Position numbers and translations under genes: made by a program. A DNA stretch of 64,000 bases from Bacteroidales bacterium (GTDB lineage Bacteria; Bacteroidota; Bacteroidia; Bacteroidales; Azobacteroidaceae). This document shows, one piece after another, positions 1 to 64,000 of the stretch. How positions within the stretch are numbered: the first letter of the stretch is position 1; each line of letters begins with the position of its first letter. The DNA lies in the NCBI GenBank assembly GCA_003851245.1, contig BHEP01000009.1, positions 1-64,000 of the forward strand, in the 5' to 3' direction. The notes below the pieces were generated by a model, which saw only the letters and a program-made list of their open reading frames with translations, was not told where the DNA came from and did not search any database.

Positions 1-1697
1 CTGAAGGAGGAAAATTATCTATTGCAAACAATCAAATTCATGTTGACCAAGCTGACAATGTGACCTTGCTTTATACCGTCGATACAGAATATGTGCAAGA
101 CTACCCCCTATTCAAAGGAGTAAACCCCGAAGAAAGTACCCAAAAAGTGATGAATGACCTTTCGACAAAAAGCTATGCCGAAATTGAACAGAGGCATAAA
201 ACGGACTATCAAAATTTATACAACAGAGTAAAATTGTCCATGGTCGGAGATACTTCTCTCGAGCAACTTCCTACCAATGAGCGAGTAGCACAACTACAAA
301 AAGGAATGACCGACGACGCTTCTCTCAAAACGCTTTGGTTTAATCTAAGTCGCTATCTGGTAATCAGTGCTTCTCGAAAAGGCACACTCCCATCTACATT
401 GCAAGGGGCTTGGAACACATTTGTAGAGGCCCCGTGGAGTGGCAACTTTCAAAGCAATATCAATTTACAGGAAATGTACTGGGGCTGTGGGCCGACCAAT
501 CTTCCCGAATGTGAGGAATCATATGTGCAATGGATTGAAGGACTGGTAAAACCGGGTCGCAAAACTGCACAAGCCTACTACGGTACAAACGGTTGGCTCA
601 GCAATGCAACAGGAAATATTTGGGGATTCACGGCCCCCGGCGTAGATATTTTATGGGGCATATATCCTACTGGTGCTGCTTGGCATTGCAGGCATCTGTG
701 GCAGCATTATGAGTTTACAAACAATAAAGATTATTTGAAAAATAAAGCATACCCTATAATGAAGGAAGCAGCTATATTTTGGCTGGAAAATATGACTGAA
801 TATGAAGGAAAATATATTATCGCTCCTTCTGTGTCGGCAGAGCATGGCATAGAACTAAAAGATGCAAAAATCGCTGAATATTCAACAACGAATGGAGAGG
901 TGACAAAAAATAAAATATTTACTGTTCCTGCCTTTCAAGATATAGTAATGGTTAATGACCTCTACTCCAATGTGATTAAGGCTTCTGAAATTTTAGATGT
1001 AGATCCCTCCCTACGAAAACAATTTATCGATGCTCGCAACAAACTGATGCCGCTGCGAATCGGAAAGTATGGTCAATTGCAAGAGTGGATTCTTGATGCC
1101 GATAACCCCCACAATCATCACCGACATCAGTCTCATCTTTATGCCTTGTATCCTGGCAATATGATTTCAACAGAGAAGACTCCCCAACTAGCGCAGGCTG
1201 CAAGGAAATCACTTGAGTTGAGGGGCGAAGGAAAAAAAGGTGATCGGTGGCCACACGCTGGAGGAAACTGGTCCATGGCATGGAAGTCTGCATTATGGTC
1301 TAGGTTAGGCAATGGAGATAGGGCAATCAGCATATTTAATAAAATGATACAAGAAACTGCTTACGAAAATATGATGTCTAATCAATCTGGCAACATGCAG
1401 GTGGACGCAACAATGGCTACTTGTGGCATATTTGCAGAAATGTTGATGCAATCACAAGACGATTTCATAAATATTTTACCCGCTTTACCTACAGAATGGC
1501 CTGAAGGAAAAATTGAGGGCTTACTTGCCAGAAAGGGATATATCGTAAATATTGAGTGGAAATTTGGACAACTAACAAATGCTGAGATACTTATTCCTCT
1601 CAATGAATCGAAGCCCAGAGTGAAACTTAAGGGGTCTGAAATTGAATTAAATGACAAAAGAATTGTTTTTAACTATAAAAAATATAAGAACCAATGA
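1..1697 (+). CDS. GH95 alpha-L-fucosidase, 5' end outside the window
   Basis: Glycoside hydrolase family 95 enzymes remove alpha-1,2-linked fucose (some act on galactose) by an inverting mechanism. The frame is open back to base 3 and reads sensibly there (EGGKLSIANN...), so the true start lies upstream and the GTG at 60 is not a start. Visible family landmarks: the SNINLQEMYW segment near 450-485, which carries the two Asn residues that activate the water in the family; PSVSAEHG near 826-849, where the Glu is the general acid; and NHHRHQSHLYALYPG near 1112-1155. A C-terminal beta domain follows from about 1480. The stop overlaps the next GH29 gene by 4 bp, so the two are translationally coupled. 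This indicates a fucosylated glycan as substrate; fucose versus galactose preference cannot be read from the sequence. Confidence 0.93.
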   Translation, partial: EGGKLSIANNQIHVDQADNVTLLYTVDTEYVQDYPLFKGVNPEESTQKVMNDLSTKSYAEIEQRHKTDYQNLYNRVKLSMVGDTSLEQLPTNERVAQLQKGMTDDASLKTLWFNLSRYLVISASRKGTLPSTLQGAWNTFVEAPWSGNFQSNINLQEMYWGCGPTNLPECEESYVQWIEGLVKPGRKTAQAYYGTNGWLSNATGNIWGFTAPGVDILWGIYPTGAAWHCRHLWQHYEFTNNKDYLKNKAYPIMKEAAIFWLENMTEYEGKYIIAPSVSAEHGIELKDAKIAEYSTTNGEVTKNKIFTVPAFQDIVMVNDLYSNVIKASEILDVDPSLRKQFIDARNKLMPLRIGKYGQLQEWILDADNPHNHHRHQSHLYALYPGNMISTEKTPQLAQAARKSLELRGEGKKGDRWPHAGGNWSMAWKSALWSRLGNGDRAISIFNKMIQETAYENMMSNQSGNMQVDATMATCGIFAEMLMQSQDDFINILPALPTEWPEGKIEGLLARKGYIVNIEWKFGQLTNAEILIPLNESKPRVKLKGSEIELNDKRIVFNYKKYKNQ

Positions 1698-2716
1698 ACA
1701 AAATATCAGTACTGCTCATATTTTGCTTCATGACTGCCACTGCCACATTATTCGCTGCAAGCCAAGACAGTCTGCACAGCAAGCGCGCAAAAGAATTTAC
1801 TGATCTTCGCTTTGGCATGTTTATACATTTGGGTGTCAACACCTATACCGACCAAGAATGGACAGATGGATCTGTAGCTCCTTCAGTTTTCAATCCCAAA
1901 GAATTGGATACCGACCAATGGTGTAGGGTCGCCAAATCGGCAGGTATGAAATACATGGTGCTGACAAGCAAGCACCATGATGGCTTTTGTCTTTGGAATA
2001 CCAAATATACAGATTATGCCATCAAATCCTCTCCTTTCAAAAAAGATGTGGTCAAAATGCTGGCTGAATCATGCAAAAAATACGGGCTGAAATTGGGCTT
2101 GTATTACTCTCTATGGGATCGTCACGAAAAATGCTATCCTGACACATACCTTTATACCGAATTTATGAAAAATCAATTACAAGAACTTTTATGCAACTAT
2201 GGAAATATAGAGATGCTTTGGTTTGATGGGGTTTGGGATAAGTGCTCAGGATTTGGATATGGTAGCCCTAAAATGAAAGGAGAAGAAATTATGTCTGTAT
2301 GGCGAAATGAGGGTACATATCGCTGGCAATGGGATTGCATTTACTCTTACATCAAACACCTAAATCCAAATTGCTTGGTCATGAATAATTCTGGAGTCGA
2401 CTTTCCTGGTATACCCCTATTGCCTATCGACATCAGAAGTGGGGAAAGAGGAACGAAGGATATTGCTAATAAGAAAATGTGGACTTTCGCAGGTAAAGAC
2501 CTATACCTACCACTACAAATTGAAGAAACACTCTCAAAAAAATATTGGTTCTATCATGAAGGAGACCATTCTATCAAAAGTAAGGAGGAGATAAAGAAGC
2601 TTCTTGAGGATGCCCATCGAATGGATGCAAATCTTTTATTGAATGTGGGACCAATGACAAATGGGAAACTTAGACAAGAGGATGTATTATTTTTAGAATC
2701 ATTACATGATAATTAA
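1694..2716 (+). CDS. GH29 alpha-L-fucosidase, exported
   Basis: Retaining alpha-L-fucosidase of GH29, 340 aa, shorter than many family members, so essentially a catalytic barrel without the usual C-terminal beta domain. A signal peptide covers about residues 1-21 (MNKISVLLIF..., ending LFA-ASQ). Catalytic-barrel motifs: RFGMFIHLG (fucose-binding His45), HHDGF at 94-98, and LWFDGVW, whose Asp178 is the expected nucleophile. The acid/base residue is poorly conserved in this family and was not assigned. The ATG overlaps the stop of the GH95 gene (ATGA), so these two fucosidases form a coupled pair, probably attacking different fucose linkages on the same glycan. Confidence 0.9.
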   Translation: MNKISVLLIFCFMTATATLFAASQDSLHSKRAKEFTDLRFGMFIHLGVNTYTDQEWTDGSVAPSVFNPKELDTDQWCRVAKSAGMKYMVLTSKHHDGFCLWNTKYTDYAIKSSPFKKDVVKMLAESCKKYGLKLGLYYSLWDRHEKCYPDTYLYTEFMKNQLQELLCNYGNIEMLWFDGVWDKCSGFGYGSPKMKGEEIMSVWRNEGTYRWQWDCIYSYIKHLNPNCLVMNNSGVDFPGIPLLPIDIRSGERGTKDIANKKMWTFAGKDLYLPLQIEETLSKKYWFYHEGDHSIKSKEEIKKLLEDAHRMDANLLLNVGPMTNGKLRQEDVLFLESLHDN

Positions 2717-2766
2717 CACAAATAGCATATTTATTATTTAATCAATACAAACTTAAAATAAACAAC

Positions 2767-3774
2767 ATGAAAACAAGATTAATTATTTTTTTAGCCTGCT
2801 GCCTTCTACCCTTAGGAGGCTGCGAAGATTCAAACAAAGCCTTGCCTGATGCTGTGAGGGCGGAACTGGTCAAAGATTTGGAATTTGGAATGTTTATATG
2901 CTGGTCTTTTAGCACTTTCTCTGGTGTAGAGTGGACTGGCGAACCTCATGAGCCTTCTTTTTTTCGTGCCACCAAATGCAATACCGATCAATGGGCAAAA
3001 ACAGCAAAAGATGCTGGCATGAATTACATCTTATTCTTGACCAAACATCATGATGGCTTTTGCCTTTGGAACACCAAAACGACAGAGTTGAAAGTGACAA
3101 ACGCTCCTTTAGAACGTGATGTGTTGAAAGACCTCAAAAAATCATGTGATAAGTATGGAATCAAACTCGCATTGTATTTTTCCGAAGGCGATTGGAATTG
3201 GCCTGAAGCTCAAAGAGGGAAAGGAATGAAGGGAGGAATCAATCCAGAAGTTAAAAAAGCCCAACTCAAAGAATTGCTGCAAGACTATGGCACAATTGAG
3301 TTTATTTGGTTTGACGCGGCCGTTGGCGATGGTGGCCTGTCGCATAAGGAAACAGTAGAATGGGTACACCAATTTCAGCCAAATACCTTCTGCGGCTTCA
3401 ATGACCTGGAAGCTGCTGGGCGATTGAGCTTGCGAGAACGGGGCTCTCCCGGACCCTTGGGTGGCGATGGACTAACTTGGGTAGAAACCGCAGGGAAAAA
3501 TGAGAAAGAATATACGGGCTATTTGGCTGCTGAGTTTACATATCCTTTGCTACCCGAACATAAAGGGGGTGCTCAGTGGTTTTATTCCTTACCAGTCCAT
3601 GACACATTATGCGCTCCTGCCGAAAAAATATTCGCAGACTATCTTGGAGCTTTAAAGTATCGAAATATATTTTCTCTAAATATTGGCCCCGACTATCAAG
3701 GGAATATTCGCGAAATAGATGTATCTACATTACAAAAAGTTGGACAAATGATACAGGATCATCAAGCAAAATAA
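2767..3774 (+). CDS. GH29-family lipoprotein with altered fucose-binding site
   Basis: 335-aa GH29-like barrel with a lipoprotein signal (LGGC, Cys19), so probably outer-membrane anchored, unlike its neighbour. It parallels the preceding gene through FGMF, DQWAKTAKDAGM, KHHDGFCLWNTK (HHDGF at 94-98) and IEFIWFDAA, with Asp183 in the nucleophile position. One key difference: the His of FGMFIHLG is replaced by Cys45 (FGMFICWS). That His contacts the fucose hydroxyls in characterised enzymes. The protein may therefore act on another sugar, be weakly active, or be a binding protein. It lies 50 bp after the first GH29 gene and is probably in the same transcript; a hairpin follows it. Confidence 0.82.
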   Translation: MKTRLIIFLACCLLPLGGCEDSNKALPDAVRAELVKDLEFGMFICWSFSTFSGVEWTGEPHEPSFFRATKCNTDQWAKTAKDAGMNYILFLTKHHDGFCLWNTKTTELKVTNAPLERDVLKDLKKSCDKYGIKLALYFSEGDWNWPEAQRGKGMKGGINPEVKKAQLKELLQDYGTIEFIWFDAAVGDGGLSHKETVEWVHQFQPNTFCGFNDLEAAGRLSLRERGSPGPLGGDGLTWVETAGKNEKEYTGYLAAEFTYPLLPEHKGGAQWFYSLPVHDTLCAPAEKIFADYLGALKYRNIFSLNIGPDYQGNIREIDVSTLQKVGQMIQDHQAK

Positions 3775-3789
3775 TTATGCCTCCTCTCA

Positions 3790-3817
3790 TCCCGCCGTAT
3801 GTACTTACGGCGGGATT
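3790..3817 (+). terminator. Hairpin after the fucosidase genes
   Basis: Perfect 11-bp stem (ATCCCGCCGTA at 3790-3800 and its complement at 3807-3817) with a 6-nt loop, starting 15 nt after the stop of the GH29 lipoprotein gene. It is GC-rich in an AT-rich region. The downstream tract (TTGTCC) is not a strong U-run, so termination is likely but not certain. Confidence 0.6.
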
Positions 3818-3872
3818 TGTCCTAACTTTGGAGATCTCTTTAAGTAGACACTTTTTTAAGTCGATAAAAAAA

Positions 3873-3902
3873 TTGTTGTAATGAAAAATTGTTGTACTTT
3901 TG
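3873..3902 (+). promoter_or_regulatory. Bacteroidota-type promoter for the SusD-like gene
   Basis: -7 box TACTTTTG at 3895-3902 and a -33 TTG at 3873-3875, 19 nt apart, as in the Bacteroidota consensus. A direct repeat AATTGTTGTA occurs at 3871-3880 and 3887-3896, overlapping both promoter elements; it could be a regulator site. The predicted transcript has a leader of about 120 nt before the ATG at 4031. Confidence 0.65.
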
Positions 3903-3982
3903 GAAAGTGGTTCTAAAAAATAAAAAAAATCGTAAAACTAAGGGGAAAGATGTACCAAGAGAGGGGACCACTATATACTTTC

Positions 3983-4004
3983 TTGCCTTTAATAACAAAG
4001 GCAA
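3983..4004 (+). promoter_or_regulatory. Leader hairpin upstream of the SusD-like gene
   Basis: TTGCCTTT (3983-3990) and AAAGGCAA (3997-4004) form a perfect 8-bp stem with a 6-nt loop, in the predicted 5' leader and 26 nt before the ATG at 4031. It has no U-run, so it is more likely a translation or mRNA-stability element than a terminator. Function unknown. Confidence 0.4.
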
Positions 4005-4030
4005 TGTCGTATGATTTAATATAATATGTT

Positions 4031-5935
4031 ATGAAATACTTAGGATTATGTGTCTTGGTGATGTGCTTACTTTTTCTTGGCTGCAGCAAGGAGAACGATG
4101 AGGTTGATGCTAGTAAAAATGAGAATTATTCTGTACATGGACATATCATAAAAGGTCCCTTTAGAGCAGGTAGTTCCGTCAAACTTGTCGAACTAGACAA
4201 GTCATTGAAACCTACGGGCAGAATCTTCGATGCTAACACAAACAACGAGGGTTTTTATGAACTCAAAGACCTGGTTTTGGCTTCGCCTTATGTACAAATA
4301 TCGGCAGAAGGCTTTTTTTTTAATGAAAAAACCAATAAGAGGTCTGAGCACTCGCTCAAATTGAGTGGTCTTTTTGATCTTAAAAAAAACGACTTGGCAA
4401 ACATAAATCTACTCACCCATTTGAAAGAAAGGAGGCTCTTGCATTTACTTACAAATGAAGGTGCGAATTTTAATGATGCCAGCAAACAAGCACAGAAAGA
4501 ATTGTTAAGTTCTTTTGGCATACAAGAGGAAGTAAACTTATCCAATACCCTCAACCTGAGCGACGGAAATAAGTCGTCCGATATATTGTTTGCCATATCG
4601 GCAATACTACTTAATAATGAAGAATCTAAGCTTCCTGAAATTCTTCATCTATTATCTACTGAACTAGAAGCGAAAGGACAACTCAGTGAAGATGCTCTCA
4701 GTTTTATAAGGAGATCCAGTATGATTTATAATTCACTCGATTACAAAAATAATCTAATAAACCATTACCAATCCTTAGGAAAGTCCGTAGATATAGGTCC
4801 TTTCCACTTGTACATAGATTTAGATGGAAATGGCATTGTAGGCGATAGCGAGCCGCGTGAGCCGGATCTAGTAGAAGAACATTATTTTGCTAAAGAAGAA
4901 CATTGTATCAAAGCTACAGAACAAGCTTTATTTGGCACCCTCCAATTTATGGGAGCAGCACATACATTTGAGGCTCTTTATTGCAAGTCTATTCCAGAAC
5001 CTTCCGACCATAGATTAGCAGAAATCTATCAGCACACACTCAATGCTGACAATTTTATGTTACCATCTATATGGGCCTATTCATATAAATCAATTTATAG
5101 ATTGAATACAATTATTAAGTACGCAAATCAATCTGATAAAGAAGAATTTAAGAAATACATACATGCGGCAAAGACATATAGAGCTTATATTTATATCAAC
5201 ATGATTAATTTGTGGGGAGACCTACCATTTATAAATGAGGATAACTACGATGATTTTTCGAACAGCAGAGCAAGAACTCCTCTGAATGAAATATTACCTG
5301 TTCTCATTTCAGACCTAAAAACTGCTGTTGAGTACTTACCCACAAATCAAACATCGCCAGTCGTATGTTCCAAACATCTTGGAAATTTCTTACTCGCAAA
5401 AATTGAGGTATATCAAAAAAACTATTCAAATGCTTTGTCACAACTCTCTGCTATGAGCCAATTGGGGAGTTTTGCTTTGGAAAGCACGACGAAAATATTT
5501 AATGAAAATAGTAAAGAACTTATTTTTGCTCTTACGCTTGGTGACTACCACAAAGAATCAAGTCAATATCTCTTTGATACCTACGTCAAAAAAGGCGATG
5601 TTGAACCTCTTGCCAGATATACCGAAGTTGTGTTGTTGGAAGCAGAAGCCAATTTAAGACTGGGCAGATACAATATAGTACAAGCCTCAATCAATCAGTT
5701 GAGAGAAAGAAGGGGAGAGCCTTTGCTAGAAAATCCATCGGACAAAGAGTTGGAAGCAGCTATTTTGGCGGAATATAAAGCCAGCATGCCAAAAGAGCAG
5801 GTCTATTTTGCAGCCCTCAAAAGGTTTGCTAAGGCAGAAGAGGTGCTATCAATTCCTGAATACCGCCTATTGCTACCAATTCCCTATAACGAACTCAATA
5901 CTAATCCCGTGATGACACAAAATCCTGGTTATTAA
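4031..5935 (+). CDS. SusD/RagB-family lipoprotein with N-terminal extension
   Basis: 634-aa outer-membrane lipoprotein (FLGC, Cys18). Residues about 33-110 look like a carboxypeptidase-regulatory-type beta sandwich (GHIIKGPFRAGSSVKL...). Residues about 120-250 are helical. DLDGNGIVGDSE at 263-274 fits a calcium-binding EF-hand/dockerin-type loop. Residues about 290-634 are a SusD fold: TPR-like helices (AAKTYRAYIYINMINLWGDLPF) and the typical ending with YRLLLPIPYNELNTNP. SusD proteins cap a TonB-dependent SusC channel and bind glycans at the cell surface. No susC lies beside it: upstream are fucosidases, downstream a phosphoesterase. The N-terminal extension is known in other Bacteroidota surface proteins, but its fusion to SusD is unusual. 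A promoter and leader hairpin precede it, and the next gene starts 12 bp after its stop. Confidence 0.85.
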   Translation: MKYLGLCVLVMCLLFLGCSKENDEVDASKNENYSVHGHIIKGPFRAGSSVKLVELDKSLKPTGRIFDANTNNEGFYELKDLVLASPYVQISAEGFFFNEKTNKRSEHSLKLSGLFDLKKNDLANINLLTHLKERRLLHLLTNEGANFNDASKQAQKELLSSFGIQEEVNLSNTLNLSDGNKSSDILFAISAILLNNEESKLPEILHLLSTELEAKGQLSEDALSFIRRSSMIYNSLDYKNNLINHYQSLGKSVDIGPFHLYIDLDGNGIVGDSEPREPDLVEEHYFAKEEHCIKATEQALFGTLQFMGAAHTFEALYCKSIPEPSDHRLAEIYQHTLNADNFMLPSIWAYSYKSIYRLNTIIKYANQSDKEEFKKYIHAAKTYRAYIYINMINLWGDLPFINEDNYDDFSNSRARTPLNEILPVLISDLKTAVEYLPTNQTSPVVCSKHLGNFLLAKIEVYQKNYSNALSQLSAMSQLGSFALESTTKIFNENSKELIFALTLGDYHKESSQYLFDTYVKKGDVEPLARYTEVVLLEAEANLRLGRYNIVQASINQLRERRGEPLLENPSDKELEAAILAEYKASMPKEQVYFAALKRFAKAEEVLSIPEYRLLLPIPYNELNTNPVMTQNPGY

Positions 5936-5947
5936 ATAATTTATTTT

Positions 5948-6925
5948 ATGAGACAAACAACAATCATCCTTTGCTTGCTCCTAACAATAGGACAAGCGTG
6001 GGCACAAAAAAACAACAAAGACCTTTATTATCAAAATGAAGGGAAGTTCCGAATTGCGCAGTTTACGGACCTGCATTACATGCCCGAAAAACCAGAGGCT
6101 CAAGTGGTGATAGACAATTTGAACGAGGCATTGGATGCAGAAAAACCACAACTCGTAGTATTTACTGGCGATGTGGTAACCGCCAAAGATTCTAAAGACG
6201 CTTGGGACAAGGTGCTGGCCACCGTTGTTGAAAGAAAAATCCCTTGGGCTGTTGTATTCGGAAATCATGACGATGAGCAAAACTGGACACGCCAAGAAAT
6301 AATGGACTACATAGCCAAAAAGCCCTATTGTATGGGGCAAGCTGGGCCCAAAGACGTTGCTGGATGTGGCAATTATATCCTTAAAGTAAAAAATCCCTCT
6401 GATAAAAAAACCAAAACCATACTCTATTTTATGGATTCGCAATCCTACTCCAAGATAGACAGCATAAAGGGCTATGGATGGTTCGATTTTAGCCAGATAC
6501 AATGGTATAAAAAAACTAGCGCAAAGCTCACCAAAGAAAATAACAAACAGCCCTTGCCAGCTCTGGCCTTCTTTCATATACCCCTGTCCGAATATTCCAT
6601 ATTGGCAAGTAATGACTCCAATATACTGGGCACAAAAAAAGAAAAAGAATGCGCAGGAACCCTAAACTCTGGAATGTTTACGGCAATGAAAGAAGCCGGA
6701 GATGTGATAGGCACCTTTGTAGGGCACGACCACGACAATGATTATATCGGCGACTATTACGGCATAAAACTCGCCTACGGACGATTTTCGGGAAGCAAGG
6801 TCACCTACTTCAATCTAGGTCTCAATGGCTGTCGTATCATTGAGCTGGATGTGGCTAAGCCCAATTTTGAAACTTATATACGACTATACGGAGGCGAAAA
6901 AATAAATCAATACCCCAATCATTGA
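5948..6925 (+). CDS. Calcineurin-like metallophosphoesterase, exported
   Basis: 325 aa with a signal peptide ending at about residue 19 (GQAWAQ). All five metallophosphoesterase blocks are visible: FTDLH (Asp41, His43), FTGDVV (Asp75), GNHDD (Asn106, His107), FFHIPL, and VGHDHDND near the C-terminus. These bind two metal ions for phosphate ester hydrolysis. It resembles the purple-acid-phosphatase/Dcr2-type subgroup found in Bacteroidota periplasm. Its substrate is unknown. It lies 12 bp after the SusD-like gene and 22 bp before an alkaline phosphatase, so the three are probably one operon that releases phosphate from captured organic material. Confidence 0.88.
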   Translation: MRQTTIILCLLLTIGQAWAQKNNKDLYYQNEGKFRIAQFTDLHYMPEKPEAQVVIDNLNEALDAEKPQLVVFTGDVVTAKDSKDAWDKVLATVVERKIPWAVVFGNHDDEQNWTRQEIMDYIAKKPYCMGQAGPKDVAGCGNYILKVKNPSDKKTKTILYFMDSQSYSKIDSIKGYGWFDFSQIQWYKKTSAKLTKENNKQPLPALAFFHIPLSEYSILASNDSNILGTKKEKECAGTLNSGMFTAMKEAGDVIGTFVGHDHDNDYIGDYYGIKLAYGRFSGSKVTYFNLGLNGCRIIELDVAKPNFETYIRLYGGEKINQYPNH

Positions 6926-6947
6926 CACCCAATTATAATATTAAATT

Positions 6948-8570
6948 ATGAAAATAAGAATCTCCCTACTTCTGCTCCTATCATTTATAAGCCTTTCGAG
7001 TATTTATGCGGACGAAGGAAAAATAAAAAATATCATCCTAATGATTCCCGATGGCACCTCATTGTCGACAATATCTGCTGCCAGATGGCAGCAATGGTAT
7101 AGCGACCCTTCCAATCCATCACTCAACATCGACCCATATATCTGCGGCACCGTATTAACATTCTCTTCCAATGCGCCCATTGGAGATTCTGCACCCACCA
7201 CCTCTTGCTATATGACAGGCATTCCCAGTCGTGCAGGATATGTATCCACTTATCCCTTGGCAGATCCCCTCAATGATATTTACCCCACGAACCCCTCCTT
7301 GGCATACCAGCCCCTGATGACTATACTCGAGGCAGGACGCATTGAGAAAGGCATGTCGACGGGACTTGTCGCCACCTGCGAATTTACACATGCCACACCC
7401 GCCGATTGTGCGGCACACACTTATGACCGAGGTAGATATGATTGGATTTCAGAGCAAATGGTAAGCAACCAATTGGATGTAGTATTGGCTGGAGGAACAA
7501 GTATTTTGACTCAAAAACAAAGCGAGTACTTGCAAGCGAGGGATTATGGTGTTTTTAAAGACGACATCAATGGCTTTAGAAACTATACAGGCAATAAAAT
7601 GTGGTCACTATTTGAAGCCCGCGACATGCCCTACGACCTCGATAGAGATCATGCTAAAATTCCATCAATAGCAGAGATGACAAAAAAAGCTATAGAAAAA
7701 CTATCGACCAACCCCAATGGTTTTTTCTTGATGGTGGAAGGTAGTAAGATAGATTGGGCGGCTCACGACAACGATATAACTGGTATGCTTACCGACTTCT
7801 TGGCATTCGACAAGGCCTGTGGAGAGGCCATAGAATTTGCCAAAGAAAACAAGGAAACAATTGTATTGATACTCTCCGATCATGGCAACAGTGGCATGAG
7901 TATTGGATCGCACAAGAACCCATCGTATAGCAAGGCTACTAAAGACGATCTATTCAAGGCCGTAGCGGGATATAAAAAAACTGCCAAAGGGCTTTCAGAA
8001 ATAGTAAAGGCTGCTCCACAAGAAGAGATGAAAGAGCTTTTATTGAAATATGCAAATATAAACCTCAGCGACAAAGAACTAGAAAGCCTAGTCCAAGACC
8101 ACAAATTGGAAGATAGCGGCCCCCTAAGAAAAAACCTTACTGCGCTGATGAACAACAAAACAAATTATGGATTTACAACCAATGGACACACTGGCGAGGA
8201 GGTAATATTAGCTGCCTATCACCCCCACAACAAGGAGCCTAGGGGCTTTTTGCGCAATTTTGAAATAAACGCCTATATGGCAGATGCCTTAGGATTAAAC
8301 AAGGAGCTTGATAATCTTACTCAGCATTATTTTCACAAGCATACTGCGGTTTTCGAGGGAATGCAATTTCAAGCCGTTGATTCAAAAGTAGCCAATGAAC
8401 TGCCCTTTTTACGTGTTAAATATAAGAAAAACAACTTGGAACTTTATCCCAACAGCAATGTGTGCTTATTGAACAAGAAGTATATTGATCTGTCGTCGGT
8501 AGTAATTTATATGGATAAAAATGAAACTTTTTATCTACCTCTTGATCTTAGAGAAATGATGATGAGGTAG
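6948..8570 (+). CDS. Alkaline phosphatase, periplasmic
   Basis: 540-aa alkaline phosphatase (PhoA superfamily) with a signal peptide (ends SSIYA). Visible active-site landmarks: IPDG near the N-terminus (metal-binding Asp), GDSAPTTSCYMTG with the nucleophilic Ser, HATPADC, MVEGSKIDWAAHDND (Glu, Asp and His ligands), LSDHGNSG (Asp-His ligands) and NGHTGEE (last His ligand). It hydrolyses phosphate monoesters in the periplasm. An insertion of about 90 residues (about 320-410) separates SDHG from NGHTGEE, somewhat longer than in the E. coli enzyme. It is last in the SusD-phosphoesterase-phosphatase series and converges with the TPM gene 19 bp away. No PHO-box-like site was recognised. Confidence 0.92.
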   Translation: MKIRISLLLLLSFISLSSIYADEGKIKNIILMIPDGTSLSTISAARWQQWYSDPSNPSLNIDPYICGTVLTFSSNAPIGDSAPTTSCYMTGIPSRAGYVSTYPLADPLNDIYPTNPSLAYQPLMTILEAGRIEKGMSTGLVATCEFTHATPADCAAHTYDRGRYDWISEQMVSNQLDVVLAGGTSILTQKQSEYLQARDYGVFKDDINGFRNYTGNKMWSLFEARDMPYDLDRDHAKIPSIAEMTKKAIEKLSTNPNGFFLMVEGSKIDWAAHDNDITGMLTDFLAFDKACGEAIEFAKENKETIVLILSDHGNSGMSIGSHKNPSYSKATKDDLFKAVAGYKKTAKGLSEIVKAAPQEEMKELLLKYANINLSDKELESLVQDHKLEDSGPLRKNLTALMNNKTNYGFTTNGHTGEEVILAAYHPHNKEPRGFLRNFEINAYMADALGLNKELDNLTQHYFHKHTAVFEGMQFQAVDSKVANELPFLRVKYKKNNLELYPNSNVCLLNKKYIDLSSVVIYMDKNETFYLPLDLREMMMR

Positions 8571-8589
8571 TAGGAAGAAACTGAGGATA

Positions 8590-9804
8590 CTACCAGCCTC
8601 CTCTAGCGCCACCTCCTCCAGTAGATCCGCCGCCCCAAGATCCGCCGCCGCCTCTTCTGCCACCTCCACCGCCTCTATTGGAAGACGCTACTATACGAGG
8701 AATTATATACCTGTCCTTCTCAATAAAAGAGCAGTTTTTGCAGGCAAATACCTTTTCTCCCATGCCTGAGCTAAAGCTTGTGGCAGGACTTTTCATCATA
8801 TTGCCTTGCAGGAAACGGGTCTTGGCATGGCATTTTTGGCATTCCGAATATTTCGACCTCCTGCTGTAGGGGAGTATCTTCTTGTTTCCACAAGCATCGC
8901 AAAGCCAAACATCATAATCTATAGACTTCACCCCCTCCTCGCTCTGCTGTGCTTTTGTAAGGAGGCTTAACTCTTCAGAGCCAGAGGTTTTGCGCATCTT
9001 TGCCTTGCAACTCGGGCAATCAATAGGAGAGTTTCGCATCTTTTTCTTTTTTGTAAAAAAGAAGATAGAGAAGAGCAACATCAATGCAGGAAAAATGATG
9101 CTCGCAATAACCACAGGGCCTTGCCATTTCTGCATAGAAAGATACTTAGCATAATTTGTCGTGGGCGACCTTAACAAGGACGAAATAGAATAGATAAAAA
9201 AGATAAATACCAGCAAACTGACAAATAGATAAATGCCAATAGTGCGGTTTCTATCAGCAGTTTTTTCGGTCGCCTCTTTAGCCATTATTTCTTCAACAGC
9301 AAGAGGATCCAACAAGTATTGGCAAACCTTGCTCATGCCAGCGACAATTCCTGCATCAAAATCGCCTGTTTTAAGCTCCGGAGAGATGTCGTTTCTTATA
9401 ATTCGTGCCAAGAAAACATCTGGCAATACTCCCTCTAAGCCATAGCCTGTGCGGAAAATCATCTCACGCTGGTCATATACCAAGAGAAAAAGAAGCCCAT
9501 TGTCGTTTCCTTTTTTTCCTAGCCCCCAGCTCTGAAATAGCTCAGTGCCAAAATCATCAATATCTTCGTTCCCTATAGAATTGAGCAGCACCACAGCTAT
9601 TTCGGCACTACTAGAATCAGTCACAGCGGCAATCATCTGATTGATAGCCCGTTCGGCCTCCTTAGATATGATGCCATTGGGATTAGTCACAAAAACATTC
9701 GCATCCAGCAAATGCTCATTAGGAACACTTGCCACAGTGTATTTATCCTGAGAAAAAATAGGGCTACATAAAAGCAAAAAGAATAATATAAATCTCATGC
9801 GCAT
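8590..9804 (-). CDS. TPM-domain membrane protein with zinc-ribbon tail
   Basis: 404 aa. A signal peptide (cut near IFSQ) is followed by a TPM domain at about 35-170, the fold of plant TLP18.3/Psb32 and bacterial YgcG; it includes WGLGKKGNDNGLLFLLVY and RTGYGLEGVLPD. Two membrane segments follow at about 188-211 and 230-250. A cytosolic region then holds several CxxC pairs (CPSC, CDAC, CQKC, CKNC), suggesting zinc ribbons. The protein ends in a Gly-rich tail with interspersed Arg, Ser and Trp. TPM proteins have been tied to membrane-protein turnover and to phosphatase activity in plants, but the bacterial role is unclear. It stands alone on the - strand, convergent with the alkaline phosphatase gene. 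Confidence 0.8.
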   Translation of the reverse strand: MRMRFILFFLLLCSPIFSQDKYTVASVPNEHLLDANVFVTNPNGIISKEAERAINQMIAAVTDSSSAEIAVVLLNSIGNEDIDDFGTELFQSWGLGKKGNDNGLLFLLVYDQREMIFRTGYGLEGVLPDVFLARIIRNDISPELKTGDFDAGIVAGMSKVCQYLLDPLAVEEIMAKEATEKTADRNRTIGIYLFVSLLVFIFFIYSISSLLRSPTTNYAKYLSMQKWQGPVVIASIIFPALMLLFSIFFFTKKKKMRNSPIDCPSCKAKMRKTSGSEELSLLTKAQQSEEGVKSIDYDVWLCDACGNKKILPYSRRSKYSECQKCHAKTRFLQGNMMKSPATSFSSGMGEKVFACKNCSFIEKDRYIIPRIVASSNRGGGGGRRGGGGSWGGGSTGGGGARGGW

Positions 9805-9845
9805 TTTTTTGTAATTATCTTGTTGTGATTAAGCATTTTTTAAAA

Positions 9846-11186
9846 TTATAATGAGGGTAAATTCATTCCCGTAATTTTCTTGTATAGATCAAGGGCATAT
9901 ACGTCGGTCATTCCCGAAATATAATCTACAATAGAAAGAATCTTTGTATAATCGTCGCCAGATTTTATTTCATATTGATCAGGAATCCTTTCCATCAACA
10001 GCTTAGAATACGATTTCTCGGGAGAGTTCACTGCATCCAACAAGCAATCCAGCAGAAAGGTAATAATTCTATAGCCTGCCAGCTCCACGTCCAATACATC
10101 TTTTGACCTATAAATATTTGCACACGCCACCTTACCACATTCTTTATAGGCAAGTCGTGCTCTTTCTCCAATATCCTGTATGAGGCTACCACCAAAATTG
10201 CCCTCTAAAATTGCTTGCTCCTTGTCAAGAAACACATTGCAGCATTCGGCAATCAATAAGCCAATTACAGAAGAGCGCAGATAGGCAATTTTTTCGTTCA
10301 CATCATCTACCATATCCATTATTTGCAGCATTCGCGGTCTCTTTTCAGGTGGAAAGAAATTCAAAAAAAGATCCATACAGTCTTTGGTAGATATCAATTT
10401 CAACTTGTAGGCATCTTCAATATCCATAACTTGGTAGCAAATATCGTCGGCAGCTTCTACCAAATATACCAGCGGATAGCGTGCAAATTTGAGGGGCTCT
10501 TCACTTAGGCATAGTATACCCAAATCCTCAGCAATTTGCTTAAAACCCTCTTCTTCGGAAGCAAAAAATCCAAACTTGCCCTTTGGACCCGACAAAAGTG
10601 AGGCGTAAGGATATTTGACAATAGATGCCAAGGTAGAATAAGTCATCGCAAAACCTCCCTTGCGGCGGCCCTTGAACTGGTGAGTCAATAGCCGCAAAGA
10701 GTTGGCATTGCCTTCAAAATGAGTGAAATCGGAAGACCTCAAATCCTTATCTTCCAAGCTCTTCATCAGTGCCATGCCATTACCTTCGGAAAAATAGGTG
10801 GCTATTGCATTTTCCCCAGAATGCCCAAAAGGAGGATTGCCCAAATCATGAGCCAAACAGGCTGCGGAAACGATGGCTCCCATTTCCAAAAAAGCAGAAG
10901 ACTGCTCTTCGCCATGTAGTTTGTATAATGCTCGACCTACAATATCGCCCAAAGAGCGACCTACACAGGCAACTTCCAAGCTATGTGTGAGTCTATTATG
11001 AACAAAAATACTCCCTGGAAGAGGAAACACCTGCGTCTTGTTTTGTAGCCTCCTAAAAGGTGCAGAAAAAATTAATCTATCATAATCTCGCTGAAAATCA
11101 GTGCGCTCATGCCGTGTTTTGTCATGGTAAGCTTCCATGCCAAATCGCTTATCAGAAAGCAGCTTGTTCCATTCCATTGCCTGCAT
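9846..11186 (-). CDS. dgt: Deoxyguanosinetriphosphate triphosphohydrolase (dGTPase)
   Basis: HD-superfamily hydrolase that cleaves dNTPs (classically dGTP) to the nucleoside and tripolyphosphate. Landmarks: YDRLIFSAPFRRLQNKTQVFPL, NRLTHSLEV (first metal His) and CLAHDLGNPPFGHSGE (HD pair); VYLVEAADDICY carries the later Asp ligand. About 446 aa from the chosen start. The frame is open to an ATG at 11219, but a promoter -7 box TACTTTTG (- strand, 11224-11217) overlaps that codon, so transcription must start inside it. The ATG at 11186 follows a purine-rich AAGGAA and gives MQAMEWNKLL; MEWNKLL at 11177 is also possible. It is divergent from the lipoprotein gene at 11316. Confidence 0.92.
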   Translation of the reverse strand: MQAMEWNKLLSDKRFGMEAYHDKTRHERTDFQRDYDRLIFSAPFRRLQNKTQVFPLPGSIFVHNRLTHSLEVACVGRSLGDIVGRALYKLHGEEQSSAFLEMGAIVSAACLAHDLGNPPFGHSGENAIATYFSEGNGMALMKSLEDKDLRSSDFTHFEGNANSLRLLTHQFKGRRKGGFAMTYSTLASIVKYPYASLLSGPKGKFGFFASEEEGFKQIAEDLGILCLSEEPLKFARYPLVYLVEAADDICYQVMDIEDAYKLKLISTKDCMDLFLNFFPPEKRPRMLQIMDMVDDVNEKIAYLRSSVIGLLIAECCNVFLDKEQAILEGNFGGSLIQDIGERARLAYKECGKVACANIYRSKDVLDVELAGYRIITFLLDCLLDAVNSPEKSYSKLLMERIPDQYEIKSGDDYTKILSIVDYISGMTDVYALDLYKKITGMNLPSL

Positions 11187-11216
11187 ATCGTTCCTTATCC
11201 TTAAATGTATTTTTGA

Positions 11217-11224
11217 CAAAAGTA
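11217..11224 (-). promoter_or_regulatory. -7 promoter box for dgt
   Basis: TACTTTTG on the - strand matches TAnnTTTG exactly. No good -33 TTTG is seen at the right distance. Its position decides the dgt start (see that gene). Confidence 0.5.
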
Positions 11225-11234
11225 CGAATATTTT

Positions 11235-11263
11235 TTTGAAAACCTTTTTTTTATATACCTTTG
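11235..11263 (+). promoter_or_regulatory. Promoter for the lipoprotein-fic pair
   Basis: TTTG at 11235-11238 and TACCTTTG at 11256-11263, 17 nt apart, slightly shorter than the usual 19-20. The predicted leader to the ATG at 11316 is about 45 nt. It lies back-to-back with the dgt promoter. Confidence 0.5.
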
Positions 11264-11315
11264 TTGCTCTATAATTATTTTATACAGTACAATATTAAAA
11301 ACAAACGTAAGAATT

Positions 11316-12143
11316 ATGAAGCATTTTACTTTTTTTATATCTCTGTTTATTGTGGCCCTGTCTGTGGCCCTGTCTTCTTGTGATGCTCTTAATAGCAACA
11401 CTATTAGAGAGCTTTATTATTTAGACAACCCTACTGACCACACTATTGTAATAAAACTAGACGAGAAGGAGTACTCCCTGGAACCTCAAACTTATGTGTC
11501 GTTCAAACTACCATCGGGATTGCATAAATTGACTTATGATGGGCAATCGATAAGTTTCAATACCTCCGACAAGGCACATGCAGGTATTTTGAATGCCACA
11601 GGCAGCTACTATTTTACAGAACTAATCGCGTATGTAGTTCAAGAAAAAGATAGAGACAATTATAGAGAGAGTCAAAACTATAGCAATGATTTTTTTATTC
11701 AACAAGGTAATAGCGATTGGAGTTATTTTCTCTATGAAACACCAGAGAATGTAATTACCACCAGAAATAGAAAAGAGGTGGGGCGTTTGGTGAGTAAAAT
11801 ATTTTCGGAGCAAGAATTTTTGACAGCCATTGGCGACCCCAATTACCTTGATGACGCTCCTCGAATGAGCCTCGATCAATACAAGCGTACATCAATCACA
11901 GTACCTGAGTTTGAAAATGAAGATTTGAATGTGATAGCAAATAATATAGCCGCCTTGTTGGAAGAATTTATCTCTGAACCTGATGGAGACAAGATGATAG
12001 AGAAAAGAAATCAAGTGATGCAAGCGAGTTCGGCGATAAGCGAAATACCATCGTATAAAATTTCGGCTGCCGACCGAGAGCCTCTTCACACTTTTAGTAC
12101 TGAAACTTCAGCTATTCTGATGAAAAATGTGAGAATACAGTAG
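11316..12143 (+). CDS. Lipoprotein of unknown function
   Basis: 275 aa with a clear lipoprotein signal (ALSSC, Cys22). The mature part starts with a short beta-rich region (residues about 33-90, NPTDHTIVIKLDEKEYSLEP... FKLPSGLHKLTYDG), which looks like a small sandwich that positions a peptide or metal, then a longer mixed region without recognisable motifs. I do not recognise the family. It is 7 bp upstream of the fic gene on the same strand and shares its promoter, so the two are likely co-transcribed. Whether the lipoprotein is functionally tied to Fic is unknown. Confidence 0.7.
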   Translation: MKHFTFFISLFIVALSVALSSCDALNSNTIRELYYLDNPTDHTIVIKLDEKEYSLEPQTYVSFKLPSGLHKLTYDGQSISFNTSDKAHAGILNATGSYYFTELIAYVVQEKDRDNYRESQNYSNDFFIQQGNSDWSYFLYETPENVITTRNRKEVGRLVSKIFSEQEFLTAIGDPNYLDDAPRMSLDQYKRTSITVPEFENEDLNVIANNIAALLEEFISEPDGDKMIEKRNQVMQASSAISEIPSYKISAADREPLHTFSTETSAILMKNVRIQ

Positions 12144-12150
12144 GTGTGAC

Positions 12151-13281
12151 ATGAGACAAAGATACAACATACCCGTTCTTCCTCTTGCCCTTGATCTTGA
12201 GACAAAGAAAGTTTTAATACAGCTTAATGCTGCCAACAGACAATTAGCTGAATTAAAAGGAGTTTCATTAACAATTCCTAATGAAAAAATATTGATCAAC
12301 ACTCTTACTCTTCAAGAGGCAAAAGATAGCTCTGCTGTTGAAAACATCGTTACCACACATGACGATTTGTATCGTGCAGGTGCAGATATAACTATGTCTG
12401 CTGCTACCAAAGAAGTACTCAATTACTCAAATGCCTTGAAGTATGGATTTGAATTAGTATGTAAAAATAAATTACTATCTAACTCAAACATTAAAGAGAT
12501 ACAACAAGAGCTGGAGCAAAATGATGCAGGGTTTAGGTCGGCTCCTGGAACAGCCTTAAAAAATCAACAAGGAGAAATTGTGTATACTCCCCCGCAAAAC
12601 AAACAAAAAATAGAAGACTACATGTCTAATTTAGAGCTGTTTATCAACAATGATGAGATATCAGATATTGACCCCTTAATAAAAATGGCAATCATTCACC
12701 ATCAATTTGAGAGCATACACCCATTTTATGATGGTAATGGTCGTACAGGACGCATCATAAACATACTTTATCTTGTAAACAAAGGGCTTTTAGATATTCC
12801 TATACTTTATTTAAGCAGATATATCACTCGCAACAAAGCTGAGTATTACCGTTTATTGCAAACTGTTCGCGATAGCAATGGAAGTGCTGAACTTTGGCAA
12901 GAATGGATCTGTTTTATATTGAAAGGGATTGAACAAACGGCACAACAGACAACAATTTTAGTGAAAGAAATCTCTCGACTAATGGCGGAGTATAAACAAA
13001 AAATGCGTCCAGAGTTTGGGAAGAGCTATAAACACGAATTGTTGAATAATTTATTCAACCATCCGTATACGAAAATTGAGTTTGTAATGCAAGATATAGG
13101 TGTCGGAAGAGTAACGGCCACAAAGTACTTAGATAAGCTGGTAGATATGAATCTATTGGAGAAATCTAAAGTAGGAAGAACTAATTATTACTTAAATATG
13201 GCTCTAATAAAGCTGTTTGTAAATTCAACCACAACTAATGCTATTGAAAAATTTGAAAGTGTCGAATCTGTAAATAACTAA
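12151..13281 (+). CDS. Fic-domain protein (putative AMP-transferase)
   Basis: 376 aa. Fic proteins transfer AMP (sometimes other groups) from a nucleotide to a target hydroxyl. The active-site loop HPFYDGNGR is at residues 190-198 with catalytic His190. The N-terminal region holds DSSAVEN at 59-65, which fits the inhibitory motif [ST]xxxE[GN] with Glu64 as the inhibitory residue: a class II, self-inhibited Fic. The C-terminal part (about 300-376: KIEFVMQDIGVGRVTATKYLDKL...) looks like a winged helix, typical of this chromosomal Fic group and suggestive of DNA binding or autoregulation. The target cannot be told from sequence. A large nested palindrome starts 4 bp after its stop. Confidence 0.9.
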   Translation: MRQRYNIPVLPLALDLETKKVLIQLNAANRQLAELKGVSLTIPNEKILINTLTLQEAKDSSAVENIVTTHDDLYRAGADITMSAATKEVLNYSNALKYGFELVCKNKLLSNSNIKEIQQELEQNDAGFRSAPGTALKNQQGEIVYTPPQNKQKIEDYMSNLELFINNDEISDIDPLIKMAIIHHQFESIHPFYDGNGRTGRIINILYLVNKGLLDIPILYLSRYITRNKAEYYRLLQTVRDSNGSAELWQEWICFILKGIEQTAQQTTILVKEISRLMAEYKQKMRPEFGKSYKHELLNNLFNHPYTKIEFVMQDIGVGRVTATKYLDKLVDMNLLEKSKVGRTNYYLNMALIKLFVNSTTTNAIEKFESVESVNN

Positions 13282-13285
13282 CATG

Positions 13286-13358
13286 ACATGTATACGAAAA
13301 GGCGTTTTTGTATACATGTTAATATAATATGTATACAAAAACGCCTTTTCGTATACAT
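13286..13358. repeat. Nested perfect palindrome after fic
   Basis: Two 30-nt arms, 13288-13317 and 13329-13358, are exact reverse complements with an 11-nt AT spacer. Each arm is itself palindromic at its ends: ATGTATAC opens and GTATACAT closes it, and in the first arm this extends to 10 nt (ACATGTATAC at 13286-13295 and GTATACATGT at 13310-13319). The structure can fold as one long 30-bp stem or two short ones. No T-run follows. Short open frames through it encode mirror-like peptides and are not genes. It may be a terminator, a recombination or replication-pausing site, or a small mobile repeat. Confidence 0.8.
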
Positions 13359-13481
13359 ATTTAAGGTCGAAGTATTTGTACACTGGTCCCATAAATGCAA
13401 TCTGACTTTTAATAGCGACACTCCCCAAAAACGCCCTTTAGAAACAAGTATGGACTACATATATTTCATACACTTACTCAC

Positions 13482-13525
13482 CTCACTCATTTATTTTAAT
13501 CGTTTGATTAAAACAAATGAGTGAG
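13482..13525. promoter_or_regulatory. Palindromic operator of the TetR regulator
   Basis: Arms of 19 nt at 13482-13500 (beginning CTCACTCATT) and 13507-13525 (ending AATGAGTGAG) are inverted repeats with one mismatch and a 6-nt centre. The site ends 3 nt before the -33 box of the promoter for the tetR-efflux genes. Position and symmetry fit a TetR-type operator controlling its own operon. Confidence 0.75.
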
Positions 13526-13528
13526 ACC

Positions 13529-13559
13529 TTTGTTTAATAAAAAATAATCAATACATTTG
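13529..13559 (+). promoter_or_regulatory. Promoter of the tetR-efflux operon
   Basis: TTTG at 13529-13532 and TACATTTG at 13552-13559, exactly 19 nt apart: a full match to the Bacteroidota promoter consensus. Transcription should begin near 13566, so the regulator cannot start at the codon at 13557; the ATG at 13584 is used instead. Confidence 0.75.
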
Positions 13560-13583
13560 CAGTCTAAAATAAAGACTAAGGCA

Positions 13584-14201
13584 ATGATTAAAGAGTCAAA
13601 TACAGAAGAAAAAATTAAAAATGCAGCGCGTAAGTTATTCCAACAAAAGGGATACGCTGGCACCCGCACAAGAGATATCGCTGAAGCCGCAGGAATTAAT
13701 CTGGCTCTTTTGAACTACTATTTTCGCAGCAAAGAAAGATTATTTCATCTCATAATGGAAGGCAGTCTCAAAGATCTTTTTGCTAGTATTCAAAGTATTA
13801 TGAATGACCCCACGAGCAGTTTGTCTGAAAAAATTGACGACATTGTCAATTTTTATATCGACCTCTTACTTACCAATGCCAATATCCCTCTATTTGTATT
13901 GAGCGAAATACAAAACCAACCCGAAGTTATGTTCTCTCAGATTGGTTTACCCAAACAGTTTTTATCCCAAACCATCCTCTTTAAGCAAGTCAAAGAACAA
14001 ATTAAATTAATAGGCAAAGAGGGCATAAACCCACTACATTTCTTAATCAACATATTATCTATGACCATTTTCCCTTTTATTGCCAAACCATTGATAAAGA
14101 GAGTGGTGCAAATCAATGATGAGGACTTCAAACTATTCATAGAAGAACGTCGCTTTCTACTCCCTCAGTTGATCAAAGCAATGCTTCAATTAAATAATTA
14201 A
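13584..14201 (+). CDS. TetR/AcrR-family transcriptional regulator
   Basis: About 205 aa. The N-terminal helix-turn-helix (KIKNAARKLFQQKGYAG... TRDIAEAAGINLALLNYYF) is typical of TetR regulators, followed by KERLFHLIM and an all-helical ligand-binding domain. It probably represses the efflux genes just downstream (11 bp to the tolC-like gene) and itself through the palindrome at 13482-13525; a small molecule exported by the pump is the likely inducer. An upstream in-frame start at 13557 is excluded because it lies inside the -7 box; the ATG at 13584 has AAGG shortly before it. In E. coli, the TetR protein CecR controls a comparable ybhGFSR set. Confidence 0.9.
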   Translation: MIKESNTEEKIKNAARKLFQQKGYAGTRTRDIAEAAGINLALLNYYFRSKERLFHLIMEGSLKDLFASIQSIMNDPTSSLSEKIDDIVNFYIDLLLTNANIPLFVLSEIQNQPEVMFSQIGLPKQFLSQTILFKQVKEQIKLIGKEGINPLHFLINILSMTIFPFIAKPLIKRVVQINDEDFKLFIEERRFLLPQLIKAMLQLNN

Positions 14202-14212
14202 ATATTTTACTT

Positions 14213-15502
14213 ATGAAAACGCTAAGAAAAACAACGCTTAAAAAAAATATTTTTCTTGCTTTCTGCATAATGACCTTTTCTGTGTCTGTAGCACAAGTTA
14301 AGACCTTAACAATTGATTTGTGCCAGCAGAAGGCGAGGGATAATTTTCCTCTTATCAAGAAATTTGAATTGTTGGAAGCCTCTAAAGATTATACCTTATC
14401 CAATATATCAAAGGCCTATTTACCCCAAGTTTCTTTCAAAGCGCAAGCAACTTATCAGTCAGCAGTCACTGGATTACCCCTCAAAATACCGGGTATTGAT
14501 GTACCAACTCTAAGCAAAGACCAATACAAGACTAGCTTAGATATGTCGCAATTGATTTGGAATGGAGGGCAAACCAGTGCACAAAGAAACATCAGCAAAG
14601 CAAGCAATGAGGTAGAGAAGCAGCGGCTTGAAGTGATTTTGTACAGTATTCGTGAGCAGGTAAATCAGCTTTATTTTGGCATTCTCTCAATAAGTGAGCA
14701 AACAAGGCAATTGGAAATAATAGCGTCAGATTTGTTGAGTAGTTTTAATACGGTAAATGCGCTTGTTGTTAGCGGAAATGCCATGTCTTCCGATAGGGAT
14801 ATGGTAAAAGTAGAAATGCTCAATATAGCACAAAAGCAAACCGAACTTCAGTCTATGAAAATAGCATACATCCAAATGCTTGCTGCAATGATTAATGAAA
14901 GCATTGCCTCGGACGATGCCTTTGAAAAACCTGCCGAAACTACCATCTCCCTAGATCAAAATATACTTCGCCCCGAATTGCAACTTTATGCAACACAAGG
15001 CAAACTCCTAAACACACAAAACAGTACTATTGAGTCCAAAAACATGCCGCAACTGGCACTCTTTGCCCAAGGGGGCTATGGCAAACCTGGCTTAAACATG
15101 CTTGCCAACGAATTTGACTTCTTCGCAATAGCTGGACTCCGAATGTCGTGGAATTTTGGAAACCTATACTCAAAGAAAAATGATAAGAGCCTGATAAAGA
15201 ACAATCAACACATATTGAACTTAGAAGAGGAGACTTTCAGATACAAGACCAACTTAAAAGTGCTGCAAGCACAAAATGAGGTTTTTGCAAACAAAAAGCT
15301 GCTCAGCCAAGACGATGAAATTATAACATTGCGCAGCAATATCAAGCAAGCTGCCCAAAGCAAACACCGCAATGGAATTTATACTACAAATGACCTTATA
15401 AAGGATATTAATGCCGAAAGCCAGGCCAAGCAAACGAAGGCCTTACACGAAATAAATTACCTGATGAGCATCTATCAGCACAATTTTATTGTCGGAAAAT
15501 AA
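14213..15502 (+). CDS. TolC-family outer-membrane efflux protein
   Basis: 429 aa with a signal peptide (about residues 1-28, ending VSVAQ). The mature protein has the long helical hairpins of the TolC family: ICQQ-like LCQQKARDNFPLIKKFELLEAS at the start, then repeated coiled segments with beta strands such as FALFAQGGYGKPGLNM. It would form the trimeric outer-membrane duct for the ABC pump encoded downstream. First structural gene of the operon; 33 bp before the adaptor gene. Confidence 0.88.
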   Translation: MKTLRKTTLKKNIFLAFCIMTFSVSVAQVKTLTIDLCQQKARDNFPLIKKFELLEASKDYTLSNISKAYLPQVSFKAQATYQSAVTGLPLKIPGIDVPTLSKDQYKTSLDMSQLIWNGGQTSAQRNISKASNEVEKQRLEVILYSIREQVNQLYFGILSISEQTRQLEIIASDLLSSFNTVNALVVSGNAMSSDRDMVKVEMLNIAQKQTELQSMKIAYIQMLAAMINESIASDDAFEKPAETTISLDQNILRPELQLYATQGKLLNTQNSTIESKNMPQLALFAQGGYGKPGLNMLANEFDFFAIAGLRMSWNFGNLYSKKNDKSLIKNNQHILNLEEETFRYKTNLKVLQAQNEVFANKKLLSQDDEIITLRSNIKQAAQSKHRNGIYTTNDLIKDINAESQAKQTKALHEINYLMSIYQHNFIVGK

Positions 15503-15535
15503 AATTAGAATTAATGTAAAAGTAATCTAAATAAT

Positions 15536-16432
15536 ATGAAACAGATATTAATATTTTTGATTTGCGCAAGCATCCTTGGCTCTTGCAAAAACAAGCAGTT
15601 TGAATCCTATGCCTCTGGCACATTTGAAGCTACCGAAGTGATAGTGTCGGCAGAGAGCGCAGGTAAGATAGAGGCATTCAAAATCACTGAGGGGGATTTG
15701 TTGGCTGAAAATCAAGAAGTGGGCTACATTGATAGCACACAACTGTATCTCAAAAAACGCCAACTCATACAAACAAAGCACTCCATAGACGTGCGCCTAC
15801 CCAATGTAAACCTACAAATAGCGGCTACCAAGGAGCAACTGGAAAAAGCCTTATTGGAGAAAAAACGTATAGCACAATTACTCAAGGAAAATGCCGCTAC
15901 ACAAAAACAAATGGACGACATAAATTCGCAGGTCAAAGTCTTGGAAAGTAGCTTGTTGGCAATGCAAAGTTCGCTGTCTATTTCTGTAAATAGCATCAAT
16001 GCTGAGAGTGCAAACATAGATATACAGATTGCTCAAATGGAAGACCAACTTGCCAAATGTAGGATAGTAAACCCAATTGAGGGGCGGGTATTGTCGAAAT
16101 ATGCCCAAGAGAAAGAAATGGCAGTTGCGGGACGAGCCCTATATAAGATAGCCGACACCCAGCACCTATTTCTTAGAGCCTATCTAGTTTCTATCCAGTT
16201 GGACAAGTTGAAACTTGGGCAGGAGGTAGAAGTTTTTATTCAACATGCCGATGCTGAGCCCAAAATACATGCTGGAAAAATAGCCTGGATCTCTGACAAG
16301 GCAGAATTTACCCCCAAAACAATACAGACAAAGGATGAGCGACAAAACCTAGTATATGCAATCAAAGTGGCAGTTGAAAACACTGAGGGGCTCATCAAGA
16401 TAGGGATGTATGGCGACCTTAAAATACCCTAA
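15536..16432 (+). CDS. HlyD/YbhG-type periplasmic adaptor lipoprotein
   Basis: 298 aa. Lipoprotein signal (ILGSC, Cys17). Half-lipoyl segments (ASGTFEATEVIVSAESAGKIEAF and CRIVNPIEGRVLSKYA) flank a helical hairpin at about 65-175 and are followed by a beta-barrel domain. Membrane-fusion proteins of this kind link an inner-membrane ABC transporter to TolC. It is closest in organisation to E. coli YbhG. It sits 2 bp before the first ATPase gene. Confidence 0.88.
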   Translation: MKQILIFLICASILGSCKNKQFESYASGTFEATEVIVSAESAGKIEAFKITEGDLLAENQEVGYIDSTQLYLKKRQLIQTKHSIDVRLPNVNLQIAATKEQLEKALLEKKRIAQLLKENAATQKQMDDINSQVKVLESSLLAMQSSLSISVNSINAESANIDIQIAQMEDQLAKCRIVNPIEGRVLSKYAQEKEMAVAGRALYKIADTQHLFLRAYLVSIQLDKLKLGQEVEVFIQHADAEPKIHAGKIAWISDKAEFTPKTIQTKDERQNLVYAIKVAVENTEGLIKIGMYGDLKIP

Positions 16433-16434
16433 TT

Positions 16435-17328
16435 ATGAATGCAATAAGCGTACGCAAAATAGCAAAGACCTATGCAGGAAAGCCCCCTATCCTAGCCCTT
16501 AAGGATATATCTTTTGATGTAAAAAAAGGGGAATTATTCGGACTCATAGGTCCCGATGGATCAGGAAAAACAAGCCTTTTCCGTATTCTCACTACCGTAC
16601 TCCTCGCCGATGCAGGGACAGCCCAAGTGGAAGGGCTAGATGTGGTAAAGGATTTTAAGAAAATACGCACAATGGTAGGTTATATGCCTGGCAAATTTTC
16701 TCTTTATCAAGACCTTAGCGTAGAGGAAAACCTGACGTTTTTTGCCAATGTTTTTAATACCAGCATAGAGGAAAACTACCATCTTATAAAAGATATTTAT
16801 GTGCAGATAGCTCCTTTCAAAGATAGAAAAGCGGGTAAGCTCTCTGGAGGAATGAAGCAAAAACTGGCTCTTTGCTGTGCATTGATACACAAACCCAAGG
16901 TATTGTTTCTTGACGAACCCACAACGGGAGTAGACCCTGTGTCGAGAAGTGAATTTTGGGAAATGCTTAAAAAACTTAAGCCTGAAGGTATCACCATCCT
17001 TGTCTCTACGCCCTACATGGATGAGGCTGTGCTCTGTGATCGCATTGCAATGATGCAGGAGGGCAAGATATTGTCTATCGACACTCCCCAATTGATTGTT
17101 GCGCAATACGACAAACCTCTATATGCCATAAAAGCCTCCAATAACTACCTACTCTTACAAACTCTCCGACAAGACCCCTTGGTAGATTCTTGCTACATGT
17201 TTGGCGAATTCCTACACCTCAGACCCAAAGGGGACATAGCATTGCTCATGAAAGGGCTCAATGCCAGCTGCTCACAAATAGAACCTAGTATTGAGGATTG
17301 TTTTATTGAATTAATGAAATTGTCGTAA
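16435..17328 (+). CDS. ABC transporter ATPase, YbhF N-terminal-half type
   Basis: 297 aa. Walker A GPDGSGKT at 39-46, canonical signature LSGGM at 136-140, Walker B VLFLDEP at 156-162 and a switch region with VSTPYMDEA. It matches the first nucleotide-binding domain of the double ATPase YbhF in the YbhFSR exporter. The C-terminal 80 residues form an extra regulatory-like domain. With the next gene it would supply the two ATPase sites of the pump. Unlike E. coli, the two halves are separate genes, with a 131-bp gap between them. Confidence 0.9.
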   Translation: MNAISVRKIAKTYAGKPPILALKDISFDVKKGELFGLIGPDGSGKTSLFRILTTVLLADAGTAQVEGLDVVKDFKKIRTMVGYMPGKFSLYQDLSVEENLTFFANVFNTSIEENYHLIKDIYVQIAPFKDRKAGKLSGGMKQKLALCCALIHKPKVLFLDEPTTGVDPVSRSEFWEMLKKLKPEGITILVSTPYMDEAVLCDRIAMMQEGKILSIDTPQLIVAQYDKPLYAIKASNNYLLLQTLRQDPLVDSCYMFGEFLHLRPKGDIALLMKGLNASCSQIEPSIEDCFIELMKLS

Positions 17329-17423
17329 GTCGTAAGCTTATGGAATCTACACCCCAAGAATCTAAGCTGGCGGCACCAAGAACCGAACCCGAAAGTTGAA
17401 CTAATATACCCAATCAATAATCA

Positions 17424-17443
17424 AATTATTCATTAATCATTAT
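17424..17443 (+). repeat. AT-rich leader repeat shared with 63219-63238
   Basis: The 20-nt AATTATTCATTAATCATTAT recurs with one mismatch at 63219-63238; both lie just before a start codon. The surrounding 17415-17459 is a loose series of CATTA-like units. See the matching finding. Confidence 0.5.
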
Positions 17444-17459
17444 CCATTATTCAATTAAT

Positions 17460-18194
17460 ATGAACATTGTAATACAAACAGAAAACCTGAGCAAATATTT
17501 TGGCGATTTCCTTGCCGTCGACAATATTTCTTTTGAAGTTGCCAAGGGCGAGATATTTGGATTTCTTGGAGCCAATGGAGCAGGCAAAACAACAGCCATG
17601 CGCATGCTTTGTGGACTGCTCTCGCCAAGTTCAGGCAAGGGTATAGTTGCAGGATTTGATATTTCCAAACAGGCAAATGATGTAAAAAAAAATATTGGAT
17701 ATATGAGCCAGAAGTTCTCTCTGTACGAAGACCTTACAGTCAAAGAAAACCTGCGGCTCTTTGGTGGAATTTACGCAATGAGAGTCAAGGACATACAATC
17801 AAAGACCCTGAAAGTATGTAAGGATCTCGATCTCAACTACGCCAAGGATCTTTTGGTAGGATCACTGCCCTTGGGAGTGAAACAAAAACTATCGTTTGCT
17901 ACCGCCATATTTCACCACCCGCAAATAGTATTTCTCGACGAGCCAACTGGTGGTGTAGACCCTGTGGCAAGGCGCAAATTTTGGGAAATGATATACCAGG
18001 CATCCCAACAAGGCATCACGGCCTTTGTTACAACACATTATATGGACGAGGCCGAATACTGCCAAAGGGTATCTATCATGGTAGATGGTAGAATAGAGGC
18101 CTTAGACACTCCCAATAATTTACGAAAAGCTTTAGACGCTCAAAATATGGACGAGGTATTCCATGCCCTTGCCCGCAAAGCCCAAAGATCATGA
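17460..18194 (+). CDS. ABC transporter ATPase, YbhF C-terminal-half type
   Basis: 244 aa. Walker A GANGAGKT at 37-44 and Walker B IVFLDEP at 157-163, then TTHYMDEAEYC. Where LSGGQ is expected, the signature reads LPLGV at 136-140, a degenerate form also typical of the second ATPase domain of YbhF-like proteins. The pump is therefore probably asymmetric, with one canonical and one modified ATPase site. The last codons overlap the permease gene by 4 bp. Confidence 0.9.
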   Translation: MNIVIQTENLSKYFGDFLAVDNISFEVAKGEIFGFLGANGAGKTTAMRMLCGLLSPSSGKGIVAGFDISKQANDVKKNIGYMSQKFSLYEDLTVKENLRLFGGIYAMRVKDIQSKTLKVCKDLDLNYAKDLLVGSLPLGVKQKLSFATAIFHHPQIVFLDEPTGGVDPVARRKFWEMIYQASQQGITAFVTTHYMDEAEYCQRVSIMVDGRIEALDTPNNLRKALDAQNMDEVFHALARKAQRS

Positions 18195-19294
18195 AGCAAT
18201 TTGTAAGTTTTATAAAAAAAGAATTTCTACATATACTTAGAGACCCTCGCACATTGATGATCCTAATGGCAATGCCACTGGTGCAGCTCATTATATTTGG
18301 ATACGCCATTACCACGGAAATTAACAATAGCCCCATGGCTGTGCTCGATGAAAATAAAGGTGTAGAATCGCTGGCGCTGATTGAGCAATTTAGCAAGAGC
18401 ACTTATTTCAATTTGGTGAGTACTCCCAATAATATTGCAGAAACTGAGGAAGCTTTTCAGAGGGGACAAATAAAACTCGCCCTTATCATTACGCCCTCAT
18501 TTGGCAATGATTTTCTAAATGGAAATATACCTCAAGTACAAGTCCTCTGTGATGCTACCGAGCCTAACGAAGCAAATACTGTAAGCAAGTATGCGCAACA
18601 AATCATTATGCAATACCAGACAAGAGTGCATAATAATATAGAAATGCCATTTATGATACATACCAATATAAGGATGCTCTACAATCCGCAGCTCAAGGGA
18701 GCCTACAATTTCGTGCCTGGCATCATGGGGCTTATCCTCATGCTGATTTGCGCCATGATGACCTCCATTTCCATTGTTAGAGAAAAAGAGCAGGGAACGA
18801 TGGAAGTACTATTAGTTTCACCGATAAAGCCAATATTTATCATATTTTCAAAAGCCATTCCATATTTTGTAATAGCCTTGGCCGATGTGATTGGCATACT
18901 TTTGCTCTCATATTTCTTGTTGGACGTGCCTATTGTGGGAAGTATTGTAAGCATACTTTTTTTGAGTATCCTCTTTATCATCTCAGCCTTGGCATTGGGA
19001 ATGCTTATATCCTCAGTAACGAGCAGCCAACAGGCGGCAATGCTGATTTCTGGCGTGGGCCTGATGCTACCCACAATGATGCTTTCGGGACTTATTTTTC
19101 CCATAGAAAATATGCCCCTGCCCTTGCAAGTTATTTCCAATATCATTCCTGCCAAATGGTTTATTATAGCCATCAAAGATGTAATGATAAAGGGACTTCC
19201 TCTGTTTGCAATATGGGAAGAATGCCTAATATTGGCCGCTATGTCCATAGTGTTGCTTACGGCGAGTCTCAAACGTTTTAAAAACAGACTATAG
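18191..19294 (+). CDS. ABC-2 type permease (YbhS-like)
   Basis: 367 aa. N-terminal membrane segment (LMILMAMPLVQLIIFGYA), a large extracytoplasmic domain at about 45-170, then five C-terminal membrane segments with the ABC-2 signature SIVREKEQGTMEVLLVSPI. It forms half of the transmembrane part of the exporter. It starts within the last codons of the second ATPase gene (4-bp overlap). Confidence 0.9.
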   Translation: MKQFVSFIKKEFLHILRDPRTLMILMAMPLVQLIIFGYAITTEINNSPMAVLDENKGVESLALIEQFSKSTYFNLVSTPNNIAETEEAFQRGQIKLALIITPSFGNDFLNGNIPQVQVLCDATEPNEANTVSKYAQQIIMQYQTRVHNNIEMPFMIHTNIRMLYNPQLKGAYNFVPGIMGLILMLICAMMTSISIVREKEQGTMEVLLVSPIKPIFIIFSKAIPYFVIALADVIGILLLSYFLLDVPIVGSIVSILFLSILFIISALALGMLISSVTSSQQAAMLISGVGLMLPTMMLSGLIFPIENMPLPLQVISNIIPAKWFIIAIKDVMIKGLPLFAIWEECLILAAMSIVLLTASLKRFKNRL

Positions 19295-19342
19295 GCAATT
19301 ATCACTTCCCACTTATAACCCATCACTCACCACTTATGACTT

Positions 19343-20455
19343 ATGACTTTAAAATATTTATTACAAAAAGAGTTTCTGCAAATATCCAGAGACAAGACCA
19401 TTCTAAAGATGATTGTTGCACTGCCTGTTATACAATTGCTTATATTGCCATGGGCTGCTACTTTTGAGCAGCACAATATTGCGCTGAGTGTTGTAGACAG
19501 AGACCACAGCACTTATTCGCAGGTGCTAATTCAGAAAATAGTTTCTTCGGGCTTCTTTTTGTTGACCGATTATTCCAATTCCTACGATAAAGCAATACAA
19601 TCTATAGAGCGCAACGAGTCGGATCTTTTACTGGAAATCCCCCCTGAGTTCGAGAATAATTTCGTGCGCGAACAAAAAACTGACCTTATGATTTCGGTAA
19701 ATGCCGTCAATGGGCAAAAAGCAGGTTTGGGCTCATCCTATCTTGCCCAAATCATTGGAGAATACAACAAAGACATTGTTATAAATCATTCGCCCGAAGC
19801 AATAACAACATTCAAAAATATAGAGTCCGATTTTTATTTCAAGTATAACCAAGAAATGAACTACCTCAATTATATGGTGCCAGGAGTACTCGTAATGCTA
19901 CTCACACTGGTTGGCGGAATGCTTTCGGCGCTCAATATTGTTAAGGAAAAAGAGATAGGAACCATAGAGCAAATAAATGTCACTCCCGTATCCAAGGGCA
20001 CCTTCATTTTGGCAAAGCTTATCCCCTTTTGGGTAATTGGTCTATTTATTCTTAGCATAGGCATGCTTATTGCCTGGATTATCTATGGACTTGTTCCGGC
20101 AGGAAGTTTTTTTACCATCTATCTCTTTGCCTTTGTTTATCTTGTAGCTTTTTCGGGCTTGGGCCTCCTCATTTCCACCTATTCCAACACACAGCAGCAA
20201 GCCATGTTTGTGGCATACTTCCTTCTCATCATCTTCTTTCTCCTAAGTGGCCTATTCACTCCCATAAGCAGCATGCCCAATTGGGTGCAAATAGTAACGC
20301 GCTTCAACCCTGTGCGATATTTTATAGAAGTTATTCGCCTAGTATATATGAAAGGAGCCAGTTTGACATATATACTCCCCCAACTGGGGTGCATACTTGC
20401 TTTTGCAGTAGTATTTAATACTTGGGCCATCGTAAATTATAAAAAAACAAGTTAA
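19343..20455 (+). CDS. ABC-2 type permease (YbhR-like)
   Basis: 370 aa, parallel in design to the previous permease: N-terminal hydrophobic segment (MIVALPVIQLLILPWA), large external domain, five C-terminal membrane segments, and the motif NIVKEKEIGTIEQINVTPV. It is the second membrane subunit. The 48-bp gap before it holds short repeats (TCACTT/TCACC/TTATGACTTATGAC). It is the last gene of the efflux operon. Confidence 0.9.
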   Translation: MTLKYLLQKEFLQISRDKTILKMIVALPVIQLLILPWAATFEQHNIALSVVDRDHSTYSQVLIQKIVSSGFFLLTDYSNSYDKAIQSIERNESDLLLEIPPEFENNFVREQKTDLMISVNAVNGQKAGLGSSYLAQIIGEYNKDIVINHSPEAITTFKNIESDFYFKYNQEMNYLNYMVPGVLVMLLTLVGGMLSALNIVKEKEIGTIEQINVTPVSKGTFILAKLIPFWVIGLFILSIGMLIAWIIYGLVPAGSFFTIYLFAFVYLVAFSGLGLLISTYSNTQQQAMFVAYFLLIIFFLLSGLFTPISSMPNWVQIVTRFNPVRYFIEVIRLVYMKGASLTYILPQLGCILAFAVVFNTWAIVNYKKTS

Positions 20456-20473
20456 GGGCTCACTAATTTTATG

Positions 20474-20481
20474 TACATTTG
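20474..20481 (+). promoter_or_regulatory. -7 promoter box for DUF3822-rsmD
   Basis: TACATTTG matches TAnnTTTG. It overlaps the longest possible start of the next gene (a TTG at 20479), so the ATG at 20503 is preferred. No convincing -33 element. Confidence 0.45.
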
Positions 20482-20502
20482 CAGCCTGATAAGGTTTATA
20501 AT

Positions 20503-21330
20503 ATGAAGATAGAACTTCCTAGCAATTTTGATATGAAGCAGGCGCGCAAGTACATCCTCTCCTTGAGGCTGCATCCTCGTGGCGTTTCGTTTACGCTGCA
20601 TTCCGTGCAAGAAGCAAACGATATGTTTTATCATCAGATTGAAAATACTACTAACGAGGATACGCTAAGTCATTTCAAGGAGTTTTTCTTTGCAAATGAA
20701 TTTCTTATACAAAATTTCTTTAGGGTGAATGTAATAAATTATAGCCCGCAGTTCACATTCGTACCCTCGGCCATATTTGAAGAAAAAGACAAGGCAGAGT
20801 ATTTCAACTTCAATTTTTCGGAATCTGCCGATACATTGCTTAGCCAGCAAATAGAAAACAATGGCATATCTCTAATACACAACATATCGTCCAGATGGCA
20901 TGAGTTTGTACTACGCTCATTTTCTGAGCCAAAGTTTGTCCACCATATGGCATCGCTGATGAATTATTTTCATGGAAGAGAAAAAATGGGACACCTACAC
21001 AAACTCGTTATCAACCTCAATGAAGACGGAATGGATGTGCTATGCTATGCTAGGGGTAAATTTGTATTGGGTAAGCATTTTGTATGTTCCCACAGCAGTG
21101 ACATGCTCTACTACGCTCTCTTTATATGGAAACAACTCAAGCTCGATCAATTGGCAGATATGATATGGCTTGGAGGTATTCATCCGGAGAAGGAAATTCT
21201 CATCGCCGAGCTTCAAAAATATGTACAGCATGTGTATCCTCTATTTCCTCCTGAAGAAAATAAAGATGCTGCTGCCACAACACAAAACATTCCACTAGAA
21301 CTAATAACACTATCATTATGCGAATTGTAG
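20503..21330 (+). CDS. DUF3822-family protein
   Basis: About 275 aa (MKIELPSNFDMKQARKYILS...). It belongs to DUF3822, a Bacteroidota family usually found directly before rsmD, with a fold thought to resemble actin-like ATPases; its function is not established. No signal peptide or membrane segment. The 3' end overlaps rsmD by 13 bp, so it is translationally coupled to that rRNA methyltransferase, and a role near ribosome biogenesis is a reasonable guess. The ATG is chosen because an upstream TTG at 20479 lies inside the promoter box. Confidence 0.75.
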   Translation: MKIELPSNFDMKQARKYILSLRLHPRGVSFTLHSVQEANDMFYHQIENTTNEDTLSHFKEFFFANEFLIQNFFRVNVINYSPQFTFVPSAIFEEKDKAEYFNFNFSESADTLLSQQIENNGISLIHNISSRWHEFVLRSFSEPKFVHHMASLMNYFHGREKMGHLHKLVINLNEDGMDVLCYARGKFVLGKHFVCSHSSDMLYYALFIWKQLKLDQLADMIWLGGIHPEKEILIAELQKYVQHVYPLFPPEENKDAAATTQNIPLELITLSLCEL

Positions 21331-21860
21331 GAGGTATTCATAGAAGTCGCCGCTTCTCACCACCCAAAAACTTCAAGGCTAGACCGACAACGGATTTTGC
21401 CAAGGAAAATATTTTTAACGTCCTCAACAACCTCATAGAGCTTGAGGATGCCGAAGGCTTAGACCTATTCGCGGGAACGGGAAGCCTGGGTTTTGAGATG
21501 ATTTCGCGGGGCTGCTCCAAGGTAATTGCCATAGAAAAAGAGCCCATTAATTACAATTTCATAAATACCGTAAAAGAAAAACTCAAGGCCGAAGGTATGC
21601 TTGTACTCAAGGCCGATGCTTTTAAGTACATAGATTCCTGCCCCCACAAATTTGACCTTATCTTTGCCGACCCTCCCTTTGAACTCAAAGAATTAGACGC
21701 AATTCCTGCCCTGATACTCTCTAAAGAGCTCCTAAAGCCAGGGGGTATTTTTGTGATGGAGCATCCTGCAAACTACGATTTCTCGCATTTACCTCTGTTT
21801 GATCACAAAAGAGAATATGGAGCTGTCAATTTTAGTGTCTTTATTGCCCAAGAGTCATAG
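21318..21860 (+). CDS. rsmD: 16S rRNA (guanine-966-N2)-methyltransferase
   Basis: 180 aa. Rossmann-type methyltransferase: N-terminal RIVGGIHRSRRF and RPTTDFAKENIFN are diagnostic for RsmD; SAM-binding LDLFAGTGSLG at 48-58; catalytic DPPF at 118-121. It methylates G966 of 16S rRNA, using the assembled small-subunit intermediate as substrate. The start overlaps the DUF3822 gene. It converges with the TOPRIM-like gene, 30 bp away. Confidence 0.93.
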   Translation: MRIVGGIHRSRRFSPPKNFKARPTTDFAKENIFNVLNNLIELEDAEGLDLFAGTGSLGFEMISRGCSKVIAIEKEPINYNFINTVKEKLKAEGMLVLKADAFKYIDSCPHKFDLIFADPPFELKELDAIPALILSKELLKPGGIFVMEHPANYDFSHLPLFDHKREYGAVNFSVFIAQES

Positions 21861-21890
21861 CGAAGCTTTTGGAGAGCAGGGCAGAGATAG

Positions 21891-22547
21891 TCAATTATAC
21901 ATATCAGATGTTCTGAAAAGTTTTTTTAACCAATCAACGAATGATTGGCACTCAGGACTTTCTGTGTCTAAGATTTTTTTTGTAATACTCAAACCCATAG
22001 GAGTTCCTGGATCTTCTTGCCATGCCAGCCAAGTAGCAATAAGGGCTTTGGATCGGTGAACAGCTTTATATCTATCTAAGCCCTTGGCCTCAATATCAAT
22101 CAATATAGCTTCGGCAATTGGAAATAAGGCATCATTTTTAGGTGCTAAAAAATAAATAAAGTCTTCAAGCATTCCTTTTGCTTCATTATTAGGCATAATC
22201 CAAACGCCAACTCTTTTATTGTTGGATTCCAATATAAGTCCCTCTTTGGGGAGCGTCTTAGGAATATCAAAGTTGATAGATTCCAAAATAACTTTGATAG
22301 ATTCCCAACGAGCTACCACATCTACATCGGCATCAATAAGTATACCAATTGTATTTATGCCTGATTGTTTAAAGCGAACAGAGATTTCCTCTTTTAGTTT
22401 ATCAATTCCGCCAGTATCAATAATATTGAAAGTTTCAGGAATGCCACATTTTTTACACAAAGCCAACACAACATGTTTATCATCATTCCCTTCAACCAAT
22501 AATTTCTTATTGAATATTTCTACCTTTCTTTTCCCTTTACTCATCAC
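21891..22547 (-). CDS. DUF3226/TOPRIM-like nuclease-type protein
   Basis: 218 aa. The N-terminus KKLLVEGNDDKHVV has the TOPRIM acidic residue (Glu19), and ILIDADVD at 70-76 supplies the second metal-binding Asp cluster. These match DUF3226, a TOPRIM-clan family. It starts inside the last codons of the upstream ATPase gene (4-bp overlap), so the pair is translationally coupled. ATPase plus TOPRIM is the split form of OLD-type nucleases and resembles the AriA-AriB (PARIS) anti-phage arrangement, although AriB belongs to a different TOPRIM family (DUF4435). Nuclease activity is an inference from the fold and context. Confidence 0.75.
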   Translation of the reverse strand: MMSKGKRKVEIFNKKLLVEGNDDKHVVLALCKKCGIPETFNIIDTGGIDKLKEEISVRFKQSGINTIGILIDADVDVVARWESIKVILESINFDIPKTLPKEGLILESNNKRVGVWIMPNNEAKGMLEDFIYFLAPKNDALFPIAEAILIDIEAKGLDRYKAVHRSKALIATWLAWQEDPGTPMGLSITKKILDTESPECQSFVDWLKKLFRTSDMYN

Positions 22548-23677
22548 CTTATTTCTATATTCTGAGCATTTGCAATATCTAATTCGTGGGCACTAAATTC
22601 GGTTTCTAGTATTTGCCCATTCACATTGTCTAAGCGAATTAGTTTTCCGCTGATGGTATTGTTTTCTTCATTCAATACGCTTTCAAAACTCGCAATACAG
22701 TCGTTGCTATGCGTGCTTGCAAACACCTGTATGTCTAAGTCTTTGGCTAATTTGAATATCACTTTCCACAATTTTTCTTGAACGCTGTAGTGCAAACCAT
22801 TTTCAAACTCATCAATCAGCAAATAGCCTTTATCGCAATTCACTAGTGCCAAAATAATTGTGAGTATCCTATTGATTCCATCGCCCATGCTACTTAAAGG
22901 CAGTACTTTTTGTGTATTTGAGAGCTTAATTACTGCGGTTCTCTCTCTTAAGCTTGTGCCAATGAAGGCAATTCTTTCAGTCAAAGGCTCTATTATTTTT
23001 AGTGCCTCAACAACGTATTGCTCTTTCTCGCTGAGTGCTATATTATCAAATAGAGTACCATTGATTTCTCTGTCTATGTTTCGAGTGCCGATAAGCTGAT
23101 GCTGGTCGATAGGTAAATTTAAAGATGAGTAAGATGATATGTAAGATGATAATGGTCGATTGCAAGGCTGTAAAGCAGATGAATTATTACTAGAAACAGA
23201 AAATCCTATAAGGTGATCTTCTGAATTTTCGGAGTCTTCCAAAATGACTCTTTTTAAATATCGAGTCGTACTATTGTTAAGCGTAGCATCAGTATCCATT
23301 TTGTCTTGATATTTTACAAACTGGAGATAAACATTCTCATCGGTATTGCCTTCTGCATTTATTTTACCAATACAAATACCCTCTTCTTTGCTGAAACGAG
23401 CAATCCTATTTGAAAATAAAGATGACAATGATTGAACACTAGACTCTTCAATAGAAGTTAGATTCTCCCCCTCGTTTCTTCGAGAGTATTCGCCCCTTTG
23501 CTCCAATAAGCCAAATATATTTGCCAAGCTACCTCGAGTTGCATAAATAGATATTGCCTCAAGGATGGTCGATTTGCCAGTATTATTCTTGCCTGCAATT
23601 AGATTTACCTGACACAAAGACTGAATTTTTAATTCCTCTAAGTTGCGGTAATTTTTTATGTAAAGAGAGTCCAACAT
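22544..23677 (-). CDS. AAA/ABC-class ATPase, OLD/RecF-like
   Basis: 377 aa. Walker A GKNNTGKS at 29-36, an ABC-type signature LSSMGDG at 261-267, Walker B YLLIDEFE near 285-292 and a switch region FASTHSND at 319-326. The approximately 220 residues between Walker A and the signature form a variable insert. This is the AAA_15/AAA_21 architecture of OLD-family ATPases that drive a TOPRIM partner, which here is the adjacent gene. No promoter match was confidently assigned. The pair sits between rsmD and rpsA, both core genes, suggesting an insertion into housekeeping DNA. Confidence 0.85.
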   Translation of the reverse strand: MLDSLYIKNYRNLEELKIQSLCQVNLIAGKNNTGKSTILEAISIYATRGSLANIFGLLEQRGEYSRRNEGENLTSIEESSVQSLSSLFSNRIARFSKEEGICIGKINAEGNTDENVYLQFVKYQDKMDTDATLNNSTTRYLKRVILEDSENSEDHLIGFSVSSNNSSALQPCNRPLSSYISSYSSLNLPIDQHQLIGTRNIDREINGTLFDNIALSEKEQYVVEALKIIEPLTERIAFIGTSLRERTAVIKLSNTQKVLPLSSMGDGINRILTIILALVNCDKGYLLIDEFENGLHYSVQEKLWKVIFKLAKDLDIQVFASTHSNDCIASFESVLNEENNTISGKLIRLDNVNGQILETEFSAHELDIANAQNIEIR

Positions 23678-23747
23678 TATTTATTGTTTTAAGAATGTAG
23701 CCACAAATATACACCAAATTTGGGTAAGGAAGCATGTATTTACAAAC

Positions 23748-23784
23748 AAAAAAGGCGCAATCACAATGTGATTACGCCTTTTTT
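23748..23784 (-). terminator. Terminator downstream of rpsA
   Basis: A hairpin built from AAAAAAGGCG at 23748-23757, AATCACA at 23759-23765, TGTGATT at 23767-23773 and CGCCTTTTTT at 23775-23784, with one mismatch. On the - strand it ends in a T-run, as expected for an intrinsic terminator after rpsA. The A/T tracts on both sides make it potentially bidirectional. It separates rpsA from the ATPase gene. Confidence 0.8.
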
Positions 23785-23806
23785 GAATTGTATCGTTAAA
23801 AAAGGA

Positions 23807-25636
23807 TTATATTTTCCCTTCCAACTTATCTTTCAATGCTGCAAGACCTTCAATATCGCCCAGTGTGGTTTTCTCCATCACAGGATTGCTATTGTTGCTA
23901 ACTTCAGAAGCATTTGCACCTTCTTTCTTAGGAGCAGTAGATTTTCTTACAGATTTTTTCTCGCCCGATTCATTATTTTCTTTTCTAGCTTCAGCTCTTT
24001 GTTCATCTTCAAAGATGCGGCTATGCGAAAGAATAATTCTCTTAGAGTCTTTGTTAAATTCTATCACCTTAAATTGAAGTTTTTCGTCTACTTGCGCAGA
24101 AGATCCGTCTTCTTTTACGAGGTGCTTAGGAGTTGCAAATCCTTCTACACCATAGGTGAGAGAGATTACCGCGCCCTTGTCAAGCAATTCTACAATTGTA
24201 CCTTCGTGGATAGAACCTACTGTAAATATTGTCTCGAACACTTCCCATGGATTTTCTTCCAATTGTTTGTGTCCTAAGCTCAAGCGACGATTTTCTTTGT
24301 CAATCTCCAATACCTGAACTTCAATATCAGCACCTATAGAAGTAAATTCGCTAGGATGTTTGATTTTCTTTGTCCAAGAAAGATCGGAAATATGAATAAG
24401 TCCCTCTACGCCTTCTTCAATTTCTACAAACACACCGAAGTTGGTAAAATTACGCACCTTGGCAGTATGCTGACTTCCCAAAGCATAACGAGCTTCTACA
24501 TTTTCCCATGGATCAGTTTTCAATTGCTTGATTCCCAAGGACATTTTTCTTTCTTCGCGGTCGAGAGTCAATACGATTGCTTCGATCTGATCGTTTACCT
24601 TCATGAAGTCTTGTGCGCTTCTAAGGTGCTGTGTCCAGCTCATTTCAGAAACGTGGATTAATCCTTCTACTCCTTGCGCTATTTCGATAAATGCACCGTA
24701 ATCGGCCATCACCACAACACGTCCTTTTACCTTATCACCAACCTTAAGTTCAGTGTCAAGAGCATCCCATGGATGAGGAGTCAATTGTTTTAGACCTAGG
24801 GCAATACGTTTTTTCTCATCATCAAAATCAAGGATTACAACATTGATTTTTTCATCAAGCTGCACCACTTCTTCTGGATGAGATACGCGACCCCAAGAAA
24901 GATCGGTAATATGTATCAATCCATCTACGCCGCCAAGGTCAATAAACACTCCATAAGAGGTAATGTTTTTAACAACTCCTTCAAGAACTTGTCCTTTTTC
25001 GAGTTTGGCGATGATGTCTTTCTTTTGTTGCTCAAGCTCGGCTTCAATAAGAGCCTTGTGTGAAACAACCACATTCTTAAATTCTTGGTTGATCTTAACA
25101 ACCTTGAATTCCATTGTTTTATCAACAAATACGTCGTAATCTCTGATGGGCTTAACATCAATTTGCGAACCTGGCAAGAAGGCTTCAATACCGAATACAT
25201 CGACAATCATACCGCCTTTGGTTCTGCATTTCACATAGCCCTTAATAATTTCGTTGTTTTCAAGAGCTGCATTGACACGATCCCAAGAGCGTGTGGCGCG
25301 AGCTTTCTTGTGAGAAAGGATCAACTGTCCTTTTTTGTCTTCTTGGCTTTCGATGTAAACCTCTACCTCGTCGCCTACTTTCAAATCAGGATCGTATCTA
25401 AATTCGTTCATCGAAACGATACCTTCTGATTTGTAGCCTATGTTTATCACAACTTCTCTCTTGTTCATAGAAGTTACACGGCCCATTACTACTTCTTTGT
25501 CATTGATTTGACTCAAAGACTTGTCGTAGGTTTCAATTAATTCTGCTTTGCTTTCCTCGCTTAGCACTTCTCCTTTTTCATAGGAATCCCAATCAAAGAC
25601 CTCTAGCGGCATTACTTTTTTAAGTTCTTCACTCAT
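23807..25636 (-). CDS. rpsA: 30S ribosomal protein S1
   Basis: 609 aa with six S1 RNA-binding repeats, at roughly 47-112, 130-196, 217-285, 302-372, 389-459 and 475-540, each ending in motifs such as RIALGLKQL, KMSLGIKQL and RLSLGHKQL. A Lys/Glu/Ser-rich C-terminal tail follows. S1 delivers mRNAs to the small subunit; in Bacteroidota, where Shine-Dalgarno sites are weak, it is likely important for initiation. Monocistronic, with its own promoter and terminator. Confidence 0.96.
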   Translation of the reverse strand: MSEELKKVMPLEVFDWDSYEKGEVLSEESKAELIETYDKSLSQINDKEVVMGRVTSMNKREVVINIGYKSEGIVSMNEFRYDPDLKVGDEVEVYIESQEDKKGQLILSHKKARATRSWDRVNAALENNEIIKGYVKCRTKGGMIVDVFGIEAFLPGSQIDVKPIRDYDVFVDKTMEFKVVKINQEFKNVVVSHKALIEAELEQQKKDIIAKLEKGQVLEGVVKNITSYGVFIDLGGVDGLIHITDLSWGRVSHPEEVVQLDEKINVVILDFDDEKKRIALGLKQLTPHPWDALDTELKVGDKVKGRVVVMADYGAFIEIAQGVEGLIHVSEMSWTQHLRSAQDFMKVNDQIEAIVLTLDREERKMSLGIKQLKTDPWENVEARYALGSQHTAKVRNFTNFGVFVEIEEGVEGLIHISDLSWTKKIKHPSEFTSIGADIEVQVLEIDKENRRLSLGHKQLEENPWEVFETIFTVGSIHEGTIVELLDKGAVISLTYGVEGFATPKHLVKEDGSSAQVDEKLQFKVIEFNKDSKRIILSHSRIFEDEQRAEARKENNESGEKKSVRKSTAPKKEGANASEVSNNSNPVMEKTTLGDIEGLAALKDKLEGKI

Positions 25637-25697
25637 GTTTGTTAATACTTTTTTTAATTAATAAGTTAGACATTATATTATATCGATAAAACGAGCA

Positions 25698-25727
25698 CAA
25701 AGATAAGGCTTATTTTCTGAACATCAA
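25698..25727 (-). promoter_or_regulatory. rpsA promoter
   Basis: - strand TATCTTTG (25705-25698) with TTG (25727-25725) 19 nt upstream. It gives a leader of about 55 nt before the rpsA ATG at 25636. Confidence 0.65.
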
Positions 25728-25757
25728 TAGGTTTAGGGGAAATAAGCAATATAATAC

Positions 25758-25796
25758 AAAAAAATAAGCCCTAATTATATTATAATTAGAGCTTAT
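25758..25796 (-). terminator. Terminator of tRNA-Gln
   Basis: Arms 25764-25779 and 25781-25796 pair with one internal mismatch (core CTAATTATA and TATAATTAG, closed by ATAAGC and GCTTAT). On the - strand it is followed by seven T residues. It starts 5 nt after the tRNA-Gln 3' end, so it is the terminator of the tRNA transcript. Confidence 0.75.
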
Positions 25797-25800
25797 CTGT

Positions 25801-25870
25801 TGTCCCACCAGGATTCGAACCTAGACAGGCAGTACCAAAAACTACAGTGCTACCATTACACCATGGGACA
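25801..25870 (-). tRNA. tRNA-Gln (anticodon TTG)
   Basis: 70-nt cloverleaf on the - strand. Acceptor stem TGTCCCA/TGGGACA; D arm GTGTAATGGTAGCAC; anticodon arm GTAGT-TTTTGGT-ACTGC with anticodon TTG; variable loop CTGT; T arm CTAGG-TTCGAAT-CCTGG. The 3' CCA is not encoded. It has its own promoter and terminator. Confidence 0.97.
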
Positions 25871-25898
25871 ATCATTGTGCTTTTATTCAAAAGCGATG

Positions 25899-25929
25899 CA
25901 AAGATACGTCATTTTTTTTACATTCCAAA
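25899..25929 (-). promoter_or_regulatory. tRNA-Gln promoter
   Basis: - strand TATCTTTG (25906-25899) and TTTG (25929-25926), 19 nt apart, a full consensus match, placing the transcription start about 20 nt upstream of the tRNA. Confidence 0.75.
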
Positions 25930-25962
25930 TTTTCAAGGCTAAATTGTTTGAACAAGGCAAAA

Positions 25963-27255
25963 TTATTTGAAAATAAGTAGAAAATAGTTCTTTTTTCCCT
26001 TTTGAATGTAAATATATTTATCGTTCAGCAGACTCGAGGCATCAATAATTGTATCGAAGGCCTCCAGCTTTTCTTTGTTTATACCAACGCCTCCACTGGC
26101 TGTCATTTTTTTCATCTCCGCTTTCGATGGAAAAATATTTGTTTTTTCAGCAAGCAGATCCAAGGCCTTGATACCTCCTTCTAATTCTTTTTTAGAAATT
26201 TCAAATCGCGGAAGTCCATCAAATATTGCCAAGAGAGTTTCTTCATCCAACTTTTTTAGAGCTTCGGACGTTGCATTTCCAAACAATATACCCGAGGCCT
26301 CAAGTGCTGCTTGATAGTCCTCTTCAGAATGCACCATACAGGTCACTTCCTGTGCCAACCTTTTTTGTATAGGTCGCAAATGTGGTGCTGCTGCTTGCTC
26401 CTCAAGCAAAGCTTGTATCTCGTCCTGCCCTAGAGAGGTGAATATCTTGATGTATTTTTCGGCATCGGCATCACTCACATTCAGCCAAAATTGATAGAAT
26501 TTGTAAGGGCTGGTGTATCGTCTGTCTAACCAAACGTTGCCCGATTCTGTTTTTCCAAATTTTCCGCCATCGGCTTTGGTTATAAGTGGACAAACAAGTC
26601 CGTAGGCCTCGCCCGAAACGGAACGGCGAATAAGATCGGTGCCGGTGGTGATATTTCCCCATTGGTCAGAACCTCCCATTTGCAACTTACAATCGTAATT
26701 TTTATACAAATGTAAAAAGTCGTAGCCCTGAAGCAACTGGTATGAAAATTCTGTGAAGGACATGCCTACATTAGATTCTGAACTTAAACGCTTTTTTACT
26801 GAGTCTTTCGACATCATATAATTTACCGTTATATGCTTGCCTACATCTCTAATAAAATTGAGGAAGGAATAGTTTTTCATCCACTCATAATTATTCACTA
26901 ACTGAGCAGCCTTGGGATTGTTGGCATCGAAATCAAGAAATTTTTCCAACTGTTTTTGTATGCCTTCTTGATTTTTTTTTAGGGTGTCTTCATCAAGCAA
27001 ATTGCGCTCTTGAGATTTTAAAGATGGATCGCCAATCATACCCGTAGCCCCTCCTATAAGTGCAATTGGCCGATGACCAGCTCTTTGAAAATGCCTCAAC
27101 ATCATTACGCCCACAAGATGCCCAATGTGCAGGGAGTCGGCTGTAGGGTCTATGCCCACATAGGCCGAACTTGCCCCTTTTAGTAAATGTTCTTCGGTAC
27201 CAGGCATAATATCGTGGATCATACCTCGCCATCTGAGTTCTTCTACAAAATTCAT
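25963..27255 (-). CDS. tyrS: Tyrosyl-tRNA synthetase
   Basis: 430 aa. Class I synthetase with HIGH at 43-46 ([11 protein letters not shown]) and a KMSKS-type loop KFGKTESG around 235. [11 protein letters not shown] and [11 protein letters not shown] are the tyrosine/tRNA-binding segments. The C-terminal S4-like RNA-binding domain (about 350-430) is present. Charges tRNA-Tyr. Own promoter at 27278-27309. Confidence 0.97.
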
Positions 27256-27277
27256 TTTATTTAATTAAAATTTATTG

Positions 27278-27309
27278 CAAAGATAAAGCTCTTTACTTTA
27301 GCAATCAAA
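27278..27309 (-). promoter_or_regulatory. tyrS promoter
   Basis: - strand TATCTTTG (27285-27278) with TTTG (27309-27306) 20 nt away. It lies in the yidD-tyrS gap, so tyrS can be transcribed independently of the upstream operon. Confidence 0.7.
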
Positions 27310-27331
27310 TAAATTTTAAAAGATTTGCTGA

Positions 27332-27553
27332 TTATGGTACGGGGTCAAATCCCTTTCCTCCCCAGGGATGACATCGCACAATTCTTTTTAAGGCCAAGCA
27401 CCATCCCCTAAAAGCTCCATGTTTTTTTATCGCCAAAAGTGCATATTCGGAGCAGGTGGGCGAAAACCTGCAACTTGGAGGTTTCATTGGCGATATACAA
27501 TATCTATAAAATTGAATGGGGAAAAGAACTATATATTGGAGTGTCTTTTTCAA
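27332..27553 (-). CDS. yidD: Membrane protein insertion efficiency factor YidD
   Basis: 73 aa. Contains the family hallmarks [20 protein letters not shown] and [13 protein letters not shown], with an N-terminal amphipathic helix that attaches to the inner membrane. YidD helps YidC-dependent membrane insertion. It follows rnpA by 9 bp, the usual order. Confidence 0.95.
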
Positions 27554-27562
27554 AATGGATAT

Positions 27563-27943
27563 TTATGGGTGTTTTTCTGCCAACAACATAAATGCTTTGA
27601 GTATGCCTTTTTGAATCTCATAAAAATTCCTTGGCTTGTCGTCGACGTACAAAAGAGCTATGCTCAAATGCCTTCCCGCATCCGAAAGGTGCTGACAAAT
27701 AGAGACCTTATTGAGTCGGTAAGCCTCTTTTGACAGTCGCTTTAGGCTGTTTCTGTCACAAGCTTTCTTAAATTTTCTTTTAGGAACACTTATCAATACC
27801 GACAAAGCACCCTCTGCCTGATCTTCATTGCTCATATAAACAACACGAAAGGGGAAAGCAAAAAAAGATTGACCATTAGCAAATAAATGATCAATCTCTT
27901 TTTTGCTGCAAATTCTTTCGCTCTTATTGAACGTGAACGGCAT
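27563..27943 (-). CDS. rnpA: Ribonuclease P protein component
   Basis: 126 aa. The signature RNSLKRLSKEAYRLN (bacterial pattern RNxxKRxxRE) and an N-terminal basic segment (FNKSERICSKKEIDHLF) identify the RNase P protein, which aids the catalytic RNA in 5' processing of tRNAs. Its 5' end overlaps hemD by 20 bp. In most bacteria rnpA follows rpmH; here it is in a hemD operon, an arrangement seen in Bacteroidales. Confidence 0.95.
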   Translation of the reverse strand: MPFTFNKSERICSKKEIDHLFANGQSFFAFPFRVVYMSNEDQAEGALSVLISVPKRKFKKACDRNSLKRLSKEAYRLNKVSICQHLSDAGRHLSIALLYVDDKPRNFYEIQKGILKAFMLLAEKHP

Positions 27944-28718
27944 TTTCTATCTTTTCATGCTCATGAACCACATGATGTTTCTTAAAATAATTTTCTAATG
28001 CAGCCGCCATTGACGATGCTTCTTTATTTGGTGCTTCTATATCCAATCGAAGTCCGGCATCCTTTACAGCTTTAGCTGTGGAAGCCCCAAAACATCCAAT
28101 TTTTATATTATTTTGCTGAAATTCAGGGAAATTCTTTTTTAAAGAAGAAATACCTGCAGGAGAGAAGAAAACAAGCATGTCGTAATCAAACTCTGGATCG
28201 GAAGAAAAATCGGTGCTTACAGTCTTATACATAACCGCCTTGCTATACTGCACTTTCTTATCTTCCAATAAGATAATCAGATTTTCTTTGTGAATATCTG
28301 ATACTGGCACTATATAATTTTCCTTGTTGTGCTTACAAATTGGAGTCATCAAATCCTCTATCTTACCTGTAGCAGAAAAAAATATTTTCCGTTTCCTATA
28401 AATAATATATTTCTGCAAATAGACTGCAATAGCCTCTGTAACACAGAAATATTTCATAGATTCTGAAATTTGAACCCGCATTTCCTCGCATAAACGAAAG
28501 AAATGATCAATAGATGTTTTTGCTGTAAAAATAACAGCAGTATAATCTAAAATATTGACCCTTTGAGCCCTAAACTCTTTAGCGCCAACGCCATCAATTT
28601 TAATAAATGGACGAAAATCTATCGTCACACCAAACTTCTCCGCAATATCAAAATAGGGAGACTTTTCTGTTTCTGGTTTGGGTTGAGACACCAAAACTTT
28701 CTTTATACTCAAAGTCAT
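27924..28718 (-). CDS. hemD: Uroporphyrinogen-III synthase
   Basis: 264 aa. HEM4-type protein: two-domain fold with little sequence conservation, here showing KVLVSQPKPETEKSPYFDIAEKFG, DYTAVIFTAKTSIDHFF and DMLVFFSPAGISSLKKNF, followed by IGCFGASTAKAVKDAGL. It closes hydroxymethylbilane into uroporphyrinogen III for haem/corrin synthesis. It overlaps the DUF4271 gene by 4 bp and rnpA by 20 bp. Assignment rests on these motifs and on the operon order; no other haem genes are in view. Confidence 0.85.
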   Translation of the reverse strand: MTLSIKKVLVSQPKPETEKSPYFDIAEKFGVTIDFRPFIKIDGVGAKEFRAQRVNILDYTAVIFTAKTSIDHFFRLCEEMRVQISESMKYFCVTEAIAVYLQKYIIYRKRKIFFSATGKIEDLMTPICKHNKENYIVPVSDIHKENLIILLEDKKVQYSKAVMYKTVSTDFSSDPEFDYDMLVFFSPAGISSLKKNFPEFQQNNIKIGCFGASTAKAVKDAGLRLDIEAPNKEASSMAAALENYFKKHHVVHEHEKIENAVHVQ

Positions 28719-29551
28719 AAAGTAATTTTTTCCACTATGTTAAACATAAAAATCATAGTTCTGTAAAATAAATACAGAGGTATAATTTCTTGGGTGCAAA
28801 GGTACAACAATAAATGGAGTATAAGGCGTTTGTCTGGAAAAAATATTCCTTGAAGTTTATTAAACATTAAAATTAGCACAAAAAAGAAATAAAAAAGCCC
28901 TAAATAAAGAATGTAGACGTAAGGTAGGTTCAGAGATAAAAATAATAAGGCTATTGGCAAGAATACTAGCCCTGAAACAATTGTATACGACAGGTACGTA
29001 TCTATCCACAGTGCTGTAGAAAGTTTGGAAAAGAAAACATAGCCTAATATTTTATAGCTTATCAATTTTAAAAAGATGAATGCTAGAATAAGTATTGTAA
29101 ATATGCCACAAATGAGCAGTATTGTTTCTGCTGAATCTATCTTTGTTTCTGCAAATCCACAAATGAATTGGAAAGATAAAATAGAAAATATGAAGGACGA
29201 CACTAGAGTAAATGCAAATTTTGACGGTATTTTTTGAAGAGAAGTATCAGAAAAACTCTCGCTTCTAGCATTGAAATAAAGCAAGGACTTGAATACCTCT
29301 GCCAACATAAGTTTTTTGCTCCTCACAAGCAATGAGAGAAATAAAAAACTTAAAAGAACAAGCAAAACCAATAGATCTTGATTTCCCCTATGCGGCGAAA
29401 TCAATTCTTCCTTTCTCAAATCGCAAGGATCGGGAAGCAAGCTGGCAGACTCCACAAAATTTAGCTGTTGGGGAGTCAAGCTATAAATAGGAAGAGCTGA
29501 AATGGTATCCGCAGATATTATCTCAGGGTAAATAAAAGTATTTTGGGGCAT
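28715..29551 (-). CDS. DUF4271 integral membrane protein
   Basis: 278 aa. A soluble N-terminal stretch (residues about 1-58) is followed by about seven membrane segments (for example LLVLLVLLSFLFLSLLVRS and AETILLICGIFTILILAF). It matches DUF4271, a Bacteroidota family usually next to hemD; function unknown. The 3' end overlaps hemD by 4 bp. First gene of the DUF4271-hemD-rnpA-yidD operon. Confidence 0.8.
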   Translation of the reverse strand: MPQNTFIYPEIISADTISALPIYSLTPQQLNFVESASLLPDPCDLRKEELISPHRGNQDLLVLLVLLSFLFLSLLVRSKKLMLAEVFKSLLYFNARSESFSDTSLQKIPSKFAFTLVSSFIFSILSFQFICGFAETKIDSAETILLICGIFTILILAFIFLKLISYKILGYVFFSKLSTALWIDTYLSYTIVSGLVFLPIALLFLSLNLPYVYILYLGLFYFFFVLILMFNKLQGIFFPDKRLILHLLLYLCTQEIIPLYLFYRTMIFMFNIVEKITL

Positions 29552-29664
29552 AAAAAATTATCTTTCAGAAAAAGAAAGCACAAAATTACAAACAATTTAT
29601 CATATTATATGCCTTTTACCCCATGAGCTTGCAGTCAATTGGCCTAAGTGTAAGAATATTTTAT

Positions 29665-29672
29665 TACTTTTG
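29665..29672 (+). promoter_or_regulatory. -7 promoter box for ahcY
   Basis: TACTTTTG, 26 nt before the ahcY ATG. The nearest TTG upstream (29639-29641) is 23 nt away, a little too far. No SAH/SAM riboswitch fold could be recognised in the short leader. Confidence 0.45.
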
Positions 29673-29698
29673 TGCCATAAATACAAAATATTATTAAG

Positions 29699-31117
29699 AT
29701 GTCAGAAAAATTTTCAAAGAATCTACCCTATAAGGTAGCGGATATGAGTTTGGCCGAATTTGGCCGTAAGGAGATAGAAATCTCTGAGCACGAAATGCCT
29801 GGATTGATGTCCTTACGCAAGAAATATGGAAAAGAGAAACCATTAAAAGGTGCTAGAGTTACAGGATCTTTGCACATGACCATACAAACAGCTGTACTTA
29901 TTGAAACTTTGGTAGAGCTGGGAGCCGATGTACGATGGGCTAGCTGCAATATTTTTTCTACCCAAGACCATGCTGCGGCGGCTATTGCTGCTGCGGGAGT
30001 TCCCGTGTTTGCCTGGAAAGGCGAATCTTTGGAGGAATATTGGTGGTGTACGGATATGGCACTGCGCTTTCCCGAAGGAAAGGGGCCAAACCTCATTGTT
30101 GATGATGGAGGCGATGCTTCCTTGCTCATTCACTGGGGATTTAAGGCAGAAAAAGATGCTAAATTTATAGACCGTAAGGGAGGAAACCACGAAGAGCAGG
30201 TTATATTAGACACTCTCAACAGCCTTCTTAAGGAAGACTCACAAAGATGGACTCGCACGGTAGCCGAATTGAAGGGTATCTCTGAAGAAACAACGACAGG
30301 CGTTCACCGCCTCTATCAAATGATGGAAGCTGGCGACCTGCTGGTGCCTGCTATCAACGTGAATGATTCGGTAACAAAATCCAAATTCGACAATCTCTAT
30401 GGATGCCGCGAATCCTTGGCAGACGGCATAAAAAGAGCTACCGATGTGATGATTGCTGGGAAAGTGGTGGTCGTATTAGGATACGGAGACGTAGGAAAAG
30501 GCTGTGCCCGATCTATGAGTTCGTATGGCGCAAGGGTTATTGTGACCGAAATTGATCCTATATGTGCACTGCAAGCTGCTATGGAAGGCTATGAGGTGAC
30601 AACAATGGAAAAGGCTGTCAAGGAAGGCAATATCTTTGTAACCACTACTGGCAACAAAGACGTGATTCGCATAGAGCACCTTTCGCAAATGAAAGATCAG
30701 GCAATAGTTTGTAATATTGGACACTTTGACAACGAGATACAGGTTGAAAAATTAGTCAATTTCGCTGGCATCAAGCACCTCAACATCAAGCCTCAAGTAG
30801 ACAAATATACATTCCCCGCAGGAAATTCTATTTTCCTATTGGCAGATGGCAGATTGGTCAATCTGGGATGTGCCACCGGACACCCTTCTTTTGTAATGAG
30901 CAATTCCTTTACCAACCAAACTTTGGCGCAGCTGGATCTTTGGCTCAACAAATATGAAGTTGGCGTATACCGTCTTCCCAAATACTTGGATGAAGAAGTG
31001 GCAAGGCTACACCTCGCAAACATTGGCGTTGAATTGACAAGGCTGAGTCCTGAGCAGGCTGCATACCTTGGCGTGAAAGCTGAAGGCCCCTACAAGCCAG
31101 AGCATTACAGATACTAA
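29699..31117 (+). CDS. ahcY: Adenosylhomocysteinase
   Basis: 472 aa. Hydrolyses S-adenosylhomocysteine to adenosine and homocysteine, removing the inhibitor of SAM-dependent methylation. Landmarks: N-terminal [17 protein letters not shown]; substrate-binding [19 protein letters not shown]; the NAD+-binding [17 protein letters not shown]; and C-terminal [13 protein letters not shown]. Residues that contact NAD+ and substrate all appear present. It has its own promoter and is followed by a glycosyltransferase gene after 28 bp. Confidence 0.97.
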
Positions 31118-31145
31118 GACAAGGCATATAATCTACAAATTGTGA

Positions 31146-32294
31146 ATGATGAGAATAGCAATATTATCTCCTTTTTATCCCTACAGAGGAGGCATATCAC
31201 AGTTTAGTGCCATGCTATATACAGCTTTGGGAGCGAACAACGAAGTAAAAGCGTTTTCGTTCTCAAAGCTTTATCCCGATTTCCTATTTCCCGGCAAAAC
31301 GCAGTACGTAGAAGCCAGCGATAATGCCATTACTATAAATACCACAAGAAGCCTCAACAGCATAAACCCAATATCATATATCACTACCGCCAAGCAGATT
31401 GAAGCATTCAAGCCCGATGTGCTTATTATATGCTATTGGATGTCTTTCTTTAGTCCCGCCTATGCCTCTATAGCATCAATATTGAGGGGCAAAACAAAAA
31501 TTATCTCTCTTATACACAATGCTATTCCCCACGAACCAAGGTTTTTTGATAAAGCACTTGCCAAATTATTTTTTTCAAAATGTGATGGCTGCATCGTAAT
31601 GAGTGAGACTGTTAGAGACGACCTCCTTTCTCTCAGCCCTAAGGCTAAATTCTTAATGAAACCGCATCCCCTATACGATCATTTTGGAGAAAGGGGAGAT
31701 AAAAATGAGTCCCTACTAAAATTGGGATTAGATACCAGCATCGACCGAAAAACCCTCTTGTTTTTTGGCCTTATCAGAGATTATAAGGGCCTCGACCTGC
31801 TTATTGATGCCATGGGGATATTGGATGCCTCCTTTCAATTGCTTATTGCTGGCGAAAGCTACGGAAGTTTTGAGAAGTATGAAAGGCAAATAAATAAGTC
31901 TGCTGCCAAAGATAGGATTATGGTTTTAAACCAGTATATAGACGACAGTCTTGTGCCTTATCTTTTTTCTGCCGCCGATGTGCTGGTTCTTCCCTACAAA
32001 TCGGCAACTCAAAGCGGCGTGATCCCCGTAGCCTATCATTTTGAAGTCCCCATTCTTGCAACAGATGTGGGAGATCTCAGAAATACAATAGAGAAGCCCC
32101 ATACTGGTCTTGTGTGTCGGGCAAATGCCGAAAGCATAGCACAAGGATTGAACTGTATTTTTGAAATTGGCAAAGAGAAATTTGTGGAGAATATTGTGCT
32201 TGAAAAGCAAAACCTCTCTTGGCATATCTTTGCCCAAGAGATTGAAAGTTTTGCAGGGGAAATGCAAACAATACAAAAAAAAGCATCAAACTAA
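31146..32294 (+). CDS. Glycosyltransferase, GT4 family
   Basis: 382 aa. GT-B-fold enzyme: N-terminal acceptor domain (RIAILSPFYPYRGGISQF) and C-terminal nucleotide-sugar domain (KTLLFFGLIRDYKGLDLLI, then VLVLPYKSATQSGVIPVAYHF and ILATDVGDL). It probably adds a sugar to a lipid- or capsule-linked glycan on the cytoplasmic side; donor and acceptor cannot be told. Two adjacent ATGs (31146, 31149) are possible starts. The 3' end overlaps the convergent acyl-CoA synthetase gene by 9 bp. Confidence 0.85.
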   Translation: MMRIAILSPFYPYRGGISQFSAMLYTALGANNEVKAFSFSKLYPDFLFPGKTQYVEASDNAITINTTRSLNSINPISYITTAKQIEAFKPDVLIICYWMSFFSPAYASIASILRGKTKIISLIHNAIPHEPRFFDKALAKLFFSKCDGCIVMSETVRDDLLSLSPKAKFLMKPHPLYDHFGERGDKNESLLKLGLDTSIDRKTLLFFGLIRDYKGLDLLIDAMGILDASFQLLIAGESYGSFEKYERQINKSAAKDRIMVLNQYIDDSLVPYLFSAADVLVLPYKSATQSGVIPVAYHFEVPILATDVGDLRNTIEKPHTGLVCRANAESIAQGLNCIFEIGKEKFVENIVLEKQNLSWHIFAQEIESFAGEMQTIQKKASN

Positions 32295-34388
32295 AACAGA
32301 CTGTGATGAGCTCTTATTACAATCGCCTTTCTCTACCCTTATTCTTGCATCTACGGCAATAATACCTTTACTGGTAGCAAGCAAAGGATTGATGTCCATT
32401 TCTTTGATTTCGGAGGCAAATCGCAAAAGAGCAGACAGTCTAACCACAATATCGGCAAACTGATACTCATCTATACCTGCCTGCCCCCTAGCTCCTTCAA
32501 ATATCTTATAGCCTCGCAGCGAGCGAATCATAGAAAGTGCCTCTTCCTTGCCCAAGGGAGCCAAGCCCGAGGCCACATCTTTCAATACTTCTACAAAAAT
32601 TCCTCCCAAACCACAAAGAACGATATGCCCAAAATTTTCTTCATATTTTGAACCTATAAAAAGCTCAGTGCCCTTAAGCATTGGCTGAATCATCACTGCT
32701 GTAACAGCATCTAAGCACATAAGTCGCTTAAACTCCACCGCCAAAGACTCTTCGGAACTGATATTTAACACCACTCCTCCAATATCTGATTTGTGAATAG
32801 GCCCCACACATTTGGCTACCACAGGATAGCCTGCCTGAGCAGCAAAAGCTGCAATCTCAGCCCATTGGCTGGACGTAATTTCTTCCACAACTTTCACCCC
32901 TGCGGCTTGTAGCAATTCTTGTACAATGGAGGGTTCAAGATATCCATCCGAGGGAATGGCATCGATGATACGGCGTATTTTGGGAACATCAACTCCCCAC
33001 AGCTCCAGATTGCTTGCCGAAGGCATAGGTGTTTGAATAATTTTTGTCATTGCATTTGCCAAACCTGCCTCGTCACTAAAATTGACATGCCCTTTCTTTA
33101 TAAATACATCTGTTTCCTCATAAGCCGTTATTATGGAAGGCAATATAGGAAAAATGGGCTTTTTGCAAGTCAAGGTTTTTTGATGCAAGACCTCGTAAGT
33201 TTCATACACTCGAGTGAGTCCGGGGCTTCCAAAAATAACGGCTATGCCATCAATTTCTTCAAACTTAGATTCACAATATTCTATTGCCAAGCCTAGATGC
33301 TCGGGCCCTCCTGTTCCCAAAATATCTATGGGATTGCTCACCGCAGAACCTGGCAAAAGTTGTTTTTTCAAATCTTGTGCCTCGGGCATATCCGATAGCT
33401 TGGGAATGGCAAAACCCCCTTTGGAGAGAACATCGGTAAGGATTACTGCAGGGCCACCAGCATGGGTAACAATTGCAATATTTTTTCCCTTCAGAGGAGG
33501 TAGTGTGAATACTGCTCCCACTGTAGCCAGCTCTTCGCGGCTAAAACACCGCACCACACCAGCCTTACGAAATAGGGCTTCAACGGCCAAATCGGGATTT
33601 GCCATCGCCCCTGTATGTGAAGATGCAGCCCTACTGCCCGACTCTGAACTTCCCGATTTGATGGCAGCAATCTTGCAGCCCTTCCTAATGAGTGAGGTGG
33701 TATGATAGAGTAGCTTATCTGGATTTTTTATGTCCTCTATATAAAGCAACTTGATATTTGAACTTGTTTCATGCACATAGTTGCTGTCCATATATTCAAG
33801 AACGGTTTCCACAGAAATTTGTGCCGCATTGCCCACAGACCAAACGGAGTTGAAACGCAGACCCATGCGCATGGCTGACTCTATGATAAAAAGAGCCGTC
33901 CCCCCCGAACTAGAAATAATGTCTACTCCCTTGGGGTCGAGCTCAGGAATGGGGAGGGTAAAGAGGCTATGATGGAAACGGTTGAGCAAGCCTATGCAAT
34001 TGGGTCCTATCAAACTGGCTCCAGCCTCATTGATAACCGACACTATTTGTTTTTCGAGGGCAGCACCTGCCTCAGTTTCCTCACCAAAACCCGCTGTAAA
34101 CATGATAAAAGCTTTTACGCCTTTTTGTTGCGCCAAAATAGTGATGGTTTCTAAACACAAGGACGCAGGAATGGCAATAATGGCCATATCGGTAGCAGGA
34201 ATATCCAGCACATTTTTGTAGGATTTCAAAGCCTGAACCTCATCTTCCTTGGGATTTACCACATACAATTCTCCCTGAAACTCACCCTTAATCAAATTTC
34301 GTACACAATTGCCTCCGGGCTTGGAAGTGTTGTTAGATCCTCCAATCACAACTATGCTCTTGGGTTGTATTAATGCTTGATTTATCAT
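32286..34388 (-). CDS. Acetate--CoA ligase (ADP-forming), fused alpha-beta
   Basis: 700 aa. Domain order: CoA-binding Rossmann domain (1-130), succinyl-CoA-ligase-like domains (about 150-450) with the phospho-acceptor His258 in SSHTGAMA, and an ATP-grasp domain (about 475-700) with YPVVAKCVGPIHKSDIGGV. ADP-forming acyl-CoA synthetases make ATP from acyl-CoA, typical of fermentative anaerobes; related proteins are also protein acetyltransferase-like. In an anaerobic Bacteroidales an energy-conserving role (acetate or another acyl product) is likely. Confidence 0.88.
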   Translation of the reverse strand: MINQALIQPKSIVVIGGSNNTSKPGGNCVRNLIKGEFQGELYVVNPKEDEVQALKSYKNVLDIPATDMAIIAIPASLCLETITILAQQKGVKAFIMFTAGFGEETEAGAALEKQIVSVINEAGASLIGPNCIGLLNRFHHSLFTLPIPELDPKGVDIISSSGGTALFIIESAMRMGLRFNSVWSVGNAAQISVETVLEYMDSNYVHETSSNIKLLYIEDIKNPDKLLYHTTSLIRKGCKIAAIKSGSSESGSRAASSHTGAMANPDLAVEALFRKAGVVRCFSREELATVGAVFTLPPLKGKNIAIVTHAGGPAVILTDVLSKGGFAIPKLSDMPEAQDLKKQLLPGSAVSNPIDILGTGGPEHLGLAIEYCESKFEEIDGIAVIFGSPGLTRVYETYEVLHQKTLTCKKPIFPILPSIITAYEETDVFIKKGHVNFSDEAGLANAMTKIIQTPMPSASNLELWGVDVPKIRRIIDAIPSDGYLEPSIVQELLQAAGVKVVEEITSSQWAEIAAFAAQAGYPVVAKCVGPIHKSDIGGVVLNISSEESLAVEFKRLMCLDAVTAVMIQPMLKGTELFIGSKYEENFGHIVLCGLGGIFVEVLKDVASGLAPLGKEEALSMIRSLRGYKIFEGARGQAGIDEYQFADIVVRLSALLRFASEIKEMDINPLLATSKGIIAVDARIRVEKGDCNKSSSQSVLV

Positions 34389-34537
34389 AAATTTTAACTG
34401 AATTTACATGTATATTTGAACGGATTGGCTCCCTTATTAAAGCAAAGATAGTAAATTTATCCATCTGAAAAAATATTGTTTACTGACCTATTATGTCCGC
34501 AACCTATAATTTGCATTAGCAAGTTGAACTCAAGCAA

Positions 34538-36472
34538 CTATTCTTTGATGCAACGTATCAAAAATCCATGAGCTCTATAACTATAGGGGTATACCAAAGC
34601 CGACCCATTGGCAAAGGCGAGGTGGTAGGGGTTGGCAGTAATGTCAAGATCGCTAGCCCAATACGAACCATTGCTTGTTTGGTTGGATAAAACTCCGAGT
34701 TCGTTTCTATGCCCTCCTGCAGGTAAAAATATCGCATTTCCTGGCTGACCTAAGGTGGCAGCATCGGCTTCATCTTGGGAGTCAGCAAACCAGGTTCCAG
34801 GATAAGTATACTCTCCGTCTTCTCTCCATCGTGTCCCTGGACTATTGGCAAGCTCCCTTAGCTCATTGCTAGTGGGCACTCTCCATCCGCTAGGGCAGGG
34901 ATCTTTGGCTACCTCCCATCGTATGCCCGATGATTCTTGACTATCCCAATTTTGAACGAAGCCAGAAGTGGGCCAGCCTTCATTTTTGTTCCATTGGTAA
35001 AAGCGCCCCAGATTGTCTGGAGATTCTGCAAAGTTTAAGGGCATTTCTACATTTGAAATAGCCCAAGTTCCACTCGTCTGATTGCTTTCGGCTTCTTGCG
35101 ATATAGAAATCAAAATATGCAGTTTATTTGCAACTGCGAGCACATAAACTCTTCGATAATTTTCTCCCGCAGGATTTAAGGAGAGAGCGCTTATATCTAT
35201 GCTTGTTTGGTCTGGGGAAATTTCAGCTTTAAATGTTCCATCATTGATGTTTGTTGCTGGAGGTCCGGTAGGTTCTCCATAATTATTGGCCCATTGGATG
35301 GTATAATTAGCAACATCGGTATCTACGAGTATGTCTTGTGTAGATCCTGCTTCTGCAGCCAGCAGCACCACTCTACTTGAGGTTCCGAAATAGTTTTCAT
35401 TATCAAAATTCATCATCAATATATAGTCTTCCCATACTATTTGTTGGGCTTCTATCGCTGATGATGGGCTGTTGGCAGCTTCTTCTGGACTTGCCTTACC
35501 AGATTCACTTATTTTGGATACATTAAAAATATATTTATGGTTGCGCAAAACCTGCCCAAAGGGATGTCCCTGAATGCCAGGATTAAAATCAATACGGTAG
35601 AAAGTTGTGGCAAAACTTCCTTGATACCGACCGCCAATAATAATACATACAGCATCTGTTGTTTGTTCTGCTTCTGCAGGCGCAACAGACTCTGGAATGT
35701 ATAAAGAAATTGTTTTCTCAGAAAAAAGTTCGAGAGAAAAGCCATTAATCTTAGAGGCTCCAATAGGCACACTAGGCTCACTTACGGCGGGCACTTCGGA
35801 GGCATTGTTTGGAATGATCTGACTGGAATTTGACATTCTAAAGACTTGTACGCTTTCAAATTGAAAATTGAAAATATTTTCTAAATTAATATCAACTCGG
35901 GCAGCAAATCGCAGGAACTTGATGCCTTGTATATCATTTACGGCATTTGCAGATAGCCCTTGTGGCATGGAATAAGAGGCCCACATTCCTAAAAGATCAG
36001 GATTATTTCCTATAGAAAAGACTTGTATTAGCCTAGCCTTAATTGCAGTTTCACTGTCTCCAACATTGAGTTCTAAATTTGAGAGAGCGTCTGAAAAATT
36101 GGCTATAATATGTAGATCAATTTTTTTGGAAGAACTTCTCAATTTGAGAGTAAAACTTGTATTCTCTCCTATTGATTGGATGTTTTTTGCAACAAGGGTG
36201 TAGGCGTAGGCCCCATCTTCAAAGATGATAGCCTGCACTTCTTCTATCAAATTTTCGTCGACGATTTGCGTCTTTTTCAATTTTATCTGATTGAGGCTAG
36301 TTTTTGGGGGCTTACTTTTCGCTGTTTGCGCACCTACTTGCACATCAACATACTCCGTATTTATGTCTTCTGTGTTTTCTGAAAAATTTTCCTCTACACA
36401 AGAAAATAAGACTATGGAGATTATGGAGAGGCTTGAAAGTATCTTTATTACACAACTTTTAGAAATTCTCAT
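34538..36472 (-). CDS. Fimbrillin-like lipoprotein with C-terminal FISUMP domain (probable tip)
   Basis: 644 aa. Lipoprotein signal (VLFSC, Cys25). Residues about 40-450 are fimbrillin/Mfa-like: the segment LRNHKYIFNVSKISESGK and SPEEAA are shared with the neighbouring gene, as are AVCIIIGGRYQG and the MSNSSQIIPN segment. Residues about 450-644 are a different module: KDPCPSGWRVPTSNELREL... and HGFLIRCIKE, which match the Fibrobacter-succinogenes major paralogous (FISUMP) domain, common at the C-terminus of Bacteroidota surface proteins. Placed last in the fimbrial operon, it is a good candidate for the adhesive tip. Overlaps the upstream gene by 4 bp. Confidence 0.85.
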   Translation of the reverse strand: MRISKSCVIKILSSLSIISIVLFSCVEENFSENTEDINTEYVDVQVGAQTAKSKPPKTSLNQIKLKKTQIVDENLIEEVQAIIFEDGAYAYTLVAKNIQSIGENTSFTLKLRSSSKKIDLHIIANFSDALSNLELNVGDSETAIKARLIQVFSIGNNPDLLGMWASYSMPQGLSANAVNDIQGIKFLRFAARVDINLENIFNFQFESVQVFRMSNSSQIIPNNASEVPAVSEPSVPIGASKINGFSLELFSEKTISLYIPESVAPAEAEQTTDAVCIIIGGRYQGSFATTFYRIDFNPGIQGHPFGQVLRNHKYIFNVSKISESGKASPEEAANSPSSAIEAQQIVWEDYILMMNFDNENYFGTSSRVVLLAAEAGSTQDILVDTDVANYTIQWANNYGEPTGPPATNINDGTFKAEISPDQTSIDISALSLNPAGENYRRVYVLAVANKLHILISISQEAESNQTSGTWAISNVEMPLNFAESPDNLGRFYQWNKNEGWPTSGFVQNWDSQESSGIRWEVAKDPCPSGWRVPTSNELRELANSPGTRWREDGEYTYPGTWFADSQDEADAATLGQPGNAIFLPAGGHRNELGVLSNQTSNGSYWASDLDITANPYHLAFANGSALVYPYSYRAHGFLIRCIKE

Positions 36473-37812
36473 TGGTCAGTTTGTATTATTTTGATAAGAA
36501 TTTTTATTCGTTTTGCATTTATCAAAACATAGGCTTCCCGTATTCCACTTCCTGAGGGCTTGGCTGTAAGAGCAACGATATGTAAATTTCTTTGGGATTC
36601 TTCAACTCTGAAGATGCCATTGTCTAAACTGATTGAGGGAAGACTTGTAGGGCTTCCATCTGCTCTTGCCCATTGTATGCTACAATCACTCAGAAATATG
36701 TTGGAAGATACAAGAATAGAGGCTTCAGAACCTATTGTATCAGAAAGAGTTGCTGTTCGAGAGGATACTCTAAAATAATATTCTCCATCAAAATCAAGTT
36801 CATTTTCGAGTTCTATCCAATCGGCTATAGATGCCTGAATGTCGATTGACTGATTGTTTGCAGCCTCTTCTGGACTTGGCCATCCAACGTTTTCAACTTT
36901 GCTGATATTGAAAGTATATTGGTGGTTTCTTAGAATTTTTCCGAGAGGGAAAGCAGGATCATTGGTTTCGACATCCAAGCGATAGTAGGAAGGCTCAGAT
37001 CCTCCTTTGTATAGTCCTCCAACAATTATACAACAGGCTTTTTTAATTTTGTCACTTGCGGGAGGTGCATCTGTTTCTGGCAAATACAATTGGGCCACAG
37101 ACGATATTTGCGATATGCTTATGGCCTCTGTATTTATAGTTTGCATACTTGTTAAAGGTATGCTCGTTTCTTCTACAAACAGAGGTTCTTTGTATGTATT
37201 GGGTATAATTTGACTCATACTATTTGCTCGAAAGGCCTGAATACTTACCAGTGTAAAATCGTTTACTACGTCTTCAGCGATGACATCTATTCGTGCTTTT
37301 GAGCGCAGTGTTTTTATAGGAATGATGGTGCTATGTAAAATGGTAGATGTGCCATTGTTTAGCAGAAGCTCTCCCCACATGGGAAACTCTGTACTTCTAC
37401 CTTGAGTTCCAAATTCTTGTGTGATTTTACTTTTCACTTCAGTCTCACTTTCTCCTACCCTTGGTAGATTATTGGCAATGGCTAGATCTGCATTCGCAAG
37501 CACATATATTTTTACAGGCTTGGCTTCTATCTGCAAAACTACTTCAAAATTCGTTTTGTGGGTTTCTATTTCTGTAATCGCTGTTGCTATTGCCTTATAC
37601 TGGTATTTATATTCGTTTCCATCGTGGACAAAAATCAGAGCTTGGGCCTGTTTTATTTTACTTTCATTTTCTGTTTGTTTGGATTGCAGTGCATTGGATA
37701 GAAAATGAACACGTACGACCTCTTTTTCCAGGGGTATTGGATCATCTTTTTTTTTGCAACAAGTAAAAAAAAAGATGATAGTAAGGATATAATATATGCA
37801 ATTTTTTACCAT
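36469..37812 (-). CDS. Fimbrillin-like lipoprotein, accessory subunit
   Basis: 447 aa from the ATG at 37812, which overlaps the end of the upstream anchor gene; a longer start at 37821 would add three residues only. Lipoprotein signal with FFTC. It is a paralogue of the next gene over the fimbrillin part: SMSQIIPN, ACCIIVGGLYKGG, LRNHQYTFNISKVENVG and SPEEAA recur in the same order. It lacks the C-terminal FISUMP domain and ends shortly after the shared region. Probably a minor pilus subunit. Overlaps: 7 bp with the upstream gene, 4 bp with the downstream gene. Confidence 0.82.
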   Translation of the reverse strand: MVKNCIYYILTIIFFFTCCKKKDDPIPLEKEVVRVHFLSNALQSKQTENESKIKQAQALIFVHDGNEYKYQYKAIATAITEIETHKTNFEVVLQIEAKPVKIYVLANADLAIANNLPRVGESETEVKSKITQEFGTQGRSTEFPMWGELLLNNGTSTILHSTIIPIKTLRSKARIDVIAEDVVNDFTLVSIQAFRANSMSQIIPNTYKEPLFVEETSIPLTSMQTINTEAISISQISSVAQLYLPETDAPPASDKIKKACCIIVGGLYKGGSEPSYYRLDVETNDPAFPLGKILRNHQYTFNISKVENVGWPSPEEAANNQSIDIQASIADWIELENELDFDGEYYFRVSSRTATLSDTIGSEASILVSSNIFLSDCSIQWARADGSPTSLPSISLDNGIFRVEESQRNLHIVALTAKPSGSGIREAYVLINAKRIKILIKIIQTDQ

Positions 37813-38693
37813 TCCACCCACTCATAATAATCATCCCAACTAGTGACAATTACATTTATGCCTAGTATGCCATCCTCTTTTGTGAGATCTATTAAGATAT
37901 TTGTTGTAGCACCAGCTTGTGGCACTATTTCGCTGGCTTCATTGGTTTTATCTACTAAAACAATTAATTCAGTTCCTTTATACAGAGCTATACTATTTTT
38001 ATTCCCTTTGGAAGGAGGAAAAATACGGAAAGCATCAGGAGTTTGAAATAGGCTTTTGTCAGAATTAAAAACTCCATATTGCCTGTATTTTATTGAATCT
38101 CCTACTGATTCTCCATCAAAGGAATAGGCATCTTCCTTGCAGCCGTCAATGATAAAGTAATAATCGTTGGCTTGGGTAAGTCCTTTTACAGCAATTCTTA
38201 TTTTTGCTGTTTTCCTTTTAAGACTTACTGCAACCTCTGTTGCGCTTCCTGGGGAACTAATAATATTTTTGGCATAAAATAAATCATCTGGATTAATTGC
38301 ATATCCCTCATTATCTCGTTTCAATTTAATCGAAGCGTCTTGCATAAAACTCTCAGCTTGTTTTAGAATCAAATCTTGGCTGCCATTTAGATTACTCCAT
38401 GTGATAAGCCATATATTACTGGTTTTATTGTATGTTAAGCGAATTGCACTGTCTTTTTTAATGCTTTCAGAGGAGATGGATAATTTGTCTCGATATAAAT
38501 AATCTTGATCAAACACAAATAGATTAACGTCGCCAGCGTCTCCGTCTGTGGTAATATTTTCTCCCCAAAAATTGAGTACACTTATATGAAGGAGGTAGTC
38601 GGTTTTGCTGTCAAAAAAATCTTCTTGACAGCAGGCAGATACAAATAGAGTTATCCAAAGTACTGCAACAAACCTCCTCCTTTTTTTTACCAC
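37806..38693 (-). CDS. Mfa2/FimB-like fimbrial anchor lipoprotein
   Basis: About 295 aa from a GTG start at 38693, giving a basic n-region (VVKKRRR), a hydrophobic core and lipobox VSAC. An upstream ATG at 38723 lies inside the major-subunit gene. The mature part shows DVNLFVFDQDYLYRDKL near the N-terminus, which is the usual pattern of the Mfa2/FimB anchor family, and ends SWDDYYEWVEW, typical of fimbrillin C-termini. Its place directly after the major subunit agrees with the mfa1-mfa2 and fimA-fimB order in Porphyromonas. Role: retain the pilus on the outer membrane and limit its length. Family call from motif pattern and position. Confidence 0.75.
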   Translation of the reverse strand: MVKKRRRFVAVLWITLFVSACCQEDFFDSKTDYLLHISVLNFWGENITTDGDAGDVNLFVFDQDYLYRDKLSISSESIKKDSAIRLTYNKTSNIWLITWSNLNGSQDLILKQAESFMQDASIKLKRDNEGYAINPDDLFYAKNIISSPGSATEVAVSLKRKTAKIRIAVKGLTQANDYYFIIDGCKEDAYSFDGESVGDSIKYRQYGVFNSDKSLFQTPDAFRIFPPSKGNKNSIALYKGTELIVLVDKTNEASEIVPQAGATTNILIDLTKEDGILGINVIVTSWDDYYEWVEW

Positions 38694-39715
38694 TCTAGAT
38701 TTTGGGTAAGAACAACAGCCCAATCTTCTGGAGTAACTGTTACCTGCAATGTTGCCTTGTCTAAGGGAACTTCGGGGTCGGGAGAGCCTGATCCAGGTCT
38801 TTTGATGACAACATTGATTGTATGTTGGGTGTTGGGTTTGATGTATTCACCATCTCCTGTTTCGTCGTCATTGATGCGAAATGGAAAGTATGAAAGTGTT
38901 CCATCGTAGATTCCTTCTAGGGTAATGATGGTTGCCTTATCTCGTGGTCCTGCATTTGAAAATACGTAGAAGTACCTATCGGCATGGTCGGCCAATGAGA
39001 TGGATTCTGAAAGATAGTTTCTAACATTGGGAGCTGTTACGGCTGTTCCTTCAATACCTCCGTAGAATGGTTCTTGTGCGGTAAAGCCTGGAATTCCAAT
39101 AAGTGACATTGACATTGCTCTGGTAATATGAACCCTCTGTAGCGTAAATACCCCATTGTGTCCTTGCTCAGGATCAAGGGTGATGTCTCCCAATTTAATT
39201 TTGGCAACAACTCTTTTTAAAGTAATATCAATAGTGTTTAATGCGGGAGAAGGGCTTAAAGAGATGGCTGATTGACCACTCATAGTGAGACCATTACTAA
39301 GGTCAACCTGATCATCTAGGTTGATATAACTCCCCTCGTCTGCAAATTTCATGTACTCGTCTTTGATAGAAAATACAGGAAAGGAGGCTGGGGCATTTGC
39401 AACTATAATAATTACTTTATAGCCCACAGTAAGATCGCTAATTGTTTGTGTAAAACTAGGATTAGAACTAAACTCTTGCACTTTTTCTAACTGTTCATTG
39501 TCATCGAATACGTAAACTTTGTATCTTTGAATCTCGTTTTCTTCTACCTGTGTTGGGCTACCAGTCAACTTTGGCCTGTCGGAACCTACAATTCTGATGG
39601 TAAGAGCTGCGCTCTCCTTCCCTGTGAGAGGGGGGGTAGTTTGGTTTTCGTCCTCACTGCTGCAAGCTGACAACAAAAATGTAGCCAAGCAAGTCATTAA
39701 AAAAAAGTTTTTCAT
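38687..39715 (-). CDS. Major fimbrial subunit (FimA/Mfa1-like fimbrillin)
   Basis: 342 aa from the ATG at 39715 (MKNFFLMTCLATFLLSACSS, a lipoprotein signal with LSAC). An upstream in-frame ATG at 39781 is at the predicted transcription start and is rejected. Two beta-sandwich domains are expected: the N-terminal one with YKVYVFDDNEQLEKVQEF and VGYKVIIIVANAP, the C-terminal one with IKPNTQHTINVVIKRPGSG and VTVTPEDWAVVLTQNLEW. As in P. gingivalis, it would be exported as a lipoprotein, cleaved by a surface protease and polymerised through strand exchange. First gene of the operon; the stop overlaps the GTG of the anchor gene. Confidence 0.88.
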   Translation of the reverse strand: MKNFFLMTCLATFLLSACSSEDENQTTPPLTGKESAALTIRIVGSDRPKLTGSPTQVEENEIQRYKVYVFDDNEQLEKVQEFSSNPSFTQTISDLTVGYKVIIIVANAPASFPVFSIKDEYMKFADEGSYINLDDQVDLSNGLTMSGQSAISLSPSPALNTIDITLKRVVAKIKLGDITLDPEQGHNGVFTLQRVHITRAMSMSLIGIPGFTAQEPFYGGIEGTAVTAPNVRNYLSESISLADHADRYFYVFSNAGPRDKATIITLEGIYDGTLSYFPFRINDDETGDGEYIKPNTQHTINVVIKRPGSGSPDPEVPLDKATLQVTVTPEDWAVVLTQNLEW

Positions 39716-39788
39716 ATTTTTGTAAATTAAATTGACAACTTGTAGATTCATATCACATACTTTTATAATCTTATTGAACAATAGTGCT

Positions 39789-39820
39789 CAAACTTAAGTA
39801 TTATATTTTATATCTACAAA
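39789..39820 (-). promoter_or_regulatory. Fimbrial operon promoter
   Basis: - strand TTTG (39820-39817) and TAAGTTTG (39796-39789), 20 nt apart. Transcription would start near 39783, leaving about a 68-nt leader. There are no inverted repeats flanking it that would suggest promoter inversion. The 319-nt space 39716-40034 otherwise holds only this promoter and the metG promoter. Confidence 0.65.
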
Positions 39821-39999
39821 TTTAATAAGCAAATATTTTATTTTATTTTTCAGAAATGATACTTTATCGATCCAAAGCAAGTTATTATTGATAATCTATT
39901 TAGGTATGAAAAACTTGCTTTCCCTAGAAGTTTATTATTTCGTGGTATTTTTTTATTTTTCTTGAATTATAAGCATCACAAATGTAGAGAAAAAAAACT

Positions 40000-40007
40000 T
40001 ACCTTTG
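40000..40007 (+). promoter_or_regulatory. -7 promoter box for metG
   Basis: TACCTTTG, 27 nt before the metG ATG. No clear -33 TTTG at the expected distance. Confidence 0.5.
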
Positions 40008-40034
40008 CAGCCATTAGAATAAAATAATAGAGAT

Positions 40035-42077
40035 ATGAGTAAAGCATTTAAGAGAACTTTGATTACTTCGGCACTGCCCTATGCCAATGGGCCCGTGCAT
40101 ATTGGACATCTGGCTGGCGTATATATTCCTGCCGATATTTATGCTCGTTACCTGCGACTCAAGGGCGAAGAGGTTCTTTTTATTGGAGGATCGGACGAGC
40201 ATGGCGTGCCTATTGCGCTCAAAGCTAAGGCTGAGGGAATTACGCCACAAGAAGTAGTTGATAAGTTTCATTATATCATCAAGAAATCTTTTGAGGAATT
40301 TGGCATTACTTTCGATATTTATTCTCGTACCACCTCTCCCACCCACCATAAGACAGCCTCGGAGTTTTTCAAAAAATTGTATGACAAGGGCGAATTTTTG
40401 GAGAAAACTTCTGAGCAATACTACGACCCTACAGCCAAGCAATTTTTGGCGGACAGATATATCACAGGAAAATGCCCGCATTGTGCCAACCTAAATGCTT
40501 ATGGCGATCAGTGCGAGAGCTGTGGCACTTCTCTTAGTCCACTAGACCTGATTGATCCCAAATCGGCAATTAGTGGAAGTGTGCCTGTTTTGAAAGAAAC
40601 CAAACATTGGTATTTACCCCTCGACAAACATGAGCCTTGGCTAAAACAATGGATTTTGGAAGAGCATAAAGAATGGAAGCCCAATGTATACGGACAGTGC
40701 AAATCGTGGCTAGATATGGGCTTGCAGCCCCGGGCAGTAAGCCGCGACTTAGAGTGGGGCGTACCCGTCCCCATTGAGGGAGCCCAAGGCAAGGTGCTCT
40801 ATGTCTGGTTTGATGCACCAATAGGCTATATATCCAATACCATAGAGCATTCACCCAATGATTGGGAAAAATGGTGGAAAGACGAGGCATCAAAGATTGT
40901 TTGTTTTATTGGAAAAGACAATATCGTTTTTCATTGCATTGTTTTTCCCTCAATGCTTAAGGCCGAGGGCTCGTATACCCTCCCAGAAAATGTGCCGGCC
41001 AACGAATTTCTAAACCTCGAAGGCGACAAGATTTCTACCTCCCGCAATTGGGCTGTATGGCTACACGAATATTTGGAAGAGTTTCCCGACAAACAAGATG
41101 TACTCCGCTATGTGCTAACAGCCAATGCCCCAGAAACCAAGGACAATGATTTCACCTGGAAAGATTTTCAAGCACGCAACAACAATGAGCTGGTTGCCAT
41201 ATTAGGCAATTTTGTAAATCGCGCAATGGTATTGACGCACAAATATTTCGAGGGGAAAGTTCCCGCCTGCACTACACTTAATGATTACGACAAACAAACC
41301 CTACAAGAAGTAGCAAATGTAAAGTTAAACCTCGAAAAGCAACTCAATCAATACCGCTTTAGAGAGGCATTGAAAGAAGCCATGAGCTTGGCACGCATAG
41401 GAAACAAGTATTTGGCAGATACAGAGCCTTGGAAACTGGCAAAAACTGATATGGAAAGGACGGCTACGGTAATGAATATAAGCCTACAAATCACAGCCAA
41501 TTTAGCCATAGCTTTTGAGCCTTTTCTTCCGTTTTCATCGACAAAAATCAAGCAATTACTCAACAAACAGCAGGGCTTGCAATGGGCAAACTTGGGAGCT
41601 CCCTACTTGCTTGAGGTAGGACACTGCATCAACGAGCCAGTGCTTTTGTTTGAGAAAATTGAGGATGAAACAATAGCTACACAAGTACAAAAATTGCAAG
41701 ATAAAAAAGAGGCCAACGCGGCGCTAAGCCACCAAACGACTCCGCAAAAACCAAATATAGCTTTCGACGATTTTAGTAAGCTCGACATTAGGGTAGGCAA
41801 GGTTATAGACTGTCAAAAAGTGCCCAAGGCAGACAAACTCCTTCAATTCAAAATTGATGACGGAGTGGGTGAGCGTACCATTGTTTCGGGAATTGCTGAG
41901 CACTATGCTCCAGCAGATATGATAGGCAGAAACGTATGTTTTGTTGCCAACCTCGAAGCTCGCAAGCTCCGAGGAATAGAATCGCAAGGAATGATATTGT
42001 CGGCAGAAGATGCTGATGGAAAACTAGTTCTTATTGAGCCAATATCGGAAGTGAAAGCAGGATCGCAAGTCATATAG
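40035..42077 (+). CDS. metG: Methionyl-tRNA synthetase
   Basis: 680 aa. Class I synthetase: HIGH at 22-25 ([12 protein letters not shown]), a zinc knuckle with Cys147, Cys150, Cys160 and Cys163, and a KMSKS-type loop KISTSRN at about 331-337. The C-terminal 110 residues ([20 protein letters not shown]...) are the EMAP/Trbp111-type tRNA-binding domain, present in the dimeric form. It charges both initiator and elongator tRNA-Met. Divergent from the fimbrial operon; its stop lies 22 bp from the convergent FadL-type gene. Confidence 0.97.
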
Positions 42078-42099
42078 TTAGCATGGTGGCAAACTGCAA

Positions 42100-43542
42100 T
42101 TAAAACCTGAAATCTACACCAGCACCAAAAATTTTATTGGTGCGGGAAAAAATTTCTGTGCCTTGCAGGGGAGTTTCCGCATACTTTGCCGTTACTTTTG
42201 TCCAATTGTCGTAGTTGGTAAAGAAATATGCCAAATTAATGCGCACTCTTGGCGAAACATTGACAGCTCCCCCAAAACCCAAGGAATATGAGTCGAGGGC
42301 ATAGCTCAAATCTGCTTGGTAAGCATCCTTAACTCCCTGTCGGGTTATTTGCCCGCCCCCACTGATAAGAAACATGTCGTTGATTTGCCATTCAATACCA
42401 GCAAGATACTCATTGGTACCTCCGTTAATATGCTTTTGCTTGTCCTTATCCATATTGGCATTGGAATCAAAAAAACGGTGATAACCTGCAGATAATCTCA
42501 CATTTTTTATAATATCGTACTGGGCTCCAATGGTGAAAAGAGCAGGTATATCATGGGGCGTGTTTACTCCATCCTTAAAACTTCCAGTGTCATCGACCTT
42601 TGTTTTGTTGGCAATATCCAAACTCGACCTAAATTCATACTTTATTCCTACATTTAGCTTTTCCCAATTGAAGTTAAACCCTACAATGGGGGTCACACCC
42701 CAGCCCGATTGCTTGCTATCCAAGTACTTATCCTTGGTGCTGGCCGACTGCAGCAAAAGTGCATCCTTATCTTCTTGGGGCAAGCCTGGCATCTGCGCCA
42801 ATTGAGCAAAATAATCACTCGCCGACACCATACTGCCATTTCCAAAACCCGGAATATTGGATGTGGGATTGGTCTTAATATTTCTAATATGCCCCTCATA
42901 CCCATTATTTACAATATTCATTCGAAATCCACCATACACAGAAAACATAGAATTAATGGCATAAGAGCCTCCCATCTGAGCACCATAAATCATTGAAGAA
43001 CCTTCCATATAACTATCTACAGAATACTTGTCGGCGGTGAGTGTAGAGCCAGGATTCATTTGCCCCAGTTTGAGTCCCAAATTATTTATCCCCATAGGAA
43101 GCATTGAGATAGGAGCCTCGAAAGAAGGCAATCCACGGTTGAAAGTCGCCTTTCCTCCCCCACCACTGATGGCAATATTTCCAGACAATACCCACGATCC
43201 TTTTTTGTAGGCCGCTTGAATACTAGGAACAATAGGAGCCGTAGCTTCCCCTTTAAATTCCTTGCTTGCGAGGCCACCAAAACCCACGAAAGGGGCAAAT
43301 TCGGTACTTATAGTACGCGTCTGCGACACACTCTGATTGGTAAATCCAAAATGAAAACCCTCAAAAGGAAGTTTTACCAAACCTGCAGGATTGGTGTATG
43401 CTGCATCAATTTCTATAGATGCTCCGCGTGCAGGATTTCGCAAAAAATGTATACTTTGGTTGGTGTTTGTGAGGATGCCCCCTGCAAAAATTGTCCCTGC
43501 ACAGCAGAGACTTAATACTGGTAAAAGAATTTTTTTTATCAT
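42100..43542 (-). CDS. OmpP1/FadL-family outer-membrane transporter
   Basis: 480 aa. Signal peptide, then the FadL hallmarks: N-terminal hatch ILTNTNQSIHFLRNPARGASI followed by AYTNPAGLVKLPFEG, and a beta barrel of alternating hydrophobic residues ending in GAGVDFRF. FadL channels admit long-chain fatty acids or other hydrophobic compounds across the outer membrane. The length is close to that of typical members. Monocistronic, with a -7 box TACTTTTG at 43603-43596 (- strand). Confidence 0.9.
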   Translation of the reverse strand: MIKKILLPVLSLCCAGTIFAGGILTNTNQSIHFLRNPARGASIEIDAAYTNPAGLVKLPFEGFHFGFTNQSVSQTRTISTEFAPFVGFGGLASKEFKGEATAPIVPSIQAAYKKGSWVLSGNIAISGGGGKATFNRGLPSFEAPISMLPMGINNLGLKLGQMNPGSTLTADKYSVDSYMEGSSMIYGAQMGGSYAINSMFSVYGGFRMNIVNNGYEGHIRNIKTNPTSNIPGFGNGSMVSASDYFAQLAQMPGLPQEDKDALLLQSASTKDKYLDSKQSGWGVTPIVGFNFNWEKLNVGIKYEFRSSLDIANKTKVDDTGSFKDGVNTPHDIPALFTIGAQYDIIKNVRLSAGYHRFFDSNANMDKDKQKHINGGTNEYLAGIEWQINDMFLISGGGQITRQGVKDAYQADLSYALDSYSLGFGGAVNVSPRVRINLAYFFTNYDNWTKVTAKYAETPLQGTEIFSRTNKIFGAGVDFRF

Positions 43543-43595
43543 TGTAATTTTATAATATAAGCCAAAATGGTTTTAGAATGAAACTTTAATTCTGA

Positions 43596-43603
43596 CAAAA
43601 GTA
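43596..43603 (-). promoter_or_regulatory. -7 promoter box for the FadL-type gene
   Basis: TACTTTTG on the - strand, about 54 nt before the ATG; no good -33 element. Confidence 0.4.
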
Positions 43604-43694
43604 CTCATTTTACTCCGAAAAACGATATTTATTGTTTTTCTTGTTTTTTTGAACAATGCTTAGTATCTTTATATGATATATCAATTTCTAGATC

Positions 43695-45146
43695 ATGATA
43701 AACGACTACTTCTCAGAACAAATAAAGCGTAATTTCCCTCACGAACCCACTTCTGAGCAAGAAGAGTGCATCTTGAAACTTAGCGCATTTCTTTTCGACA
43801 CAAAAAACGAGAGCCTTTTTGTATTGAAGGGCTATGCCGGCACTGGCAAGTCGTCGCTGCTTGGAGCTGTCGTAAAAACGATGACCGAGCTGCAACAGAA
43901 ATCGGTGCTCCTAGCCCCTACAGGTCGTGCCGCCAAGGTTTTCGCCTCTTATTCCGGTCAAAACGCATTCACCATACACAAGAAAATATACCGCCAAAAA
44001 GCTTTTTCAAACGAGCAATCGGGCTTCGCTCCTGCTGACAACTTACATACCAATACACTTTTTATTGTAGATGAGGCATCGATGATTTCTAATGATGGCT
44101 TTGATTCGCATTCTTTTGGCTCGGGTCGCCTACTCGACGACTTGATACATTATGTCTATTCGGGCGAAGGATGCCGCCTGCTACTGATGGGCGATTCTGC
44201 CCAGCTCCCTCCCGTATCCCAATCCAATAGTCCCGCTCTGGAGATTGATATGCTCCAAAGCTACGGAATGAATATCCACAGCATGGTATTGACACAGGTT
44301 GTTAGACAAGCGGCAATTTCTGGCATTCTACAAAATGCAACACAGCTACGCATGTCTCTTCTAAAAAATAAGGTGCTCACCTTCCCCCAATTGATTACAA
44401 AAAACCTTGCCGATGTGAAAGTTGTGAGAGGCGATGAGCTTATAGAGTGCATAGAAGATGCATACTCAAGAGATGGGATAGAAGAAACCATCATCATAAC
44501 CCGATCCAACAAGCAGGCAAATATTTTTAATAATGGCATTCGCAACCGCATCTTAGATAGGGAGGAAGAATTGAGTGCTGGCGACTTACTGATGGTGGCC
44601 AAGAACAATTATTTTTGGGGCAAATCAAATGAAAAAAAAAGAGACAATACACAAACAAATGAGGCTGGAATAGATTTTATTGCCAATGGGGATGTTGTAG
44701 AAGTCCAAAAGGTGCGGAAAACTCAAGAGATCTATGGCTTCCGTTTTTGTGATGTATGCCTGCGCTTTCCCGACTACGACTTGGAAATGGAGGCTAAAAT
44801 ACTGCTCGAAACCCTCCAGTCGGAAAGCCCAGCCTTATCTAAGGAGATGAACGACAAACTCTTTTACACCATCTTGGAAGATTATGCCGATATTGGCGTG
44901 CAAAGAGAACGTATGAGAAAAATGAAAGCCGACCCATACTACAATGTTTTACAAGTAAAATATGCCTATGCCATCACTTGCCACAAGGCGCAAGGTGGAC
45001 AATGGAAAAATGTATTCTTAGATTTGTCGTACGTGCCCAAGGAATATTTAGGTGTCGATTTCTATCGATGGCTCTATACCGCCTTCACTAGGGCTACAGA
45101 ACGCATATTTTTAATCAATCCCGCAAAAGAAATGATTGAAAATTAG
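43695..45146 (+). CDS. RecD/Pif1-type SF1B helicase
   Basis: 483 aa. SF1 motifs: Walker A GYAGTGKS at 46-53, motif Ib LLAPTGRAA, Walker B/motif II FIVDEAS (Asp126, Glu127), motif III LLMGDSAQLPPV, and C-terminal UvrD-like motif AITCHKAQGGQWKNVFLD followed by YTAFTRATERIFLI. It is a compact AAA_30/UvrD_C_2 helicase, shorter than full RecD2 and without an obvious nuclease domain. Likely a DNA-repair or replication-fork helicase. The next gene has its own -7 box beyond the stop. Confidence 0.88.
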   Translation: MINDYFSEQIKRNFPHEPTSEQEECILKLSAFLFDTKNESLFVLKGYAGTGKSSLLGAVVKTMTELQQKSVLLAPTGRAAKVFASYSGQNAFTIHKKIYRQKAFSNEQSGFAPADNLHTNTLFIVDEASMISNDGFDSHSFGSGRLLDDLIHYVYSGEGCRLLLMGDSAQLPPVSQSNSPALEIDMLQSYGMNIHSMVLTQVVRQAAISGILQNATQLRMSLLKNKVLTFPQLITKNLADVKVVRGDELIECIEDAYSRDGIEETIIITRSNKQANIFNNGIRNRILDREEELSAGDLLMVAKNNYFWGKSNEKKRDNTQTNEAGIDFIANGDVVEVQKVRKTQEIYGFRFCDVCLRFPDYDLEMEAKILLETLQSESPALSKEMNDKLFYTILEDYADIGVQRERMRKMKADPYYNVLQVKYAYAITCHKAQGGQWKNVFLDLSYVPKEYLGVDFYRWLYTAFTRATERIFLINPAKEMIEN

Positions 45147-45177
45147 ATTTGTGTGTTTAATTATTCCCAAAAATAAT

Positions 45178-45185
45178 TACTTTTG
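45178..45185 (+). promoter_or_regulatory. -7 promoter box for the 45226-46611 genes
   Basis: TACTTTTG. It decides the start of the next gene: an in-frame codon at 45136 lies upstream of it and inside the helicase gene, so the ATG at 45226 is preferred. Confidence 0.5.
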
Positions 45186-45225
45186 TAAAATAAGTTTGTA
45201 CAATTACAAAATAATTGATTATAAA

Positions 45226-45900
45226 ATGTCTTTCAAAAAAGAAATACAAGCACTGCTAGAAGAAATTCATGACTTAGAAAATGAATTTAGAAAAGTTAAA
45301 GACTTAGAGACTTTGCCTCTCTCATTTTTTAGTGAGGTCTGCGATTCTTTAAAAATACTGACCTCCGGATTTCAGGATATTGAGAAAATGCAAACCGAAC
45401 GCATGCAATTTCAGATGGAGCATCACAAAATAGCTTTTGCAGAACTGGCAAACACCATGCGCGATATTTTTGAGCAAAAAATGCTTGTGCCTAAAAAAAA
45501 TGCTGAGAAAAATATTGAAAAAGAATCCGCATTTGAAACTAGCACAGAGTTTTTGAGTGCAAAAGCCCCACTAAAGCAAAAAAATACGGAAGATAAAATT
45601 GAGCAAAAAGAACACGCTTTTGTAGGAAAGGCAAACCTTTCAAACTCTTTCTTGGGCGACAGAATACAGAAACAACTATCTGTAGACCTAACAAAAAGTA
45701 TAAGTGTCAATGATAAATTTCGTTTTCGGCGCGATCTATTTGGAGGAAAGGCAGAACAACTGAACAGTGCCCTGCTATCTCTAAATACTTTTAAAACCAT
45801 GGAGGAAGCTCTAAAGTTCTTGAATGAAAATTATTCCTGGGATCAAAATAATGAAACGCTCATTGCTTTCAAAGATTTGTTGGAGAAACGATTTATTTAA
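45226..45900 (+). CDS. Conserved Bacteroidales protein with coiled coil
   Basis: 224 aa. A charged N-terminal coiled coil (about residues 1-60), a Lys/Glu-rich low-complexity linker (about 85-130), and a conserved C-terminal module: SVDLTKSISVNDKFRFRRDL, FGGKAEQLNSALLSLN and EEALKFLNENYSWD, ending LLEKRFI. I have the impression that this C-terminal pattern is shared by other Bacteroidales, but its function is unknown. No signal peptide. It is 6 bp upstream of rsmI. Confidence 0.7.
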   Translation: MSFKKEIQALLEEIHDLENEFRKVKDLETLPLSFFSEVCDSLKILTSGFQDIEKMQTERMQFQMEHHKIAFAELANTMRDIFEQKMLVPKKNAEKNIEKESAFETSTEFLSAKAPLKQKNTEDKIEQKEHAFVGKANLSNSFLGDRIQKQLSVDLTKSISVNDKFRFRRDLFGGKAEQLNSALLSLNTFKTMEEALKFLNENYSWDQNNETLIAFKDLLEKRFI

Positions 45901-45906
45901 AATGCT

Positions 45907-46611
45907 ATGAGCAAGCTATATATAGTACCTACTCCTGTAGGAAATCTTGAAGATATGACTTTTAGAGCCATACGAATATTAAAAGAGGTGGATCTAATAC
46001 TGGCAGAAGATACACGGACTAGCGGTATTTTGCTAAAACATTTTGAGATAAGCAACAAAATGCTGTCGCATCATAAATTCAACGAGCATAAAAGCATCGA
46101 TTCAATAACCGACCGCATTGCCGCAGGCGAACAAATGGCCCTGATATCAGATGCAGGCACTCCAGGCATATCTGACCCCGGATTTTTGATCGTAAGAGCT
46201 TGCGTATCAAAGGGTATAGCTGTAGAATGCCTTCCAGGAGCTACGGCCTTTGTTCCCGCCTTGGTTAATTCTGGATTGCCGATAGACAGGTTCTGTTTTG
46301 AAGGATTTTTACCCCTCAAAAAAGGTAAACAAACTCGCCTAAAAGAACTCGCTATCGAGACTCGCTCTATAGTTATCTACGAAGCTCCTTTCAGATTAGT
46401 AAAAACCCTACAACTTCTTATAGAGTTCTTTGGAGAAGAAAGAGAAACTTCTATAAGCAGAGAAGTATCGAAATATTACGAGCAAACAGTCAGAGGAAGT
46501 CTAGCGCAAGTCATAGCACATTTCAAAACCCATGAGCCTAGGGGGGAATTTGTGATTGTGGTGGCTGGACTTAGCAAAGAAAATAGAAAAACTATCAATA
46601 TTGATAGATAA
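45907..46611 (+). CDS. rsmI: 16S rRNA (cytidine-1402-2'-O)-methyltransferase
   Basis: 234 aa. Tetrapyrrole-methylase-like fold: LYIVPTPVGNLEDMTFRA at the N-terminus, AEDTRTSGILLKHF, ALISDAGTPGISDPG, and YEAPFRLVKTL are the RsmI signature blocks. It 2'-O-methylates C1402 in the 16S decoding centre. Shorter than E. coli RsmI because the C-terminal extension is missing, which is common in this phylum. Follows the coiled-coil gene by 6 bp. Confidence 0.95.
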   Translation: MSKLYIVPTPVGNLEDMTFRAIRILKEVDLILAEDTRTSGILLKHFEISNKMLSHHKFNEHKSIDSITDRIAAGEQMALISDAGTPGISDPGFLIVRACVSKGIAVECLPGATAFVPALVNSGLPIDRFCFEGFLPLKKGKQTRLKELAIETRSIVIYEAPFRLVKTLQLLIEFFGEERETSISREVSKYYEQTVRGSLAQVIAHFKTHEPRGEFVIVVAGLSKENRKTINIDR

Positions 46612-46633
46612 CAATAAATAAAAACCAAAGTTC

Positions 46634-47491
46634 ATGAAAAAATTAATACTCTTGTCTGCCCTTTTTTTCCTTTTTATGGTTTCTTGTGGCAAAAACTCCG
46701 CCGAATACAAAGACTTGCAAGTAAAAACCGACTCCTTGGTCTATGCCAACTCCAAGGCTTCGGCTCAACTTAATGAGATGCTTTCGCTATTAAATGCTGT
46801 GGAAGACGATTTTCAGAAAATAAAAAAAGCTGAAAACTATCTTACTGTTCAATCTAGCACTTCTGGCGAAATGTCGCCCTCAATAAGGAATCGATTGGCC
46901 TCAGACATGAAATTTGTAGCAGAAACATTGCTAAGAAACAAGGAGCAGATAGCGCAACTGGAACAGCAAATGAGTAAGTCGGGTATTCAATCTATTGAGT
47001 TAAAGAAAACTATAGAACGCCTCAATAGGCAGCTCAGTGAAAAAACAACGGCGCTGCTTGCTTATCAGGCGGAACTAGCCGAGAGAAATCAGCAGATAGT
47101 GGAACTCAATGAGAGCATTGCATTCCTATCCAATGATATAAGTCAGCTAAAAGAACAAACGGAAGCCAACTCCAAAACCATCAAAAAGCAAGACGAAACA
47201 ATACATACAGCATATTATTGTTTTGGAACTGCCAAAGAGCTGAGAGATCAAAAGATATTAATCAAGGGAAATTTGGGCCCCGATTTCAATAGGAGCTACT
47301 TCATTCGCATCAAGGATATAAGAGAATTTAATGAGATTCCTTTGTTTTCAAAAAAAGCAAAACTTATTTCAAAACATCCCAAAGGGTCTTATGACATGCA
47401 AAAGGACAAATCTGGGAATATCACTCTAAATATTCTCGATATCACCAATTTTTGGAGTTTAGGAAAATACCTTGTTATTGAAGTTGGCTGA
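46634..47491 (+). CDS. Coiled-coil lipoprotein of unknown function
   Basis: 285 aa. Lipoprotein signal (MVSC, Cys18). Residues about 25-190 are mostly long coiled coil (AQLEQQMSKSGIQSIELKKT, then QLSEKTTALLAYQAELAERN). The C-terminal 90 residues form a compact domain: YYCFGTAKELRDQKILIKG and NRSYFIRIKDIREF, with KAKLISKHPKGSYDM and FWSLGKYLVIEV. Conserved in Bacteroidales as far as I recall; function unknown. The coiled-coil stalk suggests a periplasmic spacer or an envelope scaffold. Convergent with the helicase gene 10 bp further on. Confidence 0.75.
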   Translation: MKKLILLSALFFLFMVSCGKNSAEYKDLQVKTDSLVYANSKASAQLNEMLSLLNAVEDDFQKIKKAENYLTVQSSTSGEMSPSIRNRLASDMKFVAETLLRNKEQIAQLEQQMSKSGIQSIELKKTIERLNRQLSEKTTALLAYQAELAERNQQIVELNESIAFLSNDISQLKEQTEANSKTIKKQDETIHTAYYCFGTAKELRDQKILIKGNLGPDFNRSYFIRIKDIREFNEIPLFSKKAKLISKHPKGSYDMQKDKSGNITLNILDITNFWSLGKYLVIEVG

Positions 47492-47501
47492 AAAAATAAT
47501 C

Positions 47502-49727
47502 TTATGAGTTCCCCTGCGTAAAACAAAGATGGGCAAATGCCATGCGCACTTGTCCAAAGGAATATTTTCCCTTTAGCTGTTCTACAATAAGCTTGAAAGG
47601 AGGATTGCTAGCATCTTTGTAGGGGAGCAGGATTGGCATTATCTCTTCGAGTGCGGGGGCAGGGAGAAGCCTATCGACAAGTATTTCTCCCGATCCAACA
47701 AAAAGAGATAGGTGACCCTCAATGGTAGAATATGCCAATTTGCGCTCTGCCGCAATCATATCTATTGTCATTCCTCTGCCAAACATTTCGAGGCTCAATT
47801 TTTGTGTTGCTCCTTTCTCCACTTTTGCGTTTTTTGGTGCTCCAGGTGCACTAGACTTGCTTTTTGTTCGCGCACTTGCACTTGCACTTGCCTTTGTAAA
47901 CAAGTCCTTTCTTCGAGGAATATCCAAATCCATATGCTCAGCCAAAGGAATATTGTTGTAACGCACACGCTGCATATTTTCCAAAAACAAAACCAAATCC
48001 TCTTCCAGTGCCAGCATATTTTTGAAGTATGTTTTAGCCTTTTTATGAGCTGTAAAACCCTGTATATATTCTTGGAAAGGCATAAGTAATTGATCGACAA
48101 TAGCCTTATGAAAAAATGCAATCGCCTTCTCGCAGCGCTCTTTTATCATAGCCATATTATTGTCGTGCTGCTCTTGAGTAGTCAATATAGCCAGCTGCCG
48201 ACGAAACTTAGTCGCGGTATCCTCCAATTCCCTCACCCTATTTCCCATATTTAGGCGCAATATTTTTGCGGGCTCAAACTCTTCAGAAGTTTTGTCTGCC
48301 AAAAGCTTACTAAATTCGCGAAGAATGACATGCATAGCATTCCATTCAAAATATAGAAGCAGACGCTCTGCCCAGAATTGCTTTCTCCCTTTTTTGAATA
48401 TATTATTGAGTTCTTCAATAGGTTTTTCAGAATGCCCAAAGGCTATGGCATGCTCATCAGTAAAAACGCAATCTGCCTGAACTTTAGAATGCAAGACTAT
48501 ACCCTCAAGATTGGTACACCTGCTCAATGCAACATAAGCCTGACCCGGAGCAAACGAAGCCCCTAGATCCAGGATTGCCCTGCTGAAGGTGAGTCCTTGG
48601 CTCTTATGTATTGTAATAGCCCAAGCTAGCTTTAGTGGGTATTGGGAGAAAGAGCCAAGCTCTTCTTCGTCTATCTCCCCAGTTTCTTTGTTGAGTGTAT
48701 ATTTTATATTTTTCCACTCCTCTTTCTGCAATAGAATTTCGGTATTCAAATCATCTAGGAAAATATAAATTTTGTCGTCAAAGAGCCTACTTATATGTGC
48801 TATTTTTCCATTATAAAACCGGCGACTCTCCGTGCTATCGTTTTTGATAAACATGATTTGTGCTCCTTCTTTGAGGCCTAAATTTGTATCAGTAGGCAGG
48901 GCGTAATCGGGAAAATCTCCTCGCACATCTCCCCTGAAAAAATATTGCTTGCTAGCTAGCTGCGCCAATTCTCTTTGATTGATTTGATCAGCCTTATAAT
49001 TATGCGTGCTCAGCGTGATGTAATTTTCTCCCTTGGGAGGAGCAAAATTAGGAATATACCTTTTGTTAAGTTCCTGTATGTCTCCTATTTCAAGCCTGTT
49101 GTTTCGCACCTTATTGAGAAGATTTATAAAAACGGGGTCATCCTGTCGGTATATTTTTTTTAGTTCTAAATAAACAGGCTTAGTAAGTTCCACAACCTTG
49201 GAGTGAAAGAAAAAAGTACTTGTATAATGGGGCTTCAGCATTTCCCATTCATCATCTTTGGCTATTGGGGGAAGTTGAAACATATCGCCTATATACAGCA
49301 CCTGCACACCTCCAAAAGGTCGGAAATTGCGGCGAATACCCCGCATTGCATTATCAATAGCATCAAGGGTATCTGCCCTCAGCATACTTACTTCATCTAT
49401 TATCAAGAGTTCTAGCTGACGCAGCAAGTCCAACTTTGACTTAGAAAATCTAAAACGATTTTTTTGTGTAGATACCCCCGGAATATAGGGCTCAAAAGGA
49501 AGTTGAAAAAGAGAATGCAGGGTAATGCCTCCAGCATTGATGGCGGCAACTCCAGTGGGAGCGGCAACGAGACATCTTTTGTGCGTATGCTGCTTTATGT
49601 GTTTTAGAAAAGTTGTCTTACCTGTTCCTGCCTTCCCTGTAAGAAAAATGTGCTGGGAACTTTCATTAATAAAATTTATAGCAAGCTGAAAAATTGCATT
49701 ATTTTCATCAGGAGCAATCATAGTCAA
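47502..49727 (-). CDS. Pif1-like SF1B helicase with helical C-terminal region
   Basis: 741 aa. Walker A GKAGTGKT at 31-38, LVAAPTGVAAINAGG, Walker B LLIIDEVSML (Asp111, Glu112), Pif1-type IGDMFQLPPI and AWAITIHKSQGLTF. After about residue 430 comes a long helical region, an Ala/Ser/Lys-rich linker (KASASASARTKSKSSAPG) and a C-terminal helix-turn-helix-like module (LSLEMFGRGMTIDMIAAERK, YSTIEGHLSLFV) that may bind DNA. It is the second SF1B helicase in the window and belongs to a different subfamily. Possibly a G-quadruplex or replication-restart helicase by analogy with Pif1. Confidence 0.88.
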   Translation of the reverse strand: MTMIAPDENNAIFQLAINFINESSQHIFLTGKAGTGKTTFLKHIKQHTHKRCLVAAPTGVAAINAGGITLHSLFQLPFEPYIPGVSTQKNRFRFSKSKLDLLRQLELLIIDEVSMLRADTLDAIDNAMRGIRRNFRPFGGVQVLYIGDMFQLPPIAKDDEWEMLKPHYTSTFFFHSKVVELTKPVYLELKKIYRQDDPVFINLLNKVRNNRLEIGDIQELNKRYIPNFAPPKGENYITLSTHNYKADQINQRELAQLASKQYFFRGDVRGDFPDYALPTDTNLGLKEGAQIMFIKNDSTESRRFYNGKIAHISRLFDDKIYIFLDDLNTEILLQKEEWKNIKYTLNKETGEIDEEELGSFSQYPLKLAWAITIHKSQGLTFSRAILDLGASFAPGQAYVALSRCTNLEGIVLHSKVQADCVFTDEHAIAFGHSEKPIEELNNIFKKGRKQFWAERLLLYFEWNAMHVILREFSKLLADKTSEEFEPAKILRLNMGNRVRELEDTATKFRRQLAILTTQEQHDNNMAMIKERCEKAIAFFHKAIVDQLLMPFQEYIQGFTAHKKAKTYFKNMLALEEDLVLFLENMQRVRYNNIPLAEHMDLDIPRRKDLFTKASASASARTKSKSSAPGAPKNAKVEKGATQKLSLEMFGRGMTIDMIAAERKLAYSTIEGHLSLFVGSGEILVDRLLPAPALEEIMPILLPYKDASNPPFKLIVEQLKGKYSFGQVRMAFAHLCFTQGNS

Positions 49728-49788
49728 TAGATATTAGTCGAAAAAGAATAGCTGTAAGAAGTATAAATTAAGAGTAATAATATGGAAT

Positions 49789-50304
49789 CTATTTGTTTGC
49801 TTCCATTAAGTCTAAAATTAAAAGGTTGATAGGGGCTTCTTTACCCCACTTTCCTTGTTTTATCTTAAAATTTACTACTGAGCCATCCTTGCAATACACC
49901 TGTATAATAGGAGCCTCCTTGCTCATAAAAAATCGGCGAATGTCTGCATACAAGACCTTAGAGGTATTGCGATATATCCATTTTGATTTAGCAAACTCCA
50001 CATAAATTTTTTGACAAGCCTCTTTCAAATTAACCGTCTCCGAAGTGATGGCAAGAGAATCTATGACAAGAGATTCTTTCGATTTAAAAGTAAAATTCAG
50101 TGTCATAGAATCTTTGGAATCAAGATAGGTAAGGTCGTAGATAAAATTACTCGCGTTTTGGTCTTGGTATCCTTTTTGAGGAAAGACAAAATAAAGAACT
50201 CCCTCATTTTGATTGGAAGCCACATAACGTTTCGACAAATTTTGAGCATAGGCAGTAGAAAAAAACATGCCGCCAAACAGCAAACTCAAAAGAAACTTTC
50301 GCAA
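49789..50304 (-). CDS. Exported protein of unknown function
   Basis: About 171 aa from a TTG at 50304, which gives a typical signal peptide (LRKFLLSLLFGGMFFSTAYA). A longer ATG start at 50361 overlaps the upstream TRL gene, but then the first codons would run through the intrinsic terminator at 50311-50338, so the short start is preferred with moderate confidence. The mature protein has short beta-rich stretches (RYVASNQNEGVLYFVFPQKG, DSMTLNFTF and APIIQVYCKDGSVVNFKIKQ) and no recognised motif. Confidence 0.55.
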   Translation of the reverse strand: MRKFLLSLLFGGMFFSTAYAQNLSKRYVASNQNEGVLYFVFPQKGYQDQNASNFIYDLTYLDSKDSMTLNFTFKSKESLVIDSLAITSETVNLKEACQKIYVEFAKSKWIYRNTSKVLYADIRRFFMSKEAPIIQVYCKDGSVVNFKIKQGKWGKEAPINLLILDLMEANK

Positions 50305-50310
50305 AAAAGG

Positions 50311-50338
50311 AAAAAAGAAGGGTAGCAAGCTACCCTTC
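50311..50338 (-). terminator. Terminator of the TRL-like gene
   Basis: Perfect 10-bp stem, GAAGGGTAGC and its complement (50317-50326 and 50329-50338) with a 2-nt loop, followed on the - strand by six T residues (50316-50311). It begins 12 nt past the TRL stop. Confidence 0.75.
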
Positions 50339-50350
50339 TCAATCTTATAT

Positions 50351-50665
50351 TTATTCGCCATAAACGAATACAGTGTATGTACCTAAAATTCCTAGGATGT
50401 TAGAAGAATGTTGATCCACGTGGTGAATTTTCTTAATTCCAGCTTCTTTAGCGATAGTTTCTACACTAACGTCGCCCAAAGCGATTAAGCCTAAGTAAGA
50501 TACTGCTTTTGCAGAACCAACTTTGCTAGACCCCGCATTGCTAGTTACAGCTACTGGAGATGCAACGTCGGAATAAAGAGCTCCCATTACTGGGCTTTGA
50601 ACAGCAGCACAGCTAGCAAACAAGAGTGCAGCACTTGCACATACCGAGAAAAATACTTTTTTCAT
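50351..50665 (-). CDS. TRL-like family lipoprotein
   Basis: 104 aa. Lipoprotein signal (FASC, Cys19). The mature part (GALYSDVASPVAVTSNAG, SYLGLIALGDVSVETIAKEA, IKKIHHVDQ) matches the TRL-like family, named for a gene in a tRNA-associated locus; function unknown. No tRNA gene lies next to it here. It has a good promoter and terminator, so it is an independent, probably abundant transcript. Confidence 0.85.
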   Translation of the reverse strand: MKKVFFSVCASAALLFASCAAVQSPVMGALYSDVASPVAVTSNAGSSKVGSAKAVSYLGLIALGDVSVETIAKEAGIKKIHHVDQHSSNILGILGTYTVFVYGE

Positions 50666-50760
50666 AAAAAAAATCTATTAATTTTATCGCCTACTCTTTT
50701 TTTTATGTGTTATTTCAGCATTACAAACACAGAAATTTAGTTTACAACAGAACCTCGATA

Positions 50761-50790
50761 CAAAAGTACTCATTTTTTTACACTTCCAAA
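50761..50790 (-). promoter_or_regulatory. Promoter of the TRL-like gene
   Basis: - strand TACTTTTG (50768-50761) and TTTG (50790-50787), 18 nt apart. The leader to the ATG at 50665 is about 89 nt, long for this genome. Confidence 0.65.
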
Positions 50791-50903
50791 AATTAACACC
50801 AAAAATGAACATCTGCAAATAAATATATATTGCTAATATTCATCACAAAATGGCTCTAGCAGCCATGTTTTAAGGACAAAAATATTTTTCAATCTATTGT
50901 AAA

Positions 50904-51512
50904 TTATAGCCAAAGAATTGCTTCCGGGCCCATGTTGAACAAGAGGTCTACAATACTCAAATTGGACTGAAAACCGAGTTTCCCATCAAAAACCTGATAG
51001 TAAGGCTTGAAACAAGGCTGGTTTGAAGGCTTTTTTGGATGGATATCATTGCGCTGGTCTTGTTCTAAGATTACGAAGTCTTTGGCATAAGTATCGGTAA
51101 ACTTGATAGATAGATCCAAATCCAACAAGTCGCAAATGATGGAGCGCAGCTTCTCGTTGAAATCGAATAAAAATTTGGGCCTTGTTTTATATAATGAATA
51201 AAAATAGTCTTCATAATATTCAAAAAAGGGAGTGGAATTATAAGCCGACACCATGGCATTCCAGTGAATATGCTGCCAATTGTCGTGGTTTGAAATACGA
51301 ACATCTCTAATGAGGCATTTGGGACTCTCGGATTTTTCTATGGGAATACTCAGGGTTTGCCGTCCATTGGGAGATGCTATCACACAACGATTTCTATAAG
51401 TCTGCTTAATATAATTCTCGTTTTTTTCTATAAATACCATATCGGCAGCATTCATTTTCTGATAGTATTCTATGGGAGCTAAATAAGCTGTAGATAAATA
51501 TATGCTTGTCAT
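50904..51512 (-). CDS. WbqC-family protein
   Basis: 202 aa. Matches the WbqC-like family by STAYLAPIEYYQKMNAADMV near the N-terminus, TYRNRCVIASPNGRQTLSIPI and HDNWQHIHWNAMVSAYNSTPFFEYYED. WbqC proteins are associated with O-antigen or sugar-nucleotide metabolism, but the activity is not well defined. Last gene of the dapB-lepB-lepB-wbqC operon, 18 bp after the degenerate lepB. Confidence 0.85.
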   Translation of the reverse strand: MTSIYLSTAYLAPIEYYQKMNAADMVFIEKNENYIKQTYRNRCVIASPNGRQTLSIPIEKSESPKCLIRDVRISNHDNWQHIHWNAMVSAYNSTPFFEYYEDYFYSLYKTRPKFLFDFNEKLRSIICDLLDLDLSIKFTDTYAKDFVILEQDQRNDIHPKKPSNQPCFKPYYQVFDGKLGFQSNLSIVDLLFNMGPEAILWL

Positions 51513-51530
51513 ATAGTAGATTATAATTTA

Positions 51531-52553
51531 CTAGTTGGGGTCGGCAAAGAATCGCTCCCACCTATAGCCATCCACTAATGAGGTGCCAGGGATTTTGCTA
51601 TAACATATATTCTCCACCTTCCCTATCACTTGTTTGTGAGAGATAAATCCGTAATGACGAGAGTCTGTTGAAACATCCACATTGTCAGAAAGCATCCAAT
51701 AATAATCACAATCAAAAACATATTCTTTAACGCTCTGCCCGGCAATATAAAAATTTCCGTCCTTATATTCTGCCCTGCCTCTTTCATTATGTGCAATTAT
51801 TTCTTTATATAAGCTCCAGTTTTTTTCATCCAAATCGATTTGCAAATTCTTTGCAGGCAGCAAAAATTTATATGTGTGATTTGTATTGAAGTCCTTTAGA
51901 TAACTTATCATTTGTGGGAACTCCTCGCCAAGAATGTAAACTTCAAATTTACTAAGATAAATCACTAGCTCACTTGTCTCGCCGCCCATTGGAATGCTGC
52001 GCAAAGGAATTTTTAATTGCCTCAAAAAGCTATGAAGCAGGGAATCTTTGGAGGCATTGTAAGAGTAAGCTGTAAGAGATTGTGGACTCAATAGCTGCTC
52101 TTGTCCATTTATAAAAAACACTCCATTGCGCATTTCTACACTGTCGCCAGGCAGTGCTACACAGCGACTTATGGCAACAGGAGTTTTATCGAGGGGCTTA
52201 TACCAATCGGGCGAGGGAATGTTGTATACAACAATGTCATTTCTGTCGACTACCTTTGTCAACAAACGAGCATAAGGGAGGGTCCACAATGAAATGTAGG
52301 AATGTATGCCCAACAATGGCAAGGAATCTGGAACAAAAGGAATCGACAAGGGGCAAATGGGCATCCTTATGCCATATGCTATTTTGTTGACAAGGACACA
52401 TTCGCCAGCAATAATGCTAGTCTCCATCTGGGATGAAGGCATACAAAAAGTTGTAAGGAAAAAAGTACGGAGGATTAAAACAAAAAGGAATACAGCTAAA
52501 AAAAAATTCTTCAGCCCTACAATTTGTTTCTTGAAATCTCCGACACCCAACAT
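51531..52553 (-). CDS. Degenerate signal peptidase I paralogue (S26 family)
   Basis: 340 aa with one N-terminal membrane segment (FFLAVFLFVLILRTFFLTTF) and the S26 fold. Aligned to its neighbour, the catalytic Ser of IPTASLEK is Gln42 (MPSSQMET) and the catalytic Lys of YVKRCIGMPGD is Ser129 (AISRCVALPGD). The C-terminal box SDNVDVSTDSRHYGFIS is kept. It therefore probably cannot cleave signal peptides and may bind or regulate LepB. It starts 3 bp after the active lepB stop, so the two are coupled. I recall similar degenerate partners in other Bacteroides-type lepB pairs, but have not checked. Confidence 0.85.
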   Translation of the reverse strand: MLGVGDFKKQIVGLKNFFLAVFLFVLILRTFFLTTFCMPSSQMETSIIAGECVLVNKIAYGIRMPICPLSIPFVPDSLPLLGIHSYISLWTLPYARLLTKVVDRNDIVVYNIPSPDWYKPLDKTPVAISRCVALPGDSVEMRNGVFFINGQEQLLSPQSLTAYSYNASKDSLLHSFLRQLKIPLRSIPMGGETSELVIYLSKFEVYILGEEFPQMISYLKDFNTNHTYKFLLPAKNLQIDLDEKNWSLYKEIIAHNERGRAEYKDGNFYIAGQSVKEYVFDCDYYWMLSDNVDVSTDSRHYGFISHKQVIGKVENICYSKIPGTSLVDGYRWERFFADPN

Positions 52554-52556
52554 ACC

Positions 52557-53984
52557 CTATATCTTATCTACCATTTTGAAAATTCTGTTCCATCGAATAC
52601 CCCCATCAAACCAGCCCCTATCCTTGTCTAAGGAGAGCCATACCAAGATAGGTTTGCCAACAACATGATCTTCGGGAACAAAGCCCCAAGAGCGTGAGTC
52701 GGCGGACTTATGACGGTTGTCGCCCATCATAAAGTAGTAGTCGTATTTGAATGTGTAGCTGCTCGCTGCTTGCTCGTTGATAAAAATATTATCGCCTTCT
52801 ATCCTCATCGTATTGCCTTCATAGTTGACGATGCACCGCGAATACAGACCAATATTGAGTGCGTTTAAGGAAATGCTCTCTCCTTTTTTGGGTATCCACA
52901 AAGGCCCATAATTATCGCGAGTCCACCCCGTATTGTAAGTAAGAGGATACATAGGACCACCAAAAACATCGGGCTCAATAACAATTTTTTTCATCCAGCC
53001 CGAACTCACCAACATTTTATAAGCCTCTTTGGTAAGAGGAATATTGTAGACGGGATTAAAATTTCCGCCTTCCTGTGGCTCAAAACCCAAATAATCCAAG
53101 AGGTCGGCATTGTGTACAGCCACTCTGTCGTCTACACTAACATCCAATTTTCTAAATTGGGCGTCACTAAATGACATTCCTGAGGTTTCAACGAAATAGT
53201 TGAATTGCAACTGCTCGGGATTTTGCATCATTTGCCCATCTATATACACAGCATTGTCAATTATCTGAAGAGAGTCTCCAGGCATGCCAATACAACGTTT
53301 TACATAGTTTTCTCGCCTGTCTACGGGTCTATAAACGACCTCTCCGAAACTTTGCTTGTCGGCCCAAACGGCATCACGCCCTCTTTCCAAACACAGATAA
53401 TAATAATCCGGATTGTTTACCTTTACTGTCACGGTGTCTCCTGTAGGGAAATTAAAAACCACAATATCTTTTCTTTTTACTGTGCCAAAACCAGCTACCC
53501 TCTTGTAGTCCCACTGTGGCCAGTCGAAGTAAGATTTGCAATCAAAAAAAGGTAGGGTGTGCTGCGCCAAAGGAAAAGACAGGGGGGTATTGGGCACTCT
53601 AGGGCCATAACTCATCTTGCTTACAAATAGAAAATCGCCAACCAACAAGGATTTCTCAAGGGAGGCTGTTGGAATTTGGTAATTTTGAAAAATATACAGA
53701 TTGATGATGTAGACTGCAATAAGGGCAAAAACAATGGCATCGACCCACTCGGCAATTTTTTTTACATGGGGATTCTTTGATTTTTTCCACGCTCCCCAAG
53801 GAATTTTTTTGCTTACGTAAATATCAAAAATAAAAGGGAGACCCAGAAGCATCCAAAAATTGCCATGCCAAAAAGCAAATAGCAAATATATGGATGCTAC
53901 AATGGAAAATTTTATCCACGATTTCTTTTTGTCAATGAGACCTTCGCCAGCCTCGTCTTTATTTTGTTCAGTATTATTTGTCAT
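52557..53984 (-). CDS. lepB: Signal peptidase I
   Basis: 475 aa, longer than E. coli LepB. About three membrane segments in the first 100 residues, then the catalytic domain: Ser108 in IPTASLEKSLL, Lys229 in YVKRCIGMPGD, and box E GDNRHKSADSRSWGF with VPEDHVVGK. All catalytic features are present. The insertions at about 130-225 and 280-400 explain the length and are common in Bacteroidota. It removes signal peptides from secreted proteins at the outer face of the inner membrane. Follows dapB by 13 bp. Confidence 0.95.
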   Translation of the reverse strand: MTNNTEQNKDEAGEGLIDKKKSWIKFSIVASIYLLFAFWHGNFWMLLGLPFIFDIYVSKKIPWGAWKKSKNPHVKKIAEWVDAIVFALIAVYIINLYIFQNYQIPTASLEKSLLVGDFLFVSKMSYGPRVPNTPLSFPLAQHTLPFFDCKSYFDWPQWDYKRVAGFGTVKRKDIVVFNFPTGDTVTVKVNNPDYYYLCLERGRDAVWADKQSFGEVVYRPVDRRENYVKRCIGMPGDSLQIIDNAVYIDGQMMQNPEQLQFNYFVETSGMSFSDAQFRKLDVSVDDRVAVHNADLLDYLGFEPQEGGNFNPVYNIPLTKEAYKMLVSSGWMKKIVIEPDVFGGPMYPLTYNTGWTRDNYGPLWIPKKGESISLNALNIGLYSRCIVNYEGNTMRIEGDNIFINEQAASSYTFKYDYYFMMGDNRHKSADSRSWGFVPEDHVVGKPILVWLSLDKDRGWFDGGIRWNRIFKMVDKI

Positions 53985-53997
53985 TGATCCTTACTAA

Positions 53998-54717
53998 TTA
54001 GAAGTTAAAAATATCACTCATACCCAAAAAACCCTTCCTTCCCTCAGTAAATTCTGCTGCCACAACTGCGCCTAGGGCAAATCCCGTGCGACTCTTTGCT
54101 TCGTGCTTGATGTGAATGCTATCTACCGACGATTCGTATATTACTTCATGTATGCCTGGAACTTCGGCCTCGCGTATAGATTTTATTCCTATATCTTCCG
54201 CCTTTGGTTCTGCTCCTTCGATCCACTGTTTTTTTCTTTCAAGGTTTTCTAAAATGCTGTCTGCCAGTGTTATAGCCGTGCCACTAGGGGCATCAAGCTT
54301 ATGAATATGGTGCACCTCCTCCATGCGCACATCATAGTCTGGCATTTGATTCATTATCTTGGCTAAAAACGTATTTATGGTAAACAAAACATTTACGCCA
54401 ATACTGTAATTGGAGGCATAGAAAAATGTTTGACCCTGTTTGAAACAGGCATCTTTGACCTCTTGCATATCCTTTAGCCAGCCTGTGGTGCCAGCCACAA
54501 CAGGGATATTCCTATCGAAACATTTTCTATAATTTCCTATTGCCATTTCTGGCTGGGTAAACTCAATAGCTACCTGAGCACTTTTAAATTCTTCTGTGTC
54601 GAAGCCTTCAACAGCATTGTTTATATCTATAATAGCAACGATTTGATGCCCTCTGCTAAGGGCGATTTTTTCAATTTCTTTGCCCATTTTGCCGTAACCT
54701 ATTAGCGCAATTCTCAT
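53998..54717 (-). CDS. dapB: 4-hydroxy-tetrahydrodipicolinate reductase
   Basis: 239 aa. Rossmann nucleotide-binding start IALIGYGKMGKEIEKIA, catalytic/substrate-binding HHIHKLDAPSGTAITLAD, and the AGTTGW segment. It reduces hydroxytetrahydrodipicolinate in lysine and meso-diaminopimelate synthesis for peptidoglycan. First gene of the operon with the signal peptidases and wbqC. No lysine riboswitch was recognised in the 81-nt space before it. Confidence 0.96.
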   Translation of the reverse strand: MRIALIGYGKMGKEIEKIALSRGHQIVAIIDINNAVEGFDTEEFKSAQVAIEFTQPEMAIGNYRKCFDRNIPVVAGTTGWLKDMQEVKDACFKQGQTFFYASNYSIGVNVLFTINTFLAKIMNQMPDYDVRMEEVHHIHKLDAPSGTAITLADSILENLERKKQWIEGAEPKAEDIGIKSIREAEVPGIHEVIYESSVDSIHIKHEAKSRTGFALGAVVAAEFTEGRKGFLGMSDIFNF

Positions 54718-54798
54718 TTTTGCTTGTTTTATTTTAAGTAATAATAACTATTATTTTTGTGCATACTGCTTAGTAAGCTTTCCATCGATCAGAATTTA

Positions 54799-55905
54799 TT
54801 AGCATTTGCCGCGATTGTCAAAATAAATATCCAAAATTTGCTTGGCCGCCACGAAGGAACTAATTTCTGCCTTGAGTACTTTCATTTCCTTTTCCTTCAA
54901 ATTTTCAAGAACATACTTGTTTTGATAAAAATTTGTTTTAAGTTGCTCATTTATACTTTCATACATCCAATACGAAGATTGGGAATTTCTTTTGGACTCA
55001 AAATAGTTATTTGCCCTTGTAAAGCTTACATATTCTTCTATCATAAGCCATATTTCTTTGATGCCCAAATTATAAAAGCCCGAATAAGTTAGCACCTTAG
55101 GCAGGTATCCCGAATCGGGCATGGGGAATAGGTGCAAGGCACTTTTGAACTGCGAAGCCGCCAGCTGGGACTTGCTAATATTGTCGCCATCGGCCTTATT
55201 GACGATTATGCCATCGGCCATTTCCATGATGCCACGTTTTATTCCCTGCAATTCGTCGCCAGTACCTGCCAATTGTATCAGCAGAAAGAAGTCTACCATA
55301 GAATGTACAGCAGTTTCTGATTGCCCAACACCCACTGTTTCTACCAAGATAGTATCAAAACCCGCAGCTTCACAAAGTATGATGGTTTCCCTGGTTTTGC
55401 GAGCAACGCCGCCCAGGGATCCTGCAGCCGGCGAAGGCCTTATAAAAGCATCCTTTTCTCGTGAAAGATCCTCCATTCTAGTTTTGTCTCCCAGAATACT
55501 TCCCTTTGTCTTCTCGCTGCTAGGGTCTATTGCCAAGACAGCCAATTTTTTGCCCTTATCCTTTATCAAGTGCATTCCGAAAGCGTCTATTGATGTGCTT
55601 TTGCCCGCTCCAGGAACTCCAGTAATACCTATACGAACAGATTTTCCAGCATAAGGGAGGCATTTTTCTATAATCTCTTGAGCCATTTGCTGATGCTCAT
55701 ATCTGCTACTTTCCACCATAGTCACCGCCTGACTTAGGAGGGTAATATTTCCTTTTATTATGGCCTCGACATATTCTGCAGGGGAATAATTTTTTCGGAA
55801 AAATTGTCTGTTATTATTCAAATAAGGATTTACTGAAGGCGGCCGCTCAATACCCTTATTGACTGAGAGACCAGGAAATTGAGAATCATTTTCGGGATGG
55901 AACAT
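54799..55905 (-). CDS. meaB: Methylmalonyl-CoA mutase-associated GTPase (MeaB/ArgK)
   Basis: 368 aa. G3E GTPase: P-loop GVPGAGKS, VLAIDPSS, ETVGVGQSE and NKADGDN. It guards and reloads the B12 cofactor of methylmalonyl-CoA mutase. In Bacteroidales this fits the propionate/succinate pathway; the mutase genes are outside the window. The N-terminal 50 residues are a helix-rich extension. It follows the long DUF1573 gene by 16 bp and is probably co-transcribed with it. Confidence 0.93.
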   Translation of the reverse strand: MFHPENDSQFPGLSVNKGIERPPSVNPYLNNNRQFFRKNYSPAEYVEAIIKGNITLLSQAVTMVESSRYEHQQMAQEIIEKCLPYAGKSVRIGITGVPGAGKSTSIDAFGMHLIKDKGKKLAVLAIDPSSEKTKGSILGDKTRMEDLSREKDAFIRPSPAAGSLGGVARKTRETIILCEAAGFDTILVETVGVGQSETAVHSMVDFFLLIQLAGTGDELQGIKRGIMEMADGIIVNKADGDNISKSQLAASQFKSALHLFPMPDSGYLPKVLTYSGFYNLGIKEIWLMIEEYVSFTRANNYFESKRNSQSSYWMYESINEQLKTNFYQNKYVLENLKEKEMKVLKAEISSFVAAKQILDIYFDNRGKC

Positions 55906-55921
55906 ATTTTCAGTTTTACAT

Positions 55922-56998
55922 TTATTTCTTAGATTTACAAACTACAGAAATATCCTTCATTGGAGTTTTAGGATCGTTACAAATAATACTTATTTGAGCA
56001 TTAAAATCAGTATTAATATTTTCTTTTTTATCAATTGTTACTGTAAATTCTACAATTTCGCCAGCCTTAATTTCTTTGGAGCCTCCACTGATTTTTACCA
56101 TCTCCGAGTCGCTGGTCATAGAATGGATAATCAAGTTGGTTTTGCCTGAATTGGCAATTCTAAATTTTTGAACCCTCTCTTTAGGAAGCTTATCAAAAGT
56201 AATATATGCTGGAGATGTATTGAGCTTGGGTGCATTTATTTTGTCGTCGCCCGACATTTTAGAAAAATCTTCGATAACAAAAGCCTTCACAGGGATTGAT
56301 ATTTTATTTTCGGCATTTATCAAGGCATCGAAATGGCCCGATATATTGCCAAAACTGTTGGTTTGCAAGCCCTTGTAAGTAATCACAATATTGCCTACAT
56401 CATTGGCTTGAATAATTTGGGGCTCCAAGGCAAGTTCCAAGAAGGGTGAAATATTTTCAAACGTAAGAGAAACGCCAGACTCTCCCAGGTTAAAAACCTC
56501 AATGTATTGCTTCACCGTTTCGGTATTCCCAACTTGCTTAAAATCTAATGTGTTTTCCTTTAGCCTAAGGCTACCCAAGGTATATGGGTGGGTTTTTTCT
56601 GGATCTGGCCTATCTTTAATAACATCGCCCTTAATAATTAGAGTTTGAGAGACTACTGCAGCATTGGAATAGACGGTAATATTTTTATTGAAAAACCCAG
56701 GCCTACCTTTGGGAGAATAAGTTGCTTTTATAAGTCCCGAACCACCGGGAGCAATCGGCTCTTTCGACCAATCGGGGGTGGTGCAGCCACAAGAAGACTG
56801 CACTCTATTGACAACAAGAGGGGCATCGCCTATGTTTGTAAACTTAAATTCGTAGGTGCATTCACCATCATCTTCGAGGATTTGCCCAAAATTATGCGTT
56901 ACTTTCTCGAAAGAGATAATTGCTTTTTTTTCTTGAGCCTGAGAATGATTAATAAAAAAAGAGAAGAAAAGAAAAAGGAAAATGGCAAAATGCTTCAT
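55922..56998 (-). CDS. DUF1573-family exported protein, long form
   Basis: 358 aa. Signal peptide (ending NHSQAQ). Residues about 25-130 are a DUF1573 Ig-like domain (VVNRVQSSCGCTTPDWS, IAPGGSGLIKATYSPKG, NKNITVYSNA) with the Cys-Gly-Cys motif typical of the family; two more weakly related beta domains follow (about 140-240 and 265-358). DUF1573 is an ASH/Hydin-like beta fold of unknown function. The N-terminal domain is very like the short paralogue just upstream (57095-57484), so this is a tandem duplication with extension. Confidence 0.8.
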   Translation of the reverse strand: MKHFAIFLFLFFSFFINHSQAQEKKAIISFEKVTHNFGQILEDDGECTYEFKFTNIGDAPLVVNRVQSSCGCTTPDWSKEPIAPGGSGLIKATYSPKGRPGFFNKNITVYSNAAVVSQTLIIKGDVIKDRPDPEKTHPYTLGSLRLKENTLDFKQVGNTETVKQYIEVFNLGESGVSLTFENISPFLELALEPQIIQANDVGNIVITYKGLQTNSFGNISGHFDALINAENKISIPVKAFVIEDFSKMSGDDKINAPKLNTSPAYITFDKLPKERVQKFRIANSGKTNLIIHSMTSDSEMVKISGGSKEIKAGEIVEFTVTIDKKENINTDFNAQISIICNDPKTPMKDISVVCKSKK

Positions 56999-57030
56999 AT
57001 TATTTTCAAATAAAACTATTCATATAACTT

Positions 57031-57062
57031 ACAGACACAGAAAAATATTTTTCTGTGTCTGT
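57031..57062. repeat. Perfect 32-bp palindrome between two DUF1573 genes
   Basis: Positions 57031-57046 and 57047-57062 are exact reverse complements with no spacer. The outer part is GC-richer (ACAGACACAG), the centre is A/T. It lies 33 nt beyond the stop of the short DUF1573 gene and 33 nt before the ATG of the long one (both on the - strand). It could be a terminator for the first or an operator for the second; no U-run follows. Confidence 0.75.
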
Positions 57063-57094
57063 ATATATTTTATTGTAAATTAAAAGACAGAATT

Positions 57095-57484
57095 TTATTT
57101 TTCTGCCATCAATACATCGCCCTTTATTACAAGAATTGAGCTAGGTTCTACTGCATTGGTATACACAGTAATTGACTTGCTGAAAGGACCGGGACGACCT
57201 TTAGGAGAGTAGGTAGCCTTAATAAGTCCAGTTTTTCCTGGGGCAATCGGAGCCTTAGTCCAATCGGGGGTTGTGCAGCCACAAGAGGCAGTTACACGAT
57301 TGATAACCAATGGCGTTTTCCCTGTGTTTTTCACAACAAAATCAGTGCTCACATCTCCTCCAGTCTCTTGAATTTCACTAAAATCATGTGTTATCTTAAC
57401 AAAAGTAGCGACCGCTTTTTCTTGGGCAAAGCCGTAAGAAAGACTTAAAAACAAACAGAATACTATTAAAAAAGTACGTTTCAT
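57095..57484 (-). CDS. DUF1573-family exported protein, short form
   Basis: 129 aa from the ATG at 57484 (MKRTFLIVFCLFLSLSYGFA, a signal peptide). An in-frame ATG at 57532 overlaps the promoter box at 57530-57537 and is rejected. One DUF1573 domain: VINRVTASCGCTTPDWTKA, IAPGKTGLIKATYSPKG and SKSITVYTNA, nearly the same as the first domain of the next gene. Function unknown; probably a periplasmic or surface beta protein. Confidence 0.82.
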   Translation of the reverse strand: MKRTFLIVFCLFLSLSYGFAQEKAVATFVKITHDFSEIQETGGDVSTDFVVKNTGKTPLVINRVTASCGCTTPDWTKAPIAPGKTGLIKATYSPKGRPGPFSKSITVYTNAVEPSSILVIKGDVLMAEK

Positions 57485-57529
57485 ATTAAAAAAATTTGAT
57501 AAAAAATATTTCCAATTCATCCTAAGCGA

Positions 57530-57537
57530 CAAAGATA
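57530..57537 (-). promoter_or_regulatory. -7 promoter box for the DUF1573 genes
   Basis: TATCTTTG on the - strand. A TTG (57564-57562) is 24 nt upstream, longer than ideal. The + strand TATCTTTG at 57582-57589 serves the divergent AEC gene. Confidence 0.45.
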
Positions 57538-57581
57538 ATAAATTAAGGAATAAATAGGAGGCAATTTCTTAATTATTAACT

Positions 57582-57589
57582 TATCTTTG
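57582..57589 (+). promoter_or_regulatory. -7 promoter box for the AEC transporter
   Basis: TATCTTTG, 44 nt before the ATG at 57634; no clear -33 box. Confidence 0.45.
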
Positions 57590-57633
57590 CCAAAATTCGC
57601 TAAAGCCCCCCGACTTATCAAAATTTATTTAGC

Positions 57634-58584
57634 ATGGATAATTTTATTTTTTCTTTAAGCGTTGTTGCTCCTCTATTTTTTTTGATGGCAGGAGGTTATT
57701 TTACCCGACAAATTAAATTTGTCTCCGATAATTTTCTTTCTGAGATGAATAAATTTGTCTTCAAGTTGCTTTTGCCGCTTATGCTTTTTTTCAATATTCA
57801 GTCTTCTTTCGGAGCTCAGTTTGATAATTCCAAATTGCTATTAGGGGCGGCCTTGGCAATATTATTGATTGTGCTGCTCTCTATTTGCTTTGTCCCCCTT
57901 TTTGTACGAAAAAGATCGCAGCAAGGTAGTATTATACAGGCAATTTACAGGAGCAATTTCCTTATTTATGGCATCCCCTTGGCTTCAGGACTTTATGGCT
58001 CAGAGGCCGTAGCCTACATTTCTCTTATGATGGCTTTTATGATTCCAATTTTCAATATTTTGGCAGTTATTATTCTCTCTATATACTCCGAATCCAATAC
58101 AAGGGGGGTTAATATAAAAAGTATAAGCACCGACATCATTAAAAATCCCTTGATAATTGGCTGTTTTGGAGGCATGGCCGCCGCGATATTCCATATAGAC
58201 ATCCCCAATTTTGCCGCAGCGCCTTTGTCTGAGTTTGCCAACATGGGTGGGCCGCTTGCCTTGTTTGTTATGGGCGGACAGTTTAGGTTTAAGAGCCTAC
58301 AAAACAATATTGTCAAAGTAGCATCAACAAGCCTACTTCGCCTGATAATTGTGCCTGTGGTATGCCTCTGTATTTTTATCCAATTGGGCTATAGGGATGC
58401 TGAGTTAGCAGTTTTTTTATGCCTGTTTGCCACTCCTACAGCAGTAAGCAGCTATATTATGGCAGAAAATATGGGCTGCGATGGAGAATTGGCAGGGCAA
58501 ATAGTGGTGATGACAACCATTTGCTCGTCAGTAACAATCTTTGCTTTTATTTTCTTTTTGAGAATGTTTGGATACCTAAACTAA
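57634..58584 (+). CDS. AEC-family transporter (auxin efflux carrier fold)
   Basis: 316 aa with about ten hydrophobic membrane segments. The pattern MNKFVFKLLLPLMLFFNIQS, IYRSNFLIYGIPLASGLYGS, and MGGPLALFVMGGQFRF, then LFATPTAVSSYIMAENMGCD, is typical of the AEC/PIN-like permease family. Bacterial members export or take up organic acids such as malate. The substrate here is unknown. It stands alone, ended by a hairpin at 58643-58674. Confidence 0.87.
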   Translation: MDNFIFSLSVVAPLFFLMAGGYFTRQIKFVSDNFLSEMNKFVFKLLLPLMLFFNIQSSFGAQFDNSKLLLGAALAILLIVLLSICFVPLFVRKRSQQGSIIQAIYRSNFLIYGIPLASGLYGSEAVAYISLMMAFMIPIFNILAVIILSIYSESNTRGVNIKSISTDIIKNPLIIGCFGGMAAAIFHIDIPNFAAAPLSEFANMGGPLALFVMGGQFRFKSLQNNIVKVASTSLLRLIIVPVVCLCIFIQLGYRDAELAVFLCLFATPTAVSSYIMAENMGCDGELAGQIVVMTTICSSVTIFAFIFFLRMFGYLN

Positions 58585-58642
58585 TGATGCCATTGATAGG
58601 CACTGAGAATAAGTTAGACTAATTATCGTAGATTAAAGCCTA

Positions 58643-58674
58643 AAAGATCACAGAGTAAGAACCCTGTGATCTTT
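58643..58674. terminator. Bidirectional terminator between the AEC and nitroreductase genes
   Basis: Stem AAAGATCACAG (58643-58653) and CTGTGATCTTT (58664-58674), 11 bp perfect, 10-nt loop, followed by TATTTATTT. It lies between converging genes. Confidence 0.75.
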
Positions 58675-58706
58675 ATTTATTTGTCCTAGTATTGTTTCTC
58701 TGTATA

Positions 58707-59354
58707 CTATTTTATAAACTGTACCTTTGCCTGATTCCTAGCTCTAGCATCGGGGCGTTCGTTTTTATAACCCATTGATATTGTATAAATGGGCCTGTAG
58801 CCTGAAGGCAAATTAAATTGGGGAACAATTTTTTCGCGCCCTTCTGGGGAATTTAGATAAGCGATAAGGTATCCAATCACACAGGTTCCAATATCCATAG
58901 ATTCGGCAGCAAGCAAAACATTCTGACCCAGCAGTCCACAGTCCACTTGACTACTAGAATTGGTAGTATCGTTTGCTACAATTATCAGGGTGGGAGCCTC
59001 GTAAAAGACATGAAAACCGTCCTTTATCCTGGAATTGTACATGTTGTTTTCTTTGGCATACTTAATAAAACCCTCGTCAATTGTTTTTAGAAGCTCGGGA
59101 TTTTGAATCACGCGCACTTCCCACGATTGCTTGTTTACAGCACTTGGCGCATTGATAGCACATTGAATAATGGTATCCAATTGTTCGGCCTTGATCTGCT
59201 CGCTTTGGTAGGAGCGAATGCTGCGCCTATTCATAATGGATTCTACCGTTTTGTTTGTCTGAACACAATCTAAAGTGCTTTCTTTCTCTTCCTTAGTTTG
59301 GTTGCATGAGCTAAAAGTCAAACAAGCAACTGCTAATAAATAAATAAATTTCAT
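58707..59354 (-). CDS. Nitroreductase-family lipoprotein
   Basis: 215 aa. Lipoprotein signal (FSSC, Cys17), unusual for an FMN enzyme that normally lives in the cytoplasm. The nitroreductase fold is clear: NRRSIRSYQSEQIKAEQLD with the FMN-binding RRSxR, INAPSAVNKQSWEVRVI, and GYLIAYLNSPEGREKIV. It likely binds FMN and reduces a quinone or other acceptor. If exported folded it would need FMN in the periplasm; an unusual setting but seen in some Bacteroidota. -7 box TATCTTTG at 59386-59379. Confidence 0.85.
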   Translation of the reverse strand: MKFIYLLAVACLTFSSCNQTKEEKESTLDCVQTNKTVESIMNRRSIRSYQSEQIKAEQLDTIIQCAINAPSAVNKQSWEVRVIQNPELLKTIDEGFIKYAKENNMYNSRIKDGFHVFYEAPTLIIVANDTTNSSSQVDCGLLGQNVLLAAESMDIGTCVIGYLIAYLNSPEGREKIVPQFNLPSGYRPIYTISMGYKNERPDARARNQAKVQFIK

Positions 59355-59462
59355 GTCGTAGGAGTTTTTAATTTAGGACAAAGATAATATATTTTGGCCT
59401 AAATATATCCTAGGGGTATATAAATAATTTTGCTCCTAGCCGTATGTAAGTTATACATATAT

Positions 59463-59530
59463 GTTGCAACCTAAGAACTCATTTGGAGATTATGTTAATT
59501 TTAAGACCTTATACAATAAATTACACTAAA
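59463..59530 (+). pseudogene. Relic of the 60074 gene and its 3' flank
   Basis: The stretch starting near 59463 (TTGCAACCTAAGAACTCATT) matches 60583 onwards (TTGCGACCTCAGAACTCATT) for about 43 nt, with roughly seven differences. It then jumps to a match with the 3' flank of the gene: CTTATACAATAAAT occurs in both at about 59508 and 60742. The coding middle is deleted and the frame is not maintained. It is a decayed, internally deleted second copy of the downstream gene. The space 59355-60073 otherwise holds the exporter remnant and AT-rich sequence with a direct repeat TAAGCTATTT/TAAGCTATTT near 59700. Confidence 0.7.
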
Positions 59531-59869
59531 ATGTATTTTGCAATTTGTAAAATACAATATTTAGGGTGCTCTTTTTGTTTAATGTATAGGGAATCCTGTA
59601 TCCTGGGGAAGTATATTCATATCTTCAAAGCCTAATTGAACTAAGAATGTTGTTTTGTTCTGTTTGCTAGATACTTATGTTATTACCTAAATAGCCATTA
59701 AGCTATTTGTAAGCTATTTAAATAAACATATGATATGCTAAAAAACGATAAATAATTTTCAGGATTATTTATTTTTGCTACCTTCGTCTCGGAATAATGA
59801 AATTCAGCATAGCTTTATCAGCTAATAAAACCTTCTTGAAAGAGGTGTTGTTGTTTTTACGCAAATAAT

Positions 59870-60043
59870 TTTAATTCGCTGAATGAGGATGGCAGTAATT
59901 TATCAGGAGGGCAAAAACAGCTTATAGGATTTACAAGAGCTTTATTTTCAAACGCAAGCATCTTAATTCTGGATGAACCCACTGCGTAAATGGATAAAGC
60001 GACTGAACTTGTTATGATGGATATTTTAAGAAAAAATAAATAA
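59870..60043 (+). pseudogene. Remnant of an ABC exporter ATPase domain
   Basis: The + frame reads FNSLNEDGSNLSGGQKQ, then LIGFTRALFSNASILILDEP, then TA-stop, MDKATELVMMDILRKNK, stop. LSGGQ (starting 59900), LILDEPTA (Walker B) and the helix after it are those of a peptide/bacteriocin-type ABC exporter. A TAA (59987-59989) sits where Ser of DEPTASMD is expected, consistent with one C-to-A change. Only the last 55 or so residues remain; the Walker A and membrane parts are gone. Non-functional. Confidence 0.85.
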
Positions 60044-60073
60044 TATTTCATTAGCCAATTTAGATGCCGATTT

Positions 60074-60724
60074 ATGAATATTCGATACTCTATACTTATC
60101 ATATATACTTTTCTGATTGCGAACAATTCTTTTGGACAAGAGCATACAGATATTTCTAGGTTCAACCTGCAACCCGAATTGAAAACGCTAGGTCAATTGG
60201 CAAATGATAATCTTAAGACTCATGGTTTAAGTCGCTTGAATATTTCATATGGTCAGCATTTGAATTTTCTTGAACTTAAGCCAATGTCCTTGCCATACCT
60301 CAGCGAAGCCCAAGTTTTAGGAGTTCGAAGCAAGCATACAAATTATGGATTTGAGGGCCTTCGTTCTGTGGGCTTATATTTTAAAAGTGATATTGGAGAA
60401 AATATAAGTTTGATGCTTAATCCTTATGTTGCGAGCTATTTTTTAGGTCCTCATAATCTTTCTCCTGTGATGATTTCGGCAATTCAGATGGATTTTAAGT
60501 ATCGATTAAGTAATATAATATCTCTAAAAGCCCAGGCTCAATATGCTCCAAATGCCATAGATGATGACTTTTATCCGTCTTTGTTGCGACCTCAGAACTC
60601 ATTTGGAGGCTCTGTTAATTTTAATTTCAATGATAATTTAGAGATTGGGGCAGGTATAGATTTAATCTATAACGGAGGTAAATGGGCGCCTGTTTATTCT
60701 GTGAAGTCCATTGTGTCATTTTAA
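60074..60724 (+). CDS. Exported protein of unknown function, beta-barrel-like
   Basis: 216 aa with a signal peptide (IANNSFGQ). The mature part has alternating hydrophobic residues and paired aromatic strands (VGLYFKSDIGENISLMLNPY, MDFKYRLSNIISLKAQAQYA, LEIGAGIDLIYNGGKWAPVY) and ends in Phe (KSIVSF), all typical of a small outer-membrane beta barrel. No family recognised. A decayed partial copy lies upstream (59463-59530). It sits between an exporter remnant and a TonB-dependent receptor, 86 bp before the latter. No strong promoter match. Confidence 0.65.
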   Translation: MNIRYSILIIYTFLIANNSFGQEHTDISRFNLQPELKTLGQLANDNLKTHGLSRLNISYGQHLNFLELKPMSLPYLSEAQVLGVRSKHTNYGFEGLRSVGLYFKSDIGENISLMLNPYVASYFLGPHNLSPVMISAIQMDFKYRLSNIISLKAQAQYAPNAIDDDFYPSLLRPQNSFGGSVNFNFNDNLEIGAGIDLIYNGGKWAPVYSVKSIVSF

Positions 60725-60809
60725 AAAACATATGATTTTAATATCTTATACAATAAATAAAGCTGAAATAAGTTTTATTTATTGTAAAACACACCCCAAA
60801 AAACACTAA

Positions 60810-63176
60810 ATGAAGAAAATCCTGTTTGTTCTATTTTTAATCGCAAACTTAAGTACTGCCATTGCACAAAAAAAATATACCATCAGTGGGTATATTAGAG
60901 ATAGCGTAAGTACCGAAAGTCTTATTGCCGCCACAGTCTACAATGCCAAAACAATGGCAGGAACAGCCACCAACCAATACGGGTTTTATAGCCTCACCCT
61001 TGCAGAAGGCGAAATTGACCTCAATTTTTCTTATGTAGGCTATAGCGGCAAGCAGTTTAGCTTCACTCTGGAAAAAGACACAATCATACTTGTAGATCTT
61101 GCCGAATCGGGACTGCTCAAAGAAGTGCTCATTGAGGGCAATAAGGCCGAGAAAATACAGGAAACCACACAAATGAGTGCCATAAATATTCCAATATCAC
61201 AAATAAAAGCCCTACCTGCATTTCTTGGAGAAGTAGATTTGATGAAGGCCCTGCAACTTACCCCAGGAGTGCAATCGGGAGGAGAAGGAAGCAGTGGACT
61301 GTATGTCAGAGGAGGCGGTCCCGATCAAAATCTCATTCTCCTAGATGGAGTGCCTGTATATAATGCATCTCATCTTTTTGGGTTTTTCTCGGTCTTCAAT
61401 GCCGATGCCATCAACAATATGGAACTTCTCAAAGGAGGCTTTCCTGCCCGCTATGGAGGCCGCACCTCCTCTGTAGTAGACATCAATATGAAAGAGGGCA
61501 ATTCTCAAAAGTTTGGTGGCGAAGGGTCTATTGGGCTTGTTTCGAGCAAGCTTACCCTAGAAGGACCAATCGTTAAGGACAAAACTTCTTTTATAGTTTC
61601 TGGTCGCAGAACCTATATCGACCTTTTGGCAAAGCCTCTGATGAAGATGTTGGAAGAAGATATAGATGTGGGTTATTATTTTTACGACCTCAATGCAAAG
61701 ATCAACCATAAATTCTCCAACAAAGACCGCATATATCTGAGTGCATACATGGGCGACGATAAATTTTATGTGAATCAAAAGGACGAATGGAATGACTTAA
61801 AGTCGGAAAGCAAATCGAATATAAAATGGGGAAATATAACCTCGGCTTTCCGTTGGAATCATATCTACAACAATAAGCTATTTGGCAATACCACCATCAC
61901 CTATAGTCAGTTTAATTTTAATACCGGAGTAGATGATAAAGAAGAGTATATGAATGGCAATGGGGATATTGTAAAAGACTATTCTAAGATAAAATACAAC
62001 TCAGGAATAAAAGACTGGACAGCAAAAGTAGATTTCGATTACCTACCCTCTCCCGATCACTACATACGTTTTGGTGCGAGCAGCATTTTTCATAAGTTTA
62101 GCCCTGGGGCAATGGGGTTAAAATCGTCGGAAGAAGCCGATACAATTCTTGGAGCAAGCAATATACATGCCCGTCAATATAGCCTATATCTTGAAGATGA
62201 TATACGACTCACACGAAGTTTAAAAATAAATATTGGTGCTCACGTGTCGGGTTTTTCTGTAAGAGACAAGTTTTATGCCGCCTTCGAGCCCCGTTTGTCG
62301 GGTCGTTATTTGATCAACAAAGAGCTTTCCGCCAAGCTGTCGTATTCTCGCATGACGCAATACATTCATCTACTGACCAACTCTGGACTTAGCCTGCCCA
62401 CCGATTTGTGGGTGCCTTCGACCGATCAAATCGTGCCACAAAAGTCTGATCAACTTGCTTTTGGATTGGCAAAAGACTTTCAAGGAGAATATGAAATAAG
62501 CTTGGAAGGCTACTACAAAAAGATGTACAACTTGGTAGAGTACAAAGAGGGTTCATCGTTTTTTGACCTAGGCAATGCCTGGGAAAACAAGGTGGTGCAG
62601 GGAGATGGCAAAAGTTATGGATTGGAGTTTTTCGTACAAAAAAAGCTAGGCAAACTCTCGGGATGGCTAGGATACACGCTCTCTTGGACAGATCGACAGT
62701 TTGATGAACTCAACAAAGGGCAAAAATTTTACTATAAATACGATAGGCGGCACGACCTTAGTCTAGCACTGCTCTACAAAAAAAGTGAGAAGTTTGAAAT
62801 GTCCGCAACCTGGGTTTACGGCACAGGAAATTCCATCACTATTCCAATAGCAACATACCAAACGGGCAATCCCTTCAGTCCTGATGGCCAGGGATCAAAT
62901 TCGGTAAATGAATACAGTGATAGAAATGCTTATCGAATGAATGCTTATCATCGCTTAGATGTCAGTGCCAGCTTTATACGACCCCGAAAAAATGGTGAAA
63001 GAAGGTGGGTTATTGGTTTGTACAATGCCTACTCACGAAGCAATCCGTTTTATGTAGATATCGACTCAGAAAATTATTTTAGAGATGCCAAGGGCTCATA
63101 TAAATCCAAAAACAAATTTGTTCAATACAGTTTGTTTCCCGTAATTCCATCAATTAGCTATCAATTCAAATTCTAA
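60810..63176 (+). CDS. TonB-dependent receptor with carboxypeptidase-like N-terminal domain
   Basis: 788 aa. Signal peptide (ends STAIAQ), a carboxypeptidase-regulatory-like beta sandwich at about 20-105 (ISGYIRDSVSTESLIAATVY), then the plug: LMKALQLTPGVQSGGEGSSG, LYVRGGGPDQNLILLDGVPV, and ELLKGGFPARYGGRTSSVVD. A 22-strand barrel follows, ending ISYQFKF. It lacks the long SusC-type features and is paired with the DUF4249 gene rather than a SusD, so it probably imports a small chelate or peptide rather than glycans. Substrate unknown. 60-bp gap to the DUF4249 gene. Confidence 0.9.
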   Translation: MKKILFVLFLIANLSTAIAQKKYTISGYIRDSVSTESLIAATVYNAKTMAGTATNQYGFYSLTLAEGEIDLNFSYVGYSGKQFSFTLEKDTIILVDLAESGLLKEVLIEGNKAEKIQETTQMSAINIPISQIKALPAFLGEVDLMKALQLTPGVQSGGEGSSGLYVRGGGPDQNLILLDGVPVYNASHLFGFFSVFNADAINNMELLKGGFPARYGGRTSSVVDINMKEGNSQKFGGEGSIGLVSSKLTLEGPIVKDKTSFIVSGRRTYIDLLAKPLMKMLEEDIDVGYYFYDLNAKINHKFSNKDRIYLSAYMGDDKFYVNQKDEWNDLKSESKSNIKWGNITSAFRWNHIYNNKLFGNTTITYSQFNFNTGVDDKEEYMNGNGDIVKDYSKIKYNSGIKDWTAKVDFDYLPSPDHYIRFGASSIFHKFSPGAMGLKSSEEADTILGASNIHARQYSLYLEDDIRLTRSLKINIGAHVSGFSVRDKFYAAFEPRLSGRYLINKELSAKLSYSRMTQYIHLLTNSGLSLPTDLWVPSTDQIVPQKSDQLAFGLAKDFQGEYEISLEGYYKKMYNLVEYKEGSSFFDLGNAWENKVVQGDGKSYGLEFFVQKKLGKLSGWLGYTLSWTDRQFDELNKGQKFYYKYDRRHDLSLALLYKKSEKFEMSATWVYGTGNSITIPIATYQTGNPFSPDGQGSNSVNEYSDRNAYRMNAYHRLDVSASFIRPRKNGERRWVIGLYNAYSRSNPFYVDIDSENYFRDAKGSYKSKNKFVQYSLFPVIPSISYQFKF

Positions 63177-63218
63177 TAAGGCAGATAGCTCTTTCCACAA
63201 AGGACTCGGCTTGTGCTC

Positions 63219-63238
63219 AATTATTCATTTATCATTAT
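63219..63238 (+). repeat. AT-rich leader repeat, second copy
   Basis: AATTATTCATTTATCATTAT differs by one base from 17424-17443. It ends within the start codon of the DUF4249 gene. Confidence 0.5.
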
Positions 63239-64000
63239 GTTAAAATATATATTACTCCTATTCGCTGGCGCTACATTTTTTAGCTGCGATTTTAAGAAAG
63301 AGATAGATTTCGATTTGGGCAAATTTGAGCCCTCATTGGTAGTAAATGCCTCGCTAAACTCCATTGATAGTACTTTTCGAATTACTATAGTACACACCAA
63401 TCCTAGTGTAGGAGTGACACAAGACAGCGTGCTTACAAATGCCCAAGTGAGGCTCTATGAAGAAGATAAGCTGATCGTGTACATTCCTCGAGCCGACACC
63501 GTATTTCTTGTCGGCAACGGATTCGAAGTTTACCAGATCGAATATTTGCCTCGCAAAAATATTGTAGTCAATTCAGGCAAAACATACCGATTGGAAGTTA
63601 GTGCCCCCGGATTTAAAGACGTGCATTCTACTCTCAAAGCTCCCACCGATTTGCAAGTTGAAAGTGTTTCTATAGATACAACGACTTTAATCAGGAGAAA
63701 TAGTAACAAAACGATTAACTTGAGCTATTACTCTCGCACTGGAGGATGGTATGGTCTCTATGATCCGGAATTGGTAGACATGTATTATCCTATAAAGGTA
63801 AAGATCACAGGCAATTCTAGCATGAAAAGTTATATCATGCTAGAGCTAGAGAGACTGCCTAACCTTGGTACGTATCCGTATTCTTTAACATACAATCCTA
63901 ATTTGGTCATTACAGACAGAACCTTACTTTTAGATAATCCTGAGGCAGAAATCGAAGGCTTACTCTCCAATGGAGAATATAATACTTTTATTTATCAAAA
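63237..64000 (+). CDS. DUF4249-family lipoprotein, 3' end outside the window
   Basis: The ATG at 63237 opens a frame with no stop to the window end (254 codons seen). Lipoprotein signal LFAGATFFSC (Cys17). The mature part (EPSLVVNASLNSIDSTFRIT, VLTNAQVRLYEED, KTYRLEVSAPGFKDVHSTL) matches DUF4249, a Bacteroidota surface lipoprotein family that typically follows a TonB-dependent receptor of the same type as the previous gene. It may act as the surface cap or substrate-binding partner of that receptor, in the way SusD acts for SusC; function is not established. Confidence 0.85.
   Translation, partial: MLKYILLLFAGATFFSCDFKKEIDFDLGKFEPSLVVNASLNSIDSTFRITIVHTNPSVGVTQDSVLTNAQVRLYEEDKLIVYIPRADTVFLVGNGFEVYQIEYLPRKNIVVNSGKTYRLEVSAPGFKDVHSTLKAPTDLQVESVSIDTTTLIRRNSNKTINLSYYSRTGGWYGLYDPELVDMYYPIKVKITGNSSMKSYIMLELERLPNLGTYPYSLTYNPNLVITDRTLLLDNPEAEIEGLLSNGEYNTFIYQ

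Follow-up and report, generated by a model that had tools for sequence, protein, structure and literature searches.

Nucleases of the OLD family and of Gabija cut DNA, and in AbiL, an abortive-infection system described from Lactococcus, the ATPase is AbiLi. It has been reported that, in PARIS, AriB is restrained by AriA and, once freed by a phage trigger, cuts tRNA (PMC12409363), and that AbiLii is of the RloB type (PMC10440598). The PDC entries of PADLOC are guilt-by-embedding candidates, the majority of which have not been validated by experiment (PMC12988326). The locus considered here consists of two coupled genes on the minus strand at 21891–23677 of the window, by which the whole stretch of 64,000 nucleotides analysed is meant, and encodes an ATPase followed by a DUF3226 protein (Table 1). 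To our knowledge, DUF3226 has no described function, and neither DUF3226 nor PDC-M38 is named in any paper found in the literature search.

Layout of the pair and its relation to described systems

Profile matches to defence proteins were obtained with PADLOC-DB 2.0.0. The ATPase matches PDC-M38A at 2e-98 (residues 1–377 on 1–383 of 383), far above its match to AbiLi (1.7e-60 over 1–377, the full length), and the DUF3226 protein matches PDC-M38B at 1.3e-68 (1–211 on 1–218 of 220); in Pfam, the former, which is OLD/RecF-like, falls under AAA_15 (2.2e-27) and AAA_21 (7.9e-21), and the latter under PF11536 (4.7e-72). Both proteins match PDC-M38 over their full length, the two-gene coupling is alike, and no difference was found; the adjacency and co-direction of PDC-M38 are also seen here, with an overlap of 4 or 1 nt and adjacency in 78/78 testable loci. 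Judged by these matches, the pair is PDC-M38, a listed defence candidate, and hence the label is not new. The proposal of a new, distinct defence subtype is unsupported, because PADLOC already holds both proteins as PDC-M38A and PDC-M38B. The basis on which PDC entries were discovered, embedding in or beside defence systems, is no element of the model and is absent from the clade of the window pair, which does not bar membership.

By ATPase sequence, the nearest tested system is AbiL of Lactococcus, whose AbiLi is matched over the whole length and whose plasmid-borne two-gene layout is shared by relatives of the pair. Among the PADLOC profiles, AbiLii gave no match to the window DUF3226 protein at E up to 1; a distant DUF3226 protein (L016) showed a weak AbiLii match of 1.3e-6, the sole such case reported among DUF3226 proteins. 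PARIS (AriA/AriB, class 4, split OLD), in which three AriB are carried by an AriA hexamer, likewise has separate ATPase and TOPRIM genes and shares the metal residues, and the fold likeness reaches Z 16.9 for the window ATPase against AriA and Z 7.2 for DUF3226 against AriB. It differs in that the window effector has 218 aa against ~300 aa, and in that the window ATPase matches AriA no better than 1.9e-25. Since no match of AriB (DUF4435) to the window DUF3226 was obtained at E up to 1, whereas the true AriB of locus L025 scores 1.8e-80, the pair is not PARIS, and the preliminary description was right to state that the TOPRIM partner is not DUF4435. The OLD nucleases of classes 1 and 2 (TsOLD, BpOLD and XccOLD) and GajA share with the pair the folds of both domains and the catalytic set including the extra lysine, and all the elements that define the OLD family, namely an ABC ATPase plus TOPRIM, E..DxD at metal A, acidic residues at metal B and a Lys/Arg, can be traced in the two sequences. 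In OLD classes 1–3, however, both domains lie on one polypeptide, whereas the window pair has two ORFs; Gabija has the helicase GajB beside GajA, whereas the neighbours of the window pair are rsmD and rpsA, without GajB.

Both ORFs lie where they had been placed, and the ATPase and TOPRIM motifs are present as described. A GTG start of DUF3226 at 22547 gives a 4-nt overlap with the ATPase gene (GTGA), and the next ATG, the alternative start, gives a 1-nt overlap (TGATG); the overlap that had been claimed is real, its exact size depending on which start is chosen. The rsmD and DUF3226 genes are convergent, with stops ~30 bases apart, and rpsA lies upstream, co-directional with the pair. Between rpsA and the pair an inverted-repeat search found a hairpin that is absent from the list of a simple terminator scan of the window; a terminator on this side is as described, but the hairpin is most simply read as that of rpsA and not as the pair's own. 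A promoter at TATATTTG is only suggested, because a well-spaced −33 motif was not found with it ahead of the ATPase ATG. The GC content of the pair is 35.7% against 39.4% for the window, and GC3 of the DUF3226 gene is 0.28 against a mean of 0.385 (sd 0.05); this low GC perhaps marks the pair as a recent acquisition.

Table 1. Positions of the genes, motif codons and putative signals of the ATPase–DUF3226 pair in the window.
Feature	Position	Strand	Remark
ABC-type AAA ATPase, PDC-M38A / AbiLi-like, 377 aa, first gene of the pair	22544..23677	-	
DUF3226 TOPRIM-type predicted nuclease, PDC-M38B, 218 aa, second gene of the pair	21891..22547	-	
Walker A codons 29–36 (GKNNTGKS), G29–S36	23570..23593	-	no variation at G29 or K35 in 77 homologues
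Walker B D289–E290 codons (LLIDE)	22808..22813	-	invariant in 77 homologues
E19 codon, glutamate of TOPRIM motif 1, at metal A	22491..22493	-	invariant in 81 homologues
D72-A73-D74 codons, TOPRIM DxD, metal A	22326..22334	-	no variation at D72 or D74 in 81 homologues
E128 codon, glutamate of metal B as deduced from BpOLD E508 (PMC7049728)	22164..22166	-	invariant in 81
K167 codon, compared with BpOLD K562 because it lies in a C-terminal helix	22047..22049	-	invariant in 81
TATATTTG, match to the Bacteroidota −7 promoter motif TAnnTTTG	23704..23711	-	34 nt before the ATPase ATG; weak
Hairpin with 19-nt arms and A/T tracts on both sides	23747..23785		inverted-repeat search; putative bidirectional terminator that separates the pair from rpsA

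Active sites and predicted folds

In BpOLD, metal A is bound by E400, D455 and D457 and metal B by E404, T506 and E508, and K562 comes from the C-terminal helical domain (PMC7049728). The residues E19, D72 and D74, then D23 and E128, and then K167 of DUF3226 correspond in order and approximate spacing to the metal A set, the metal B set and K562, respectively; D23, E128 and K167 were assigned by order, spacing and helix position, and K167 lies inside helix 162–175 of the AF2 model. The alignment of 81 homologues shows no substitution at E19, D72, D74, G125, E128 or K167, and at position 23 it has D in 78/81 and E in 3/81. Similarly, in 18 highly divergent DUF3226 proteins (18–42% identical, including plasmid copies), E19, D72, D74 and K167 are invariant and E128 is kept in at least 90%. 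Of the DADVD motif noted at residues 72–76, D72 and D74 are thus upheld, while D76 is not among the invariant positions. For the ATPase, G29, K35, G265, G267, D289, E290 and H323 are invariant in 77/77 homologues, the signature being L261-SSMGDG-267 and the switch histidine H323. Motif conservation in both proteins is far above chance, and, by analogy with BpOLD, the DUF3226 protein is likely a two-metal TOPRIM-type nuclease.

The AF2 model of the ATPase has a mean pLDDT of 92.9 and is nearest to SMC/Rad50 heads (Z ~18), followed by AriA at 16.9, PtuA at 16.7 and GajA at 16.6, which are nearly tied. Among solved folds, the Pyrococcus horikoshii protein PH0156 (PDB 2p62) comes nearest to the DUF3226 model (mean pLDDT 93.8), with 187 residues aligned at Z 12.8 and 14% identity; it is followed by XccOLD (10.8), BpOLD (10.3) and TsOLD (10.0), with the Eco2 retron TOPRIM at 8.1 and AriB at 7.2. 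Since unrelated folds begin at Z ~8.6, the OLD scores rise modestly above this background, and the AriB score does not rise above it. With Foldseek, OLD C-terminal regions rank first for the DUF3226 model at E 1e-3, none falling below 0.001. The Pfam OLD-like_TOPRIM family matches the DUF3226 protein at 0.081, below threshold, so that its place among TOPRIM proteins is argued from the predicted fold and the residues. A PDB sequence search with DUF3226 alone gave no close match, and a PDB profile search gave AriB at E 0.25 only; the match of the A6 profile to the engineered protein 4rzp (6e-6) was set aside, no stretch of it passing alone. The description of the locus as a coupled ATPase and TOPRIM pair of the split-OLD type with intact active sites agrees with these results: the motifs are invariant, the predicted fold is OLD-like, and E19, D72 and D74 of the TOPRIM metal site show no loss in the 81 homologues.

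Distribution, neighbourhood and exchange of effector segments

From genome and viral contigs, 81 DUF3226 loci were taken, and the coupling is near-perfect: the ATPase lies directly upstream in all 78 loci with enough upstream DNA, mostly with gaps within 10 nt, and the other three, in which the contig begins within ~150 bases of DUF3226, are uninformative on the partner. DUF3226 proteins at 16–20% identity are also paired with an ATPase; across many phyla, DUF3226 is a regular partner of OLD/AbiLi-type ATPases. The presence of DUF3226 is patchy (14/120 genomes of the relatives of the window genome and 12/395 of the class sample), and in a tree of the concatenated pair the orders of Bacteroidota are mixed, with Planctomycetota, Campylobacterota, Pseudomonadota and Spirochaetota placed inside, several of these being metagenome bins that are possibly mis-binned. 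Relatives show dN/dS of ~0.05–0.5, i.e., purifying selection. Plasmid carriage and this patchiness mark the pair as mobile and bear out the accessory character that had been suggested.

The pair is the main cargo of more than 100 sequenced small plasmids of Klebsiella and E. coli. For instance, in ~130 PLSDB records, nearly all Klebsiella plasmids of ~4.2 kb, it is the only or nearly the only cargo; these records and loci L199, L200 and L205 are ColRNAI-type and similar plasmids of 3.8–4.9 kb, mostly from Klebsiella. A 6.4-kb Citrobacter plasmid (L193) carries little beyond rep, mob and the pair, here with a 4-nt overlap, and Acinetobacter plasmids carry the pair often beside BrnTA or RelE-type toxin–antitoxin genes. 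On the Klebsiella plasmid L202:548–3072, an IS1 lies inside the ATPase gene and DUF3226 is intact. Flanks of the tail genes of P2-like prophages are a common cargo site, and the copy on a Plesiomonas megaplasmid (L197:1–12597) stands just past such genes. No relative was found in 50,697 phage records, and IMG/VR gave one divergent relative.

The immediate neighbours in the clade of the window pair are housekeeping genes, the pair being singly inserted, and the Bacteroidota copies are chromosomal, without plasmid functions nearby. Two sets of 140 proteins each were compared with the PADLOC profiles at 1e-20, a near one (two genes on each side) and a far one (genes of the same loci lying >6 kb off); strong matches were ~8/140 near (among the best 25 of 36 families) and ~10/140 far, counts that are approximate, as the tool counts members per family. 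The matched flanks show no excess, and an association of this clade with defence islands, for which enrichment near known defence genes had been put forward as a check, was rejected. In other DUF3226 branches, 3/17 loci lie beside a type IIG RM, NsnABC or a tandem ATPase–TOPRIM pair: in L178:70–7143, a row of genes comprises a type IIG RM, an ATPase of the HEC-01A type accompanied by a small TOPRIM-like protein, and the ATPase–DUF3226 pair, and in L183:983–9700, NsnA, NsnB and NsnC directly precede a 1634 aa ATPase ORF with a DUF3226 partner.

Meanwhile, the insertion between rsmD and rpsA inferred in the preliminary description cannot be shown as such: in relatives, rsmD and rpsA do not lie side by side, and the order of genes around both is scrambled in the family, so the phrase is a description and not evidence. 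Two further features of the neighbourhood were discarded, namely embedding in co-directional housekeeping operons (68% on each side, p ~0.0025), a modest bias of ordinary gene order, and the recurrent neighbours Dtd, ScpA, AspRS and LeuRS, which are explained by a few related loci. In a genome of the same family (G010, L025:1–1496), a PARIS pair lies a few bases before rsmD, with AriA at 2.4e-76 (part of the gene being present) beside the AriB mentioned above; rsmD is therefore flanked by an ATPase–TOPRIM pair on either side in different relatives, PARIS in the one and the DUF3226 pair in the window.

Close comparisons, defined as locus pairs with nearly identical ATPases, number five. In three of them (L102/L106, L078/L085 and L203/L204) the N-terminal half of DUF3226 is replaced; such a step was not found in L199/L200 and L201/L205. 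In Siphonobacter (L102:8856–10639 against L106), nucleotide differences are 0.5% in the ATPase body, 35.6% in DUF3226 residues 1–118 and 8.6% in the rest, and the downstream DNA is back to 99% identity; in Parabacteroides (L078:8892–10621 against L085), the corresponding values are 1.9%, 29.7% and 0.7%; and in the Acinetobacter plasmids (L203:951–2767 against L204), they are 1.3%, 22.6% and 18.7%, with unrelated downstream DNA, so that two of these three comparisons regain ~99% identity beyond the pair. DUF3226 dS values are 0.65 and 0.48 against 0.04 and 0.07 for the ATPase; because synonymous sites are raised too, the divergence of the N-terminal half is read as allele replacement, not point selection. 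For L078/L085, the comparison points to recombination, because L096 is nearer to L085 in the N-terminal half alone (0.80–0.89, against 0.68–0.73 to L078) and elsewhere equally close to both. In Crocosphaera (L110/L116), it is instead the middle of the ATPase that holds the variable stretch, a local block of replacement. Residues 71–200 of the ATPase (window ~23078–23467) are its least conserved part in most close comparisons and form a candidate trigger-sensing region.

Proposed mechanism and competing explanations

The pair is a real, well conserved and already catalogued candidate, with a mechanism of a known kind. On balance, we favour its reading as a translationally coupled module of phage defence whose ABC-type ATPase serves as the gate of a TOPRIM nuclease, as in split OLD, PARIS and AbiL-like systems. 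The nuclease-switch part of this reading is held with considerable confidence, phage defence as its role with a modest leaning, and the outcome would probably be abortive infection. The ATPase would oligomerise and bind DUF3226, holding the nuclease inactive or poised; a phage product or infection damage would change the state of the ATPase; DUF3226 would then cut nucleic acid by two-metal catalysis, which may be tRNA as for AriB or DNA as for OLD and GajA; and growth would be halted before phage release.

It is rather unlikely, though worth weighing, that the pair is instead a toxin–antitoxin or plasmid-addiction module, in which the ATPase neutralises a toxic DUF3226, loss of the pair kills the cell and phage defence is incidental. 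Being the sole cargo of many 4–5 kb plasmids and having frequent BrnTA or RelE-type neighbours in Acinetobacter speak for it, and where the plasmid is minimal, a role in its maintenance suits the pair as well as defence does. The reported toxicity of the Fusobacterium AbiLii to E. coli points the same way, although AbiLi did not neutralise it (PMC3985639). However, the chromosomal Bacteroidota copies lack nearby plasmid functions, and a strict antitoxin should not tolerate the IS1 in the L202 ATPase beside an intact DUF3226; moreover, toxin–antitoxin and defence functions overlap, so that this explanation is partly the same mechanism under a different selective reason.

A role in genome maintenance or the cell cycle has a precedent in Cran1, an archaeal OLD-family ATPase–nuclease acting in the cell cycle (PMC12796447), which shows that enzymes of this family can have roles outside defence. 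A Rad50/RecF- or Cran1-like ATPase–nuclease set among housekeeping genes would agree with the mostly housekeeping neighbours of the singly inserted pairs and with the nearness of the ATPase model to SMC/Rad50 heads, but patchiness in close relatives, mixed phyla, carriage on tiny plasmids and at a prophage edge, and the swaps of effector alleles make it decidedly improbable. As for a selfish or decaying remnant with no present function in this genome, the low GC that hints at recent acquisition would suit it, whereas both ORFs are intact with every catalytic residue and relatives are under the constraint given above; we give this explanation hardly any weight.

Returning to the preferred defence reading, a bolder form of it can be offered tentatively and with more doubt than belief, namely that ATPase–DUF3226 forms a split-OLD immune module of its own, functional and distinct, whose two genes spread alone and away from defence islands and whose diversity arises through exchange of cassettes in the N-terminal half of the nuclease. 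The swapped cassette would comprise approximately residues 1–118, bearing E19, D23, D72 and D74, under a constant ATPase, and one sensor may be paired in this way with nucleases of differing specificity or of differing resistance to phage inhibitors; a constant switch with exchanged nuclease halves would fit an arms race on the effector. What is added here to the catalogued candidate is the absence of island association in this clade, the carriage on small plasmids and the replacement of effector halves. Should the pair restrict phage, an effector class would be added to the ATPase–TOPRIM systems, and such modules would be seen to move about away from defence islands, out of reach of guilt-by-association. 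The pairs with swapped alleles are chimeras made by nature, well suited to studying the contribution of the effector half.

Elsewhere in the window, the plus-strand gene at 12151–13278 matches the single-gene defence system SoFic at 8.1e-121, and the minus-strand gene at 9849–11219 encodes a dNTP triphosphohydrolase that matches the PADLOC dGTPase profile at 2.4e-71 and could equally be a housekeeping enzyme.
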